Below are positions 1 through 64,000 of a DNA stretch of 64,000 nt, in pieces (the first letter of the stretch is position 1; the number at the start of each line of letters is the position of its first letter). Made by a program: the position numbers and the translations under genes. The notes beneath the pieces were generated by a model that worked only from the letters and a program-made list of their open reading frames with translations, had not been told where the DNA came from and did no database searches. The DNA comes from a bacterium (GTDB lineage Bacteria; UBA8248). The stretch lies in NCBI GenBank assembly GCA_022828125.1, contig JAJEJD010000005.1:1-64000 (forward strand), in the 5' to 3' direction.

Positions 1-221
1 TTTCCCTCCAGTTGGTAGCGACCGCCGAGTTCGAGGCGGCCGCTGACTGGCAGGAACCAGCGTGGGATTCGTTCCGCGCTCGTCACGGCGTCCCAGAGGT
101 CCTCCACTGTCGTCGCGTAGCTGCGGGCCAAGGTGACCGCGCGAGCGGCATGGCCGTCGCGCTCCAGGGACGACACTGTGCGCTCCACGGCGCCGAGGAG
201 GCGTTCGACATCCAAGTCCAT
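1..221 (-). CDS. SRPBCC / AHSA1-like domain protein, 3' truncated by window edge
   Basis: Manual reverse-complement translation from ATG at 221: MDLDVERLLGAVERTVSSLERDGHAARAVTLARSYATTVEDLWDAVTSAERIPRWFLPVSGRLELGGRYQLEG; open to window edge; typical SRPBCC N-terminus. Confidence 0.75.
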   Translation of the reverse strand, partial: MDLDVERLLGAVERTVSSLERDGHAARAVTLARSYATTVEDLWDAVTSAERIPRWFLPVSGRLELGGRYQLEG

Positions 222-801
222 GGCTTCTCCGTTTCGTCAGGCAGGCGATTATCCAAGTACATGCCACTGCGTACAGCGAGTCAAGCCGCGTGGACGATGG
301 CTCGGACCGTCCACAAGGTCCAGACCGTCCGACAACAGCAAGTCGGAAGCCCGCCCAATGGCGACACGCCTCGACGAGCACGAGCGCCGACAGATGGCCC
401 GGCACTTCCTTCCCCGCAACTGTCACCCGCGGTGCGGCGACCGTTGTGCAATCTGATGACCGCCTCCCCTCTGCGCCAACCTATACGTTACCCGGCACTT
501 CGCGCCCGAGACAACGAGTCCGGCGGCGGTCATGCCGCCCCGCATCCTCTTGTTCTCGTGCTTCCTTTACTGCCGCCAGGAAGCCGCGCGACGGTTCGGG
601 ACGTGTTCCCGCAAGTGCGCGGCGGGCGCTGCCGCTCAAGCGCCGCTCGGGTCAAATGCCCGGCCTTCAACGGTTTGCAGTGCGCGGTCGCTTGGTTGGC
701 CAGGAAGCGGGCTGACGACGCCCTTCGGCGCGTGGTTCTCACACCGGAAGCATTCTTCAATCGTGGGGTGTTGTGTCTTACAGATTTTGAGAGATGAAAC
801 T

Positions 802-1698
802 TCAGGCGTCCATCGCACACCGGAAGCCGATGTTGAAGTTCTTGTACCAGGGCTCGAAGCCCTCTCTCGCCGAGCACCTGAGGCTGTCTTCGATGTAGTC
901 CCAGCCGCAGCCCCGGGCGACCTTGGCCGTCCAGGCGTAGCCCGCCCGGCGCGGGAGCCAGCCCTCGGTGTTTCCGAAGCGGATCTTGTAGCTGTCCTCG
1001 TCGCGGTGCAGGATTTCGTAGCGCTCGCCGCGCTTGACTTCGCCCAGACTCAGATTTCCCCCGCCCGGAACGGCGAATACAGGCACCCTCGCCATCGCCA
1101 CCTCGAAGGTCGGCCCCTCGAGCCCTTTCGGATTCTCCGCCGGGCCCGTCTGGTAATAAAAGCCGTCGAACCAGTCCGACACCCACTCGAAGACGTTCCC
1201 TGCCATCTGCACGCAACCATAGGGAGAGGCGCTCTCTTCGAACCCGCTCACATTGCTCGGGCAGTGAATATCCGTTTCCGTACTCGCATAGACGGCCCGC
1301 CCGGGAGAGGGTTCATCCTCGCCCCAGGGATACTTGCGCCCATCCGTTCCGCGCGCCGCCTTCTCCCACTCCGCCTCGGTCGGCAGGCGCTTGCCCACCC
1401 AGCGGGCGTAGGCGTTCGCCTCCTCCCAACTGATGCTGACGATGGGCTGCTCCGGCCCCACGAAATCATCCCGCGCGAATGAGGGAGGCGTCGGAAACGC
1501 CTCGGTCTCCTCCAGGAAGACGCGGTACTGCGCGTTCGTCACGCAGTATTTGTCGATCCAGAAAGCGTCCAGCGTAACTTCGCGCTGCGGGCGCTCGTCC
1601 GCGTTGCCGACGTCGGAACCCATCAGAAAGAGCCCCTCGGGCACGAACACCATCGCGGCCTCGTCTTTCCCTTTATTCATTTCCCTCGCTTCGCTCAT
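802..1698 (-). CDS. Formylglycine-generating enzyme (SUMF1/FGE-sulfatase) family protein with SH3-like insertion
   Basis: VFVPEGLFLMGSD...RLPTEAEWEKAARG...YPWG...MAGNVFEW...GFRCA; inserted segment VFAVPGGGNLSLGEVKRGERYEILHRDEDSYKIRFGNTEGWLPRRAG. Confidence 0.9.
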   Translation of the reverse strand: MSEAREMNKGKDEAAMVFVPEGLFLMGSDVGNADERPQREVTLDAFWIDKYCVTNAQYRVFLEETEAFPTPPSFARDDFVGPEQPIVSISWEEANAYARWVGKRLPTEAEWEKAARGTDGRKYPWGEDEPSPGRAVYASTETDIHCPSNVSGFEESASPYGCVQMAGNVFEWVSDWFDGFYYQTGPAENPKGLEGPTFEVAMARVPVFAVPGGGNLSLGEVKRGERYEILHRDEDSYKIRFGNTEGWLPRRAGYAWTAKVARGCGWDYIEDSLRCSAREGFEPWYKNFNIGFRCAMDA

Positions 1699-1728
1699 CT
1701 TCGTCTCTTCGGAATTCCAGGGTCAGGG

Positions 1729-1766
1729 GTGAGAGAAAAAGAGCGGGACCCCGAAGGGCCCCGCCC
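1729..1766 (-). terminator. Rho-independent terminator downstream of the oxidoreductase operon
   Basis: Minus strand GCGGGGCCC-TTCG-GGGTCCCGC stem with UUCG loop followed by TCTTTTTCTC. Confidence 0.7.
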
Positions 1767-1796
1767 TGGACTTGCCGGTTCTTCGTTCCCGTATCC

Positions 1797-2825
1797 CTAC
1801 TTCTTGCTCGGGTCGTTCACCTTGAAGGGGATGACACCGGGAACCATCCAGTCGTCCCACATCTTGTCCACTTCGCTCTGGAAGTATTCGTAGTCTTCCT
1901 CTACGAAATGGTGGAAGCGGCCCTGTGTTTCCAGGTACTCGCGCACCGGCTTGCGGCGACGCTTGCCGTACACCTGGCGTGCCGAAATGCCCGTATAGGT
2001 GAGGGCCCCGTCCGTCATCTCCCAGAGGGGGAAGAGCCCCGTCTCAACGGCCAGCTCGCCCAGCTTGTGGGAGTAGAAGGGGTCGTAGTCCCAGCCTTTG
2101 GGGCACGGGTCGAGCGTGTGCACGAAGGCGGGCCCCTTCACGGCCAGCGCCTTGCGGACCTTGTCGATCAGATCGGCGGGATAGGAGGCATCCGCCGTCG
2201 CCACGTAGTTGCAGCGCGTATGGCCCACGGCGTACATGGCCGCGATGTTCTTCTTCCAGCAGTCGTGCATGATGCGGAATTTCTTGCCCGGAGGCGTGAA
2301 CGTCGTGTTCGCGCCCCAGGGGGAAGCGCCCGAAATCTGGATGTCCGTGTTCGCGTACGACTCGTTGTCGTAGCAGATGATCGCCAGATTGTACTTCGCG
2401 TGCATGAGCGCCGCCGAGATAGACGAGACGCCCATGTCGATGCCGCCGCCGTCGCCGCAGAAGGCGATGACGTTGATGGGCTCTTCCTTCATCTTGCCCT
2501 TGCGCATGAGCGCCCGGAGCGCCGCCGCCGTTCCCGTGGCTGCAGAACCCGAAGAACCCAGCTGCGTGTGCATCCACGGCACGACCCAGGGGGTGCTGTA
2601 GTACGTGGTGTTCGCCACGTACATGCAGCCCGTGCTGCCCAGGATGATGGAGCGGGGGCCGGCCGCCTTGGCCATGAGGCGCATGATGAGCGCGCTCTCA
2701 CAACCCTGGCACGTCCTGTGTCCGCTGGTGAAATACTCTTCCACCGCCTTTTCGGGAATGGCGTTCACCTTCCCCATCAAGGGAAGTTCCTGTGTTCCGA
2801 TGTTGTATTCAGAGGTTTCAGCCAT
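1797..2825 (-). CDS. 2-oxoacid:ferredoxin oxidoreductase beta subunit (TPP-binding)
   Basis: GDGGGIDMG...DNESYANTDIQISGASPWGA; PFOR/OOR beta family. Confidence 0.92.
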   Translation of the reverse strand: MAETSEYNIGTQELPLMGKVNAIPEKAVEEYFTSGHRTCQGCESALIMRLMAKAAGPRSIILGSTGCMYVANTTYYSTPWVVPWMHTQLGSSGSAATGTAAALRALMRKGKMKEEPINVIAFCGDGGGIDMGVSSISAALMHAKYNLAIICYDNESYANTDIQISGASPWGANTTFTPPGKKFRIMHDCWKKNIAAMYAVGHTRCNYVATADASYPADLIDKVRKALAVKGPAFVHTLDPCPKGWDYDPFYSHKLGELAVETGLFPLWEMTDGALTYTGISARQVYGKRRRKPVREYLETQGRFHHFVEEDYEYFQSEVDKMWDDWMVPGVIPFKVNDPSKK

Positions 2826-2828
2826 GAT

Positions 2829-4046
2829 TTAGTCCCTCACTCCGATCCAGTCGACATCGTTGTCGGCCGTATCGTTCTGACCCATGGAAATGACCTTGTC
2901 GGCCATCAGTTTGACGTCTTCGAGCAGCACCTCACGGCCACCGAGGCCGCAGACGAATCCTTTCATGTGAGGCACCTTGTCCGCCCCGTACATGGCGGCT
3001 TTCACTTCGTTGAACACTATACCACCATGATAGGGAGAACCAAACGAGTAGTCGCGGTCGATGACGCCCACCGCCTTGAAGCGCGAGAGCGACGCGCGCA
3101 GCTCTTCCGTCGGGAAGGGGCGGAACCATTTGAGGCGAACCATGCCGACCTTCTTGCCTTCCTTGCGCATTTCGCGGATGGCGACCTTCACCGGCAGGCT
3201 CAGCGTCCCCATGCCGCACAGCACGACGTCGGCGTCCTCGGTCATGTACTCATCGAGGAAGGGGTCCGTGTCCACGCCGAAAGTCTTGCTGAAATCGGCG
3301 TGGGCTTCCTTGAGCACGGTGTAGGCGTTTTTCGCCGCCTCGCTGCTCTGGCGCCTGACTTCCATCAGCCAGTCTTCGTTCGCCTGGGGCGCGATGGTGA
3401 TGGGGTTGTCGGGGTGAAGCAGGAGGTCGCCCCTGTCGTAGGGCGGGAGGAACGCGTTGACCTCCTCCTGTCCGGGCAGCCGCACCGTCGCCTGGCTGTG
3501 GGTCAGGAACGCGCCGTCCATCGCGATGGCGCAAGGCAGATAGACCCTCGGGTCCTCGGCGACGCGGTAGGACAGAAGCCCGAGCTCGACGACTTCCTGC
3601 GCCGTGTCGGGGAAGTTGATCATCCAGCCCAGATCGCGCACCAGCATGGCGTCGTTGTGCTCGGTGCCGAACGCGCCGGGGTCATCCAGCGCCCGGCAGC
3701 CGACCAGGGCTACCATGGGCAGCCTGAGGCCCGCCGTAACGGCCAGAGGCTCCATCGCATAGAGCCAGCCCACGCCGCTCGAGCCGGTGAACACCCGCGC
3801 GCCGCAGGCAGAGGCGTGCTTGACGATCTCGAACTGGCCGTGCTCGCTCTCCGCCGGAATGTAGTCGGCGTCGAAATCGCCCTCGGCGATGAATTTGGAA
3901 ACGTACTGCATCACGGTGTCATACGGCCGGATCGGATACGCCGTGATGACATCCACGTCGGCGAGGCGGCAGACGTGCGCCATGACCTCGCTTCCGGTGA
4001 GGAGATGAACTCCCGCACCCTGTTGTTGTTCGGTTGCTGTCGCCAT
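2829..4046 (-). CDS. 2-oxoacid:ferredoxin oxidoreductase alpha subunit (oxalate-oxidoreductase-like)
   Basis: PFOR alpha architecture with AYPIRPYDTVMQYV N-terminal motif; adjacent to beta and gamma-delta. Confidence 0.9.
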   Translation of the reverse strand: MATATEQQQGAGVHLLTGSEVMAHVCRLADVDVITAYPIRPYDTVMQYVSKFIAEGDFDADYIPAESEHGQFEIVKHASACGARVFTGSSGVGWLYAMEPLAVTAGLRLPMVALVGCRALDDPGAFGTEHNDAMLVRDLGWMINFPDTAQEVVELGLLSYRVAEDPRVYLPCAIAMDGAFLTHSQATVRLPGQEEVNAFLPPYDRGDLLLHPDNPITIAPQANEDWLMEVRRQSSEAAKNAYTVLKEAHADFSKTFGVDTDPFLDEYMTEDADVVLCGMGTLSLPVKVAIREMRKEGKKVGMVRLKWFRPFPTEELRASLSRFKAVGVIDRDYSFGSPYHGGIVFNEVKAAMYGADKVPHMKGFVCGLGGREVLLEDVKLMADKVISMGQNDTADNDVDWIGVRD

Positions 4047-4064
4047 CAGTTCGCTCCTATTATC

Positions 4065-5255
4065 CTATTTGAGGTCTTGAAGAGATTTGACCTGGGCCGT
4101 TTCGGGGTTGTGACCCATCTCGATGCCGATGCCGGAGAACGCCTGTCCAAGACCGGTGATGGGGTGACGACCCTCTATTTTGCCGACGCTGATCTTCTCG
4201 TCCATGTACTTGTCGTAATCTTCCTTGTTCTCCTGCCACATCTGCCACTGGCTGTCGCGCTCCTCGAAGACGACCTCGTTCACCATCGTGATGCAGTCCT
4301 TGACGGGGCAGATGGCCTCGCACACGCCGCAGCCGCAGCAGGCTTCCATGTTGGCATCGAAGAAGCCGTCCGGCGTGACGTCGAAACAGGTGTCCGGGCA
4401 TGCAACCCAGCACAGCGTACACTTCGTGCACTTATCGAACGAGACGACCGGGCGCATGGTGCGGGTCGACCATTTCTTGAAGTAGGGGTTGCGTCCCGGC
4501 TCGTAGCCGCCCTCGCCGCCCCTGAAGCCCTCGTGGCCGCCCACGCCGTCGATGACGACGCCCTGGCGCATTTCATGCCACTTGAGGAGTTCGAACGTGA
4601 AGGGAACCTCATCGTTCCCCTGACCCGGTTCGATCTCGACGGGACGCAGGTCTTCATAAACTTCTCTCGCGGCTTCGATGTGCGTTTCAGAGCCGATGTT
4701 CTCGCGAATCGCCGATTCAAGCGACGCGATGGAGCACATGCTGGGCTCGGCCTTGAGAGCCGCCGCCAGACAGCGCGCATCGGTGCCGTCGTCCTTGTAC
4801 ACCCAGAGGCCGGCGAAGCTCGCCTCGCCGGGGATGATAGCCAGCTTGTAGGGCGTGTCCCTGCGATGGATGTGTTGGACGAGTTCGTCTTCTTTCTGGT
4901 TCGACGTGACGATCAGCGTGCCGCCGGGCTTGGTGACGGCGTTGATGGGCTGCAGGCCGTACCACGCCCACGATTCCACGCCCTTGCACAGGGTGTCGTC
5001 CACACAGATGGAGATGTCCACCTGCTTGGGCTCGTATTGAGCCGCCACGGTCTCGAGTTCTTCCTCGTTGTCCGCGATGTAGCCGAACTGCTTGGCCGGA
5101 ATCCCGTTGCGCTCGGGCGAATCGCTGTAGCGCCCGAAGGAGATGCCCGGCTTTCCTTCTTTCACGGCCGCGAGGATCAACGTCCGTGAAATTTTCACGG
5201 CAAGGCTTTTCTGAAAAATTCCTCTGTAAATCACTTCAAACGATATGACGCTCAC
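4065..5255 (-). CDS. 2-oxoacid:ferredoxin oxidoreductase fused gamma-delta subunit
   Basis: N-terminal gamma domain plus C-terminal 2x[4Fe-4S] ferredoxin domain CTKCTLCWVACPDTC / CCGCGVCEAICPVKDC. Confidence 0.9.
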   Translation of the reverse strand: MSVISFEVIYRGIFQKSLAVKISRTLILAAVKEGKPGISFGRYSDSPERNGIPAKQFGYIADNEEELETVAAQYEPKQVDISICVDDTLCKGVESWAWYGLQPINAVTKPGGTLIVTSNQKEDELVQHIHRRDTPYKLAIIPGEASFAGLWVYKDDGTDARCLAAALKAEPSMCSIASLESAIRENIGSETHIEAAREVYEDLRPVEIEPGQGNDEVPFTFELLKWHEMRQGVVIDGVGGHEGFRGGEGGYEPGRNPYFKKWSTRTMRPVVSFDKCTKCTLCWVACPDTCFDVTPDGFFDANMEACCGCGVCEAICPVKDCITMVNEVVFEERDSQWQMWQENKEDYDKYMDEKISVGKIEGRHPITGLGQAFSGIGIEMGHNPETAQVKSLQDLK

Positions 5256-5327
5256 ATTCGGTACCCCCCACTTTGGAGTTGAAGAAGTAAAACTTTATGC
5301 TTTAAGGCTTCATTCCCTGAAAGTCGG

Positions 5328-6071
5328 TTATTCCGCTTCTAGTTTCGCCAGGTGATCGGGTTTCAAATGGGCTTCGACCTCGCTGCCCTCAATCTCGACC
5401 AGGTGGCCAATCATTCCCGCCATCGCTCTGTTCTTGTCCTTGTTCGAAACGGCATCCAGAATCTTCTGATGCGCCTCCCACGAGCGGAAGCGAACATTCT
5501 CGTCGCGGCGAAGCGAGCGTTCCCGCATCTCGCTCAGAGAGTTGAGCAGACTGCTCAGCAGATGATGGAGGAACTGATTCTTCGCGGCCTCTGCGAGTCC
5601 GAGATGAAACTGGGTATCCTCCCTCAAGCCGAGTCTTCCGCCTTCTATCGCATCATGCTGCCGCTGGATAGTATCTTCGAGCATAACCAACTCGGCGTCC
5701 GTCGCGCGCTCTGCGGCCAGGGCGGCGATTTGAGGCTCCAGCACCATGCGCGCCTCGAAAAGATGGTGGATGCCGCTCTCCGCGTCGGAGGAGACTTTTT
5801 CGGAAATCATGGGGAGCAGGGCCTCAGGCTGCGCCGTGACGAACGTGCCTTCCCCCTGCTTCGTCTCGACGAGCCTGGCGGATTCCAGCGAACGCGTGGC
5901 TTCGCGCACCGAATTGCGGCCCACGCCGAATTGCTCGCAAAGCTCACGCTCCGACGGCAGCTTTTCGCCGGGCTTGATTTCGCCCTCCAGTATCAAAGCC
6001 GTGAGTTGTTCAACAATGGCCTCATAGACGCGCGTTTTCTTCACCGCCTGTAGTCTGTCGCTGATGACCAC
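5328..6071 (-). CDS. FadR/GntR-family transcriptional regulator (FCD domain)
   Basis: LTALILEGEIKPGEKLPSERELCEQFGVGRNSVREATRSLE wHTH followed by FCD-type helical domain. Confidence 0.93.
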   Translation of the reverse strand: MVISDRLQAVKKTRVYEAIVEQLTALILEGEIKPGEKLPSERELCEQFGVGRNSVREATRSLESARLVETKQGEGTFVTAQPEALLPMISEKVSSDAESGIHHLFEARMVLEPQIAALAAERATDAELVMLEDTIQRQHDAIEGGRLGLREDTQFHLGLAEAAKNQFLHHLLSSLLNSLSEMRERSLRRDENVRFRSWEAHQKILDAVSNKDKNRAMAGMIGHLVEIEGSEVEAHLKPDHLAKLEAE

Positions 6072-6303
6072 GCTTCAAGCCCCCGAATAAGCGCCTCACA
6101 GAGAGACTTATCACCTTATGGGATTGTCCTACCAGTAAATTTACCCCCCCTTCTGGGGGGTGTCAACCCAAAATGCGGGTGAATTCGGGATTTTAAGGGC
6201 CGAAAATGTGAAAATCGCCAAGATCTGTTGCCTTATTTTCACTTCCCCATCGAAATTCGGGGTTTCAGCAGGGACTTGTCCGACCTTCGAGACTGTTCGC
6301 CGC

Positions 6304-6328
6304 AGGGACAGGCCCCTGTGCCTGTCCG
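6304..6328. repeat. REP-like palindrome (ggacaggc..gcctgtcc)
   Basis: 8-bp perfect arms 6306-6313 / 6320-6327. Confidence 0.7.
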
Positions 6329-6365
6329 CTCGAATCGCAACCACGGGGATGGACAAACCCGATAC

Positions 6366-6386
6366 GGGCGGCCACGGGGGCCGCCC
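6366..6386. repeat. REP-like palindrome (gggcggcc..ggccgccc)
   Basis: 8-bp perfect arms flanking acggg. Confidence 0.7.
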
Positions 6387-6476
6387 CTACGAAGCATCTT
6401 CGTTCATCATACCGATGCCCACAGGATCGGGCCCCACACCCGTACGGGTTCGCATCGACCGGGTTGAACCACCGTT

Positions 6477-6496
6477 ATTCTGGCTTTCGCCGGAAT
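6477..6496. repeat. REP-like palindrome (attctggc tttc gccggaat)
   Basis: Near-perfect inverted repeat of the ATTCCGGC-tttc-GCCGGAAT type. Confidence 0.65.
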
Positions 6497-6520
6497 GACG
6501 AACAAAGCCACATCGCTTCT

Positions 6521-6550
6521 TGTAGGGACAGGTCGCGACCTGTCCCTACA
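6521..6550. repeat. Perfect 30-bp palindrome tgtagggacaggtcgcgacctgtccctaca
   Basis: Read directly from sequence; self-reverse-complementary over 30 bp. Confidence 0.9.
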
Positions 6551-6668
6551 GACTCTTTGGCCAGCGCATCGAACGATTCCGACAGACCCGCCCCGCCTAC
6601 CCCCGTCCGTATCAAAATGCTAGGATTTCCCGTCTTCAATTTCGCCTCATCATCTCTTCGATGAAAGA

Positions 6669-7892
6669 TTGAATGCCTTGAAGAAATGGCAACTCCTCGG
6701 CCTGCTCACCATCGGCCACGCTTGCGAACACTGGTTCCAGGGCGTCCTGGGGCCCGTCATTCCCTACCTGGCCGACGATCTGGGTCTCACGCTCACCCAG
6801 GTGGGACTTCTCTTCACCGGCAGAGCGGTGATGAGCGCCTTGAGCAGCGTGGGGACGGGCTACGTCATCGACGCCTACGGCGGAGGAAAATGGCTACTGG
6901 TCGGGTGCATGGCTTCGGCCGCCCTGTTCTACGGCGGGGCGGGCTTCGCGACGGGATTCTTGACGCTCGCCCCCATCATCTGGCTGAGCGGTCTGGCGAC
7001 GCACACCTGGCACCCTCCCTCCATGGGACTGCTGGGGATGCGCTTCGATAACCGCAAGGGTTTCGCGCTGGGCGTGCACGGCACGGGCGCGAACCTGGGA
7101 CAGACCCTGGCGCCCATCATCGCGGGTTATCTGCTTCTCCTCATGAGCTGGCGGGGCGTCCTGCTGGCGAACACGATTCCTCTTCTCGTCACGGCGATAC
7201 TCTTGTGGATTTTTCTGGAGCCGTTCCAGATCAGCGGAAAGCAAAAAACCGGCTCCTCGATCACTCCCCGTAATTTCGTGGATGCCCTCATCAAAAACCC
7301 GGGGATGATGGGGGCCTGCGTCTTCTCGGGCGTGCGGACGCTCGCGCACAACATCGTCTCGATTTTCCTGCCCATCCTGCTGGTGAGAAAATACGGCGTG
7401 GGGCCGAGCACCCTGGGCCTTGCGCTCGGCGTGTATTCGGCGGCGTCCATATTCCCCGAAACGATCGTCGGCTATCTTTCCGACAGGATTTCCCGAAAAT
7501 TGATCCTCTTCATCGGGACCGCCGCCGGCGGAATCGCGCTGTTCCTGATCCCCCACGCCGGCACGGGAATTTTCCTCTACGCCTGCATCGCGTCGGTCGG
7601 CGTTTTTCTCATCTCCATGCGCTCGGTGATTTTCGCATACGGTTTCGAGATCAGCCCACCCAGGCTGGCGGGAAGCGTCGTCGGCGTTATTTTTACGGCG
7701 AACCAGATTTTTGTTGGCCTGGGGTTGTTCTTTCTGGGTATACTGGCGGATGTATACGGCCTGGAGCTCGTTTTCGGGGCAATCGGCGTCGCATGTCTGG
7801 TGAGTCTGGTCGCTTTCTCATGGTTGCCCCGATCGGAGGAGAATTCGGACCTTCGCCGGAGGGCGGCGAATCCGGGAGATGCTGTGCGCTAG
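6669..7892 (+). CDS. MFS transporter
   Basis: 12-TM-like hydrophobic profile, MFS loop GYLSDRISRKLILFIG; TTG start. Confidence 0.88.
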   Translation: MNALKKWQLLGLLTIGHACEHWFQGVLGPVIPYLADDLGLTLTQVGLLFTGRAVMSALSSVGTGYVIDAYGGGKWLLVGCMASAALFYGGAGFATGFLTLAPIIWLSGLATHTWHPPSMGLLGMRFDNRKGFALGVHGTGANLGQTLAPIIAGYLLLLMSWRGVLLANTIPLLVTAILLWIFLEPFQISGKQKTGSSITPRNFVDALIKNPGMMGACVFSGVRTLAHNIVSIFLPILLVRKYGVGPSTLGLALGVYSAASIFPETIVGYLSDRISRKLILFIGTAAGGIALFLIPHAGTGIFLYACIASVGVFLISMRSVIFAYGFEISPPRLAGSVVGVIFTANQIFVGLGLFFLGILADVYGLELVFGAIGVACLVSLVAFSWLPRSEENSDLRRRAANPGDAVR

Positions 7893-7922
7893 TCCTTCAT
7901 GATTTGCGCGGAGGGATGTCAT

Positions 7923-10900
7923 ATGAGCGTTCAGATTGAAGCGCATCCGGGATTTTCCCATATCGAAAAACTCTTGCCGGGCGGCGCTCCCACTCCCGCG
8001 GCGAAGGACCTCCTGACCCTGATCGGGGTCAGCGACCCGGTAGGGGTAACCAGGAATCTCCAGTCCCTGGCCTTGCACCCCGCGTTCCCGCGCAACAATT
8101 CCGAGTTTTTGCTCCAGTTGTTGTCCTCTCTGAGCGACACGTTTGACCCCGAACGCGCCCTGAGCAACTTCGAGCGCATTCTGGGCACACGCGACAACCC
8201 GGACCTGCTGTTGAGATCCCTCACCCGCTCGGATGAGCGCAGGGCCGAATTTTTTGCGCTGGCGGGCGGGAGCCAGTTTCTGATCGAAACGATCCTGCGG
8301 CATCCTCATTTTCTCGACTGGCTCCTGCGGCCCGGCACGCTGAAAACCACCCGCACGAAGGAAAAAATGGTCTCCGAGCTATGGAAGTGGGTGCAGGAGA
8401 GCCAGGATGCGCCCAACGGGCCGGAGAACGCGATGCGCCGGTTCCGTCAGCGCGAATACCTGAGAATCGCGGTGCTGGATCTGCTGCGGCGGGCGTCTCT
8501 CATGGAAATCACCACGAACCTCTCCCACCTGGCGGACGCCTGTCTGGAGGCGGCGGTCCGTATCGCAAGGGCCGAGCTCGTGGAAAAATACGGGAAACCC
8601 CGCCACAAAGGGGCGGACGGGAGATGGCGGAATACCGAATTCAGCGTGATCGGGATGGGCAAGCTCGGCGGGCTGGAACTCAACTTCAGTTCGGATATCG
8701 ATCTCATCTTCGTGTATTCATCGGACGAAGGACAGACGACCGGGGTGACGGACGCGATCACGGGCCGGACGAAAAGGAGCATCTCCAACCACGAGTTTTT
8801 CGCCCACCTCTCCCGGCGCCTCATATCCCTGATGGCCAAAAACACCGAAGAGGGCCACGTGTTCCGGATAGACACGCGCCTCAGGCCCGAGGGGTCGCAA
8901 GGCGCACTGGCGTATTCGCTCAGGAGTTGTGAGGTGTATTACGAATCCTGGGGCGAGACGTGGGAGCGGCAGGCCCTCATCAAATCCCGGCACTGCGCGG
9001 GTTCCGCCGACTTGAGCGATGACTTCATGAAGATGATTCGTCCATTCGTGTACCGGCGGACGATGGACATCAGCGTGCTCGAGGAGATCGGCCGCATCAA
9101 GGGCCGCATCAACGAAAATCTGAAAGGCGCGGACGCGGCGACGCGAAACGTGAAGCTCGGCGAAGGCGGCATCCGCGAGATCGAATTCATCACCCAGGCA
9201 TTGCAACTCATCTACGGCGGCCGTGAAACGCTTCTCCAGAACCCGGGCACGCTGGCGGGCCTTTCCATCATCGAGGCGCTCGGCCTTCTGCCCGCCCATG
9301 AATGCGACCAGCTCTCGAACGCCTACGTGTTCTTGAGAGACGTAGAGCACCGCGTGCAGGTCACGCACGGACTTCAGACGCACGAGGTTCCGGCGGACGA
9401 GAAGAGCCTGAACGTGCTGGCCCGCAAGATGGACTGTGCGGAAAGCGCTGAACTGAGAACCCGGCTGGCGTATCACCAGAACAACGTATCCAGGGTTTTT
9501 GAAAACATGTTCCGAGGTGAAAACGGGGAAGAGGAAACGCAGTCACCGGGCAACGCTCCCACCCCGGCGCTTACTCTGGGCGATTCGCTCTCCGCCGAGG
9601 ACCTGGGCTCCTACAGCTTCGTGGACCCCGAAGGCGTGAGCACGCACCTCAAACTCCTGCGTAACGGCGCATCGCTCGAACACGTGAGCGCCAAGGCGAA
9701 GCGGATTTTCGACGAACTCCTCCCCCGCCTGCTGCACCAGACGCTCGACCTCCCCGAACCGGACCGGGCCATCGCGCACCTCAATAAATTCGTGGAGCGG
9801 GGAGGTGGGCGCGAATCCATCCTGGGATTCATGGCAGAGCAGGAAGAATCGCTGGAAATCATTCTCAAGCTCTTCGCTTCGAGTAACTATCTGGCCGAGG
9901 TGCTGATCGAACAGCCCGGGCTCCTGGAGACACTCTTTCAGAGGGAAACGCTGACCGAGCCGCGCTCCGAGGCGCTGCTGGCCGAAGAGCTGAGCAAAAT
10001 AACGGGCGCCCAAATCTCGCCGGAAGAAAAATTCAACCGCCTGCATCTGCTCAAAAAAAGCGAGGAACTCGCGATAGGCATCAGAAGCATTCTCGGGGCG
10101 GCGGACATCCTCGAAACGCTCTCCGCCCTCTCCCACCTCGCCGAAGCAACGCTCAAGAGCGGCTACGTCATCGCCCACGAGAGAATGCTGAAACTCTACG
10201 GCGTCCCGATGGAAGCGGAGACGGGGGCGGAAGCCCGGTTCGCCGTCATCGGCCTCGGCAAGCTGGGCAGCGGGGAGATGAACTACGGCTCGGACCTCGA
10301 CCTGATATTCGTCTACAGCGCCGCCGGGACTACGAGCGGCCAGGTCGACGGCAAACCCGCCGAATACCGACCCGTCTCGAATCACGAATTCTACATCAAG
10401 GTCGCCACGTTCCTGCGCGACAGCCTCGCCGCATCGGCCTCGCGCGATCGAACCTATGAGATGGACCTGCGCCTGCGGCCCGAAGGAGAAAAGGGCGCAT
10501 TGGCCGCGCCGATGGATGTGTTCAGGGAGTACTTTAACGATCGTGCTGAAACATGGGAAAGGCAGGCACTTACGAGATCAAGGCATGTCGCGGGATGTGA
10601 AGTGTTCGGTGCGCAGTTCATGGAGTTGGTGAATGAATTCGTGTATGAGCGCGAAGCGCCCGCGGACCTCGCCGAACAGGTGCGTCATATGCGCGGACGC
10701 ATCGAAAAAGAACTCTCCGCCGAAGATGAAGGAATCGCCGACATCAAGCTCGGTCGCGGGGGGATCATCGACATCGAGTTCCTGACGCAGTATCTATTGA
10801 TAGGAAATGGAGGAGCGCATCCGGAGATCCGGGTTCCGAACACTTACCTCGCCTTGCAGGCCTTGAGGGAGGCGGGTTTTCTTTCGGACGAGGATGCCGG

Positions 10901-11138
10901 GGCGTTGCTTGACGGATACCGCTTCCTGCGCCTCGTCGAGAATCGTCTCCGCATCGGGAATGCGCAGTCGATCAATATCTTCCTGAAAACGAGACACGCC
11001 ATGAACATGTTGGCGCGGCGAATGAATTTCGCGGATGATATGGACGGAAGCGCCAACGCCAAATTGTTGGCCCGGTTCGAGAAGCATACGGACCGCGTGA
11101 GGCAGGTCTATGAGAAAATCGTAGTCGCGAACAAGTGA
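7923..11138 (+). CDS. glnE: Bifunctional glutamine synthetase adenylyltransferase/deadenylase
   Basis: Two nucleotidyltransferase domains (VIGMGKLGGLELNFSSDIDLIFVYS and VIGLGKLGSGEMNYGSDLDLIFVYS); start ATG at 7923 within ORF 7899. Confidence 0.95.
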   Translation: MSVQIEAHPGFSHIEKLLPGGAPTPAAKDLLTLIGVSDPVGVTRNLQSLALHPAFPRNNSEFLLQLLSSLSDTFDPERALSNFERILGTRDNPDLLLRSLTRSDERRAEFFALAGGSQFLIETILRHPHFLDWLLRPGTLKTTRTKEKMVSELWKWVQESQDAPNGPENAMRRFRQREYLRIAVLDLLRRASLMEITTNLSHLADACLEAAVRIARAELVEKYGKPRHKGADGRWRNTEFSVIGMGKLGGLELNFSSDIDLIFVYSSDEGQTTGVTDAITGRTKRSISNHEFFAHLSRRLISLMAKNTEEGHVFRIDTRLRPEGSQGALAYSLRSCEVYYESWGETWERQALIKSRHCAGSADLSDDFMKMIRPFVYRRTMDISVLEEIGRIKGRINENLKGADAATRNVKLGEGGIREIEFITQALQLIYGGRETLLQNPGTLAGLSIIEALGLLPAHECDQLSNAYVFLRDVEHRVQVTHGLQTHEVPADEKSLNVLARKMDCAESAELRTRLAYHQNNVSRVFENMFRGENGEEETQSPGNAPTPALTLGDSLSAEDLGSYSFVDPEGVSTHLKLLRNGASLEHVSAKAKRIFDELLPRLLHQTLDLPEPDRAIAHLNKFVERGGGRESILGFMAEQEESLEIILKLFASSNYLAEVLIEQPGLLETLFQRETLTEPRSEALLAEELSKITGAQISPEEKFNRLHLLKKSEELAIGIRSILGAADILETLSALSHLAEATLKSGYVIAHERMLKLYGVPMEAETGAEARFAVIGLGKLGSGEMNYGSDLDLIFVYSAAGTTSGQVDGKPAEYRPVSNHEFYIKVATFLRDSLAASASRDRTYEMDLRLRPEGEKGALAAPMDVFREYFNDRAETWERQALTRSRHVAGCEVFGAQFMELVNEFVYEREAPADLAEQVRHMRGRIEKELSAEDEGIADIKLGRGGIIDIEFLTQYLLIGNGGAHPEIRVPNTYLALQALREAGFLSDEDAGALLDGYRFLRLVENRLRIGNAQSINIFLKTRHAMNMLARRMNFADDMDGSANAKLLARFEKHTDRVRQVYEKIVVANK

Positions 11139-11210
11139 TCCCCCGGCGGGAGTCGCCGGCCGGGCACCCCGCGTATCCCTTTTCGCACAACCAACGCCAG
11201 AGGGCTCGAA

Positions 11211-12434
11211 TTGCTTATCAATCCAGATCGTTTTCGCCTGTCCATGGAGGAGATGGCCCGTATCGGAGCGACGAAAGGAGGCGGTGTCAACCGCCTCACG
11301 CTCACCGACGCCGACAAGGAGGCCAGGGATTTGTTCGCCGCATGGGTGGGCGACGCCGGCCTCGATTTGCGGATCGACGAGATGGGAAACATGTTCGCCA
11401 GGCGCGCGGGCCGGGAAAACGACGCCCCTCCCGCCATGGCGGGCAGCCACCTGGACTCCGTGCCGAACGGTGGCCGCTTCGACGGCTCGCTGGGCGTCTT
11501 GGCCGCCCTGGAAGCCGTGAGGACGCTGAACGACAAGAACATATCGACGAGACGCCCGATAGAGATCGTCAACTGGACGAATGAAGAAGGTCCCCGGTTC
11601 CCGCCGTCCATGATGGGAAGCGGCGTGTTCGCAGGCGCGATACCGCTCGAGAACGCCTACAAGGCAAAAGACGCTGATGGTGCGGCGTTTATCGATGAAC
11701 TCGAACGCATCGGCTACCGGGGAGATGCACCCTGCACGCCCCGGCCCATCGGGGCCTACCTCGAACTCCACATCGAGCAGGGCCCCACTCTCGTGAGCGA
11801 GGGGGTCCAGGTAGGCGTCGTGGAGGGAATATTCGGCCTCACCTGGCTGCGGGTCACCATGAAAGGAGAGCGCGACCACGCCGGCCCCACGCCCATGCAC
11901 ATGCGGCGCGACGCCCTGGTGGGCGCGGCTCGGACGATCGCGGCCATCCGTGATATTCCGGCCAGGCTACACCCGGAATTCGTCGCCACGGTGGGGGAAT
12001 TCTCCCTCTCTCCCAACGCGATTAACGTCATTCCCGATGACGTGACGTTCTCGGTCGATTTCAGGCACAGCGACCCGAAACTGCTCGGCGAGGCGCGAAA
12101 GCTCATCGAGGAGGCCGCGCACCGAGAAGCGGAGAAGGAAAATCTCGATGTCGAGATTCAGGACGTCGGCGGCTCCACCCCCACCGCGTTTGACGCAAGC
12201 GCGGCGCAGGCCGTAAGGAACGCTTGCGAGGAGTCGGGCTACAGCCATCGCTCCATGTGGAGCGCCGCCGGACATGACGCCCGCTATGCGGCAGACCTGG
12301 GACCCACGGCCATGATCTTCGTGCCCTGCGTCGCCGGCAAGAGCCACTCCGAAGAAGAGGACATGGACTGGGAGGACGCCTACAGGGGCTGTGACGTCCT
12401 GGCGCGCGGGTTGCTGAAAACGGCGGATTCTTGA
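11211..12434 (+). CDS. M20-family Zn-dependent hydrolase (N-carbamoyl-amino acid hydrolase / allantoate amidohydrolase type)
   Basis: GSHLDSVPNGGRFDGSLGVLAALE, NEEGPRF, ELHIEQGP, GHDARY motifs. Confidence 0.92.
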   Translation: MLINPDRFRLSMEEMARIGATKGGGVNRLTLTDADKEARDLFAAWVGDAGLDLRIDEMGNMFARRAGRENDAPPAMAGSHLDSVPNGGRFDGSLGVLAALEAVRTLNDKNISTRRPIEIVNWTNEEGPRFPPSMMGSGVFAGAIPLENAYKAKDADGAAFIDELERIGYRGDAPCTPRPIGAYLELHIEQGPTLVSEGVQVGVVEGIFGLTWLRVTMKGERDHAGPTPMHMRRDALVGAARTIAAIRDIPARLHPEFVATVGEFSLSPNAINVIPDDVTFSVDFRHSDPKLLGEARKLIEEAAHREAEKENLDVEIQDVGGSTPTAFDASAAQAVRNACEESGYSHRSMWSAAGHDARYAADLGPTAMIFVPCVAGKSHSEEEDMDWEDAYRGCDVLARGLLKTADS

Positions 12435-12473
12435 GCGGAATACTTTCCACACAGCAAGGATGAGGGAAAACGA

Positions 12474-13313
12474 ATGGCTAGAGTGAAATGGGAAAACGGG
12501 GCGCGATGCGCCGTGTGTCTGACTTTCGACGTGGACGGCGAGACGGTCTGGATGGGCCGGGACCCCTCGCTGGGGGGCCGCCCCATCCACAATTCCATGG
12601 GGGCTTACGGCCCCAAGGTGGGTATCCCGCGGATACTCAAGCTGTTGAAGAAATACAGCCTGCCCGGCGCTTTCTACATCCCGAGCTGGACCGTGGAGAA
12701 ATGGCCGAAGATGACGGAATCCATCGTGAAGGCGGGCCACGAAATCGGCCACCACGGCCATATTCACGAAAAGCCCTACCAGATGTGCGACGCCGAGCGC
12801 GAAGAGGAGTTGCTCGTGCGCGCCCTCGATATACTGAGGCGCGATACGGGACAGGAAATCCTGGGTTCGCGCACCCCCTCGGCAGACCCGAGCGTCCACA
12901 CGATGGGGCTCCTCAAGAAATACGGGCTTTTGTACCACTCGAATATGATGGACGACGACTGGCCCTACTATCACGATTGCGGCCTCGTCGAGTTGCCCAC
13001 CAAGTGGAGCCTCGATGATTTCATCTTCTTCGCCCACAGCACGAATCCGCCGCTCGGCCACGGCATCCGCGACCCCGAGTCGGTCTATTCGATATGGGTC
13101 GAGGAGTTCGAGGGCACGTATGAGGAAGGCGGATACATCAACATCATGTGCCATCCCCAGATCATCGGCCAGCACCACCGGATGCGGATGCTCGAGCGGC
13201 TGATCCAGCACATTCTCGCGAAAGGCGACGCCTGGATCGCCGCACCGGTCGACGTGGCGAAGTGCTGGGCGTCACAGAGGAAAGCGCCCAAGGCGAGGCG
13301 AGCGAGAAGATAG
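12474..13313 (+). CDS. Polysaccharide deacetylase family protein
   Basis: LTFDVDGE, GHEIGHHGHIHE NodB-type motifs. Confidence 0.9.
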   Translation: MARVKWENGARCAVCLTFDVDGETVWMGRDPSLGGRPIHNSMGAYGPKVGIPRILKLLKKYSLPGAFYIPSWTVEKWPKMTESIVKAGHEIGHHGHIHEKPYQMCDAEREEELLVRALDILRRDTGQEILGSRTPSADPSVHTMGLLKKYGLLYHSNMMDDDWPYYHDCGLVELPTKWSLDDFIFFAHSTNPPLGHGIRDPESVYSIWVEEFEGTYEEGGYINIMCHPQIIGQHHRMRMLERLIQHILAKGDAWIAAPVDVAKCWASQRKAPKARRARR

Positions 13314-13327
13314 GACGGCGCCTGCAC

Positions 13328-13765
13328 TCAGAGTATCGGGGAGAGCCATCCCAGCAGGCCGCCATAGATGGCATGGGCGATCACGGCGGTCTGCCACGCC
13401 CTGGGGTGGAACTTCCGGCTGAAAAAGCCGTGCCCCGTGATGAGCGGGTTGAAGACGCATTGGGAGAAGATCAGGAGCGCCCCGCCCCAGATCAGGCCGC
13501 GCACGACGTTTGGCCCGGGAAGACATCCCGCCGCCCAGGTCGCGTACAGCAAGCCGAATATGATGCCGTTTAAGTGAACGGCGATGAAGCCGAGCGCATA
13601 AGGCGGATTCCCTTCGTACGCCTCGCCGAACAGGAGCATCGACACCCCCTTGCCGAAGTCGAGCTTCACCATGCCTATCTTGTCCGCGACCAGGGCGAAG
13701 ACGAGATGCGCGTAGGTGGCCAGAAAAGAGGCCGCGCAGACGACGAAAAAGTCACCTGAACTCAT
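13328..13765 (-). CDS. Small integral membrane protein of unknown function
   Basis: 145 aa, multiple hydrophobic segments, good frame and spacing. Confidence 0.65.
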   Translation of the reverse strand: MSSGDFFVVCAASFLATYAHLVFALVADKIGMVKLDFGKGVSMLLFGEAYEGNPPYALGFIAVHLNGIIFGLLYATWAAGCLPGPNVVRGLIWGGALLIFSQCVFNPLITGHGFFSRKFHPRAWQTAVIAHAIYGGLLGWLSPIL

Positions 13766-13830
13766 GACACTCTCCTCGCTTCAAAGAATCCGCCGACAGA
13801 AGCAGGCCCTGAGCGCACCTTCACAATGCC

Positions 13831-15045
13831 CTACCCGGTGTACTCCAGGATGTGCATCCCTGCTCCGTTGCGGTCGATCAGATAGAGCAGGCCGTTATCA
13901 TCCATGCCGATGTCGTTCGACTGGGCGTAGTCCTTCCCGAAGTTCATTTCGGGGATGTAATAGCCCACTTCCTCAGGCCGGAACGGGTCCGACAAATCGA
14001 TGGCCCGAAGCCCCGAATTGAAGTACGTGAGGAAGACAAGGTCCTTCCAGGGACCGTCCGCAGGGAGATACTCCAGAATGTTGTGCGCGCCGAAGCGTCC
14101 TCCCCGGTTCATGTTCTCTTCCCTGTCGGGGATGTAGGTCGAGACGGGAATCGGGTTCGTCTCGTCACGGATGTCCACTACCCACATGAACTGGCTGTGT
14201 TCGTAGTTCTCCTGCGCACGCGCCTCGTCCGTCACCACAACGTAGGGCCTGTCGCCGAGCGGCCACACGGTATGCGTGGAGCCGACGAAGGGCGGCGACC
14301 AGCAAAGGTGCCCCACGCACTCGATGTTTCGCAGATCTGCGCAATCGAAAATCCCCATGCCCGCTCCCCAGAAACCGCAGTACATTCGATCTCCGCGGAT
14401 GGTGGCGGGGCCGTGGCACGTCCACGAACGCTCGAAATCTTCAGGTTCCTCGTATTCATAATCGAGACTCAGATCCTGCTGCGGCAGACCGACGATGTTG
14501 AGCACCTCGGGCTTCAGGGGGTTCGTGATGTCGAGAGTCCACATGACCCGGTTTCGCCACCCCTCTGCATGGTTCGGCAGGAATGCGAGGCCGCGTTCGT
14601 TGTCCACGCCGAAACGGTGCGGCCCCGTACCGGGCAGATCGAAAAAGCCGACTTCCTTGGGCTCTGCCGGATTCGAGATATCGAAAATGCACAGGCCCGC
14701 CCGCGCCGCTTCTCCTTCGGGCGTCTTGAGTCGTTCGTGATTCACGTACAGCAGGTCGTCTCCCACGATGCGGACTTTGTGATTGTGCAGGCCGGGAGGC
14801 GCGAACACTTCGGCGATGCGCCTCGGATTGCTTGGGTCTGAAACGTCATGGACGGTCCAGCCCTCGGGTCCGTCGTAGCTCGCCGTCCCCACCGCACCCA
14901 CGTAGGCGTATCCGTTTTTCACCTCGACCAGGCTGCCTCCGCCCCATGCCGCGTCCGGGTCGTGTCCTATCAGTTTGAAATTCTTCGATTCAGCCGGTGC
15001 GCCTTTCGCCATTGTCCGTCTCCTGTGCATTCGCCGTGAAGCCAA
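13831..15045 (-). CDS. LVIVD-repeat-like beta-propeller protein
   Basis: Repeats such as YAYVGAVGTASYDGPEGWTVHDVSDPSNPRRI, LCIFDISNPAEPKEVG, VVDIRDETNPIPV, AIDLSDPFRPEEVG. Confidence 0.85.
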   Translation of the reverse strand: MASRRMHRRRTMAKGAPAESKNFKLIGHDPDAAWGGGSLVEVKNGYAYVGAVGTASYDGPEGWTVHDVSDPSNPRRIAEVFAPPGLHNHKVRIVGDDLLYVNHERLKTPEGEAARAGLCIFDISNPAEPKEVGFFDLPGTGPHRFGVDNERGLAFLPNHAEGWRNRVMWTLDITNPLKPEVLNIVGLPQQDLSLDYEYEEPEDFERSWTCHGPATIRGDRMYCGFWGAGMGIFDCADLRNIECVGHLCWSPPFVGSTHTVWPLGDRPYVVVTDEARAQENYEHSQFMWVVDIRDETNPIPVSTYIPDREENMNRGGRFGAHNILEYLPADGPWKDLVFLTYFNSGLRAIDLSDPFRPEEVGYYIPEMNFGKDYAQSNDIGMDDNGLLYLIDRNGAGMHILEYTG

Positions 15046-15053
15046 CCATGAAC

Positions 15054-15929
15054 CTAAAGATTCTTCCCCTCATACACTTCCACCACGCGCGCGCAGTCAT
15101 CCTCCGCCCAGCCTGCCTCTTGTGCACGCCGGAACATCGTCAGCCCAGCTTCCGCTAAAGTCGCATCAAATCCTTTTTCTCTCGCGAGGTCAACGCAGAG
15201 GCCAAGATCTTTCACATATATGCTCAAGGAACCGTGAGGGGTGAAATCACGCGAGAGAATCTTTTCTCCCTTCAAGTCCAGGAGAACTCCTGCCGCTGCC
15301 CCCGAGCGCAGACAGGACATTATGGTATCGTGCGACAAACCCGAGCGCTCGCCCAGGAGCAGGCCCTCCGTCAGCAGGGCGACACCGGCGTTCACTATCA
15401 GGTTCGTCACCAGCTTCATGGAACAGCCGGTCCCGTTGGGTCCGGTATGGAGGACGCTCTTGGCCAGCGGCTCGATGATGGGCTTGATGCGCTCGAAAGT
15501 CTCCTTCTTCCCGCCCACCATATACGCCAGCGTCCTCGACTCCACGTGCGGCACGGTTCCCGAGACGGGGGCATCGACCATTTCCACGCCCCTGGCTTCG
15601 AGCTTTCTCGCCAGCCCTGCCGACCAGGTCGGGTTCATCGTGCTCATTTCGACCAGGATGAGGCCTTCCCTTCCCGCCGTGGCGACCCCTTGCGGCCCGA
15701 TTGCGTTCATCTCGATGTGTTCGGGCTTGAGCAGCATGGTGAAAACCACGTCCGAACGCTCGGCCACCTCCCTGGCATTCGCGCAAGGGGTTCCGCCCGC
15801 TTCCCGCAACTGCTCCATCCTCGCAGGATCGACGTCGAAGCCCGACACTTTGTGACCATCCGCCAAAAGGTTTCGGGTCAGAGGCGTTCCCATCTTGCCC
15901 AGACCGATGAATCCGAGTTTCTCACTCAT
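15054..15929 (-). CDS. NAD(P)-dependent oxidoreductase, 3-hydroxyisobutyrate dehydrogenase family
   Basis: GFIGLGKMGTPLTRNLL Rossmann motif; catalytic-region GPNGTGCSMKLVTN. Confidence 0.9.
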   Translation of the reverse strand: MSEKLGFIGLGKMGTPLTRNLLADGHKVSGFDVDPARMEQLREAGGTPCANAREVAERSDVVFTMLLKPEHIEMNAIGPQGVATAGREGLILVEMSTMNPTWSAGLARKLEARGVEMVDAPVSGTVPHVESRTLAYMVGGKKETFERIKPIIEPLAKSVLHTGPNGTGCSMKLVTNLIVNAGVALLTEGLLLGERSGLSHDTIMSCLRSGAAAGVLLDLKGEKILSRDFTPHGSLSIYVKDLGLCVDLAREKGFDATLAEAGLTMFRRAQEAGWAEDDCARVVEVYEGKNL

Positions 15930-16086
15930 TCTTCACCTCTCCTTACGGTGCGAGCGGATTAAATTGGATTTCGTGAAATCGTTTCACTTCACCCTCGGTT
16001 AGAGCGTAGAATACACGAGCGTTGAAAAGATTACCGTATCATTCGTCTTTGGCCTTGCGTCGGATAATTCGTCGGAGAGGAGAACC

Positions 16087-17163
16087 ATGCCAGCCACTCC
16101 CCTGCTCGCCCTGCATCAGGCGGCAAACGCCGAGTTCATCGAAGAAGCGGGATGGCAAATCCCCGCATCGTTTGGAGACGCGGCGTCCGAGCACCTCGCG
16201 TGCCGGGAAAGCGCCATACTGGTCGACTTGTCGCACAGGGGCTGCCTACGCTTCAGCGGCCCGGACACCGAGGAGTTTCTCCACCGCATGCTCTCCAACC
16301 GCGTGCAAGAACTGAAGCCCGGAGAGGGGGCGTACAACACTTTCCTCACGCGGCAGGGCAAGTTTATCTCCGACATGTACATGTACAAAGGAGAAACCTC
16401 CATTCTCGCCTCCGTGGCTCCCGGAATGGCGGCGGTTCTCGCAGAGGAAATCGACAGGTTCATCATCATGGATCAGGTGGAGGTGGCCAATGAGACGGAA
16501 AATTCGTTTTGCTTCGGTCTTTTCGGCCCCTCCTCAAGGGAGATTTTAGCCGAAACGGGCATGGGCGAGCCCTCTCCCCAGGAACACGGCCATACGACTT
16601 CGGGCAACATGATGATAGCGCGAGAACTATGGACGGGAGAGAACGGCTACCTCCTCATGGGGCCTCGCGAGAACGCGGATTCCGCTTGGCACGCATTGTC
16701 GGATGCGGGGGCGAAACCGGCGGGCGTCGCGGCGTTCGAATCGCTCACTTTGGAGGCCGGTGTGCCCTTGTTCGGCAAGGACATGACTTCGGCCGTCAAC
16801 CCCATGCAGGCGGGGCTCGAGGAAAAGGCGATCGACTTCGAGAAGGGTTGCTACATCGGGCAGGAAGTTATTGCCAAGATCAAGTATCTGGGCCAGGTGA
16901 ACCGCGGGCTCGTGGGGCTTAAGGTCAGCGGAGATGTCACGCCCGAGCCGGGAGCTGCCGTCCATTCCGATGAGAAAAACATCGGTTCCATCACCCGCGC
17001 TGCGTATTGCCCGACGGTCGACGCCGTCCTGGCTTTTTCCTATCTCCCGCGCGCCCAGATGGAGCCCGGCACCGAGGTAAGAGTCGCCTGCCGGGGCGAC
17101 GATGCGAAGGCGACGGTCGAGAGCCTGCCCATTTACCGCACAGAAAGCGAAGTCATCGAATAA
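16087..17163 (+). CDS. Folate-binding YgfZ/GcvT-like protein
   Basis: GCYIGQEVIAKIKYLGQVNRGLVGLKV YgfZ signature. Confidence 0.9.
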   Translation: MPATPLLALHQAANAEFIEEAGWQIPASFGDAASEHLACRESAILVDLSHRGCLRFSGPDTEEFLHRMLSNRVQELKPGEGAYNTFLTRQGKFISDMYMYKGETSILASVAPGMAAVLAEEIDRFIIMDQVEVANETENSFCFGLFGPSSREILAETGMGEPSPQEHGHTTSGNMMIARELWTGENGYLLMGPRENADSAWHALSDAGAKPAGVAAFESLTLEAGVPLFGKDMTSAVNPMQAGLEEKAIDFEKGCYIGQEVIAKIKYLGQVNRGLVGLKVSGDVTPEPGAAVHSDEKNIGSITRAAYCPTVDAVLAFSYLPRAQMEPGTEVRVACRGDDAKATVESLPIYRTESEVIE

Positions 17164-17379
17164 AATAAGAGGCGGATACGCGATAAAATCCAAGAAAATC
17201 TGGACGGCAGATAAGGTGAAAACGACCCTGATTTGCTTTTGACTTCTATCATTACGCAAGGCATATTGCGGCCTTCTCTGGGCGAATTTTACTGGAATTC
17301 GCAACAAATTCAGGCGCATGTTCGGCCACGAAAGACTCTTGCGCTTCAGGAAACGCCGAATCCCGGGAGGAAGCAACAC

Positions 17380-19014
17380 ATGGCACAAGCCAAGGAGGGA
17401 GGAAAACGAGCCTCCTCACGTGCGAACATCGGAACGGAAAAGACTTTCGGCCTGGACAAACTGGGCCTTAAAAATATTGGAACGGTCTACCGGAATCTTC
17501 CCATCGCCGAGTTGAACGAAATGGCGGTCGCGCGGGGCGAAGGATACCTCGCCACCAATGGCGCGCTCGTTGTCCATACGGGTAAATTCTCGGGCCGCTC
17601 GCCCAAGGACAAGTTCACCGTAGACCAAGGGCCTTCCAACGAGAAGATCTGGTGGGGACCCATCAACCAGAAGATATCCACCGAAAACTGGGACAATATT
17701 TTTCAGAAAATCGCCGGCTACGCCCAAAAACGCGATCTTTTCATCTTCGATGGTTTCGTCGGGAACGACCCGAGATACAAACTCCCCGTGCGGGTGATTT
17801 CCGAACTTGCCTGGCATTCGATGTTCTGCCAGACGCTGCTCGTCCGGCCCAAGCCCGGTGAACTCGACAATCACACAAACCCCTTCACGGTCATCGACAT
17901 GGGCAGGTTTCTGGGAGCGGGCCCGGCCGAGGGACTCCGCCAAAATAATTTCACGCTCGTGAATTTTGAGAAAAACATGGCGCTCATTGGCGGCTCTGAA
18001 TACGCAGGGGAAATGAAGAAATCCGCTTTTTTCATCATGAACTACCTGCTTCCGCAAAAAGGCGTCTTCCCGATGCATTGTTCGGCGAACATGGGGCACG
18101 ACGGGGATACGGCTCTTTTCTTCGGCCTCTCCGGCACGGGCAAGACCACGCTCTCCGCCGACCAGAACCGGAAACTCATCGGCGACGACGAGCACGGCTG
18201 GTCGGATTCGGGCATCTTCAATTTCGAAGGCGGGTGCTACGCGAAAACCATCAATCTTACGAGAGAGAAAGAGCCCCAGATTTGGGATGCGATACGCTTC
18301 GGTTCCGTTCTCGAAAACGTCATCGTCGATCACGACACGCGGGAGATCGACTATGACGACATGTCGATAACCGAAAACACGCGCGCCACATATCCCAATC
18401 ACTTCATCGACAACTGCGTGCTCTCGGGCATGGGGGGGCATCCGAAGAACATCTTCTTCCTCACCTGCGACGCCTTCGGCGTCCTACCTCCCATCAGTAA
18501 GCTCACGCCCGAGCAGGCCGCTTATCATTTCCTATCGGGTTACACGGCGAAGGTAGCCGGCACCGAAGCGGGCATCGATGAGCCGATGGCCACGTTCAGC
18601 AGTTGTTTCGGCGCGCCTTTTCTGGCCTTGCATCCCGCCGAATACGGCGAGATGCTCAGGGACAAGCTCAGGAAGCACGACGCGCAGGTCTGGCTCGTCA
18701 ACACGGGCTGGATCGGCGGAGCCGCAGGCGAGGTCGACAGAATGCCGCTGCATCATACACGCGAACTTCTGACCGCCGCTCTGACGGGTGAACTGGCCAA
18801 AGTTCCCACCCAGGACGTGCCGATATTCGACCTCCACGTTCCGACAAGCTGCCCTGGAGTGCCGCAGGAATACATGATCCCCAGAAATCTTTGGGCAAGC
18901 GCCGAGAAATACGACGAGAAAATACGCGAGCTCGCAGGAGCGTTTCGGGAGAATTTCGAGCAGTTCGCGGATCGGGTAACGCCGGACGTCGCTGCGGCCG
19001 GCCCCACGATCTAG
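17380..19014 (+). CDS. pckA: Phosphoenolpyruvate carboxykinase (ATP)
   Basis: FFGLSGTGKTTLSADQNRKLIGDDEHGWSD; ATG at 17380 preceded by GGGAGG; ORF open from 17233. Confidence 0.96.
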   Translation: MAQAKEGGKRASSRANIGTEKTFGLDKLGLKNIGTVYRNLPIAELNEMAVARGEGYLATNGALVVHTGKFSGRSPKDKFTVDQGPSNEKIWWGPINQKISTENWDNIFQKIAGYAQKRDLFIFDGFVGNDPRYKLPVRVISELAWHSMFCQTLLVRPKPGELDNHTNPFTVIDMGRFLGAGPAEGLRQNNFTLVNFEKNMALIGGSEYAGEMKKSAFFIMNYLLPQKGVFPMHCSANMGHDGDTALFFGLSGTGKTTLSADQNRKLIGDDEHGWSDSGIFNFEGGCYAKTINLTREKEPQIWDAIRFGSVLENVIVDHDTREIDYDDMSITENTRATYPNHFIDNCVLSGMGGHPKNIFFLTCDAFGVLPPISKLTPEQAAYHFLSGYTAKVAGTEAGIDEPMATFSSCFGAPFLALHPAEYGEMLRDKLRKHDAQVWLVNTGWIGGAAGEVDRMPLHHTRELLTAALTGELAKVPTQDVPIFDLHVPTSCPGVPQEYMIPRNLWASAEKYDEKIRELAGAFRENFEQFADRVTPDVAAAGPTI

Positions 19015-19062
19015 GCGTTCAAACCAGATATATTCACTCCCCGTTCAGAAGGAGGTATTCCG

Positions 19063-19248
19063 ATGCCCGTTGTTCAGGTAAGCCTGCTGTCAGGAAGGTC
19101 CAAGGAGCAGAAAAAGGCGATGGCGGATGAGATTACAGAGACGGTCCACAAGCATTCCGGCGCCCCGAAAGACGTCATCACGGTGATATTCCAGGATGTC
19201 GGAACGGATTCCTGGGCGGCGGGCGGGACTCTCTTTGAAGACCGGTAG
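19063..19248 (+). CDS. 4-oxalocrotonate tautomerase family protein
   Basis: 61 aa, MPVVQVSLLSGRSKEQKKAMADEITE with Pro1. Confidence 0.85.
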   Translation: MPVVQVSLLSGRSKEQKKAMADEITETVHKHSGAPKDVITVIFQDVGTDSWAAGGTLFEDR

Positions 19249-19281
19249 CAGCGAATATCCCTTTTAGGAGGAGGAAGTGAG

Positions 19282-20139
19282 ATGAGCGCCGACAACTTCA
19301 GGCTCGCACTCGTGCAGCCGATGGGATATCCCCCGCCGGACGATGAAAAAAACGTGGCCGACGCCGTGCGCTACGTCGAAGACGCCGCCGCACAGGGAGC
19401 CGATTTCGTCGCCTTCCCCGAATCTTATCCGGGTCCATGGCGGATGCCGGCGACGTTCGACCCCACCGAGGCGATGGAGGAAGTGGCCAAGCGCTGCGGC
19501 GTTTATGTTCAATACGGAACGCTCGAACCGCTGGACAACGAGAAAAAAACGGCCCACAACCTGCTGAACCTCGCCCGGCCCGCGGGCGGCCCCTCGGGAC
19601 GCTACCGCAGGACCCATCCTCCCGGCCCCTGGATCTATACGGGCGGCGGCATCTGGGAGTTTCAGTATGTCGCGGGAAACGAATACCCCGTTTTCGAGAC
19701 ACAGTACGGCCAGGTCGGCATGGCCATGTGCAGCGAGGTCTACATGCCGGAGGTGACGCGCGCGCTCTCGCTGCGCGGGGCGGAGATCATCTTCCTGCCC
19801 GCAGGGGTCGACAAGAAGAGGCTGTGGGGCACCTGGCGGAACCTCATCTGGTCGCGCGCGATCGAAAACCTCGCGGTCGTCATCACCACGCAGAATCTCT
19901 TCGACAAAAGCCAGCGCGGCCTGGCGATGGTGGCGACGCCCGAGGAGGTCATTTTCGAGAGCACAAAGGCCGGCATGTTCATGGTCGACGTGGATCTGGA
20001 GAGAATGCGCGAGCTTCGCGAGCAAAACGACGAGGTGACCTCATCGGGGCAAAACGCGGCCAAGGCGGGCGTGCTGAGGCAGTGGCAACGGCCCGAGTTG
20101 TACGACAAGTTCTTCCCAAAAGAAGGCGCGGCCAGCTGA
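19282..20139 (+). CDS. Carbon-nitrogen hydrolase (nitrilase superfamily)
   Basis: ADFVAFPESYPG Glu motif, GRYRRTHP Lys-like region, GMAMCSEVYMPE Cys motif. Confidence 0.88.
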   Translation: MSADNFRLALVQPMGYPPPDDEKNVADAVRYVEDAAAQGADFVAFPESYPGPWRMPATFDPTEAMEEVAKRCGVYVQYGTLEPLDNEKKTAHNLLNLARPAGGPSGRYRRTHPPGPWIYTGGGIWEFQYVAGNEYPVFETQYGQVGMAMCSEVYMPEVTRALSLRGAEIIFLPAGVDKKRLWGTWRNLIWSRAIENLAVVITTQNLFDKSQRGLAMVATPEEVIFESTKAGMFMVDVDLERMRELREQNDEVTSSGQNAAKAGVLRQWQRPELYDKFFPKEGAAS

Positions 20140-20148
20140 TAACGCATC

Positions 20149-20182
20149 CACCCCCCGAGCGCTCCTCGGGGGGTGTTTTTTT
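20149..20182 (+). terminator. Rho-independent terminator after the nitrilase gene
   Basis: Perfect 11-bp stem caccccccgag-cgctc-ctcggggggtg followed by ttttttt. Confidence 0.92.
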
Positions 20183-20208
20183 ACTTGGATTTCTCCTGGA
20201 AGATACGA

Positions 20209-20712
20209 ATGTCGAACACCTATTTCTGGCTTCTTTACGTCCATATACTCGCGGCATGTCTGTACGAGGGCGCGCTCGTCTTCTTCTGGCTCCTGATGGG
20301 ACATTTGAGGCGCAGGCTTTCGCCTGAGGAATACGCGGGCGAGATCATCTCCATCCTGCGTTTCTACCACCCCTTCGTGCTCATCTGCATGGGCGTGCTC
20401 ATCATGACGGGCGCGTGGTATTTGACGGGTCTCAAGATGGCGATGGGGCCTGCATTCGGGAAACTCTTTGTTCCATTGGGACTTAAGCTGCTCACGGTAT
20501 TCCTGATGATGATGGGGATCAGCTTCCAGTTCTTCGCGGTGGGCCTGCGCCTCACCCGGGGAACGGGACCCGCCGGAAACGGGCGTCCGATAGGCGATAC
20601 GACGGAAGAACGCATCAAATTACTCAAAACGCTAGAGCATGTGAACCTCGGGAACGCCGTACTCGCCCTGTTCGCCATCTTCTTCGGCCTTGCGCTCAAC
20701 AAGGGTTTTTAG
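20209..20712 (+). CDS. Integral membrane protein of unknown function (CopD-like topology)
   Basis: Four hydrophobic segments; ORF start at 20173 overlaps terminator, ATG at 20209 preferred. Confidence 0.7.
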   Translation: MSNTYFWLLYVHILAACLYEGALVFFWLLMGHLRRRLSPEEYAGEIISILRFYHPFVLICMGVLIMTGAWYLTGLKMAMGPAFGKLFVPLGLKLLTVFLMMMGISFQFFAVGLRLTRGTGPAGNGRPIGDTTEERIKLLKTLEHVNLGNAVLALFAIFFGLALNKGF

Positions 20713-20777
20713 ACAGATAGTTGCGGGGCACAGTTAAAGTAACGCTTCATATATTTTCCGCCGATTTAATTTATCGT

Positions 20778-20814
20778 AAAACCCCGTGAATTTATCGATA
20801 TTTATCGAATTTTT
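20778..20814 (+). repeat. 37-bp dispersed intergenic element, copy 1
   Basis: aaaaccccgtgaatttatcgatatttatcgaattttt; one mismatch to 50867-50903. Confidence 0.85.
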
Positions 20815-20835
20815 CAGAAATGACGAGGGCTTCTC

Positions 20836-21567
20836 ATGGCTACGGATAACGAGCTCGCGAGCGCTGCGAACAGGCGCCCGGTAGGCAACGAAAAAGTCGC
20901 CCCAAGACGCTGGGAGGGTTTCGGTGGCGTCGGTCTTTCGGGTCCCGGAACCTCTCTCGAACCCGTCGATGCGGAGCGCGACGCGGCCGGCATCTTTCTG
21001 GCGGCGACCGAAGGCGAAGATACCGATCGGATATTCGATTACATGAACGTGGGACCCTTCTCCACGGAAGCGCAGGTGCATGACCTGCTGGTCGAGCGGC
21101 AAGTCTCACAGGACCCTGTGTTCGTCGTCTACCGCGACAATGAGACGGGCCGCCTCGGCGGAATGGGCAGCTTCATGGAGATCAGGCCCGCCGTCGGGGT
21201 CGCCGAAATCGGCCACATCTGGTTCGGCCGCGCCTGGCAGCGCGACGTGCGGGCCACGGAAGTCCTCTCGCTCAAGATGCGCCACGTCCTCGACACCCTA
21301 GGCTACCGCCGCCTGGAATGGAAGTGCGACGCCCTGAACGCGGCATCGCGCACAGCGGCGCTTCGACTGGGCTTCCGCTACGAGGGGATATTCCTGAACC
21401 ACATGATCGTCAAGGGACGCAGCCGGGACACCGCCTGGTTCTCCATCACGGGGGAGGAATGGCCCGCCGTCCGTGATGCCCACGACCGCTGGCTCGCGCC
21501 TGAGAATTTCGACGCCGGGGGTCGCCAGAGATGCGCGCTCAGTGACCTCACCCGCGCGCTTTGGTGA
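20836..21567 (+). CDS. GNAT family N-acetyltransferase (RimJ/RimL-like)
   Basis: VYRDNETGRLGGMGSFMEIRP...EIGHIWFGRAWQR...LEWKCDALNAASRTAALRLGFRYEGIF. Confidence 0.9.
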   Translation: MATDNELASAANRRPVGNEKVAPRRWEGFGGVGLSGPGTSLEPVDAERDAAGIFLAATEGEDTDRIFDYMNVGPFSTEAQVHDLLVERQVSQDPVFVVYRDNETGRLGGMGSFMEIRPAVGVAEIGHIWFGRAWQRDVRATEVLSLKMRHVLDTLGYRRLEWKCDALNAASRTAALRLGFRYEGIFLNHMIVKGRSRDTAWFSITGEEWPAVRDAHDRWLAPENFDAGGRQRCALSDLTRALW

Positions 21568-21587
21568 AAACGCCCGGCACTCCACCA

Positions 21588-22844
21588 TTACCGTCTGGCT
21601 CCAAACGCGGCGGTAAGGTCTGAACGCTCAACAGTGCCGCCAACATAGCGATGATTGTCGCCGTAAAACGAGCCTGACACTACGCCAGCATCACCGCCGG
21701 TCGAATACAGGTAATTGCTCCCGACCCGGATTTCATAATCAAGCGTCCCGTCACCCCACCTCACCCCTCCCCTGCGTGTTGGTGTGGACAAGACAGGAAA
21801 AGACCTCAGGTTCGTGAACTTGGCGGTTCCGCACATGGTGAGAAGGGCCACGCTGACCGTAGCTGTCCCCGCCACCGTCCGCAATTTCGGAGTCAATCCG
21901 AGCAACTCCCCACGCCAAGTCACCACCCTTGTTTTGGACAACCCGCTCTCTGCAAGCGGCTTTGATGGTTCAGACCCCGAGGTAAACGGCACACTGACAT
22001 TGTTCGCATGGCGCACACCAAAGGAAACAGGCCCAAGAACGCCTGTGATATCGGTGCTTTCGTCATCCCATGCACCGAGACTCTGAGCCGAAATATCTTC
22101 AGGTTCCGTATCTTCCGAGAGTTTCGTGTACAGGACTTGCAGGGCGGCCATATCAATATCCGGCAATGAACCATTGAGACGGAACCATGAGTCCTCCATA
22201 ATTGAATCTGCAAAGTCTTTTCCCGGATGCCCAGCGAATCCCAACCCGTGTATTAATTCGTGAACCAGAACGGAAACGGCTTGCCAGTCCGGCCTGTCGC
22301 GAAAGAAAACAGAGTTCATTTCGACCGCAGACGCTCGCAGATGTTTCTTTTCCCATCGTCCCTGTTGCGCATCATACTCAAGGATTGTGGCCTGATGCCC
22401 CAATGCTTGAGAGCCGGGCCGACCGCCGCGAGGGTTCCCGTCAACAAACTCGATAAAGATTTGTCCGTCAGGGACATCTGGCAACCCCCCTTTCCAATCC
22501 CATGCCACACCAGCGGGAGCGTCCGGGCCAAACCGAAGGTGCTGATCGAATGGCAACGCACGATTTATGAGCGCGATTGCCTGCATCGATATCGCCCGCT
22601 CTCGCTTGCTCATTCCCTCTGCAAGACGCACGGTTGGAGGCACAGCGAAGCGAACCAAGCCCGCTTCATGACTCCAGCTGTAATTCGGCCCGCTTTGCCA
22701 CGGCCCACCGCTCGCGTGCGTGTACAGATATTCAGCAACCCGTTCTGCGCTGGGAAGATCGGAGCCTCTCGATATGCCTGGAAATGCCGCTGGAACACTG
22801 CCAACCAAGACAGCCAGCACGAAAATTGCAGCTAGACGTTTCAT
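21588..22844 (-). CDS. Secreted matrixin-like zinc metalloprotease with C-terminal TbpB-like beta-barrel
   Basis: Signal peptide MKRLAAIFVLAVLVGSVPAAFPG; HELIHGLGFAGH (HExxHxxGxxH) plus SIM Met-turn; C-terminus GVVSGSFYGDNHRYVGGTVERSDLTAAFGARR; ATG 22844 chosen. Confidence 0.8.
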   Translation of the reverse strand: MKRLAAIFVLAVLVGSVPAAFPGISRGSDLPSAERVAEYLYTHASGGPWQSGPNYSWSHEAGLVRFAVPPTVRLAEGMSKRERAISMQAIALINRALPFDQHLRFGPDAPAGVAWDWKGGLPDVPDGQIFIEFVDGNPRGGRPGSQALGHQATILEYDAQQGRWEKKHLRASAVEMNSVFFRDRPDWQAVSVLVHELIHGLGFAGHPGKDFADSIMEDSWFRLNGSLPDIDMAALQVLYTKLSEDTEPEDISAQSLGAWDDESTDITGVLGPVSFGVRHANNVSVPFTSGSEPSKPLAESGLSKTRVVTWRGELLGLTPKLRTVAGTATVSVALLTMCGTAKFTNLRSFPVLSTPTRRGGVRWGDGTLDYEIRVGSNYLYSTGGDAGVVSGSFYGDNHRYVGGTVERSDLTAAFGARR

Positions 22845-22891
22845 CTTCCGACCCCTCTCAGCGAATGCCCGGCCCCACTGGCCGGGTCGGT

Positions 22892-22997
22892 CGCTAAACA
22901 CACCCTGATTGTGTGGGGTTTCCGCCTATTCCCGCGGGAAAGCGGTCTTGTATTCGACGGACGGCCCGGATTTGCAGGCCTCAAGGTGTGTTTAGCG
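22892..22997. promoter_or_regulatory. 13-bp perfect inverted repeat cgctaaacacacc / ggtgtgtttagcg upstream of the matrixin gene
   Basis: Arms 22892-22904 and 22985-22997. Confidence 0.5.
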
Positions 22998-23053
22998 TGA
23001 TGGAAGCATGTTGCACTCCATTGCCACTTTGCCAAATCAATATTACGAATCGA

Positions 23054-24046
23054 TCACTTGTCTTGAGGAGGAGGAAATCGAGACACCCCGTTCTCCCTGA
23101 ACCGCTCGCTCAGCGCCAGGAAAGACCCGATAAACTTGCCTCTGCTGCCGTCGCTCTCCTCGTAATCGACGCCGCTGAAGCCCATCACCAACCGGGGGTT
23201 CCCGTCCGTGTCCTGGCGGCTGGAAAGGGCCCCGCCCCAGAACCCCTCCGATTGCGTGATTGTCCGCTCCGGGTGTTTCAACGTCACCTTGTCTCGATCG
23301 AACATGCCGTTTTCCCTGATAATCGCCGTGGCGAGGTGGAGCTCGTAGTCCCTGGCGATGCCCTGCGCATCGGTCACCTCCTCTCCGAGAAAAACGCCGA
23401 AATGCGCGCGCTGAGTCGCGAGATCGCCCACGCACCCGATGCAGCCTTTCAGGGTGCCGTCTTCGAAGTCCGCCGTGAGGGTGAGCGTCCCCTGGTACTC
23501 CTCGATCACGACTTCGCCCTCACTCTCTCCCCAGCCGCTGCCGAACTCGTATCCGTAGAGGCCCCCGGCCGGACCCTCGTATGAGGCCGTTCCGTCGATC
23601 GGCAACTGCGGTGCGACGCCATGGTCGAGTTCCGGACCGTCGATAATCCCGAACGGCGTAAAATCTTCGAACGAAAGCGGCGGCTCCTGGTCGGGGAACC
23701 GCGCCCACCAGCCGGCCACGAGGTAGTTCGCCGGGTCGTCCGGGTCCCAACTCACCAGGGCGTGGGCTACCGATGTGGCGTCATCGGTGATCTTGAGGAA
23801 CGTCAAGGCCTGCGCCTGATGGCCGGGGATGGGCGTCACCCCGGGCTGTACCCCGATGACATCGTCAGTCGTGTTGACGGATTCCTCGGTTCCGTCGCGA
23901 AACCTCACGAATAACCTTAAGCTTTCGCCGTCGAACTCGGTATTCCTCTCGAGCTTGATAGGAACTCCTTCAGGCGAGCCGCCTCCCCCTCCCATGCAGG
24001 CGGTCAGCAGAAACGCCATAACGAGCATTGCAGGAATATATTTCAT
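23054..24046 (-). CDS. Predicted lipoprotein with poly-Gly linker, function unknown
   Basis: MKYIPAMLVMAFLLTACMGGGGGSPEG lipobox and Gly linker; beta-rich C-terminal half. Confidence 0.75.
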   Translation of the reverse strand: MKYIPAMLVMAFLLTACMGGGGGSPEGVPIKLERNTEFDGESLRLFVRFRDGTEESVNTTDDVIGVQPGVTPIPGHQAQALTFLKITDDATSVAHALVSWDPDDPANYLVAGWWARFPDQEPPLSFEDFTPFGIIDGPELDHGVAPQLPIDGTASYEGPAGGLYGYEFGSGWGESEGEVVIEEYQGTLTLTADFEDGTLKGCIGCVGDLATQRAHFGVFLGEEVTDAQGIARDYELHLATAIIRENGMFDRDKVTLKHPERTITQSEGFWGGALSSRQDTDGNPRLVMGFSGVDYEESDGSRGKFIGSFLALSERFRENGVSRFPPPQDK

Positions 24047-24550
24047 GTCAGTTCCCCTTATCTAAACCCAAAAGCTCTTCGTGACGTATCGCTATTGCAG
24101 TCGAAGTAATGCACTTGCCTTTCCGCGCTTCCCTCCTCGCGAAGACGCAGCCGCACTCGTTAGCGGGCGGTCCAAGGACTATCGTCCTCATGGGCGCACA
24201 TACGCGCTTGCTTCGCCTGTTTCTGGGGTTTGTAACCGGAGTAAAATTGTTCTTGGGAGGCGTGCGTGTTGGCAAATGCGGATTTTGTTTCCCATCACCC
24301 TCGCTTGACGGGAAATCGTTCCATGTGAGTCTAGGGTACGAATTACTTCTTCATAACCTTACATTGCCATATGATTAAACCTTGTAGAACTTGACCGCAA
24401 TTTTGGAGAGTATTTTTTTCAAGGTCGCCAGGCTTTCGGCGGGGACGTCTCGCGAACCAATGTTCCTCTATGCCCAAGGTACGCTCTTTAATTCATTAGA
24501 ACCGAATTGTTTCGTTCTGGTTTTGGCGGAATTTTACCAAGATGCGCCCA

Positions 24551-25396
24551 TCAAGTCGAATGAGGCGGCTCGGAGGCGCAGCGGAAGCCGAGGTAGCCGT
24601 GTCCCGTCGCCTGCCTGCCGGGCATCACGACTTCGCGGTTCGTGGCCGTCATGCCGTCGGGCAGGCTCGCCGAATTGCCGCCGCGCACGACGCGCCCATC
24701 GACTGCATTCAGGTTTTCACGCCCGTCCTTGGGCTTGTAGGGATATTGCATGGCAAGGGAAGTCGTCCACTCCCAGACCTGCCCCGCCATGTCGTTCACG
24801 CCGTATGGGCTCGCGCCCCTGGGGTAGCTGCCCACGACCGCCGTCTGGCCCCGGTAGTCTCCCAGGAGCAGATATTCCGCCGAAGGCTTCTGGTTGCCCC
24901 ACGGATAGAGACGGCCGTCGGCTCCGCGCGCCGCCTTTTCCCATTGCGCTTCAGTGGGCAGCTTCTTCCTCTTCCAGCGGCAGTAGGCCAGAGCACCCGC
25001 CCAGGCCATCTCGCTCGCCGGGAATTTTTCAAATCCCTTCTCGACGACCCAGGTTTCTCCTTGGTGGACGATCTTGGAGTCAGGATCGTCGGTGTCGAGA
25101 TACATCTCCCCCTGGGGGCCGGCCGGGCCTTTCTCCTGGATGAAGGGGAGATATGCCGCCCAGGTCACCAGGTTCCGGTCGATGTAATAGGAGGGCAGAA
25201 ACACGCGGTGCGCGGGCTTTTCCTCATCAGGGCCGTCGTTGCGCCCCATCGTGAAAGGACCGGCGGGGATGAGGATCATCCCTGCGTACCTGCCCTTGCC
25301 CATCTTCGGGGCGGAGGCGGCGTGGGCCATTTCCGCAAAAGCCGCCGCCAGCAGGATAAAAACGAGCACCCAAATTCCGGCTGTTTTTCGAATCAT
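24551..25396 (-). CDS. Secreted formylglycine-generating-enzyme-like (SUMF1) protein
   Basis: Signal peptide; ILIPAGPFTMGRNDGPDEEKPAHRVFLPSYYIDRNLVT...RKKLPTEAQWEKAARGADGRLYPWG...GFRCAS. Confidence 0.9.
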   Translation of the reverse strand: MIRKTAGIWVLVFILLAAAFAEMAHAASAPKMGKGRYAGMILIPAGPFTMGRNDGPDEEKPAHRVFLPSYYIDRNLVTWAAYLPFIQEKGPAGPQGEMYLDTDDPDSKIVHQGETWVVEKGFEKFPASEMAWAGALAYCRWKRKKLPTEAQWEKAARGADGRLYPWGNQKPSAEYLLLGDYRGQTAVVGSYPRGASPYGVNDMAGQVWEWTTSLAMQYPYKPKDGRENLNAVDGRVVRGGNSASLPDGMTATNREVVMPGRQATGHGYLGFRCASEPPHST

Positions 25397-25584
25397 GCGC
25401 GTTGCCCTCGAATATGTGTGTTCGAGAATTATAGCGGAAACCGGGTAGAAAAGCCGTACGGGGGTCGAGCGAAAGTTCCCCTCGCATGGCGGTAGTGCGC
25501 AACAACAACACTATTTCCACGAATTACAAGGAAAGCGAGATTCATTCTCCCATTGAGGGTAATCGCCAAAGAAGAAGCAGAAAT

Positions 25585-25654
25585 CACTCCCCCCTTGAGG
25601 GGGAGTCGGTGAAGCCGAGCGTTTTGTGCGAAGGCTGAGCCGGTGGGGGGTAAA
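25585..25654 (+). repeat. C/G-rich palindromic repeat (MITE-like), copy 1
   Basis: cactccccccttgagggggagtcg...cggtggggggtaaaa. Confidence 0.7.
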
Positions 25655-25677
25655 ATGCTTTTTATCGCCATTCCGAA

Positions 25678-25748
25678 TTATCCCCCCCACCGAATCGCTT
25701 TCGGGCTTACGCCCTCAGCTCTTCGACTCCCCCTCAAGGGGGGAGTGG
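25678..25748 (-). repeat. C/G-rich palindromic repeat (MITE-like), copy 2, inverted relative to copy 1
   Basis: tatcccccccaccg...cgactccccctcaaggggggagtg; reverse complement shares ends with copy 1. Confidence 0.7.
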
Positions 25749-25955
25749 TTCTCTTCTCTCTCGTCGGGTTGGCAATGTGTTCAAGGGAGAAATCCGCAGC
25801 CGCGCCAGCGGTGGCCAATACCGAGAGAGAAGGGGCTTTTTCAACAAGCTCTTGAGGGGGAGCGCATGGTCAGCGTTCTGTGGAGTGGGTTGAAATCGCC
25901 TCCCCCGCAGTCTGCCATATAAACCGAATCTCGAAATCAGACTTATTCCCACCCC

Positions 25956-25983
25956 GTAGGGGTCGTCCACGGACGGCCCCTGC
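25956..25983. repeat. REP-like palindrome gtaggggtcgtccacggacggcccctgc
   Basis: Inverted repeat ggggtcgtcc / ggacggcccc with one G:U. Confidence 0.6.
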
Positions 25984-26027
25984 AAAAGGGAACATTCACT
26001 CTCCAGACAATTACGTTTTTTCGTCGG

Positions 26028-26753
26028 CTAGGAAACTTCACCCTGCGGCGGCCAGATGCGGCTTGCCGCCAGGGGCGAGCCGGGGGGATGGACGAGATAC
26101 CCGTGCACGCGCTTCGTCCCTTCGGTTTCTTCGAGTGCGATGTAGTTCGCCTCGCGCGCTTCCAGGGACGTGTATTCATACAGAACGGAATGCTTGGGCG
26201 AAGCCGTGGCCACCAGGTATTTCCGCGCGCCCATGCAGCCGGGCGTGTCCGCGACCCGCGCCATGCGCTCCTGGGCGTACCAGGCCTGGAGGTCCTCATC
26301 GTTGCCCTGCGCATCGTAGCGGCCCATCTGGATTGCAGGCGCCATGACGCCGGGGGCTTCCCTCTTGTCCGCATCCGGGCCTTCCACCCGCCATTCCTCG
26401 CAGAGGATGAGTCCCCTCGCCTGAATCCGCATCCCCGTCATTTCGCGGGTCTCTTCGTTCTGGCGCTCTTTCAGCTGCGCAGGACTCGGATCGTAGAAAA
26501 CGCGGGTGGTTTCCCCGCCGAAGAGCGCAATGAACCCCGCACCCGAGGCAAGCTCGGGGTCGTCGGTGCGGTTCAGGCGCGCAGCGATCTCCTCAAAGCG
26601 TTCGCCGGGGTGTTTCACCTCATAGTGCGCCGCCCAGGTGTAGCCCGGCCGCGCGAGCTTTTCGGGAATGTGCACCCCGTGAAACCACTCCATGTACTCA
26701 TCGCGCCCCTCCTCGGGCAAATCGTAGATGATCGCCCATACCGCCCTGTCCAT
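26028..26753 (-). CDS. Conserved hypothetical protein, dimeric alpha/beta-barrel-like (EthD-like)
   Basis: MDRAVWAIIYDLPEEGRDEYMEWFHGVHIPEKLARPGYTWAAHYEV. Confidence 0.65.
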   Translation of the reverse strand: MDRAVWAIIYDLPEEGRDEYMEWFHGVHIPEKLARPGYTWAAHYEVKHPGERFEEIAARLNRTDDPELASGAGFIALFGGETTRVFYDPSPAQLKERQNEETREMTGMRIQARGLILCEEWRVEGPDADKREAPGVMAPAIQMGRYDAQGNDEDLQAWYAQERMARVADTPGCMGARKYLVATASPKHSVLYEYTSLEAREANYIALEETEGTKRVHGYLVHPPGSPLAASRIWPPQGEVS

Positions 26754-26899
26754 GTCCCGCCTCCGATTATGAAAAACGATTTATTGATGAAGAAACAAAT
26801 GCTTTCGTTCCGTGTATTATAGACGCTTTGCAAATCACATTATATTGGCCTAAAGGTTCGAGAGGTTTTTCGGTATTCACTTCATGGAGCTTATATCTG

Positions 26900-27529
26900 A
26901 TGATTTATGAAGTTCGCGCTTACACGTTCCCCTCGGGATTCGCCCAGGAAGGCGTCGAGGATTTCGGCAGAATCATCGAGAAAAGAACCGCCATATCTCC
27001 TTTAATCGGGTTTTTCATCTCCGCCATCGGGAGCCTGAACCGGATCCTCCACATCTGGGAATACGAGAACTCCGCCCATCGGGAGGCGGCGCGCGCCGAA
27101 GCCCTCGCCCAGCCGTGGTGGCCACCGCTCCAGGTGGACAAAATCCTCTACCAGCAGACGCGCATCATGCGGGCCGCGCCGTTTTGCCCCAGGCCGCGGG
27201 CAGGATCGATGGGGAGCGTGTACGAGATCAGGAGCGACGTGATCGTTACGGGCAAGATGCGAGACATCAGCGCGGCGTGGGAGAAGAACCTGCCCGAAAG
27301 AGAGCGCCTATCGCCCCTGGCGGCTGCGTTCGCCAACCCGGCGGGAGAGTTCGAATCCGGCATCCTGAACGAGTTTCTGCACATCTGGCCCTACCGGGAC
27401 ATGAACCACTGGGCCGAGGTGCAGCGGCAAACCGAGGAACTTCCCGACTGGGGAAAAAGTTACAGGCCGTATCTTCGGAGCGAGACTTCCGAAATCTGGT
27501 ATCCGGTGGCGTATTCGCCCATGAAATAG
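26900..27529 (+). CDS. NIPSNAP family protein
   Basis: MIYEVRAYTF...NRILHIWEYENSAHREAARAEA...FLHIWPYRDMNHWAEVQRQ; ATG 26900 in ORF 26828. Confidence 0.85.
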   Translation: MIYEVRAYTFPSGFAQEGVEDFGRIIEKRTAISPLIGFFISAIGSLNRILHIWEYENSAHREAARAEALAQPWWPPLQVDKILYQQTRIMRAAPFCPRPRAGSMGSVYEIRSDVIVTGKMRDISAAWEKNLPERERLSPLAAAFANPAGEFESGILNEFLHIWPYRDMNHWAEVQRQTEELPDWGKSYRPYLRSETSEIWYPVAYSPMK

Positions 27530-27569
27530 CGGGGACCGCATTCGCGACCCCCGCTTCGTGATGGATAAA

Positions 27570-27644
27570 TGGAGCGGGAAACGGGATTTGAACCCGCGAC
27601 CCCAACGTTGGCAACGTTGTGCTCTACCACTGAGCTATTCCCGC
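27570..27644 (-). tRNA. tRNA-Gly (anticodon GCC), CCA encoded
   Basis: Minus strand GCGGGAATAGCTCAGTGGTAGAGCACAACGTTGCCAACGTTGGGGTCGCGGGTTCAAATCCCGTTTCCCGCTCCA; cloverleaf folds, loop TTGCCAA. Confidence 0.96.
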
Positions 27645-27836
27645 TTACGACACCGAAAAGTTTACCCGACTCGCATCAAGAGTCAAGGGCTCCAGCGATT
27701 CGTCCGGAGCCATCCCGGTTATGCGGGGGTTGTTGGTAAAAGGCTCTGATGAGGGGGGTTGGGGTGTTCACGGCAAGGAAGGATGAGGGGTTCGGAGGGA
27801 ATCATGCTTCACTCGTCCTCCCTCGCCTTGAAAACC

Positions 27837-27948
27837 AACCCCCCCTACCCCCCCTTGTCAGGGGGGTATAAAAAGGCGATACGCCCCCGCCGGGTTAAGG
27901 GGGTTTTGCTTTTTCTTGCCCCCCTGACAAGGGGGGGTAGGGGGGGTT
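27837..27948. repeat. Long inverted-repeat element (30-bp perfect arms, 52-nt loop)
   Basis: aaccccccctacccccccttgtcagggggg (27837-27866) and its exact reverse complement at 27919-27948. Confidence 0.9.
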
Positions 27949-27997
27949 GCCTTTCCAGTCGAGAGGGCATCCTTCGATACGGCGCTTGCGCGCCTAC

Positions 27998-28771
27998 TCA
28001 GGATGAGGTGGATAGGACTTCCTCAAACCCCCTCCGGGCATGGACCCGAACCGAAACCACAGGACGAAACGGAGCGTGGCCGGAAATATCAATATCGCAA
28101 AAACCGGCGCCCGCCAGCAGGGACTCCCATTCGGCCTCCTCGCAGACGCCGCCGAGCGAAGCGTTCCACGCTTGGGGATCCTGGGCTATCTCGACCGGCA
28201 GTTCGCCCTCGCGTATCAACTCACGCGCCACGAGAAGGCCGCCCGGCCTCAATATCCTGTGCGCCTCGGCGAGCGCTTTCGCCTTGTCCACCGTGAGGTT
28301 GAACGAAGCGTTGGCCAGCACGATATCGACGACCCCGTCGGCGAGGGGGAGGTTCTCCATATCCCCGGCCAGCAGATGCGGGCGCGCTCCATCGCCTAAA
28401 CCTTCACACGCCTCGCGCGCTCGATGAAGCATCTGCGATGCGAAATCCACCGCGATGAGCCTGGCGCCGGCATCGAGTCTCTCGCAAACAAGCCGCGCGT
28501 CCAATCCCGCGCCGCATCCGAGCTCAACGGCCGTCCGTACGCCTTCGAGATCGACCTCATCGAGCAGATAACCGCAGCCGCAATAAGAGCCTGAAACCCG
28601 CCCGGGAAGGCCGTCGATGAAGCGGGCGGGATAGCCCGCGCCCCGCGCCCTGCCCGCACCGCCTTCGGGGAACGCATGCGCCTCGGCCAAATGGGCGTAG
28701 CGCTTTCTGACGTAGGATTTCACCTGCTGCTCCCACGCCCGGGGTCTCGCTCCATCAACGGTTACGGGCAT
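27998..28771 (-). CDS. Class I SAM-dependent methyltransferase
   Basis: AVELGCGAGLDARLVCERL...LIAVDFASQML...LPLADGVVDIVLANASFNL. Confidence 0.9.
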   Translation of the reverse strand: MPVTVDGARPRAWEQQVKSYVRKRYAHLAEAHAFPEGGAGRARGAGYPARFIDGLPGRVSGSYCGCGYLLDEVDLEGVRTAVELGCGAGLDARLVCERLDAGARLIAVDFASQMLHRAREACEGLGDGARPHLLAGDMENLPLADGVVDIVLANASFNLTVDKAKALAEAHRILRPGGLLVARELIREGELPVEIAQDPQAWNASLGGVCEEAEWESLLAGAGFCDIDISGHAPFRPVVSVRVHARRGFEEVLSTSS

Positions 28772-28920
28772 GGCGCGCCTGGTGGGGCATGTGGGCCGGG
28801 TTCCGGAACTCTCCGGTCCGCACCATCCTGGCGATTCGCTCGCCGTGAGGCGCCCGGATGCGCAAGCCGGGCGTGGGTGCAGGAATACGGAACAATCTTC
28901 ACGTTATAAGTCCTCTCCTG

Positions 28921-28964
28921 TCCCAAAAGAACAGGGCCGCCGCACCCTCTGGCGCGACGGCCCC
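28921..28964 (-). terminator. Probable terminator of the NMT1-type ABC operon
   Basis: Stem gggccgtcgc / gcggcggccc followed on minus strand by tgttcttttggga. Confidence 0.55.
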
Positions 28965-28985
28965 GTATCTTTCGCGTTGAAACGT

Positions 28986-29999
28986 CTAAATCTTGCCGGC
29001 CTTGGCGAGCGCCGCTTTCGTCACGCTGGTGTCGACGATGTCCTCATAGGAGGGAACCTTGCCCTTGATCTTTCCGAGGCGCTTCATGTAGTCCGCCGTG
29101 AAGGAAACCGAGGCCTTGGGGATGCCGTTGTTCACGCCCCAGATTTTCTCCGCCACGAAGACGTCATACGTTTTCGACATGATCTCGGGGTTTTTCTTGT
29201 AGACGGGACGCACCCACTTGTTCGCCGACTTGAGGTAGCCCGCCTTGTCCTTGTAGATGGAGCGGTTGGACTGCATCATCGCCATGGCGAAACGCACGTA
29301 GGCGTCCTTGTTCGAGTTGATCTTGGATGAGGGCGCGATGAACGCCCCGTAGAAGAAGTTCGGCATGGCTTTCCACAAGTCCATCAGCTTGTTGAAGTTG
29401 GGCTTGTTCTTCTTGACGACGAGAACCTGCTCGACGTGGATGACAACGGCGTCGGCCTTGCCCTTGAGCAGGAACGGTACGCGCGCCGGCGGTGGAGTCT
29501 TGATGTATTTCACGTCCTTGTCGGTCAGACCGGCGGTCGCCAGCACGGCGAGCGCGCCCAGGTGGCTGTAACCGCCGCGCCCCTCGATGCCGATGGTCTT
29601 GCCCTTGAGGTCGGCGGGCGTTTTCACCTGATCGTTCGCGGCCATCTGTGCCTCGTTCAGGAAGGCCATGGAGTGGAAGAACTTCATGCCGCTGCCCTTG
29701 GAGATGCCCACCATCGCGATCGGCGCCGGCACCCAGGCGGCGTCCAGGCCGCTCTTCTTGCTTGTTATCGCCCGGTGCGTGGCAACGCCGCCGCGGAAGA
29801 ATTTGATCTCCACGTCGAGGCCGTGCTTCTTGAAGATATCGTTATCGAGCGCGTAGAACACCGGCAGGTGCACCATGACCGGCGGACGCACGGGCATGCC
29901 GAGCACGATCTTGTCGGCGGCGACGGACTGCGCCGGCGCGCTCCACAGCGCTGCGGCGAGCACGAACGCCGCGACCAATACCATCCACGTCTTTTTCAT
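28986..29999 (-). CDS. ABC transporter substrate-binding protein (NMT1/THI5/SsuA-like)
   Basis: Signal peptide MKKTWMVLVAAFVLAAALWSAPAQSVA; periplasmic binding fold; next to permease and ATPase. Confidence 0.9.
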   Translation of the reverse strand: MKKTWMVLVAAFVLAAALWSAPAQSVAADKIVLGMPVRPPVMVHLPVFYALDNDIFKKHGLDVEIKFFRGGVATHRAITSKKSGLDAAWVPAPIAMVGISKGSGMKFFHSMAFLNEAQMAANDQVKTPADLKGKTIGIEGRGGYSHLGALAVLATAGLTDKDVKYIKTPPPARVPFLLKGKADAVVIHVEQVLVVKKNKPNFNKLMDLWKAMPNFFYGAFIAPSSKINSNKDAYVRFAMAMMQSNRSIYKDKAGYLKSANKWVRPVYKKNPEIMSKTYDVFVAEKIWGVNNGIPKASVSFTADYMKRLGKIKGKVPSYEDIVDTSVTKAALAKAGKI

Positions 30000-30052
30000 T
30001 TCAGACTCCTTAAAAAGAAAGGAAAATTGATGTCTCGACAAGACGCCCGCAA

Positions 30053-30877
30053 TCAGGACTCCTGCCGAACCCTCCAGGATGAAAACTTCGTTTCGCAGAT
30101 GTTCACCACTTTCGTTAAAGCTATACCGACTACCATCAACAAGACAACAGGCGCGAGGCCCTTGTCCAGTTCGAGGTCCGCAATGTAGTCCTGGCTCAGG
30201 GCGCCGAGCCCCGAGATGCTCATCAAGAATTCCGCGACGACCATCCCGACGAGGGCGCGTCCGCACGCGAGCCCCAGCCCCGCCACGAGATAGGGGACCA
30301 CGCTCGGGAATATCAAATCACGCCACCGTTGACCCTCCGTGGAGCAGAAAGAGCGGGTCACTTCCAAAAGCGAGAGGTCCACGTTCCGTACGCCGTGGTA
30401 GACGTTCACGATGATCGGCATGATGGCGAAGAAGACGACGATGGTCGTCTTGCCGACGAAATCCACGCCCAGGACCATCGCTATCGGGAACGCAAGTGCT
30501 ACCACCGGCGTGGCGTAGAGCGCGAACACGTAGGTGTCCACGGCGTACTCGAATATCTGGAATCGCCCCATGAGGATTCCCAGCACGATGCCGAGCGGAA
30601 TCGCGATGAGCAGGCCCGCCACCAGGATTTGCGAACTCTCATACGCGGCGGACACCATCTGGCCGCTGGCGATCAAATCCCAGAACGCGACGCATATGGC
30701 GCTCGGGTAGCTGAAGGTTACCGGATCGATGTTCCCGGTCTGGCCCATCAACTCCCACCCGCCGATGACGACGAAAAGCGATATCAAGCGCACGTAAACG
30801 GCGGGTTCCTTGATGCGCTCCCAGAACGCCCTCTCATCCGTCGATATGCCTGTTGCCGCCGGTGCGTCGGTAGCCAA
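30053..30877 (-). CDS. ABC transporter permease (SsuC/TauC family)
   Basis: GLGLACGRALVGMVVAEFLMSISGLG EAA-like loop. Confidence 0.92.
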   Translation of the reverse strand: MATDAPAATGISTDERAFWERIKEPAVYVRLISLFVVIGGWELMGQTGNIDPVTFSYPSAICVAFWDLIASGQMVSAAYESSQILVAGLLIAIPLGIVLGILMGRFQIFEYAVDTYVFALYATPVVALAFPIAMVLGVDFVGKTTIVVFFAIMPIIVNVYHGVRNVDLSLLEVTRSFCSTEGQRWRDLIFPSVVPYLVAGLGLACGRALVGMVVAEFLMSISGLGALSQDYIADLELDKGLAPVVLLMVVGIALTKVVNICETKFSSWRVRQES

Positions 30878-30890
30878 AGGTGGATGCCTC

Positions 30891-31700
30891 CTATTCCAGG
30901 ACGAGTTCGGGAATGGGCTCGGGTTCTTCGTCGGGGTTGCGCATGGCTTCCCACAAGTAATGGCGCAGCGCCTGGAAACGCTGGCTGCCCCTGATTTCCT
31001 CCAAATCCCTGCCTCGGCCGAAGCCGGTTTCGAACTGAAAGCGTATTCTCCCCGGCCTGGGCGTCATCACCAGAACGCGGTCACCGAGAAGCAGCGCCTC
31101 GTCGATGCTGTGGGTGATGAAGATCATCGCCTTGGGCTCCGCCTCGTTGATGCGCAGCAACTCCTCCTGCAGGGTTTCGCGGGTAAGCGCATCGAGAGCG
31201 CCGAAGGGCTCGTCCATCAACAAAACGTCGGGCTGCGCGGCGAGCGCCCTCGCCAGGCCCGCTCTTTGCTGCATCCCACCAGATAGCTGGGAGGGGTAGT
31301 TCGCCTCGAAACCGCCCAGGCCCACCAGTTCCGTGTAATGGCTCACGAGGCGGTCGATCTCGCCCTTCTCCCTGCCCTGTATCCTGAGCGCGTAGCCGAT
31401 GTTCTGATCCAAGCGCTTCCAGGGGAAGAGGCCAAAATTCTGGAACACCATGGCCATCTCGGGCCTCGGGCCGTCCACCACCTCGCCCTTGAAGGAAATC
31501 TCGCCCCGCTCACAGAGAATCAGCCCGTTCACGATGCGAAGAAGCGTCGTCTTCCCGCAACCGCTCGGGCCCAGGATCGTCAGAATTTCCTGCGTCTTCA
31601 CGTCGATGTCGATGTCATCGAGCACGTGCAGGGAGCCGAACCATTTCCCCACTCCCTGGAGACGCAGCGTCGGATTCGTGCCGTTGTCGGAAGAAGACAT
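30891..31700 (-). CDS. ABC transporter ATP-binding protein (SsuB/TauB family)
   Basis: GPSGCGKTTLLRIVNGL Walker A, LSGGMQQRAGLARALA, VLLMDEPFGALD. Confidence 0.95.
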   Translation of the reverse strand: MSSSDNGTNPTLRLQGVGKWFGSLHVLDDIDIDVKTQEILTILGPSGCGKTTLLRIVNGLILCERGEISFKGEVVDGPRPEMAMVFQNFGLFPWKRLDQNIGYALRIQGREKGEIDRLVSHYTELVGLGGFEANYPSQLSGGMQQRAGLARALAAQPDVLLMDEPFGALDALTRETLQEELLRINEAEPKAMIFITHSIDEALLLGDRVLVMTPRPGRIRFQFETGFGRGRDLEEIRGSQRFQALRHYLWEAMRNPDEEPEPIPELVLE

Positions 31701-31896
31701 GGATACAAAGATTCCCGTCGAGAAAGCGGCTGCATACGCTTCGCTCGGATGGCGGACGATTCGCCGCGCGAATGAGGGCCACGGGTCAGACGTATCATGA
31801 AAAACGCGACGACCGCTCACCATCCGCAAACGATTTAATAATTTTGCGAGACTAGCATTCTTTACCCGAGGCGGCAAACATGGGGTTTTCCCTGCC

Positions 31897-32289
31897 CTAC
31901 TCCTCACCGATGACGGCGATGGCCTGTATCTCGACCATCATCTCGGGTTTTGCGAAGCCGGCCGTCGTGATCAACGCGCTGCCGGGATATCCGTCCGGAA
32001 AATACTGCTTTCTGAGCTCGACGAACCTGTCCCCGTTCGCCCCGTCGAGAATGAACACCGTCATCGTCACGATGTCCTGCAGCTTCCCGCCCGTCCGCTC
32101 CAGCGTGCGCTCGATCTGACGGAAAGTGGCGTGCACCTGCGCGTCGAAATCCCCCGCCAGCACGTTTCCCCGCTCGTCGCGCCACGCCCCCACGCCGGCC
32201 AGCCAGACGTGCGCGCCGCCTTTCGTCTTCACCGCAGGCGAAAACGAGCGATCCTCCTGCCAGGTTCCCTTGAAATACTCTCGCGTCAT
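31897..32289 (-). CDS. RidA family protein
   Basis: RTLERTGGKLQDIVTMTVFILDGANGDRFVELRKQYFPDGYPGSALITTAGFAKPEMMVEIQAIAVI. Confidence 0.9.
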   Translation of the reverse strand: MTREYFKGTWQEDRSFSPAVKTKGGAHVWLAGVGAWRDERGNVLAGDFDAQVHATFRQIERTLERTGGKLQDIVTMTVFILDGANGDRFVELRKQYFPDGYPGSALITTAGFAKPEMMVEIQAIAVIGEE

Positions 32290-33515
32290 GTCGTCTCCTT
32301 CCCCGGGTTATCGGGTATCTGCTTTTTGCCTCTTAATTGTACTGACGTCGAAACGGCCAGCCAGCTCATGATCGCAAAACAAACATAGCTCGTATTGAGG
32401 CTCATCACCTCGGCGAGCCAGCCGCCCAGCAGTGGGGCGAGAAAACTCAAGCCGTGGCAGGTATAGATAAAGCCGACGGATGAAGCCAGAATGTCTTTCT
32501 CCGAGAAATCCGCCGCCGCGGTGAGGATAATCGGGCTCACGAACCCGACGACGCCGGTCAATGCGGATAGAATATAAAAACCCGTTTGCCACCCCATGAA
32601 CGGCAGAGCGAAAACGAAGACTCCCAGCAGCGTCATGGGCCAGAACAGGGCCGCTCTCGCGCCCCAGCGATCGTAGAGAATTCCCATCAAGGGTTTGGCC
32701 AACATGCCGAAACCGAAATGGAGCGACACGGCCACACCGATTTGCGCCGTGCTCATCCCCAGCTTCGAGGTCGCCAGCAGGGGGAGAAAACCAATCATTC
32801 CCTTGGTGCACATGCCGCGCAAGGTGTAGGTCGCCGCCAGCCACACCGTGTTCCTGTTCTCCACGACCCGCTTTACGATGGAGAAAACCTTCAATTCCGC
32901 CGCTTTCCCCGCCTCACGTTCGCTCTCGCTCTTTCCCTCGACAAACCGCGCGTTCACCAGGGGGAGGAGCGCAATGGCGGGGGCCGCGCAGGCGCCGATC
33001 GCCGCGCGCCAGCCGGCCGCCGCCGCCACGGCCGCCTGGGCCAGCGGAAGAATGCTGGTTCCGAGGTTGCCGCCCAGGCTGTGCCACGAAATGGCGAATG
33101 CGCGGTCGCGCTCGAAGCGATTCGCCGCCAGCGCGGTTCCACAAGGGTGGTAGACGGAATTTCCCGCGCCCGCCAGAAACGCCAGGACGCACATCGGCAA
33201 GAAGCGGCTCACCCACATCATCGCGATGAAAGACGCGGCGGAGAGGCCCATGCCCACCAGGAGCATCAGCTTTCTTCTGCCCGTATTATCCGCCAGTATC
33301 GAGAGCGGGTACTGGAAGATCATCTGCCCCAGACTGAAAGTACTGAGCAAAGCCCCCACTTCGAAGGGAGACAGGTCGAGGTCCATGACGATGAGCGCGA
33401 GAACGGGAACGAGCATGTTGGAGAACCCGTCGCTCAACCCGTGGGTCAAGCCGATGACGCTCAGATCGAAATAATCGCCGAGTCTCCAGGCCTGCTTTTC
33501 CGCATGAGAGGTCAT
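32286..33515 (-). CDS. MFS transporter
   Basis: MTSHAEKQAWRLGDYFDLSVIGLTHGLSDGF..., start ATG 33515; upstream part of listed ORF is out-of-frame reading of the P1 peptidase gene. Confidence 0.9.
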   Translation of the reverse strand: MTSHAEKQAWRLGDYFDLSVIGLTHGLSDGFSNMLVPVLALIVMDLDLSPFEVGALLSTFSLGQMIFQYPLSILADNTGRRKLMLLVGMGLSAASFIAMMWVSRFLPMCVLAFLAGAGNSVYHPCGTALAANRFERDRAFAISWHSLGGNLGTSILPLAQAAVAAAAGWRAAIGACAAPAIALLPLVNARFVEGKSESEREAGKAAELKVFSIVKRVVENRNTVWLAATYTLRGMCTKGMIGFLPLLATSKLGMSTAQIGVAVSLHFGFGMLAKPLMGILYDRWGARAALFWPMTLLGVFVFALPFMGWQTGFYILSALTGVVGFVSPIILTAAADFSEKDILASSVGFIYTCHGLSFLAPLLGGWLAEVMSLNTSYVCFAIMSWLAVSTSVQLRGKKQIPDNPGKETT

Positions 33516-34471
33516 TACGATGCGGGCAGGTCTCGCCAGGCAGGGAGGATACCTCCGCCGTCGGCCTCCATCACGGCGCGGCAAATCGCGTGGCCGACGG
33601 CTTCGATCGCCGCCGCACCGACGACGTCGAGGGCCACCTCGCGTTCCCCGTGGGAGAGGGCGAAGACCATGTCTCCATCCACAGTGGTGTAGGATGGGCG
33701 GACGGTGCGGATGAGTCCGTTCGCCGCCAACTGGGCGAGTTTGTGCGTTTCGGTTTTCGCGAGGCGGGCATTCGTCGCCACGGCGACCAGGGTCGTGTTC
33801 TCGGAAGTGTTGGAGAATCCCTCGAAGGGCCTTCCTTGCACTCTCAGGTGCTCTTCCGTATCCACGATGCCCTTCTCGGGGGGCATCGCTCTGGGGCCGG
33901 CAACGGGCTTTCCCGTCCCCGGCTCGTACACGCCGCCAAAGGCGTTCACCGCAGCGATTGCGCCAACGACGCCGCCCCCCGGCAGTTTCATGCTCGCCGT
34001 GCCGAGACCGCCTTTCATGGCGCGCTCCTGGCCGAAGAGTTTCCCGATCGTGGCGCCCATGCCCGCTCCCACGCTCCCCTGGGGACCTTCTTCGTTCGAT
34101 GCCGCCTCGCACGCGGCGCGCCCCATCGCGGCGTCGGGGCGAACCCTGCCGTCGCCGAAATGGAGATCGAACAGCACGCCGGCGGCGACCGTGGGCACGT
34201 TGAAGCGTCCGGTGGGAAACCCCCTGCCCTGTTCTTCCAGGAAAGCCATGACGCCATCGGCAGAAGCCAGGCCGAACGCGCTGCCTCCGGTCAAGACGAT
34301 GGCATCCACGCCCCCGACCAGGTGCTCGGCGCGCAGTGCATCCATGCCGCGCGTGGCCGTCGCCGTGCCGCGCAACTCGCACGCCCCGACGGTTCCGGGG
34401 GGGCAAAGCACCACGGATACGCCCGTTCTCGCCTCATCATCTTGCGCGTGGCCGAGATAAAAGCCCGGCAC
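33515..34471 (-). CDS. P1 family peptidase (DmpA/L-aminopeptidase type)
   Basis: GACELRGTATATRGMD, VDAIVLTGGSAFGLASADGVM, TTLVAVATNARLAK. Confidence 0.92.
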   Translation of the reverse strand: MPGFYLGHAQDDEARTGVSVVLCPPGTVGACELRGTATATRGMDALRAEHLVGGVDAIVLTGGSAFGLASADGVMAFLEEQGRGFPTGRFNVPTVAAGVLFDLHFGDGRVRPDAAMGRAACEAASNEEGPQGSVGAGMGATIGKLFGQERAMKGGLGTASMKLPGGGVVGAIAAVNAFGGVYEPGTGKPVAGPRAMPPEKGIVDTEEHLRVQGRPFEGFSNTSENTTLVAVATNARLAKTETHKLAQLAANGLIRTVRPSYTTVDGDMVFALSHGEREVALDVVGAAAIEAVGHAICRAVMEADGGGILPAWRDLPAS

Positions 34472-34548
34472 GTCGGTTATGCAGCCTTTGAGGTCAGAGA
34501 GATTCAGAGGGGAGACTCCTCGTTTCTTCGGGCATCCATCTTCTCGCT

Positions 34549-35205
34549 CTAGTCCGCGACAGGAAGCTCGCCGGGCGGGCGACCGGGCAGATCGCCGGTC
34601 TCCAGGATGCTGTCGATAACGTATCTGTATTGTTCCGCAGGCACCGCCCCGACCATCACCGCTTTGTCGTTCACGACGACGGAGGGGATGCCCGTTATCC
34701 CCAAGTTCGTGGCCTCCATGTATTCCTTGACGGCCTTTTCCTTCAAGCCCCCGCTCTCGAGAGCGTCGCGGTATCGGTCCATGTCCAGCCCGCTTTCCTC
34801 GGCCACGTCGCTCACCACTACCGGGTCCGAGATGTTGCGGTTATCCGTGAAGAAGGCAGCCAGAAGGTTGTCGTGGAATTTCTCCCACTCCTCAGGGCCC
34901 TGGAATCTCGCCGCCAGCCCGGCTTCGGCCGAGGGCATCGAGCAGTTCGGGAACTCCTCCTCGCTCTCCCACGGGGTGAAATCGCCGGAATCGGGCTGTG
35001 AGTCCGCGTTATTCCAGTGGTTTCTGCGGTAATCGTTGAATACCGCCGTGGGGTCCGGCTCGGGCCTCAGCATGAAGACCCTGTACTGGATGTCTACTTT
35101 ATCGCCGTATTCTTCCTTAATCTTCTTCAGGCGCACGGCCGAGTTGAAGCACCAGGGTCACAAGAAATCGCTGTAAACGGTGAACCGCACGGGGGCGTTA
35201 TCCAT
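34549..35205 (-). CDS. DsbA-family (FrnE-like) oxidoreductase, predicted selenoprotein with UPWC redox motif (TGA codon at 35158-35160)
   Basis: Manual translation: MDNAPVRFTVYSDFL-[TGA]-PWCFNSAVRLKKIKEEYGDKVDIQYRVFMLRPEP...GITGIPSVVVND; TGA sits at the first Cys of CPWC in frame. Confidence 0.82.
35125..35149 (-). promoter_or_regulatory. Candidate bacterial SECIS element
   Basis: CUUCA-ACUC-GGC-[CGUGC]-GCC-UGAAG hairpin; apical loop begins about 20 nt after the TGA with G at loop position 2. Confidence 0.6.
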
Positions 35206-35261
35206 TCTCTCTCTCCTTTGGCTCCGGGAGGATGCGACGGAGCCCGTTGATGAACGGCAGT

Positions 35262-36149
35262 CTATAGTCTCATGTGCCGCATATGCACCTTTACCTTCTC
35301 GCCGATGCCCGCTTCCAGGAACTGCGCGGCGTTTCCTTCGGGCACGAAGATCTCCAGCCGCGTCCAGCTGTTGAACTGCGCCCCGAGGTCGCCCGCCTTC
35401 ACCGCCTGATAGTATTCGCTCACCCCGTTAATCACGTGGCCGCCGATTTCGATGATCGGCAAGTGCGCGGCGTCGTCCTCGCCGAAATCGAAACGCCAGA
35501 ACGTCGTGGTGTCGATGTTCGTCACGAGGTTCCCGTAATGATCGACGTATATCACCTCGCCGGTGATGGTGTCGGCGTCCTCGAAGTCCACCGGGGGAAA
35601 ATCGAAGTGAACCGGGTCGGTGATGACGGAGCCGAAATCCTCGGGCGGAACCCCGCAGGAGAGATGCCCCGCAACGGGCGCGAAAATGTCCCTGCCGTGG
35701 AAAGTGGAACTCACCTCGTTCAGGAAAAACGCGTCTTCTTCGAGTTCTCTCGTCCACATGTAGAGCGGGTCGTCATACACGCAGGAGAACAGGCCGTTGT
35801 CCGGCCCCACGAAGTAATAGTTTTCCGTGGCGGCCATGACTCCCCTCCGGCTGCTGCCCACGCCCGGGTCGACCACCGCCACGTGAATCGTCCCGCGCGG
35901 AAAATAATGCGCCGATGAACCCAGGATCAACGACGCGGCCTTAACGTCGTACGGCTTGACGGAATGGGAGATGTCGACGATGCGGGCCACCGGGTTTACT
36001 GCCATCACGACGCCCTTCATCACGCCGACGTAGTGCTCATCGCTGCCGAAATCCGTGAGGAGCGTGACGGTCGGCTGCGCGTCGCTTTCCTCTTCGAAAT
36101 CGGACGCGCCCTCGTGAAAAGGATTCGGGCGCGATTGATCGTCCGTCAT
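35262..36149 (-). CDS. SAM hydroxide adenosyltransferase (DUF62 / SAM hydrolase family)
   Basis: VTLLTDFGSDEHYVGVMKGVVMAVNPVARIVDISHSV...VVDPGVGSSRR...GPDNGLFS. Confidence 0.93.
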   Translation of the reverse strand: MTDDQSRPNPFHEGASDFEEESDAQPTVTLLTDFGSDEHYVGVMKGVVMAVNPVARIVDISHSVKPYDVKAASLILGSSAHYFPRGTIHVAVVDPGVGSSRRGVMAATENYYFVGPDNGLFSCVYDDPLYMWTRELEEDAFFLNEVSSTFHGRDIFAPVAGHLSCGVPPEDFGSVITDPVHFDFPPVDFEDADTITGEVIYVDHYGNLVTNIDTTTFWRFDFGEDDAAHLPIIEIGGHVINGVSEYYQAVKAGDLGAQFNSWTRLEIFVPEGNAAQFLEAGIGEKVKVHMRHMRL

Positions 36150-37573
36150 GACGCAAACTCCCCCCATAAGGCATCCGACCTTGCGGCGATGCGGGATAAT
36201 CCATTCTTCTCTGGCAAGGGCGCGAGCCGCACCGGAACCGTGCGGCCTATCCATTCGTCGGGCCCGGAAGCCAACACGCGAATGTAATTGTCCGACAAGC
36301 CGGTGAGCAGGCCGTCTTCCGCGCGGCGGCTCTCGAACAGCACCTCCGTTTCCCGCCCCGTTTGCGAGGAGACGAACGCCGCCCATTTCCTGCGCCCCAA
36401 CTCCTGCAACGCGCGCGCGCGTTTTTTCTGCTCATTTTTTGGAATTTGCCCCGGCATCCCGATGGCCGCCGTTCCCTCGCGCGGTGAATACGGAAAAACG
36501 TGCAGATAGGCCAGCGGCGATTCCCGCACCCATTCCATGGTTCGTTCGAACGCCTCTTTGCTCTCGTCGGGGAAACCGACGATGAAATCCCCGCCGAGGC
36601 AGGCCCCGTCAATTTTCTTCGCGATTTCATCGAACCTGCTCGCGCAGCGCGCGGCGGTGTAATTGCGGTTCATCGCCGCGAGCGTTTCATCGTCCCCGCT
36701 CTGGACGGGTATGTGGAAGTGGCGGCAGACGTACCTTCCCTCGTTCGATGAACTCGCACCGTACGCCTCGCTGGCGACAACGCGGATGAGCTCGCGCGTA
36801 AATTCCCCCGGTTCCACGGAGGAGAGCCTGAGGCGGAAAGTTCTTTCTATTCCGAGCAACCGGCTCACCAGGCGGCTCAGGGTGCTGCGCGGCTTGATGT
36901 CCCTGCCGTATGCGCCGAGATGAATCCCGGTGAGCACCAGTTCCTCGTGACCACCCGAAAGCAGCGTATCGGCGTGTTCCACGCATGAATCCACTTCCAG
37001 AGAGCGGCTCGCCCCGCGCGCGATGGTCGTCGCGCAAAAAGAGCAGGAAAAGTTGCACCCGTCCTGCACCTTGAGGTAGGCCCGCGTCCGGCTGCCGAAC
37101 TGGGGCAGGACGACGCTCTCGATATCAAGACTTTCCTCGATTGGTGAAACCCGCATCTCGGGCTTTTCATCTCTCTCATGGGGCTTCGCCAGTTCCTCGT
37201 GAAGATGTAGCTTTTCCCTGTTACCGAGCAGGAGATCGACTTCGGGGATCAGCATCCTCTCCGCGTTCGCCTGGGCGGAGCATCCTGCAATGACGACCCG
37301 GGCGTCCGCGCCGCCCGTCCGCCGTGCCCTGCGCGCCAGCCGTCTGCCCTCCCGGTCGGCCTCCGCCGTGACCGTACAACTGTTGACGACGTAGACGTCC
37401 GCCTCCCTGCTGAAAGGAACCAGCTCATATCCGGCTCCGGCGCACAAGTGCTTCATCGCTTCGCCCTCGGCGTGATTGAGCTTGCATCCCAGGTTCGCCA
37501 GGGCGAGACGCAGGGGTTTTGCGCTTGCGCTCTTCACGGCTTTGCTCGTCTCGTTCATGCGGGCTACCTTCAA
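36146..37573 (-). CDS. mtaB: Radical SAM tRNA methylthiotransferase MtaB family
   Basis: NLGCKLNHAEGE, VNSCTVT, CNFSCSFCATTIARG, IPVQSGDDETLAAMNRNYTA, DFIVGFPDE. Confidence 0.92.
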   Translation of the reverse strand: MKVARMNETSKAVKSASAKPLRLALANLGCKLNHAEGEAMKHLCAGAGYELVPFSREADVYVVNSCTVTAEADREGRRLARRARRTGGADARVVIAGCSAQANAERMLIPEVDLLLGNREKLHLHEELAKPHERDEKPEMRVSPIEESLDIESVVLPQFGSRTRAYLKVQDGCNFSCSFCATTIARGASRSLEVDSCVEHADTLLSGGHEELVLTGIHLGAYGRDIKPRSTLSRLVSRLLGIERTFRLRLSSVEPGEFTRELIRVVASEAYGASSSNEGRYVCRHFHIPVQSGDDETLAAMNRNYTAARCASRFDEIAKKIDGACLGGDFIVGFPDESKEAFERTMEWVRESPLAYLHVFPYSPREGTAAIGMPGQIPKNEQKKRARALQELGRRKWAAFVSSQTGRETEVLFESRRAEDGLLTGLSDNYIRVLASGPDEWIGRTVPVRLAPLPEKNGLSRIAARSDALWGEFAS

Positions 37574-37856
37574 ATGCTCAAAAATGCTACTTTTACAGCG
37601 AATCTTACGCTTTGCGCAATTTCACCCGCAAGGGCCGTTTCGCTTGACGGGGAAGCGGGGCAGTTGGTAGGGTAGGCTCGCCCGTGCGAGAGAGAAAGTT
37701 GTTTGCTGGGCCGGTTCACCGGGGACGCCGGACGGCCAATTCGCCCAAAGCGTTTTCCTTGGTCCCTTCCGTCGGGTATGATTCGGCTTCGTTTTCAGTT
37801 TTCATTACAGGTGTTGCTAGATTTTATTTCAGACGATTTGAGGAGAGTTTCCGTTT

Positions 37857-38723
37857 ATGCGTGGTTTTGACTTCGTAGCGCCGACGACCATATCGGCCAC
37901 ACTAAAAGCGGCAAAAGGCAGAAACACAAAGTTCATCGCCGGAGGAACCAACTTCCTGCCCGATCTGAGGCATCAGCACGACGGCCCCGCGAAAGTCGTC
38001 ATCGACCTGATGAGGGTCTCTGCGCTGCAGGGGATTTCCTCATCGAAGGGCCAAATCAAGCTGGGCGCCCTCGCGACGATGACGGATTTTCTGACCAACA
38101 AGATCATCCTCAAGGAAGCGCCCATTCTGGCGGCGATGTCCGAGAAATTCGCAGGCCCGATCATTCGTAACCGCGCCACGGTGGCCGGCAACATCATCGA
38201 CGGCGGCCCGGCGGCCGACGCCGTTCCTCCCCTCCTCGCCCTGAAGGCGAAAGTGAGGCTCGCCAGCGAAAAAGGAAGGCGAACGGTCGACCTCGATAAA
38301 TTCCTCACCGGATACCGGCAAACAGCCATCCGGTCCGATGAGTTGATCACCGCCGTGACCTTCCCCTCCCCCGGCAGGAACCACAAATGGGGGTATTACA
38401 AACTCGCCCGCAGAAACGCCATGGCCATCACAGTAGTGGGCGTAGCGGTCGTGTTGAAGGTGAGGCGCAAGAAGGTGGAGGAGGCGGGCATTTCGCTGGG
38501 CTCCGTTACGGCGGCTCCGATCCGCTGCTACGAGGCCGAGAAAATCCTTGAAGGCAACGTGGTGGACCTCGAACTGGCCCAGAAGGCCGCGGAGGCCTGC
38601 GCCGCCGTGGCGACGCCCATCGACGACATTCGCGCATCGGCGGAATACCGCAAGCTGATGTGCGAGGTTCTGCCGCGCCGACTCATCTGCCAAGCGCTGG
38701 ATATTTCACAGGACAACGACTAA
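37857..38723 (+). CDS. coxM: FAD-binding subunit of a xanthine dehydrogenase/CO dehydrogenase-type complex
   Basis: KFIAGGTNFLPDLR, AGPIIRNRATVAGNIIDGGPAADAVPPLLAL. Confidence 0.9.
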   Translation: MRGFDFVAPTTISATLKAAKGRNTKFIAGGTNFLPDLRHQHDGPAKVVIDLMRVSALQGISSSKGQIKLGALATMTDFLTNKIILKEAPILAAMSEKFAGPIIRNRATVAGNIIDGGPAADAVPPLLALKAKVRLASEKGRRTVDLDKFLTGYRQTAIRSDELITAVTFPSPGRNHKWGYYKLARRNAMAITVVGVAVVLKVRRKKVEEAGISLGSVTAAPIRCYEAEKILEGNVVDLELAQKAAEACAAVATPIDDIRASAEYRKLMCEVLPRRLICQALDISQDND

Positions 38724-38767
38724 AGACTTCATCGTCTCTTGCGTATTTCATTGGAGAATCCTTGAAG

Positions 38768-39316
38768 ATGGCTACAACGAGCAAATCGAAACGAACCAGA
38801 AAATCGAGCACACCCGCATATGTGCCTCCCAAGAAGCTGCCCATTTCCTTCACCGTGAACGGCCAGGAAGTCACCGCCGAAGCGCCGGCGCATACCAGTC
38901 TCCTGTATCTGCTGCGCGACTTGGGCTTCACGGAAGTGAAGAACGGCTGCGAGGCGGGCGATTGCGGCGCGTGCACGATTCTGCTGGACGGTCTGGCGAT
39001 GAACGCATGCTGCGCGCTCGGCGTTCAGGCGGAAGGGCGTGAGATCACCACCGTCAAGGGCATCGGGACGGTAGACAACCTCCATCCGATTCAGGTGAAA
39101 TTCATCGAGCACGGCGCCATTCAGTGCGGTTTCTGCACGCCCGGAATGATTGTCGCCGCCAAGGAGTTGCTCGACATCAACCCGAACCCCAGCCGACACG
39201 AAATCAAGGCCGGCATCGCGGGCAACCTTTGCCGCTGCACGGGCTATGTGAAGATTATCGATGCTATCGAGGCCGCGGCTGAAGATCTTTCCTCGAAGAA
39301 AGGAAAAAGGAAATAA
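38768..39316 (+). CDS. coxS: 2Fe-2S subunit of a CO dehydrogenase/aldehyde oxidase-type complex
   Basis: NGCEAGDCGACTILLDG...IQCGFCTPGMIV...NLCRCTGY; ATG 38768. Confidence 0.93.
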   Translation: MATTSKSKRTRKSSTPAYVPPKKLPISFTVNGQEVTAEAPAHTSLLYLLRDLGFTEVKNGCEAGDCGACTILLDGLAMNACCALGVQAEGREITTVKGIGTVDNLHPIQVKFIEHGAIQCGFCTPGMIVAAKELLDINPNPSRHEIKAGIAGNLCRCTGYVKIIDAIEAAAEDLSSKKGKRK

Positions 39317-39318
39317 AC

Positions 39319-40263
39319 GTGACTGCCTCAACAAACTCGACCAAAAAGAAAAAGGGTTCCGAACAGGGATTCAAGGATGTCGAAGACGTTCAGGAGTCGT
39401 TCCGTAAACTCGACTATATCTCTGACAGAACGCTGGCGACTACCCTCTTCCTGGCCACGAAACTGGAAAAACCACTTTTCCTCGAAGGAGAGGCCGGGGT
39501 TGGCAAAACGGAACTCGCCAAGGTGCTCGCGAGCGCGATGGATACCGAACTTATCCGCCTGCAGTGCTACGAAGGGCTCGACGCGAACTCCGCTCTCTAC
39601 GAGTGGAACTACGCGAAACAACTCCTCCACATCAAGATGGAGGAAGGCAGGGATTCGGACGCGAAGCAGATCGAACGGGACATTTTCAGCGAGCAATACC
39701 TCATAGAACGTCCCCTTCTTCGCGCGCTTCTGCGCTCGAAAGAAAAGCCGGTTGTCCTGCTCATCGACGAAATCGACCGATCGGATGAGGAATTCGAGGC
39801 TTTCCTGCTGGAAATTCTCTCAGACTACCAGATCACGATTCCGGAGATGGGAACCGTCCAGGCGGCCAGCAGACCCCTGGTGGTGCTCACCAGCAACCGG
39901 ACGCGCGAGATCCACGACGCCCTCAAGCGCCGCTGTCTGTATCTGTGGGTCGACTATCCCTCCTTCGAGAAAGAAGTCGAGATCATCACCACCAAGGTGC
40001 CCGGGGTCAGCGAGCGGCTGGCGGAGCAAATTTCGCGCTTCATGACCCAGGCGAGACAAATGGATTTCTACAAGCGCCCCGGCGTGGCCGAATCGCTCGA
40101 TTGGGCGCAGGCGCTCCTCGCGCTGCACCGCAATGAATTAGACGCCGACGCCGTACGTGAGACCATTGGCTGCATACTGAAATACCAGGACGACATCAAA
40201 CGCGTGGAGAGTGACGGTCTCGACAGCATGGTAGCGACGGCGCAACTGGCGCCCGACGCCTGA
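39319..40263 (+). CDS. coxD: MoxR-type AAA+ ATPase, CoxD-like
   Basis: LEGEAGVGKTELAKVLA Walker A, VLLIDEIDRSDEEFEAFLLE Walker B. Confidence 0.9.
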   Translation: MTASTNSTKKKKGSEQGFKDVEDVQESFRKLDYISDRTLATTLFLATKLEKPLFLEGEAGVGKTELAKVLASAMDTELIRLQCYEGLDANSALYEWNYAKQLLHIKMEEGRDSDAKQIERDIFSEQYLIERPLLRALLRSKEKPVVLLIDEIDRSDEEFEAFLLEILSDYQITIPEMGTVQAASRPLVVLTSNRTREIHDALKRRCLYLWVDYPSFEKEVEIITTKVPGVSERLAEQISRFMTQARQMDFYKRPGVAESLDWAQALLALHRNELDADAVRETIGCILKYQDDIKRVESDGLDSMVATAQLAPDA

Positions 40264-40276
40264 TCCGGACAACTTC

Positions 40277-41542
40277 ATGGCAACTTCCATTCGCCCCATC
40301 GTTCAGGGCACCCTGCCCAAGCGCCGGATTCGCGTAAAGGGCCGGGGCCTCAAAGGTGAGATGATCGGCTTTTGCCGCATCCTCAGGCGCGCGGGCCTCA
40401 AGATAACCTCGGGCCGCATCATCGACGTTTTCCGCTGTTTCGATTCGCTCGACGCCACGAATCTCGACAACATCTACGTCGCGAGCAAGTCGAATCTCAT
40501 CTCGAGCCAGGACGAGAGCATGATATTCGACGCCGTGTTCCGGCAGTACTGGTTCGATGAGGAAGGAAACCCTTACTCGGGCGACGAATCGGTGCAGGTC
40601 GACACGCAGTTCGAAGAAGAGGGTGAAGGACAGGCCAGCGAAGGGGGCGGATCTTCGGAAGAAGGCGAGTCGGACGCCGAAGGCGAAGGGCAAGAAAACC
40701 CCGGGCTTCCATCGGAAGACGACGTTGAAAGCGCCGCCGAACCTGGCGAGCAGGGAGACGACGACGAAGGCGTGCCCTCCTACAGCCCCGCCGAAGTCAT
40801 ATCGGACAAGGATTTTTCTTCGCTGAACATGGATCAGGTCGCCGAACTCAGGCGCCTCATCGCGAAGCTCGTCCCCAAGCTCGCCACCAAAATCAGCCGC
40901 CGCAAACGGCCCGATATGCGCTCCCCCGAAATCGACATGCGGCGCAGCGTCAAGAGAAGCGTCCGCTCGGGCGGCGAGGTGCTGAAGCTCTTCCGCCGGA
41001 GGAGAAAGATACAAAAAACCCAGATCGTGCTCATCTGCGACGTCTCGGGTTCGATGGACAGCTACAGCCAGTTTCTGATTCAGTTTCTCTACAGCCTGCA
41101 GAACGAGATCAAATCGCTGCGCACGTTCGTCTTCAGCACGCGTCTTTCGGACGCCACGCCCTATCTGCGCCACAAGGACGTGAACACCGCTCTCAAGCGC
41201 CTCTCGATGGAAGTGCACGACTGGAGCGGCGGCACCCAGATAGGCAACTGCCTCAAAACGTTCAATTACGAATACGGCAGGACCATCCTGAACAGCCGAA
41301 CCATCGTCATCATCATATCGGACGGCTGGGACCGGGGCGACACGGATACGCTGGCGGAGGAAATGAACCGCCTCAAGAAAATCTGCTATAAGCTCTTCTG
41401 GCTCAACCCCTTGCTGGGCAGCCCCGGCTACCGCCCGATCGACAGAGGCATGCGAACGGCCCTGCCCTACTGCGATGAATTTCTGGCGGCCCACAACCTC
41501 GACAGCCTGATCGACATGACGAACAAGATCGCACGCATATAG
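40277..41542 (+). CDS. coxE: VWA-domain CoxE-like protein
   Basis: VLICDVSGSMDSYSQFL MIDAS motif, adjacent to coxD. Confidence 0.9.
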   Translation: MATSIRPIVQGTLPKRRIRVKGRGLKGEMIGFCRILRRAGLKITSGRIIDVFRCFDSLDATNLDNIYVASKSNLISSQDESMIFDAVFRQYWFDEEGNPYSGDESVQVDTQFEEEGEGQASEGGGSSEEGESDAEGEGQENPGLPSEDDVESAAEPGEQGDDDEGVPSYSPAEVISDKDFSSLNMDQVAELRRLIAKLVPKLATKISRRKRPDMRSPEIDMRRSVKRSVRSGGEVLKLFRRRRKIQKTQIVLICDVSGSMDSYSQFLIQFLYSLQNEIKSLRTFVFSTRLSDATPYLRHKDVNTALKRLSMEVHDWSGGTQIGNCLKTFNYEYGRTILNSRTIVIIISDGWDRGDTDTLAEEMNRLKKICYKLFWLNPLLGSPGYRPIDRGMRTALPYCDEFLAAHNLDSLIDMTNKIARI

Positions 41543-41623
41543 CAACTCCTCTTTTCTTCTCATCTCATCTGGCTGTATAAATTGCACTTTTAATTGACCC
41601 CCTATCGTGGACAGGGAAAGAAA

Positions 41624-42286
41624 TTGGCGAATCTACTGATTTACACGGCGGACAACGGATTCGCGGACGCGCTGGGGCGCGCCCTGCGGCGAGAGGGCCA
41701 TTTCTGTAAAATGGTGCAGGACGAAACCACGGCTTTACAGGAAGTGCGCGCCAGGGGCCTGGCCCTCATCCTGCTCGATGACGCCCCCGCCCTGCCCAAG
41801 GTCGAGGAAATGCGGCACTGGACCACGCTGCCAATCCTCCTGCTCCTAGAGCCGGACCGCCTCGCCGTCGTTCGCACGCCCACCGAAGCCGACGACATTC
41901 TCGTGAAACCCGTCCGGGAAGAAGAGCTTTTGTATCGCGTCCGCAATCTATGCCATCCCTCGGGCCAGGATTCCGAAGGTGCGCGCACCCTCAAGAGCAA
42001 GGGGCTAACGCTCGATGAGAGCCGTTACGAGATCAGGCTCGACGGCGAGTTGATTGACTTGACGTACCGGGAATTCGAGCTTTTGAAACACCTGATCAAC
42101 AACCCCGAGCGCGTCTTCGACAGGGAACAGCTCTTGAACCTCGTCTGGGGAATCGACTATCTCGGCGGCCCGCGGACGGTAGACGTTCACGTTCGCCGCA
42201 TTCGCTCGAAAATCGAGGTCAGGGGATATTCGTTTATATCCACGGTGCGGGGAGTCGGGTACAAGTTTATCGGAGAATCATCGTGA
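41624..42286 (+). CDS. OmpR-type response regulator with atypical receiver domain
   Basis: C-terminal wHTH ELIDLTYREFELLKHLINNPERVFDREQLLNLVWG...VDVHVRRIRSKIE; TTG start at 41624 likely. Confidence 0.88.
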   Translation: MANLLIYTADNGFADALGRALRREGHFCKMVQDETTALQEVRARGLALILLDDAPALPKVEEMRHWTTLPILLLLEPDRLAVVRTPTEADDILVKPVREEELLYRVRNLCHPSGQDSEGARTLKSKGLTLDESRYEIRLDGELIDLTYREFELLKHLINNPERVFDREQLLNLVWGIDYLGGPRTVDVHVRRIRSKIEVRGYSFISTVRGVGYKFIGESS

Positions 42287-42407
42287 CGCCTGATATCTTG
42301 CATTTCTTCGGAACGATGAAAAACCGGCGGCACGAAACCGGCGCGAAACATTCACGATATAGGCTGATTGTCCTTGTCAGGAACACCGGCTTTTATTGGA
42401 GCTCATA

Positions 42408-43754
42408 ATGCCAGACGCATTCGATGATAAAGATCGCGAATTCGTAATCAACCAGGCCCGCGAACTCGGCGTGCGTTTCATCCGCATGTGGTTCACCGAC
42501 ATCCTGGGCTTCCTCAAGAGTTTCGCCATCACCATCGAAGAGCTCGAAAACGCGCTCTACGAAGGACACCTTTTCGATGGGGCCGCCATCGAGGGCTTCG
42601 CGCGCATCGAGGAGAGCGACATGTTCGCCCACCCCGATCCGACGACGTTCTGCGTGCTGCCCTGGCGTCCGCAGGACGGCGGGGCCGTCGCGAGAATGTT
42701 CTGCGACATCAAGGACCCTGACGGCAACCCTTACGAGAGCGACCCGCGATTCGTGCTCAGACGAACGCTCCAGAGTGCAGCAAAAAAGGGATTTACGTTT
42801 TACGCGGGCGTGGAATATGAGCACTACTACTTCAAGTCCCCCGAACTGCCGATCGAAACGCTCGACCAGGGCGGGTACTTCGACCTCACGCCCTTGGACA
42901 TCGCAAGCGACCTGAGGCGCGAGACGGTTCTGAACCTCGAAAAAATGGGGATCGGGGTCGAATACAGCCATCACGAAGTCGGGCCCAGCCAGCACGAAAT
43001 CGATTTGCGCTACGGCGATGCGCTCACCATGGCGGACAACGCGATGACCTACCGGCTCGTCGTCAAGGAGGTCGCCATGCGGCACGGCGTCTACGCCACC
43101 TTCATGCCCAAGCCGCTCTCCGAAGAAAACGGAAACGGGATGCACACCCACCTCTCCCTGTTCCAGGGTTCGGAGAACGCGTTCCACGACCCGGAAAAAC
43201 CCGGCGGACTCTCGGATACCTGCCAGGCGTTCATCGCCGGCCTCTTGAAATACGTGCCCGAGATGACGCTCGTCCTCAACCAGTGGGTGAACAGCTATAA
43301 ACGACTCGTCCCCGGTTTCGAGGCGCCCGCCTACGTTACCTGGGCGCACAAGAGCCGCAGCGATCTGATCCGCATTCCCAGCACGCGCAAGGGCATGGAA
43401 TCCGACACGCGGATCGAGTTGCGCTCGCCGGACTCGGCGTGCAACCCCTATCTGGCGTTCGCCTGCATGCTGGCGGCCGGAATGGCGGGAATCGAAGAGG
43501 GCCTGACCCCGGTCCCTGCAGTAGAAGAGAACGTGTTCGAGATGAGTGAGGAGAGCCGCAAAAAACAAGGAATCAAAAGCCTGCCGGGGAACCTGCGGGA
43601 GGCCACGATGCTGGCCGAGCAGAGCGATTTCCTGAAAAACGTGTTCGGAAACCAGTTGTTCGATAAATTCATCGAGAACAAGAAACTCGAATGGGCGCCC
43701 TACCGCGCCCACGTCTCGGATTTCGAACTCAACAAATACCTCTCGATTCTCTAA
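42408..43754 (+). CDS. Glutamine synthetase family (type I) lacking an evident adenylylation motif
   Basis: Beta-grasp and catalytic motifs: FDGAAIEGFARIEESDM, GVEYSHHEVGPSQHEID, NGMHTHLSLF. Confidence 0.93.
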   Translation: MPDAFDDKDREFVINQARELGVRFIRMWFTDILGFLKSFAITIEELENALYEGHLFDGAAIEGFARIEESDMFAHPDPTTFCVLPWRPQDGGAVARMFCDIKDPDGNPYESDPRFVLRRTLQSAAKKGFTFYAGVEYEHYYFKSPELPIETLDQGGYFDLTPLDIASDLRRETVLNLEKMGIGVEYSHHEVGPSQHEIDLRYGDALTMADNAMTYRLVVKEVAMRHGVYATFMPKPLSEENGNGMHTHLSLFQGSENAFHDPEKPGGLSDTCQAFIAGLLKYVPEMTLVLNQWVNSYKRLVPGFEAPAYVTWAHKSRSDLIRIPSTRKGMESDTRIELRSPDSACNPYLAFACMLAAGMAGIEEGLTPVPAVEENVFEMSEESRKKQGIKSLPGNLREATMLAEQSDFLKNVFGNQLFDKFIENKKLEWAPYRAHVSDFELNKYLSIL

Positions 43755-43800
43755 ATACAGCCTTCCCTCTCTAAAAAATGAAGCGAGGGAATATGGCGCG

Positions 43801-44130
43801 CTAGTCGGCGCAACTCTCGGCCAGCCATTCGAGATAGGACGCGCTGCCCTTATCGACCGCTATGGCCAGGACCTCCGGCACGTCGTAGCTATGGATTTGC
43901 GCCAGGTGATCGGAGAGGGCCTGCAATTTATCCTGCGTGGTCTTCATGATGAGCAGGACTTCCGCATCATCCTGAACCTCTCCCTCCCACCGATATAGGC
44001 TGCGAACTTTCGGCACCAGATTGACGCAGGCGCACAGCTTGTGCTCGAGCAATGATTTCGCGATCCGCGCGCCCTCTTCTTCGGAACCCGCCGTGCTCAA
44101 CACGATCCGGAACGCCCGCCCATCCTTCAC
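43801..44130 (-). CDS. cutA: Divalent cation tolerance protein CutA
   Basis: RIVLSTAGSEEEGARIAKSLLEHKLCACVNLVPKVRSLYRWEGEVQDDAEVLLIMKT; GTG start 44130. Confidence 0.93.
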   Translation of the reverse strand: MKDGRAFRIVLSTAGSEEEGARIAKSLLEHKLCACVNLVPKVRSLYRWEGEVQDDAEVLLIMKTTQDKLQALSDHLAQIHSYDVPEVLAIAVDKGSASYLEWLAESCAD

Positions 44131-44140
44131 CGCCTTCTCC

Positions 44141-45097
44141 TCATGCGCCCAGTATCCTCTCGGCCGCGCTGTAGGGGTCCACTCTTCGTGCGGCGATGGC
44201 GTCCAGGAGTTCATCCAGCTCCCGCCCGCCTTTCACGCCGTCTACCATGCGCTCCACCGCGAGTTCCTTCATCACCTCGGCGAGGGTAATGCGGGCGCGC
44301 TCCCGACCCAGGCGTCCGGCTTCATCGGGATGTTCCTGCAAGAAGACCATACGCGCCTCGATCTGCGCGGCTAGCTCTTCCGTCCCCTCACCCGTGAGCG
44401 CTTCCGTCTTCAGCACGGGAGGCCTCCAGGAACTCGCCTCGCCAGGATGAAACTTGAAGTCCAGCATTTCCTCGATTTCCTTCACCGTGCGGTCCGCACC
44501 GTCGCGCTTCGCCTTGTTCACCACGAAAATATCGCCGATTTCGAGAATTCCCGCCTTCGCCGCCTGAATATGATCCCCACCGCCGGGCGTCTGGAGCAAA
44601 ACAACCACGTCCGCGCATTGCATGATATTCACCTCGCCCTGCCCCACGCCCACGGTCTCGATGATCACCACGTCCCAGCCCATGGCGTCCATGACGCAGA
44701 GCGCGTCTCCGGTCGCGCGGGCGAGTCCGCCCAGATGGCCACGCGTGGCCATGCTGCGGATGAAGACTTTCGAGTCCGTGTTGTGCCTGCCCATACGGAT
44801 GCGATCGCCCAGAATGGCGCCGCCCGTGAACGGGCTCGTCGGGTCCACGGCGATAACGCACACTTTCTTGTCCTGGGCGCGATAATGGGCGATCAGCTGG
44901 TCGGAAAGCGTACTCTTGCCCGCGCCGGGGGGACCCGTGATGCCGATGACAAGGCTTTTTCCGCCTTTCAGATACAGTTCCTGCAAAATGGGTTTCGCGC
45001 GCGGGTCGTTGTCTTCCACCAGCGTGATGAGCCTGGCGGCGGGGCGAACCATGCCGTCCAGGATCTGAGGAATTTGAATTTTATCTCTACCATTCAT
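44141..45097 (-). CDS. meaB: Methylmalonyl-CoA mutase-associated GTPase MeaB
   Basis: VIGITGPPGAGKSTLSDQLIAHYRAQDKKVCVIAVDPTSPFTGGAILGDRIRM. Confidence 0.95.
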   Translation of the reverse strand: MNGRDKIQIPQILDGMVRPAARLITLVEDNDPRAKPILQELYLKGGKSLVIGITGPPGAGKSTLSDQLIAHYRAQDKKVCVIAVDPTSPFTGGAILGDRIRMGRHNTDSKVFIRSMATRGHLGGLARATGDALCVMDAMGWDVVIIETVGVGQGEVNIMQCADVVVLLQTPGGGDHIQAAKAGILEIGDIFVVNKAKRDGADRTVKEIEEMLDFKFHPGEASSWRPPVLKTEALTGEGTEELAAQIEARMVFLQEHPDEAGRLGRERARITLAEVMKELAVERMVDGVKGGRELDELLDAIAARRVDPYSAAERILGA

Positions 45098-45162
45098 ATT
45101 TTATTATTAAACAGAAGGTTATGGGCGTATTATCAAGTTATTTCTAAGTATGGTTCCGGCCC

Positions 45163-46308
45163 TCAGGAATCGAAGAGATACCGGCAGACAAGATTACGAT
45201 GTACCTCGCTCGTGCCTTCCCCGAGGGTGAACACCCGGGCGTCTCGCCAGAACATCGCCGCCGGCGTTTCCGCGATGTAGCCATACCCGCCATGAATCTG
45301 AATCCCTCTATCACACACGCGAAGGCAGGCTTCCGAGGCGAACAGTTTCGCCATCGCTACCTCTTCCCTGTTGTCTCCTCCTGCGTCGCGGATTTTCGCT
45401 GCTACTACGACCATCTCGCGCGCGGTGGCGATGTCGATGGCGCTCTCGGCCATCAGCCCTTTCAAGCCGGCGAAATCGGAGACAGGTCTTCCGAACGCCT
45501 CGCGCTTCTTAGCATGGGATGCCGCCGCATCGAGCGACGCCTCGGCGATGCCGACGCACATCGCGCCCAGCACGACCCTCCCGTCGTTAAGAACCTGCAT
45601 CGCCTGCCGCAAACCGCTCCCTTCTTCTCCGATGAGGCGCTCCGCCGGAAGCTCGCAATTCTCAAAGAAAATTTCCGCCGTATCTGCCGAGCGCATCCCG
45701 AGAGTCTGTGCGAGCGGCACGCTTCTGCGCCCCTCATCTCCCCTCTCTATCAAAAATGCGCTGATTCCGTCTTTTCCTTCCGCCGTGCGCGCAAAGATGA
45801 CTAAACTCTCGAAGTCCATTCCTTGCGTGACGAACATTTTTCCGCCGTTGATGATGTAGGCGTCCCCTTCTCTCCTCGCCTCGCACTCGAGAGCCGCCGC
45901 ATGACTGCCCGCGACCCGTTCGGTGATCGCCCATGCGCCTACGGCTCCTTTCGTGAGTTGAGGAATGCGGCTTTCTTTCTGCGCATCCGAGCCATGATGC
46001 AGCAAGTGACCCCCGCACAAGCCCGCCGAGATGCTGATCGTGAGGGCGAAACTCGGGTCACCACCGGCCAGCTCCTCCAAGACGAGGCATTCCTCGAACA
46101 ACCCGAGGCCGCGTCCACCGAGGCTCTCTGGCATCTTGACGCCGATGAACCCCGCCTCCGCCGCTTCTTTGTACAGATCGGAGGAGAACGCGCCCTCCCG
46201 GTCGCGCTCCAGGGCGCCGGGAGTCAGTTTTTGCCGGGCGAACTCACGGGCCTCTGCCTGGAGTAGCGCCTCTTTTTCCGTTAATTCAGTGTGCGTGACG
46301 ATAGACAA
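45163..46308 (-). CDS. Acyl-CoA dehydrogenase
   Basis: AWAITERVAGSHAAAL, GFIGVKMPESLGG, RDARVFTLGEGTSEVHRN. Confidence 0.94.
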   Translation of the reverse strand: MSIVTHTELTEKEALLQAEAREFARQKLTPGALERDREGAFSSDLYKEAAEAGFIGVKMPESLGGRGLGLFEECLVLEELAGGDPSFALTISISAGLCGGHLLHHGSDAQKESRIPQLTKGAVGAWAITERVAGSHAAALECEARREGDAYIINGGKMFVTQGMDFESLVIFARTAEGKDGISAFLIERGDEGRRSVPLAQTLGMRSADTAEIFFENCELPAERLIGEEGSGLRQAMQVLNDGRVVLGAMCVGIAEASLDAAASHAKKREAFGRPVSDFAGLKGLMAESAIDIATAREMVVVAAKIRDAGGDNREEVAMAKLFASEACLRVCDRGIQIHGGYGYIAETPAAMFWRDARVFTLGEGTSEVHRNLVCRYLFDS

Positions 46309-46313
46309 GCTCG

Positions 46314-47303
46314 TTACCCTCCACCCGCCTGGAGCGCCGGGATGATCTCCTCGCCCAGAAGGGTCAGCCTGTGCGGGTTGACGTCCAGATCGGGGATGGT
46401 GACGAGGATGTGATCCACGCCCGCCTTTGGATATTCCTTGAGACGCGCGACGCAGTCATCGGGCGTTCCGTAGACGCTCCCCGATTCCGGGATGACGCTC
46501 AGCTTCTCACGGGCCGCCGCGGCCACCGCCCTGTCTTTTTCGGGAATCACCATGACCATGAGAGATGCCCTTATCGCGTCGGGGTCTCTGCCCGCCTTTT
46601 TGCATTCAGCCTCGATGACGGGTCTTTTTTCCAGAAACTGCTCAGGCGTCCACCAGCGGCAGTTGTAGCCGTCCGCCTGGCGGGCCGAAACGCCGAGCAG
46701 TTTCGGGCCCTCGCCCCCCGTCCAGATCGGCGGATGCGGCTTTTGAGCCGGCGGCGGATCGCAAGCCCCGTTTTGGATCTGGAAATACCCGCCCTCGAAA
46801 TGGGGAGCGGATTCGGTCCACATCGCGCGTATTAACTGAATGGCTTCTTCGAGTTGCTCGATTCGCACGGCGGCATTCGGATAGGGATATCCGAAAGAAT
46901 GATATTCGTTTTCAATCCAGCCCGCTCCAATCCCGAAATCCACCCGGCCCTTGCTGATGACGTCCACCGTGGCCGCCGTCTTCGCCAGCATGGCCGGCGG
47001 GCGGTACCCCACGCACGACACCAGCGTGCCCAGACGCAAGCGTTCCGTGTCTCGCGCGAGTGCGGCCAAGGTCGTCCAGGGCTCCAGAATCGCGGTATCG
47101 GCGGATTGTTCCTTCTCATCCTGGGCGCCGAAGCCCGTCTGGCTCCCGTAGGAGGCGGGGTCGAGCGTCACGAAATGATCGCAATGCCAGAGTGAGTCGA
47201 TGCCGAGCCTCTCCGCCTCCTGGGCGATTTCCCTCAGCTTCTCGTAGTCGCCGATATACGTGCCCTTGAGCGTCAGGGCCACGATGATGCCGACTTCCAC
47301 CAT
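46314..47303 (-). CDS. LLM-class F420-dependent oxidoreductase
   Basis: RLRLGTLVSCVGYRPPAMLAKTAATVDVISKGRVDFGIGAGWIENEY. Confidence 0.92.
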   Translation of the reverse strand: MVEVGIIVALTLKGTYIGDYEKLREIAQEAERLGIDSLWHCDHFVTLDPASYGSQTGFGAQDEKEQSADTAILEPWTTLAALARDTERLRLGTLVSCVGYRPPAMLAKTAATVDVISKGRVDFGIGAGWIENEYHSFGYPYPNAAVRIEQLEEAIQLIRAMWTESAPHFEGGYFQIQNGACDPPPAQKPHPPIWTGGEGPKLLGVSARQADGYNCRWWTPEQFLEKRPVIEAECKKAGRDPDAIRASLMVMVIPEKDRAVAAAAREKLSVIPESGSVYGTPDDCVARLKEYPKAGVDHILVTIPDLDVNPHRLTLLGEEIIPALQAGGG

Positions 47304-47423
47304 GATGCCGCCTTTCATACGAATGAATTCTCGAAAACCGTTTGTAAGCCTACCTTATCAGCATTGCAAACGAGAAACGAGGGAGACCGTATTCTCCAGC
47401 CACATCGCCCCTTGTTCGGAATC

Positions 47424-48305
47424 CTAGTTGCCCAAAACGACGCCGACGGCCCCGATGACGGACAAGAAACCACCGATGACGACGCGCAGGTTCACCGCCT
47501 CCTGTTTTCTGAAAAACACCCATGACAGAAAAATGATGAGCAGAACCGAGAGGCGATTCAGGGGAATGATCTGAACGATCTCCCCCGTTTTTATGGACGA
47601 CCAGAAGAAAAAGGCGGCCATGGCATTCAAACATGCGCCGCCCAGGACGGCCAAAAGCCCCTTTTTATCCCAGGATTTGGGCGCCCTCCCCTCCACGGAT
47701 AAAGGCAGAACGAGAAGCGCGAGGCAAAACGCCGTTATGCTGCCTGCCGTCATGCCCAGAGAGGCGGACTTGATAATCTGCAGCCCGAATTTGCCGAACA
47801 GGTGCGTCATCGCGAACAAAACGGCCGTTCCCAAAGGGACCAGATAATAAAACAAGGGAATGCGCCTTTGAACCTCGCCCTTTTCATAGACCAGTAGAAT
47901 CGACCCCGCCAAGATGGTCAGCGTTCCGAGCGCAATGAGCCACGTCATCCGCTCGCCCGCAAAAGCCACGGCAAACAGAGACGCCCACACGAGACTTGTC
48001 TGGGTGACGATGGAAGAACGCGCGAGCCCCACCAGCTTCATGCCGACTAGGCTGAGATAACGTCCGATGAAGGAGCCGGATATCCCCATGGCGGCGAACC
48101 AGAGGAGTCCCCCGAGCGGCCAATCCGCCACGCCGCCTTCCAGGTGATAGAACATGGCGCCGAAGCATAGTTGCACGGCGAGCATGAAGACGTTCATCAC
48201 AACCGGGCTCAGTCGCGCTACGCCGGCGCGGTACAGCGTGCGCGCTGAGGCGATGAAACAAGCGGCGATGAGCGCCAGGATGTTGGGATGGATGAAGTCG
48301 AGCAA
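47424..48305 (-). CDS. EamA/DMT-family transporter
   Basis: 10 hydrophobic segments; paralogue of next gene. Confidence 0.87.
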   Translation of the reverse strand: MLDFIHPNILALIAACFIASARTLYRAGVARLSPVVMNVFMLAVQLCFGAMFYHLEGGVADWPLGGLLWFAAMGISGSFIGRYLSLVGMKLVGLARSSIVTQTSLVWASLFAVAFAGERMTWLIALGTLTILAGSILLVYEKGEVQRRIPLFYYLVPLGTAVLFAMTHLFGKFGLQIIKSASLGMTAGSITAFCLALLVLPLSVEGRAPKSWDKKGLLAVLGGACLNAMAAFFFWSSIKTGEIVQIIPLNRLSVLLIIFLSWVFFRKQEAVNLRVVIGGFLSVIGAVGVVLGN

Positions 48306-48308
48306 CGC

Positions 48309-49196
48309 TTACCTGCCCGTCACGGTGAAGAAAGCGCCCGCAAGGGCAATCAGGGCGCCGAGGACGACGCGCCACGTCACGTTTTCCTGCTGCCGGAACA
48401 AGAGCCACGAGAGAAAGATGATCAACAAAACGGACAGGCGGGTTAAGGGGATGACGCGGGTGATCTCGCCGAGCTTCACTGAAGACCAGAAGAAGAAAAT
48501 TCCGCATCCCTGCAATGCGCCGCCCAGCAAGAGCACAAAAAATCCTTTTTTGTCACTGCCGGCGCCCGGGTCTCTTTCACTCTGCGCGAAGGGCGCCATT
48601 CCCAGCAAGATCATGAGCGAGGTCGTGTTGGCGACCGCCATCCCGAAAGCGGAGGAGGAAATCCATTCGAACGCGAATTTTCCCACTAGATGAGCGAACG
48701 CGTACATCACCGCTGACACGATGGGGATCAGGTAGTAATGCAGCGGAATTCTGCGGCCGCTATCTCCTTTGGGGTTGTAGACGAGCAGGCTCGCCCCGCA
48801 CATGACGCCCAGGATTCCACCCGCCTTCTGGAGGGACATCTCTTCTCCCAGGATGAATACGGCCAGCAGGGCCGACCACACCAGAACGGTCTGGCTCATC
48901 ACCGCCGCGCGCGCCAGCCCCGTATAGCGGATGGCGACGAAATTGATGTACCTGCCCAAAAAACTCCCGAAAAAACCCATCGCCATGAACCAGAAAATAC
49001 CCTGGTAAGGCATCTGGTCGAGCGGTCCCTCTATCCTGAAGAATAACCATCCGAGCGTGGTCGTCGCGCATGCCATGACCAGGTTGGCCGTGTGCATTTT
49101 CATGCGCGGAATCGCATATCGCTGCGAAACGCGGGCGAAGGCGATGAGCGCCGCCGAGCAGAGCGCTAGTATGTTGGGATGTATGGCGTCAAGCAA
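48309..49196 (-). CDS. EamA/DMT-family transporter
   Basis: Shares MLD-IHPNILAL and VIPLTRLSVLLIIFLSW with the adjacent gene. Confidence 0.87.
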   Translation of the reverse strand: MLDAIHPNILALCSAALIAFARVSQRYAIPRMKMHTANLVMACATTTLGWLFFRIEGPLDQMPYQGIFWFMAMGFFGSFLGRYINFVAIRYTGLARAAVMSQTVLVWSALLAVFILGEEMSLQKAGGILGVMCGASLLVYNPKGDSGRRIPLHYYLIPIVSAVMYAFAHLVGKFAFEWISSSAFGMAVANTTSLMILLGMAPFAQSERDPGAGSDKKGFFVLLLGGALQGCGIFFFWSSVKLGEITRVIPLTRLSVLLIIFLSWLLFRQQENVTWRVVLGALIALAGAFFTVTGR

Positions 49197-49549
49197 AACG
49201 TCGACCTTTTATGAACAACTTATCTCCCGTCCGGACACCATCAACCTCGGGATGCGCGCGCATCGTCGCTCATTCGCCGCAAAAGACGCTTTTTAGCAAA
49301 GAAGCGGACACCGGAAGCGATGAATATGGCTTGAGAGGACTCGGAATGGGACTCAAGGATTCGGTTCAAGGAATTTCCCACGGGCAGAATATGATGAATG
49401 ATTATGGCACGGAATGCGTTTTATTGGATAGCTTCAGACGCCGCGAAACGCAGGAAACAGCAAGGATTCGCCGAGTGAGCGCAGAGATTTTGGGGGTTCG
49501 CTCACTACCCGGCGCAACCTTGTAAAGAGCCGGGGCTCGGGGGTGAAAG

Positions 49550-50031
49550 CTACATCTCGTCCAGGCTCTTGTCGACGACTTTGGGACCCCGATATCCCGG
49601 AAAATTCTCGACGTAGGGGCAATCCTCGGGAAGCCCCCCCATTTCGATGATTTCAGGCCCGATCGGCAGGCACAGCGGCTCTATCTCGAAGCGCTCCGCA
49701 TATACGCGGCAATGGTTGGTCTCGACCTCAAGTTGCGGACAGGCGCTCGTCAGCAAGAGCAGCCTGTCGTCCTCCCAAACCTTGTCGTAACAACACTTCC
49801 CGCAGCCGGTGCAGAGCGCCTCCCACTCGGGCGTGCCGGAGGGTGGCAAGTTCTCGTCCATCCACCTCTGGATTTCATCGAGGCGAAGTTCTTTTTGCGT
49901 CTTGTACATGGGAATGACTTGTGGAGCATCCCGTTCAAGGCGTCTCTGCTCGGGCGTCTTCCACATCCGGTAGCCGCGCTTGCCTTTCGGCGGCTTGCTC
50001 CGTTTTCTGGAATCAGTCCTGGAGGCGGACA

Positions 50032-50032
<1 letters not shown>
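49550..50032 (-). CDS. YkgJ-family cysteine cluster protein
   Basis: CTGCGKCCYDKVWEDDRLLLLTSACPQLEVETNHCRVYAER. Confidence 0.88.
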
Positions 50033-50814
<782 letters not shown>

Positions 50815-50866
50815 TTATTTAGCACCTCATCTTTCAAGTCTGCTTCCAGCTATGGAAATTTACTGA

Positions 50867-50903
50867 AAAACCCCGTCAATTTATCGATATTTATCGAATT
50901 TTT
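50867..50903 (+). repeat. 37-bp dispersed intergenic element, copy 2
   Basis: aaaaccccgtcaatttatcgatatttatcgaattttt; one mismatch to copy at 20778. Confidence 0.85.
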
Positions 50904-51024
50904 TGGGTTTAATCCGCCCTAAAAACCGACTTCGGTCCCGCCCTTCATGACGCCGGCGAAGCGGGCTTTTCATCCTCGAAAACTCCCCTGCTCCACCTGT
51001 GCTGAATACCATGATCGAGAAATT

Positions 51025-52215
51025 CTACCCCCCATACGCCTCGACGATCACCGACAGCCCCATGCCGCCCCCGATGCACGCGCCTGCCAAGCCGTACTTC
51101 CCGCCCCGGCGCCTGAGCTCGTGCAGAATCGTGAGGGTGAGCCGCGCGCCGCTCGCGCCCACGGGGTGGCCGATGGCGATGGCGCCGCCGTTCACGTTCG
51201 TCTTCTCGCGGTCGAGGCCGAGTTCCTTTTCCACCGCGAGATACTGCGCGGAGAACGCCTCGTTTATCTCGATCAGGTCCATGTCGTCGAGTTGGAGGCC
51301 CGCCTTTTTGAGCGCGATGCGGCTGCTCTCCGCAGGGCCGATGCCCATGATCTTGGGGTCGCACCCCGAGACGCCCCAGGAAACGAGCCGCCCGACGGGT
51401 TTGCGGCCCAGGCGTTCGGCCGCCGCGCGCGAGGAGATGACCAGCGCCGCCGCTCCGTCGTTGATGCCGCTCGCGTTGCCCGCCGTCACCACGCCGTCTT
51501 CCTTGAAGGCGGGCCTGAGCCGCGCGAGCGATTCCTCGTTCGAATCCGCCCGGGGGTGCTCGTCCCGCTCGAAGGTGATCGTCTTTCTCCGCTCTTTCAC
51601 CTCGACCGGGAAGCATTCCTCCGCCAGCCGTCCGCTCTCCCAGGCGTCGTGCGCGCGCGCCTGGCTCTGCGCCGCGAACTCATCCACGGCTTCACGGTGC
51701 AGGTCGTATTGATCCGCCAGATTCTCCGCCGTGATGCCCATCGGCACGTTGGCCATCGTGTCGGTGAGCGCCGTGTAGAGGCCGTCCTCCATGGGGGCCT
51801 GGAAGAGCTTCATGCCGGTCCGCGAGTTTCTGATGACGTGCGGCGTGAGGCTCATGTTCTCCGCCCCCACGGCGAGCACGACGTCGGCGTCCTCGGTCAT
51901 GATCTCCTTCGCCCCGCTCACCACCGCCTGGAAACCCGAGGCGCACATGCGGTTCACGCAGTAGCCGGGCCGCTCCAGCGGAACGCCCGCCGCAAGCGCG
52001 ACGTGCCTGCCGATGTAGACGCCGTCCGAGTTCGACTGGATGACGTTGCCCACCACGGTGTGGTCGATATCTTCGGGCGAGACGCCAGAGCGCGTCATCG
52101 CCTCTTTCGCCGCCAGCGCGCCCAGCTCCGTGGCCGACTTCTCCTTCAAGGTTCCAAGAAAACCGCCGAACGGCGTCCTTGCTCCGCCCAGAAAAACGAC
52201 GTCTTTATCCGACAT
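51025..52215 (-). CDS. Acetyl-CoA C-acyltransferase (thiolase)
   Basis: VNRMCASGFQAV active-site Cys, GHPVGASGARL, GGGMGLSVIVEAYGG C-terminus. Confidence 0.95.
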   Translation of the reverse strand: MSDKDVVFLGGARTPFGGFLGTLKEKSATELGALAAKEAMTRSGVSPEDIDHTVVGNVIQSNSDGVYIGRHVALAAGVPLERPGYCVNRMCASGFQAVVSGAKEIMTEDADVVLAVGAENMSLTPHVIRNSRTGMKLFQAPMEDGLYTALTDTMANVPMGITAENLADQYDLHREAVDEFAAQSQARAHDAWESGRLAEECFPVEVKERRKTITFERDEHPRADSNEESLARLRPAFKEDGVVTAGNASGINDGAAALVISSRAAAERLGRKPVGRLVSWGVSGCDPKIMGIGPAESSRIALKKAGLQLDDMDLIEINEAFSAQYLAVEKELGLDREKTNVNGGAIAIGHPVGASGARLTLTILHELRRRGGKYGLAGACIGGGMGLSVIVEAYGG

Positions 52216-52352
52216 TCCCCGATTCCTCCTGCTTCAGTGTAAGGAAAGAAAATTTCCGTTTTTGTCCTGCTTTATTGAGCCTCACCATAACGCCAAGGCG
52301 AAGCGATGCGCAAGGGGAGTTGTTGCGGGAGGCCAGGGAGGAATTGCCTCCG

Positions 52353-52940
52353 CTAGACCAGTTGCTCTTCCGGCACCCGGAACACGCCCTTGATGTTGGA
52401 GATGTTGCAGACGCAAATCTGGATATGGGTCTTCGCGCGGAAACCGGCCCCTTCATACGCCGGCCCGCCTTCCTCAAAGACCCCGCGCACAGTGTCTATA
52501 GGTTGTTCTATGTTGTCTTTTCGGATTTCATGTAACTGTGCGAATACCGCGCAATCTAATTGACGACGAAGATAATGAGTATCGAGTGAGTTTGTGGGGA
52601 TGACATCCCCTGTTTCCTGGCAGTTTGAAATATAAGACGAGTGCGCGGCACAAACCTGCCGGATACCCGCCGTCGTCGTCATATCAAGGCAAAGCCCGAG
52701 ATCGATAACCGCCCCGACAACGGCAGGCTTCGTGATATCGGAACCCCAAGGAGCGCTCTGAAGTTCAGCCGCGAATTCGAGCCCACGGAGCGGGTTGGCT
52801 TCCCAGAAGTAGATTCCGGGACCGAGCCAGTCGTAATCGTTCGCGCTTTTTTGAAAGGGTTCACCGGCGAGAAGCCGCTCGGCGACGGACTCGTCGCACC
52901 CATGATATCCGAGAACGAAAGTCGTCGTCAGGCGGTGCAA
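52353..52940 (-). CDS. ART/PARP-fold-like putative toxin
   Basis: VLGYHGCDESVAERLLAGEPF...DYDWLGPGIYFWEANPLRGLEFA; likely TTG start; immediately follows small basic gene. Confidence 0.65.
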   Translation of the reverse strand: MHRLTTTFVLGYHGCDESVAERLLAGEPFQKSANDYDWLGPGIYFWEANPLRGLEFAAELQSAPWGSDITKPAVVGAVIDLGLCLDMTTTAGIRQVCAAHSSYISNCQETGDVIPTNSLDTHYLRRQLDCAVFAQLHEIRKDNIEQPIDTVRGVFEEGGPAYEGAGFRAKTHIQICVCNISNIKGVFRVPEEQLV

Positions 52941-52943
52941 TTG

Positions 52944-53153
52944 CTACCTGTATCGTTCGGTTAGTTGTCCGTCGGGCGTGTGGGTCCCCAACCGGACGAG
53001 AGCCTCCCTCGCGGTTTTTTTGGATTTCGTGACTTTCTTGATGTATCTCTTGCACGCCTTCTCGAATCTTTCGGCGTCCTCGTGGTTCAAAACTCCCGAG
53101 CGATACACGATCACTTTTTGTTTCGTCTTTTTCTTCTTCTTTTTCTTTCCCAT
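52944..53153 (-). CDS. Small Lys-rich putative antitoxin
   Basis: MGKKKKKKKTKQKVIVYRSGVLNHEDAERFEKACKRYIKKVTKSKKTAREALVRLGTHTPDGQLTERYR; stop 3 nt before partner start. Confidence 0.65.
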   Translation of the reverse strand: MGKKKKKKKTKQKVIVYRSGVLNHEDAERFEKACKRYIKKVTKSKKTAREALVRLGTHTPDGQLTERYR

Positions 53154-53312
53154 CCCGGCACCATTTCTTTCTTTGAGGCGAACACGCCAAGGCGGAAAGC
53201 AACTGTCCAGCATCCATCCGTGAGTCTCGACAGCTTTATTAAACCATTCGTTCAATTATCGAGATTATACCCTATCTCGCAATTTGTCAATTTTCATCTT
53301 GTCTGAATCTCC

Positions 53313-54371
53313 CTACATCCACGAAAGCGGCGTTGCGGTGTCTCCCCGGAGTCTTCTGGCGGCGTCTTTGGCGAAATAGGTGAGGATGATGTCCGCGCCC
53401 GCGCGCCGGATGGAGGTGAGGGTTTCCATGAACGCACGCTCGGGGTCGAGCCAACCGTTGCGGCACGCCGCGGCCAGCATGGCGAACTCTCCCGAGACGT
53501 TGTAAGCCGCGACGGGCAAATCCGTTATCTCGCGCGCGCGGGCGATCACGTCGAGGTAGACGAGGGCGGGCTTCACCATCACGATGTCCGCCCCCTCCTC
53601 GATGTCGAGCTTTATCTCCCGCATCGCCTCGCGCGCGTTGGCCGGGTCCATCTGGTAGGAACTCCTGTCGCCGAAGGCGGGCGCGCTCTCGGCCGCCTCG
53701 CGGAAGGGCCCGTAGAAGGCGCTCGCGAATTTCGACGAATAGGCCATGATGGGCGTCTGGGCGAAGCCGCTCGTATCCAGGGCCGCGCGAATCGTGCCGA
53801 CCCGCCCATCCATCATGTCCGACGGGGCGATGATGTCCGCTCCCGCCTCCGCGTGGCTCACCGCCGTCTTGTCGAGGAGTTCGAGCGTGGGGTCGTTCAG
53901 CACCTTCTCGCCCTCGATGATGCCGCAATGGCCGTGGTCCATGTATTCACACAGACAAACGTCCGTGACGACGCACAGGTCGGGATAGGCCTCCTTCAAG
54001 GCGCGCACGGCGTTCTGCACGACGCCCTCTTCCGCGTAGGCTTCGCTGGCCACGTCGTCCTTGTGATCCGGAATGCCGAACAGGATGACGCCGGGGATGT
54101 CCAGGGCGGCGATTTCCTCACAATCGGCCACCAGCCGGTCGACGGAGAGCTGGTATTGACCGGGCATGGAGGAAATTTCGGTCTTGATGCCCTCGCCCTC
54201 GACCACGAACATCGGATAGATGAGGTTGTCCACGGAGAGATGCGTCTCGCGCACCATGCGCCGCATGGCGGCCGTCTCCCGCGTGCGCCTCGTGCGGTTT
54301 TTCACTTCGCTCCCGGTTGCCGAGAGGGTGAAGGCGTCGTTGCTCGTCATCGGGTTCTGCTCCCTATTCAT
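53313..54371 (-). CDS. hemB: Delta-aminolevulinic acid dehydratase (Zn-type)
   Basis: [19 protein letters not shown] Cys-rich zinc site, [14 protein letters not shown] overlaps hemD stop. Confidence 0.95.
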
Positions 54372-55216
54372 GAGGCTTGTTCGCCTCGCTCCGGTTTTCC
54401 GTAATAAGCGACGATGGCCCGCGCCATGCCGGGAATCGTCGATTCGGCGGCCTCCACGTCCGGCGCGACGCCCCATTTATGCGCCGTGGCGGAGGTCGCA
54501 GGGCCGATGGAGGCCACGCTTGCGCGCTGTATCCATCGCCTCGCCGTCTCCTCCCCCGCCGCTCGCATGAAGCCATCGAGCGCGGAGGAACTCGTGAACG
54601 TAAGCATATCAATTTTTCCGCCCTCAAGCTCACCCCATACCTCGCGCAGCGCCTCGCGTCCCAAGGGCGTCGTCCGGTAGACGGCCACGTCATCCAGCAA
54701 CGCTCCCATTTCTGCGAACGCCTTCGGGATGGCGTCTCTCCCCTCTTTCGCACGGGACAGCAAGACGCGCTCTCCCGTCATATCTTTGCCCTTGAAGAGA
54801 TCGACGACGCCTTCCGCCATGTATTTCACGGCTACCATGTCGGGCGACCTCCCCAGATATTTCTCCACCGCGGCGGCCGTGGCGGGTCCGACGGCCAGTA
54901 CCGACGTTTCCGTGCAAAATGCCTCGGAAGGGATTCCCAGTTCAGTAAGCCTTCCCGCCAGATATTTCGGCCCGTTGGCGCTCGTGAAGATTATCCACTG
55001 ATACCCATCCAGCGCGCGAATCGCCGCATCGGCGGGTGTCCAGTCCTCAGGCTCCGTGATCCGTATCATAGAGGCAACGCGCACGCAGGCGCCCAGGTCC
55101 GCCAGCATATCGCCCATCCGCGAAGCCCCCTCCTCGGGGCGCGTGACGAGGATTGTCTTACCTGTGAGCGGTCGTGCATCCAAGTCCACGATTTCAGTGT
55201 TACTCATCGCGCGCAT
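54368..55216 (-). CDS. hemD: Uroporphyrinogen-III synthase
   Basis: [13 protein letters not shown]..., [13 protein letters not shown], between hemC and hemB. Confidence 0.9.
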
Positions 55217-56126
55217 CCCTCAGTATCTCCGCCCCGCCACTCGCGAGAACCTCCTCGGCCATCTCTTCGGCCATACGCGCGGCCTCGCCGGGTGCGCCCG
55301 TTCGTTCCTTCTCCACCATCCGCTCCCCGTCCACGCTCGCGAGGCGGGCTTTGATCTGAAAACCGGCTTTTCGCATCTCCGCAAAAACGGCCAGGGGCAA
55401 CTGGCATCCGCCTTCGAGACGCGCCATTACGACGCGCTCGGCCATCACGGCCCGTTTCGTTTCCGGGTGCTCCAGTCCTTCCATGAGGGAACGAGTGGCC
55501 TCATCATCGGCTCTCGTCTCGATGGCGAGCGCGCCCTGCCCGGCGGCGGGCAGCATGAGTTCCGGCGCGAGTGATTCCGTCGCCCGCTCCTCGAGCCCCA
55601 GGCGTTTCAACCCCGCCAGGGCGAGAACCGCGGCTTCGACCTCGCCCGCCGCCACTTTTTCGAGGCGCGTGTCCACGTTGCCGCGCAGTTCCACGATTTC
55701 CAGATCACTCCGGTAGCGCCTGATCTGCGCGATACGCCTCAAGCTGCTCGTGCCGACCCTGCTGCCGGGCGCAAGGCCGCGGATGGATTCCCCGTTTCGT
55801 GAGGCCAGGGCGTCCCAGGGTTCCTCCCTTTCGGGTATCGCGGCGAGGATAAGGCCTTCCGGCATTTCGCTCGGCAGGTCTTTCAGGCTATGGACGGCGG
55901 CGTCGATTTCGCCCTGCAGAAGAGCGTCTTCGATCTCTTTTACGAAAAGGCCCTTGCCGCCGAGTTCGTGAATCGGGGAACCGAGCATGGCGTCGCCTCG
56001 CGTACGGACGATGACTTCCTCCACGGCGAGGCCGGGGTTCAGCGCCTGTAGTTGTGCGGCCACCTGAGCCGTCTGCGCGCGCGCCAGTGCGCTGCCCCGG
56101 GAGCCTAAGCGCAGCGTGTCATTCAT
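55200..56126 (-). CDS. hemC: Hydroxymethylbilane synthase
   Basis: LRLGSRGSALARAQTAQV, HSLKDLPSE, RVGTSSLRRIAQIR, EGGCQLPLAVFA. Confidence 0.97.
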   Translation of the reverse strand: MNDTLRLGSRGSALARAQTAQVAAQLQALNPGLAVEEVIVRTRGDAMLGSPIHELGGKGLFVKEIEDALLQGEIDAAVHSLKDLPSEMPEGLILAAIPEREEPWDALASRNGESIRGLAPGSRVGTSSLRRIAQIRRYRSDLEIVELRGNVDTRLEKVAAGEVEAAVLALAGLKRLGLEERATESLAPELMLPAAGQGALAIETRADDEATRSLMEGLEHPETKRAVMAERVVMARLEGGCQLPLAVFAEMRKAGFQIKARLASVDGERMVEKERTGAPGEAARMAEEMAEEVLASGGAEILRDARDE

Positions 56127-56129
56127 GGA

Positions 56130-57440
56130 TCAGTCCGATTCGTCCGGCGGCGGCATGGGCGGGCTTTCATCGCTTTCAGGCTCCACGCCGAAGAGTTTCT
56201 GGACGGATTCGACCGAGATGCCCTCCACGTCTTCTTCCGACATCTGCCGCAGGACGGCGAAGGGGTGGTGGAGGAGTTTGTTGACGAGCGCCTTCGTCAT
56301 GGCGTCGAGCGCATCGCGGCCCTCTTCGCCCAGTTCGGGCAGTCTTTGAAAGGTTTTTTGGATTTCCTCCTGCCGCATCGACTCCGCGAAGAAGCGTATG
56401 GCCGCGAAGGTGTGTCTTAGTTCTTCCGCCTGCTGGCGGGCGAGATAGGTCTGCACCTCGCTTTCGAGGATCGCGCGCGCGTCGCGGGCGATTTCCTCGC
56501 GGCCGCGCAGGTTGTCCGCCGCGACGGACTGAAGATCGTCCACGTCGTAGAGATAGGCGTCTTCGAGGTCGTTCACGTCGGGCGCGACGTTCCTCGGCAC
56601 GGCGATGTCGATAAGAAAGACCGGCGCGTCGCGGCGTTGCTCGAGTGCAGAGGCGACTATCGGCTTGTCCAGTATGAAACCCTGCGAGGCCGTCGATGCG
56701 ATGACGATATCGGCGTCGATGAGCGCTCCTTCCAGATTGTCGAAACTCACGACGCCGCCCTTGAGCCTGGTAGCCAATTCCTGGGCGCGTGCGAGCGTCC
56801 TGTTCGCGACGTGGAGGTTGTCGGCCCCGCTCGCCTTGAGATGCCTCGCCGCCGCCTCGCCCATCTCGCCCGCCCCGAGCAGGAGCACGTTCTTGCCCGC
56901 GAGCGATCCGAAGATTCTTTTCGCCAGATCCACGGCGACCGAGCTCACCGACACGGGCGACTCGCCGATAGGGGTTTGTTCGCGAATCTTCTTCGCCACG
57001 CGAAACGCGCGGGAGAAGAGATTGGTGAGCGCTTTTCCGGCGTGGCCCGAGGCCTGGGCGACCCGGTAGGCCTCTTTCACCTGCCCCAGGATCTGCGGCT
57101 CGCCCACCACCATGGAATCGAGGCTCGACGCCACGGTGAACAGGTGCCGGGTGGCTTCAGCCTCGCGGTGAACGTAGAGGTGTGCGTTCAGTTCATCGGC
57201 GCCGATGTCGCGCGATTCCAGGAAAAAGCGGTGAATCGCGTCGAGTCCCTGATCGAAATTCTCGGCCGCGCTGTAGACTTCCACCCGGTTGCAGGTCGAG
57301 AGGATGATGCGTTCATCCAGTCCGCTGTAGCCCGCCAGCCGGTCGAGCCACTCGTCCATGTGGGTCTCGGGGAAATAGAGGCGCTCGCGAATGCTGAGCG
57401 GCGTGTTGTGGTGGCTCACGCCGGCGAGAATGATGGACAT
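56130..57440 (-). CDS. hemA: Glutamyl-tRNA reductase
   Basis: GVSHHNTPLSIRERL, ILSTCNRVEVY, VLLLGAGEMGEAAARHL. Confidence 0.97.
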   Translation of the reverse strand: MSIILAGVSHHNTPLSIRERLYFPETHMDEWLDRLAGYSGLDERIILSTCNRVEVYSAAENFDQGLDAIHRFFLESRDIGADELNAHLYVHREAEATRHLFTVASSLDSMVVGEPQILGQVKEAYRVAQASGHAGKALTNLFSRAFRVAKKIREQTPIGESPVSVSSVAVDLAKRIFGSLAGKNVLLLGAGEMGEAAARHLKASGADNLHVANRTLARAQELATRLKGGVVSFDNLEGALIDADIVIASTASQGFILDKPIVASALEQRRDAPVFLIDIAVPRNVAPDVNDLEDAYLYDVDDLQSVAADNLRGREEIARDARAILESEVQTYLARQQAEELRHTFAAIRFFAESMRQEEIQKTFQRLPELGEEGRDALDAMTKALVNKLLHHPFAVLRQMSEEDVEGISVESVQKLFGVEPESDESPPMPPPDESD

Positions 57441-57452
57441 ACCCCCGCTCCC

Positions 57453-58220
57453 CTAGAAGTGTGCCACCAGCGCAAAAAGCGCGGCGAAGAAGGCCACCAT
57501 CGAGAAAACGGCGGAGCGCTTTCCCTTCCAGCTTCTGGTGAGCCGGCAGACGAGCAGGAGGCCGTACGCCCCCCAGATGAGTATCAGCGGCCAGGTGCGC
57601 ACCGGATCGAGGCTCCAGTAGGCCCCGTGGCGCGATTTCGCCCACATCGAGCCGAGCAGCAGGCTCGCCGTCAGGAACGCGAAGCCGAAGTAGAGAATCT
57701 TGTGGTTCAGGTCGTCGAGAATGTCGAGCGAGGGCAGCCGGTGCAGCCAGGCGCTGGGGCGTCTTGATTTCAGTTGCTGGGACTGCACGAGATACATGAG
57801 CGCAGAGGCGAAGAGCAGGAAGAACGCGGCCCAGCTCAACAGCGCGAGCACGGCGTGGCCTTTGAGTAGATAGCCCTGCACGGCGACCGAGCCCGCGCCC
57901 CACACGCCCGGAAATGCGGCTGCGTAGCCCTCGAGAATGAAGGCCGCGGGCACGGCGAAACCGCCCAAGGCGATATCGCGGTAGCGCGCGTAGACGATCA
58001 GGTACATCAGGATGATCACCCACGCCATGCCGCTCAGCCATGCCCCCCAGCCCTCCGGCGTGCCGGAGGCGAAACTCACTCCCAGCATGAGGGTGTGAAG
58101 GGCGAACCCGATGAGCAGCGCACCGACCCCGTAGACGACGCCCGCGGACCTGCCCGTGCAGAGCAGATACAGGTGCGTGAGCGCAGCCACGAGATAGCAG
58201 ACGATCAGTATGGCGACCAA
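57453..58220 (-). CDS. ccsA: Cytochrome c biogenesis protein CcsA/HemX-like
   Basis: Multi-TM protein, DLNHKILYFGFAFLTASLLLGSMWAKSRHGAYWSLDPVRTWPLILIWGAYG. Confidence 0.9.
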   Translation of the reverse strand: MVAILIVCYLVAALTHLYLLCTGRSAGVVYGVGALLIGFALHTLMLGVSFASGTPEGWGAWLSGMAWVIILMYLIVYARYRDIALGGFAVPAAFILEGYAAAFPGVWGAGSVAVQGYLLKGHAVLALLSWAAFFLLFASALMYLVQSQQLKSRRPSAWLHRLPSLDILDDLNHKILYFGFAFLTASLLLGSMWAKSRHGAYWSLDPVRTWPLILIWGAYGLLLVCRLTRSWKGKRSAVFSMVAFFAALFALVAHF

Positions 58221-58472
58221 GGGATTTTCCCTCTCAGCGCAAGAGAATACCTTGCGGTTGTGAGACAGCCGTTTCCCTTCTCATCCGCAGGAAAGGGCGA
58301 ACAAGGGCATTTAGACCACCATTTCGGGCATTTTGCAATAAACCGGCACGCCGATGCGTCCCCGAGGCGTGGATTTTGCCTATTGCAAGTTGGCTTGAAA
58401 CGCCCATACCCACTATACTCCACGCATCGAGCCCGTCCGCCCGCAATCTCATCCCGGGAGGGGCAGCAGACC

Positions 58473-59408
58473 GTGATACCGCTCCCCAGGATCGACCCGC
58501 CCCTGATCAACGCCAGCGGCATCCTGAGCTACCCGGAAGTGTTCACCGCTTTCGAGAGCGCGGGCGCTTGCCTGGGCGGCTACGTCACGAAATCTGTCGG
58601 CCCCCGCGAGAAGCCGGGCAACGACAATCCCGTGGTCGTATACCCTCCCGACGGCGCGGTGCTCAACTCCCTCGCCCTGCCGACGCAAAGCGCGGAGGAC
58701 TGGGAGCGCGATCTGGAAGAAATAAAGCTCAAGAAGGCGAAGCTCATCGTCTCGGTCTATGGCGGGGATTCCCTGGAGTTCGCCGAGGTTACGGGCCGAA
58801 TGTCGAGGTTCTCGGACGCCATCGAGGTGAACCTGGGCTGTCCCAACAAGGAACCGGGCGAGCAGACCATCATGGAGAGCATCGGCCAGAACCCCGCCCT
58901 CTCCGCCGAGGTCATCGAGCGCGTGCGCGGGGAGACGGACAAGCCCGTCATCGCCAAGCTCTCGCCCAACAGCGACTACCTCGCCGTGGCGGAATCCTGC
59001 ATGAACGCGGGCGCGGACGCCCTGGGCTGCGGGAATACGCTGGGGCCGGGCCTGGCCGTGGACATCCGGAGCCGCGCGGCGATTCTCGCAGGCACCACGG
59101 GCGGCATCAGCGGCCCTGCGCTCAAGCCCGTCAACCTGCGCATGACGTATGAGGCCTACGCACGCTTTCGCTGCCCCATCGTCGCATACGGAGGCATCGA
59201 AACCTGGGAGGACGCCGTGGAATACATCCTCGCGGGAGCGAGCGTTCTGGGAATCGGCACCGCTTTCATGCGAAAGAGCACGCACGAGGCGGCCGCCCTC
59301 ACCCGGGAGATATGGGAGGGGATTCAGGAATATCTGGACGGTGAACCCATGTCCGCTATCATCGGCGCGGCGCACCGCTCGGCGGAGGGAGGCGGCTCCC
59401 ATGCGTAG
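58473..59408 (+). CDS. pyrD: Dihydroorotate dehydrogenase catalytic subunit (class 1B type)
   Basis: INASGILSYPEVF, AIEVNLGCPNKEPGEQ, VIAKLSPN, GGISGPALKPVNLRM, YGGIETWEDAVEYILAGASVLGIGTA; GTG start 58473 behind GGGAGGGG. Confidence 0.93.
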   Translation: MIPLPRIDPPLINASGILSYPEVFTAFESAGACLGGYVTKSVGPREKPGNDNPVVVYPPDGAVLNSLALPTQSAEDWERDLEEIKLKKAKLIVSVYGGDSLEFAEVTGRMSRFSDAIEVNLGCPNKEPGEQTIMESIGQNPALSAEVIERVRGETDKPVIAKLSPNSDYLAVAESCMNAGADALGCGNTLGPGLAVDIRSRAAILAGTTGGISGPALKPVNLRMTYEAYARFRCPIVAYGGIETWEDAVEYILAGASVLGIGTAFMRKSTHEAAALTREIWEGIQEYLDGEPMSAIIGAAHRSAEGGGSHA

Positions 59409-60126
59409 CGTCTTCAAGGTCGTGGAGAATCGCCGCGAGAGCGAGTGGACGCACACGATCTTCTTCGACGCGGAAATCGAGTCCCAGCCCGGGCAGTTCA
59501 TGATGGTCTGGCTGCCGCGTCTGGGCGAAAAACCCTTCACGCTCTCCTACCCCAACGCCGTCACCGTGAAAAAAGCGGGTGCGTTCACCGAAAATCTGGC
59601 CGCCCTTGCGCCGGGAGATGAAATAGGCTTGCGCGGTCCCCTGGGGCAAGGCTATCCGCCCCTAAAAAAGCCCGCTCTCATCGGCGGCGGCGTGGGGATT
59701 GCGGAACTGAGGCTCCTGGCCCTCGCTTCCGAGGAGCCTTCCTTCGTACTCGGCGGGCGCACGGCGGATGAGATTCTCTTTTATGAGGAATTCAGGGAAC
59801 TCGGCCCCGTCCACGTCGCCACCGAGGACGGCGCCCTCGGACACAAGGGGCTGGTGACCGAACTGTTGCCCGTCGAGGCGGATAGCTACGCCGTCTGCGG
59901 GCCCGAGCGGATGATGGCCGCGTGCCTGCCGAAACTTCCCGCCGAGCGGACTTATTTCGCTATCGAACGATACATGAAGTGCGCCGTCGGCCTTTGCGGC
60001 CAATGCACCTGCTCGGGCTGGCGCGTCTGTACGGACGGCCCCATATTCCCCGCCGCCGCCGTCGCGCAGATGGATGATTTCGGCAAGCGCAGGCGCTCCA
60101 AAAGCGGCAAATGGGAAACAATTTAG
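59401..60126 (+). CDS. pyrK: Dihydroorotate dehydrogenase electron transfer subunit
   Basis: MKCAVGLCGQCTCSGWRVCTDGPIF 2Fe-2S motif; FNR-like fold; overlaps pyrD. Confidence 0.93.
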   Translation: MRSVFKVVENRRESEWTHTIFFDAEIESQPGQFMMVWLPRLGEKPFTLSYPNAVTVKKAGAFTENLAALAPGDEIGLRGPLGQGYPPLKKPALIGGGVGIAELRLLALASEEPSFVLGGRTADEILFYEEFRELGPVHVATEDGALGHKGLVTELLPVEADSYAVCGPERMMAACLPKLPAERTYFAIERYMKCAVGLCGQCTCSGWRVCTDGPIFPAAAVAQMDDFGKRRRSKSGKWETI

Positions 60127-60224
60127 AAAAATAACATCTTCCCAAGACGATTCTGCTGTGCCTATAATCAGGCCGAAAGAGAAAGATTCTTCACCTTCAC
60201 GAGGTTCAGGGCGGAGGAGAGGCC

Positions 60225-60986
60225 ATCCAATTCCGTGTGCTGGGCTGCGCGGGCGGTAAAGCGCCCGGCTGTCATCTGACGTCTTTTCTCATCAACGAGG
60301 AGTTGCTGCTCGAGGGCGGTTCGGCCGCCTCGGGCCTCGCCATCGAGGAACAGGCCCGGCTCACCGGCGTCTTGGTATCCCACGCGCATCTGGATCATAT
60401 CGCGGAACTGCCCTACCTCGCCGACAACATCTTCGGCCTGCGGGAGGATTCGCTCAAGGTCATCGGAGCGCGCGACGTGCTGGAAGTGATTCAAGAATCC
60501 ATCTTCAACAACGCCGTCTGGCCGAATTTTTGCGAGATATGCCACGAAGATACGCCGATACTCGATTTCTCGGCCATCGAGGAGACGGAAACCCGCTCCC
60601 TGGGCGGAATCCGTATTACCCCCTACGCGGTCGACCACAAGGGGCCGACCTTTGGCTTCATCATCCAGGACGGAGAAAGCGCGCTGCTCTACACAAGCGA
60701 CACGGGGCCGACCGAGGCCATCTGGCGGGGAGCCGCCGAAGTGGAGAATCTGCGCGCGATCATCACCGAAGTGTCGTTTCCGAACAGGATGGAAGAACTC
60801 GCTCGCATGACCAGGCACTTTACCCCCGCCATGCTCCATGTGGAGATGCGGAAAATGCCGCCCGACGTTCCCGTCTACATCTTTCACATCAAGGCGCAGT
60901 ACGGCGATGAGACGAAGGCGGAAATCGATGCGCTGGGTGAGCCGAGAATCGAAGTGCTCGAAGAGGGGAAGACGTATCACCTGTAG
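60225..60986 (+). CDS. MBL-fold hydrolase, class II cAMP phosphodiesterase-like
   Basis: SHAHLDHIAELPYL, YTSDTGPTEAIW, HIKAQYGDETKAEID; start ambiguous (see findings). Confidence 0.82.
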   Translation: MQFRVLGCAGGKAPGCHLTSFLINEELLLEGGSAASGLAIEEQARLTGVLVSHAHLDHIAELPYLADNIFGLREDSLKVIGARDVLEVIQESIFNNAVWPNFCEICHEDTPILDFSAIEETETRSLGGIRITPYAVDHKGPTFGFIIQDGESALLYTSDTGPTEAIWRGAAEVENLRAIITEVSFPNRMEELARMTRHFTPAMLHVEMRKMPPDVPVYIFHIKAQYGDETKAEIDALGEPRIEVLEEGKTYHL

Positions 60987-61125
60987 GCTTTCATGACGCC
61001 TCAACTTCTGCTAATAGCAGGAGGGTATGGCAAGATGCGAAAAGGCGGCGATTCGAGGGATGAGGAGAAGGCATCCGGCGCATCGCTTTAGTGAAATTCA
61101 CCGAAATGGATGGGGAGACGCTTTC

Positions 61126-61371
61126 GTGGAAGACATCGAAGCGCAAAGAAAATACAGCCGCATCATGGCCGAGCGCATCAGCGGCATATTGGCCGGGGAG
61201 ATCGAGGGCGTCGATGCGGACATCCGCTACAGCTACCAGGAGAAGAGCTTCAGGCTCTGGTGGGGAGAGCGGGGAGACCCGGACACCACGGCCCTCATCA
61301 CATTCGAGCAAATGGCCGCGCTGAACGACGAGGAGTTGCGCCAGATCATCCGCTCGTCCGTCATCGGCTAG
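61126..61371 (+). CDS. Hypothetical protein
   Basis: GTG start 61126 behind GGGGAG; VEDIEAQRKYSRIMAERISGILAGEIEGVDADIRYSYQEKSFRLWWGERGDPDTTALITFEQMAALNDEELRQIIRSSVIG. Confidence 0.55.
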   Translation: MEDIEAQRKYSRIMAERISGILAGEIEGVDADIRYSYQEKSFRLWWGERGDPDTTALITFEQMAALNDEELRQIIRSSVIG

Positions 61372-61557
61372 GAAGGGCAGGACGGCACAGTAAATATACG
61401 AAAGTATATCAATTATTTACATAGCATAGTTAAAGCAATATATCATTCGTTTTGTTCATCCATCTCCCTTGTGGAGATGCGGATACCCTCCCGAGGGGGG
61501 CGAGAAACCGAACCGCCCCGGTGAATCCCACCGGAATGCCTCCCCTGCTGTACGGCC

Positions 61558-62442
61558 TCAGGCGATGTTCGCCAACTCCTGGTAAATGCGGAAAATCGAG
61601 CTGCCGTCCTCATGCTGCCTGCCCTTGCTGCGCTGGGCCATGAAGAAGTGCTCCAGCAATCCTCCGAGCGGCACGGGCACGTCGAGGTCCTTGGCTGAGT
61701 CGATGGCGCATTCGAGGTCTTTCAGCACGATCCAAATCGGGCCGGATTCGGGGAAATTACCGGCCAGCATGTCCTTGCCGCGGACTTCGAGCACGTTCGA
61801 ACCCGCAGCGCCCGAGCAAAGGGTCTCCAGCATGACGTCTTCGGGGATGCCCGCCTTGAGGCCGAGCGTTAGGCCCTCGCACGCCCCCGCCATGTTGATG
61901 AAGAGCACTAGATTCACCACGAGCTTGAGTTGGGCGGCGAGCCCGTTCTGCTCGCTCACGAAAATCGTCTTCTTCCCGATGGCGTCGAAGGCCGGCTTCG
62001 CCTTATCGAATGCGGCCCTGGGACCTGCAGCCATCACCACCAGGTCTTTCACGGCGGCCTGCTTCCCGACGCCGCTCACGGGGCAATCGAGCCAGCTCAC
62101 GCCCTTCTCCCCCGCTTTCGCGGCCATCTCCTTGGAGAATTTGGGCGGGACCGTGCTCATGTCGGCGATGATGCCGCCGGAAGAGATTCCCGCGAGAACC
62201 CCTCCTTCACCCGTCACCGCCTCTCCGACGACCTGGTAATTCGGGAGCGAGGTCATCACCAGATCGGCTCCGTCGGCGGCGTCCGCGGGCGAGGACGCCC
62301 GGCGCAGGTTCTTGCCCTCGAATTTCTCGTACATCGAATCGAGCGGGTCGTAGCCCGCCACATCCATGCCGGCGTCCAGCATGTGGCCCGAAAACGCGCC
62401 GCCCATGACGCCCAAACCCACGACTCCCACTTTCATGCTCAC
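61558..62442 (-). CDS. NAD(P)-dependent oxidoreductase, 3-hydroxyisobutyrate dehydrogenase family
   Basis: VGVVGLGVMGGAFSGHML, DCPVSGVGKQA, LKLVVNLVLF. Confidence 0.91.
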   Translation of the reverse strand: MSMKVGVVGLGVMGGAFSGHMLDAGMDVAGYDPLDSMYEKFEGKNLRRASSPADAADGADLVMTSLPNYQVVGEAVTGEGGVLAGISSGGIIADMSTVPPKFSKEMAAKAGEKGVSWLDCPVSGVGKQAAVKDLVVMAAGPRAAFDKAKPAFDAIGKKTIFVSEQNGLAAQLKLVVNLVLFINMAGACEGLTLGLKAGIPEDVMLETLCSGAAGSNVLEVRGKDMLAGNFPESGPIWIVLKDLECAIDSAKDLDVPVPLGGLLEHFFMAQRSKGRQHEDGSSIFRIYQELANIA

Positions 62443-62530
62443 GGCTCAAGCTCCTTTTGAATGCGGCGTCTGGAGGATGACCCTCGCCCGCCGATATCGG
62501 ATACGAAAAGTTCTTTATGCTCCTGAATCA

Positions 62531-63289
62531 TCAATGAATGATATAGCCGCCGTCCACCACGAGGTTGTGCCCGTGCACGAAAGAAGCGTCCCCGGAAGCG
62601 AGAAAAGCCACGGCGCTCGCTATCTCGGTCGGCTCCCCGAAGCGCCCCATCGGCACCGTTCCGAGGCGCTGGGCACGTTCTTCGGGCGTCTTGTAGGCGT
62701 GTTTCTTCAAATACTCCGTCGCCGTGGGACCGGGGCTGACGGCGTTCACCAGAATGTTCTCGCCCGCGAGTTCGAGCGCCATGGAGCGGGTGAGCTGGAT
62801 CAGCGCCGCCTTGGTTGCGCTGTAGAGCGCTGTATTGCGCGCCGCCACGGAGCCCAATTGGCTCGCGACGTGGATGATGCGCCCGCCGCCCGCCTCTCGC
62901 ATGAGCGGCAAAACCGCCTGGCTCGCAAAAAAGGGAGCGCGCAGGTTCACGGCGACCACGCGGTTAAAATCTTGATAGGAGAACGTGCCGAACGGCCGGC
63001 TCGCGCGAATGCCTGCGTTGTTCACCAGAACATCGACGCCGCCCATCGAAAACACCGCTGCTTCCACCATGCGCTCGGCCTCGCCCTCTTCCGCGAGATC
63101 GAAGATCCCGAAAGAAGCCGAGCCTCCGGCGGCCTCGCATTCGCGCGCGACATTTTCGAGTTCATCCTGCGTTCCGTCTGCGGCCAGATACAGACGCGCT
63201 CCTTCGGCGGCGAAGCGATGCGCCACGCATTCGCCGATTCCGCGCGACCCACCCGTCACGAGCGCCTTTTTACCGTCCAAACGACCCAA
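62531..63289 (-). CDS. SDR family oxidoreductase
   Basis: ALVTGGSRGIGECVAHRFA, VLVNNAGI, YSATKAAL; probable TTG start 63289. Confidence 0.95.
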   Translation of the reverse strand: MGRLDGKKALVTGGSRGIGECVAHRFAAEGARLYLAADGTQDELENVARECEAAGGSASFGIFDLAEEGEAERMVEAAVFSMGGVDVLVNNAGIRASRPFGTFSYQDFNRVVAVNLRAPFFASQAVLPLMREAGGGRIIHVASQLGSVAARNTALYSATKAALIQLTRSMALELAGENILVNAVSPGPTATEYLKKHAYKTPEERAQRLGTVPMGRFGEPTEIASAVAFLASGDASFVHGHNLVVDGGYIIH

Positions 63290-63381
63290 CCTGCGTTTCT
63301 CCTGCGGATAAGTTGCGCTACTATTGTTCCCGGCGCGACGCCGCGCGCCCCGGATGACCAAAGACCAAGGAGAAATGCGCG

Positions 63382-63984
63382 ATGCCCCGACCGGAAAACT
63401 CTTTTCAGGAACTCCAGCACGTCGCCGTCAAGGTGTCGGACATCGAGGAATCCCTCAAGTTCTACACCGAGATTCTCGGCTTCACGCTCTCCGAGCGTCA
63501 CGGCCCCGACGAACACCCGAGCCTCAACATGGGCCTATGCTTCCTGCGATGCAGCGCGTTTCATCACGATTTGAACCTAGTATACCACACCGGCGAGCAA
63601 CCCGATCTCAAGGAAATGAGAACCGACGACCAGGGCCCCGTGAAGGACCTGGGGTTGCATCATTTCGCGTTTCGGGTAAAAGACCGCACGGAGTTCTTCG
63701 CGTGGAAGGACTGGCTCGAAGAATGCGGAATCAAAATCGTGCGCGGCCCCGTGGTGCACAGCCCCACCCACCCCGAGGGCGACGGCACGTGGGGAGAGAA
63801 CAGGGCCATGTACTTCTGCGACCCGGACGGCCACCGGATCGAGATCTTCTGCGATCTGGCCCCGATGGACGAGGCCAACGGGGTCGAGAAGGAATGGTAT
63901 GACAATCGACTTCGCCGGGAGGGAATCGACCCCGCCCCGCATCCGCCCGTGGGACCTCACCCGTCAGGAGCTCTCACACGCTGA
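63382..63984 (+). CDS. VOC family protein (extradiol dioxygenase/glyoxalase fold)
   Basis: LQHVAVKVSDIEESLKFYTEILGFTLSERHG...HHFAFRVKD...YFCDPDGHRIEIFCD. Confidence 0.93.
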   Translation: MPRPENSFQELQHVAVKVSDIEESLKFYTEILGFTLSERHGPDEHPSLNMGLCFLRCSAFHHDLNLVYHTGEQPDLKEMRTDDQGPVKDLGLHHFAFRVKDRTEFFAWKDWLEECGIKIVRGPVVHSPTHPEGDGTWGENRAMYFCDPDGHRIEIFCDLAPMDEANGVEKEWYDNRLRREGIDPAPHPPVGPHPSGALTR

Positions 63985-64000
63985 ACCGCTGCCCCGGGAA

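Follow-up and report, generated by a model that had tools for sequence, protein, structure and literature searches.

A conserved in-frame UGA at the active site of a DsbA/FrnE-like gene in a little-studied bacterial phylum

Does the TGA at the active-site position of a DsbA/FrnE-like gene encode selenocysteine (Sec), or does it mark an error, a dead gene or another use of the codon? The question is raised by a minus-strand locus in the window, by which we mean the whole 64,000-nucleotide stretch of contig JAJEJD010000005.1 analysed here. An earlier note had read 34549..35205 (-) as a hidden selenoprotein gene, and there is, in our opinion, a very high probability that it is one. The features on which this answer is built are collected in Table 1.

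Table 1. Features of the Sec-containing DsbA/FrnE-like locus and its paralogues; positions are those of the window unless a contig of the host genome (G000) is given
Feature	Position	Strand	Basis or remark
Sec-containing DsbA/FrnE-like gene	34549..35205	(-)	218 aa, U at residue 16
TGA codon 16, read as Sec, first Cys of CxxC (UPWC)	35158..35160	(-)	orthologues and distant homologues
Shine-Dalgarno-like AAAGGAGAGAGAGA just 5' of the ATG	35206..35219	(-)	similar GGAG-containing leaders in most orthologues
cis-Pro region GITGIPSVVV, residues 169-178	34672..34701	(-)	T171, G172 and P174 invariant in the family alignment
Candidate bacterial SECIS stem-loop, apical loop CGUGC at 35137-35133	35122..35149	(-)	synonymous constraint, pairing, energies
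Upstream neighbour	35262..36386	(-)	conserved at most orthologous loci
Downstream neighbour	33515..34471	(-)	conserved at all orthologous loci tested
UAWC DsbA-like paralogue (L064)	G000 C21:191038-191592		TGA at active-site Cys
UPWA DsbA-like paralogue (L065)	G000 C23:300074-300568		TGA at active-site Cys
UPFC DsbA-like paralogue (L066)	G000 C23:276274-276798		TGA at active-site Cys
UPYA DsbA-like paralogue (L067)	G000 C23:249425-249877		TGA at active-site Cys

Reading frame, family and active site

When the minus-strand frame was re-read, the upstream ATG at 35205 was found, as the earlier note had claimed, behind a ribosome-binding site, AAAGGAGAGAGAGA. The frame that it opens, MDNAPVRFTVYSDFL-TGA-PWCFNSAVRLKK, ends with a TAG at 34549, and its sole in-frame stop is the TGA at 35160-35158 (codon 16), which does fall on the first Cys of CPWC and leaves the remaining frame intact. 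The cis-Pro region GITGIPSV, likewise placed in frame by that note, was located at residues 169-176. One detail had to be amended: the internal start given by the ORF caller at 35136 is a GTG, not an ATG. This GTG is codon 24 of the full-length gene and sits within the predicted SECIS loop. Automatic annotation truncates the gene, and the catalytic residue falls in the lost part; the gene model is corrected here.

The proposed DsbA/FrnE-like family and fold are borne out by several comparisons. With U16 taken as Cys for scoring, the protein reaches 81.2 bits against Pfam DSBA (PF01323; gathering cut-off 25.6). Among PDB sequences, the protein comes closest to FrnE of Deinococcus radiodurans (PDB 5cnw, 5co3, 5coh, 5xwh; E 4e-12), which has a similar fold and CPWC in the same column but differs in carrying Cys in place of Sec and in its longer chain of 260 residues. 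In an AlphaFold model (mean pLDDT 77), residue 16 immediately precedes the first helix, which begins at residue 17, such that UPWC (residues 16-19) lies at the start of helix 1; TGIP is invariant at T, G and P. Foldseek matched the model to YjbH, FrnE, DsbA and kappa GST structures. YjbH, kappa-class GST and 2-hydroxychromene-2-carboxylate isomerase-like proteins share the DsbA-type fold (TM about 0.6) but are remote in sequence and have other known functions. A match to an NCBIfam selenolipoprotein family was rejected, being C-terminal only and far under the cut-off of that family.

Column 16 is occupied by Cys in distant homologues from Myxococcota (L033; CPWC) and from the alphaproteobacteria Roseibium (CPFC) and Paracoccus (CPYC). 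Plasmid-borne homologues are distant as well (about 30% identity), and the two inspected carry Cys. At this column, for which the earlier note expected Cys or Sec, the orthologues have TGA and the distant homologues Cys.

Conservation of the UGA and the Sec machinery

Of the phylum's 18 genomes in the genome collection, 17 have an orthologue, and the genome in which none was found is 70% complete. Codon 16 is TGA in every one of the 18 orthologous genes (17 genomes, 6 genera, 62-100% identity), a degree of conservation that puts the in-frame TGA beyond chance. TGA likewise stands here in six close MAGs, 91-96% identical and five of them labelled Nitrospinota/Nitrospinae, and in a Tectomicrobia MAG, 70% identical. 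The eighteenth of the orthologous genes is a second, partial copy in the relative G017 (L052; G017:C209:3-449); this UPWC copy, which also has the TGA, is more divergent and is cut by the contig end. Gene order is kept at the orthologous loci: a first neighbour, the 35262..36386-type gene, the Sec-DsbA gene and the 33515..34471-type gene. We take the neighbours to be, in this order, MiaB-like, DUF62-like (probably a SAM hydroxide adenosyltransferase) and, on the far side of the Sec-DsbA gene, an S58-like peptidase (probably of the P1/S58 family).

A search for the Sec machinery, which the earlier note had called for, found all of it in the host genome (97% complete, 3.4% contaminated). SelA (509 bits), SelB (384 bits), SelD (335 bits) and tRNA-Sec (UCA; 75.9 bits, called tRNA-SeC (tca) by ARAGORN) lie on the same contig, C30, with SelB about 1 kb downstream of SelA. 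Eleven genomes of the phylum are at least 90% complete and no more than 5% contaminated; every one of them carries both tRNA-Sec and SelA. The selD gene (G000:C30:4116-5078; L020, L069) itself has an in-frame TGA (AGGUGS), which indicates a Sec-containing SelD. One relative, bin107 (L029), originates from the sponge Aplysina aerophoba. In a study of that sponge, SelA and SelB occurred together in most symbiont bins and were absent from most related references (PMC5649159).

These data bear directly on the other ways in which the TGA might be explained. A sequencing or assembly error, in which TGC or TGT of an ordinary Cys protein was read as TGA, is so improbable as to be negligible: the same TGA stands in 18 genes of 17 genomes, separately published MAGs among them, and its recurrence in independent assemblies rules the error out. 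Very little probability attaches to a pseudogene, or to a gene cut by a real stop and translated anew from GTG 35136. The ORF caller does report that start, but no Shine-Dalgarno-like sequence was found in the sequence before codon 24, and the restart product would be devoid of beta-strand 1 and of both active-site residues. Moreover, in 6 genera UPWC and the N-terminal strand are conserved on either side of the stop, no further lesion is seen, and the genome holds the full Sec machinery. Decay in relatives, which the earlier note had named as a refutation, is not seen; the homologues are intact. That UGA has been reassigned, or is read through as another residue such as Trp, Gly or Cys, would by itself fit the open frame, yet we consider it no more credible than a restart. 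TGA terminates 17 of the 37 long ORFs of the window (a rough mechanical count) and is therefore an ordinary stop; the genome has tRNA-Sec, SelA and SelB; and both here and in four paralogues it is the catalytic Cys column on which TGA falls.

The conserved TGA, the Sec machinery and the intact homologues support the earlier claim of a functional selenoprotein in a host that decodes UGA as Sec. In our judgement the gene product is, with high probability, a thiol-disulfide oxidoreductase of DsbA/FrnE type that has a single domain and resides in the cytoplasm, with UGA 16 decoded as Sec, Sec16 attacking and Cys19 resolving. The cytoplasmic location is suggested by the absence of a visible signal peptide. 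From the gene, its conserved UGA, the Sec machinery, the family and fold, and the RNA-level constraint after the UGA, all observed here, we infer Sec insertion itself, the catalytic cycle, substrate, reductant and biochemical role as follows. SelB and Sec-tRNA(UCA) would decode codon 16 as Sec, aided by a stem-loop just 3'. The attacking residue would be Sec16, which sits where the first thioredoxin-fold helix begins, close to the cis-proline loop, and may react with substrate disulfides or oxidants. Resolution of the product by Cys19 would give a Sec-Cys selenenylsulfide, to be reduced in turn by a cellular reductant.

RNA-level constraint and the candidate SECIS

The region right after the UGA is under constraint at the RNA level. 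In codons 22-28, synonymous differences amount to 15% of the codon-usage expectation, the lowest stretch of the gene, compared with 98% at codons 29-40 and 79% at codons 41-205. None of 100,000 random draws gave a value as low, nor did any of 2,000 shuffles in which every window was scanned; these permutations take codons to be exchangeable and ignore the tree.

A SECIS downstream of the UGA is a moderately supported candidate. Its upper stem, which contains a bulged U, pairs 19-23 with 29-34 (the numbering starts at the U of UGA) and carries the loop CGUGC, which lies 17 to 20 nt or more past the UGA according to stem closure (20 nt in the structure counted). The upper-stem pairs hold in 98.8% of the cells of the orthologue alignment; covariation in this stem is no higher than in shuffles, because almost nothing in it varies. 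The hairpin has an energy of -6.6 kcal/mol as an isolated 28-nt segment and -11.2 kcal/mol in a 54-nt fold. Across orthologues, energies range from -3.6 to -7.8 kcal/mol, most missing the published -7.5 kcal/mol (isolated segment), and the best 54-nt fold is no more stable than shuffles (z 0.05). The RNAalifold consensus favours another, weak hairpin over the candidate. An Rfam search around the UGA returned nothing relevant; to our knowledge, bacterial SECIS elements are poorly covered there. The CGUGC loop and 20-nt spacing agree with the published bSECIS model, the energy being marginal (PMC13188914).

It should be noted that the most divergent orthologue (L046, genome G012) has a perfect 7-bp stem with a GUUC loop instead of the common hairpin, which leaves G25 and U26 invariant in both. 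The 7-bp register was also tried as a general structure and fails in the other orthologues. This hairpin is a natural variant for testing what the SelB of the phylum recognises.

Paralogues, known relatives and significance

Five of the six DSBA-domain genes in the genome have TGA at the active-site position, with the motifs UPWC (34549..35205), UAWC, UPFC, UPWA and UPYA; the last two are without the second Cys. For the UAWC and UPWA paralogues the TGA is retained in other genera. In each of the four paralogues, a SECIS-like hairpin with its loop starting 20-21 nt past the UGA is among the best candidates. These four genes and selD have hairpins that start 17-21 nt past the UGA and carry G in the first two positions of the loop (in the UPFC gene, such a hairpin is the second-ranked candidate); by a simple pair score, they are more stable than that of the UPWC gene. 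A codon-model screen of the window for further in-frame TGA genes was too noisy to be of use, ranking the known gene 16th. The DsbA-type set of the phylum may be unusually selenium-based, a diversified selenol redox network of differing chemistries with the UPWC protein as one member; we put this forward tentatively, at slightly less than even chances. On the same tentative footing, the sites would be dithiol-like in UPWC, UAWC and UPFC and would have a lone Sec in UPWA and UPYA. The GOS survey includes a DsbA form with lone Sec, UxxV (PMC2398784); the UPWA and UPYA proteins are thus not new in kind.

The UPWC protein shares with the known Sec-containing DsbA-like protein (COG2761/PF01323) the DSBA domain, Sec for the first Cys of CxxC, widespread Cys homologues and a SECIS-like hairpin past the UGA; COG2761 is, we assume, the group that contains FrnE. 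A 2005 description of such UxxC proteins, from the Sargasso Sea, placed them under COG2761 (PMC1088965), and Sec-DsbA was named "DsbA 1" in the 2008 GOS survey (PMC2398784) and "DsbA-like protein form 1" in a 2026 review (PMC13188914). Unlike the published Sec-DsbA, known here by description, the present one belongs to a phylum labelled Nitrospinota/Tectomicrobia, where Sec is kept by every orthologue found. In the literature covered, which included few subscription papers, no link of selenoproteins to Nitrospinae/Nitrospinota was found, and annotation elsewhere is possible. The protein is one more member, from a lineage that has received little study, of a selenoprotein family already known: the Sec-DsbA (UxxC) family has been recognised since 2005, and its retention across a whole poorly studied phylum is the addition made here. 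With it, an uncultured and partly sponge-associated phylum joins those bacteria that decode Sec and have several DsbA-like selenoproteins. Its paralogues, some UxxC and others with U alone, form a clean set with which to ask what a DsbA-type active site gains from Sec.
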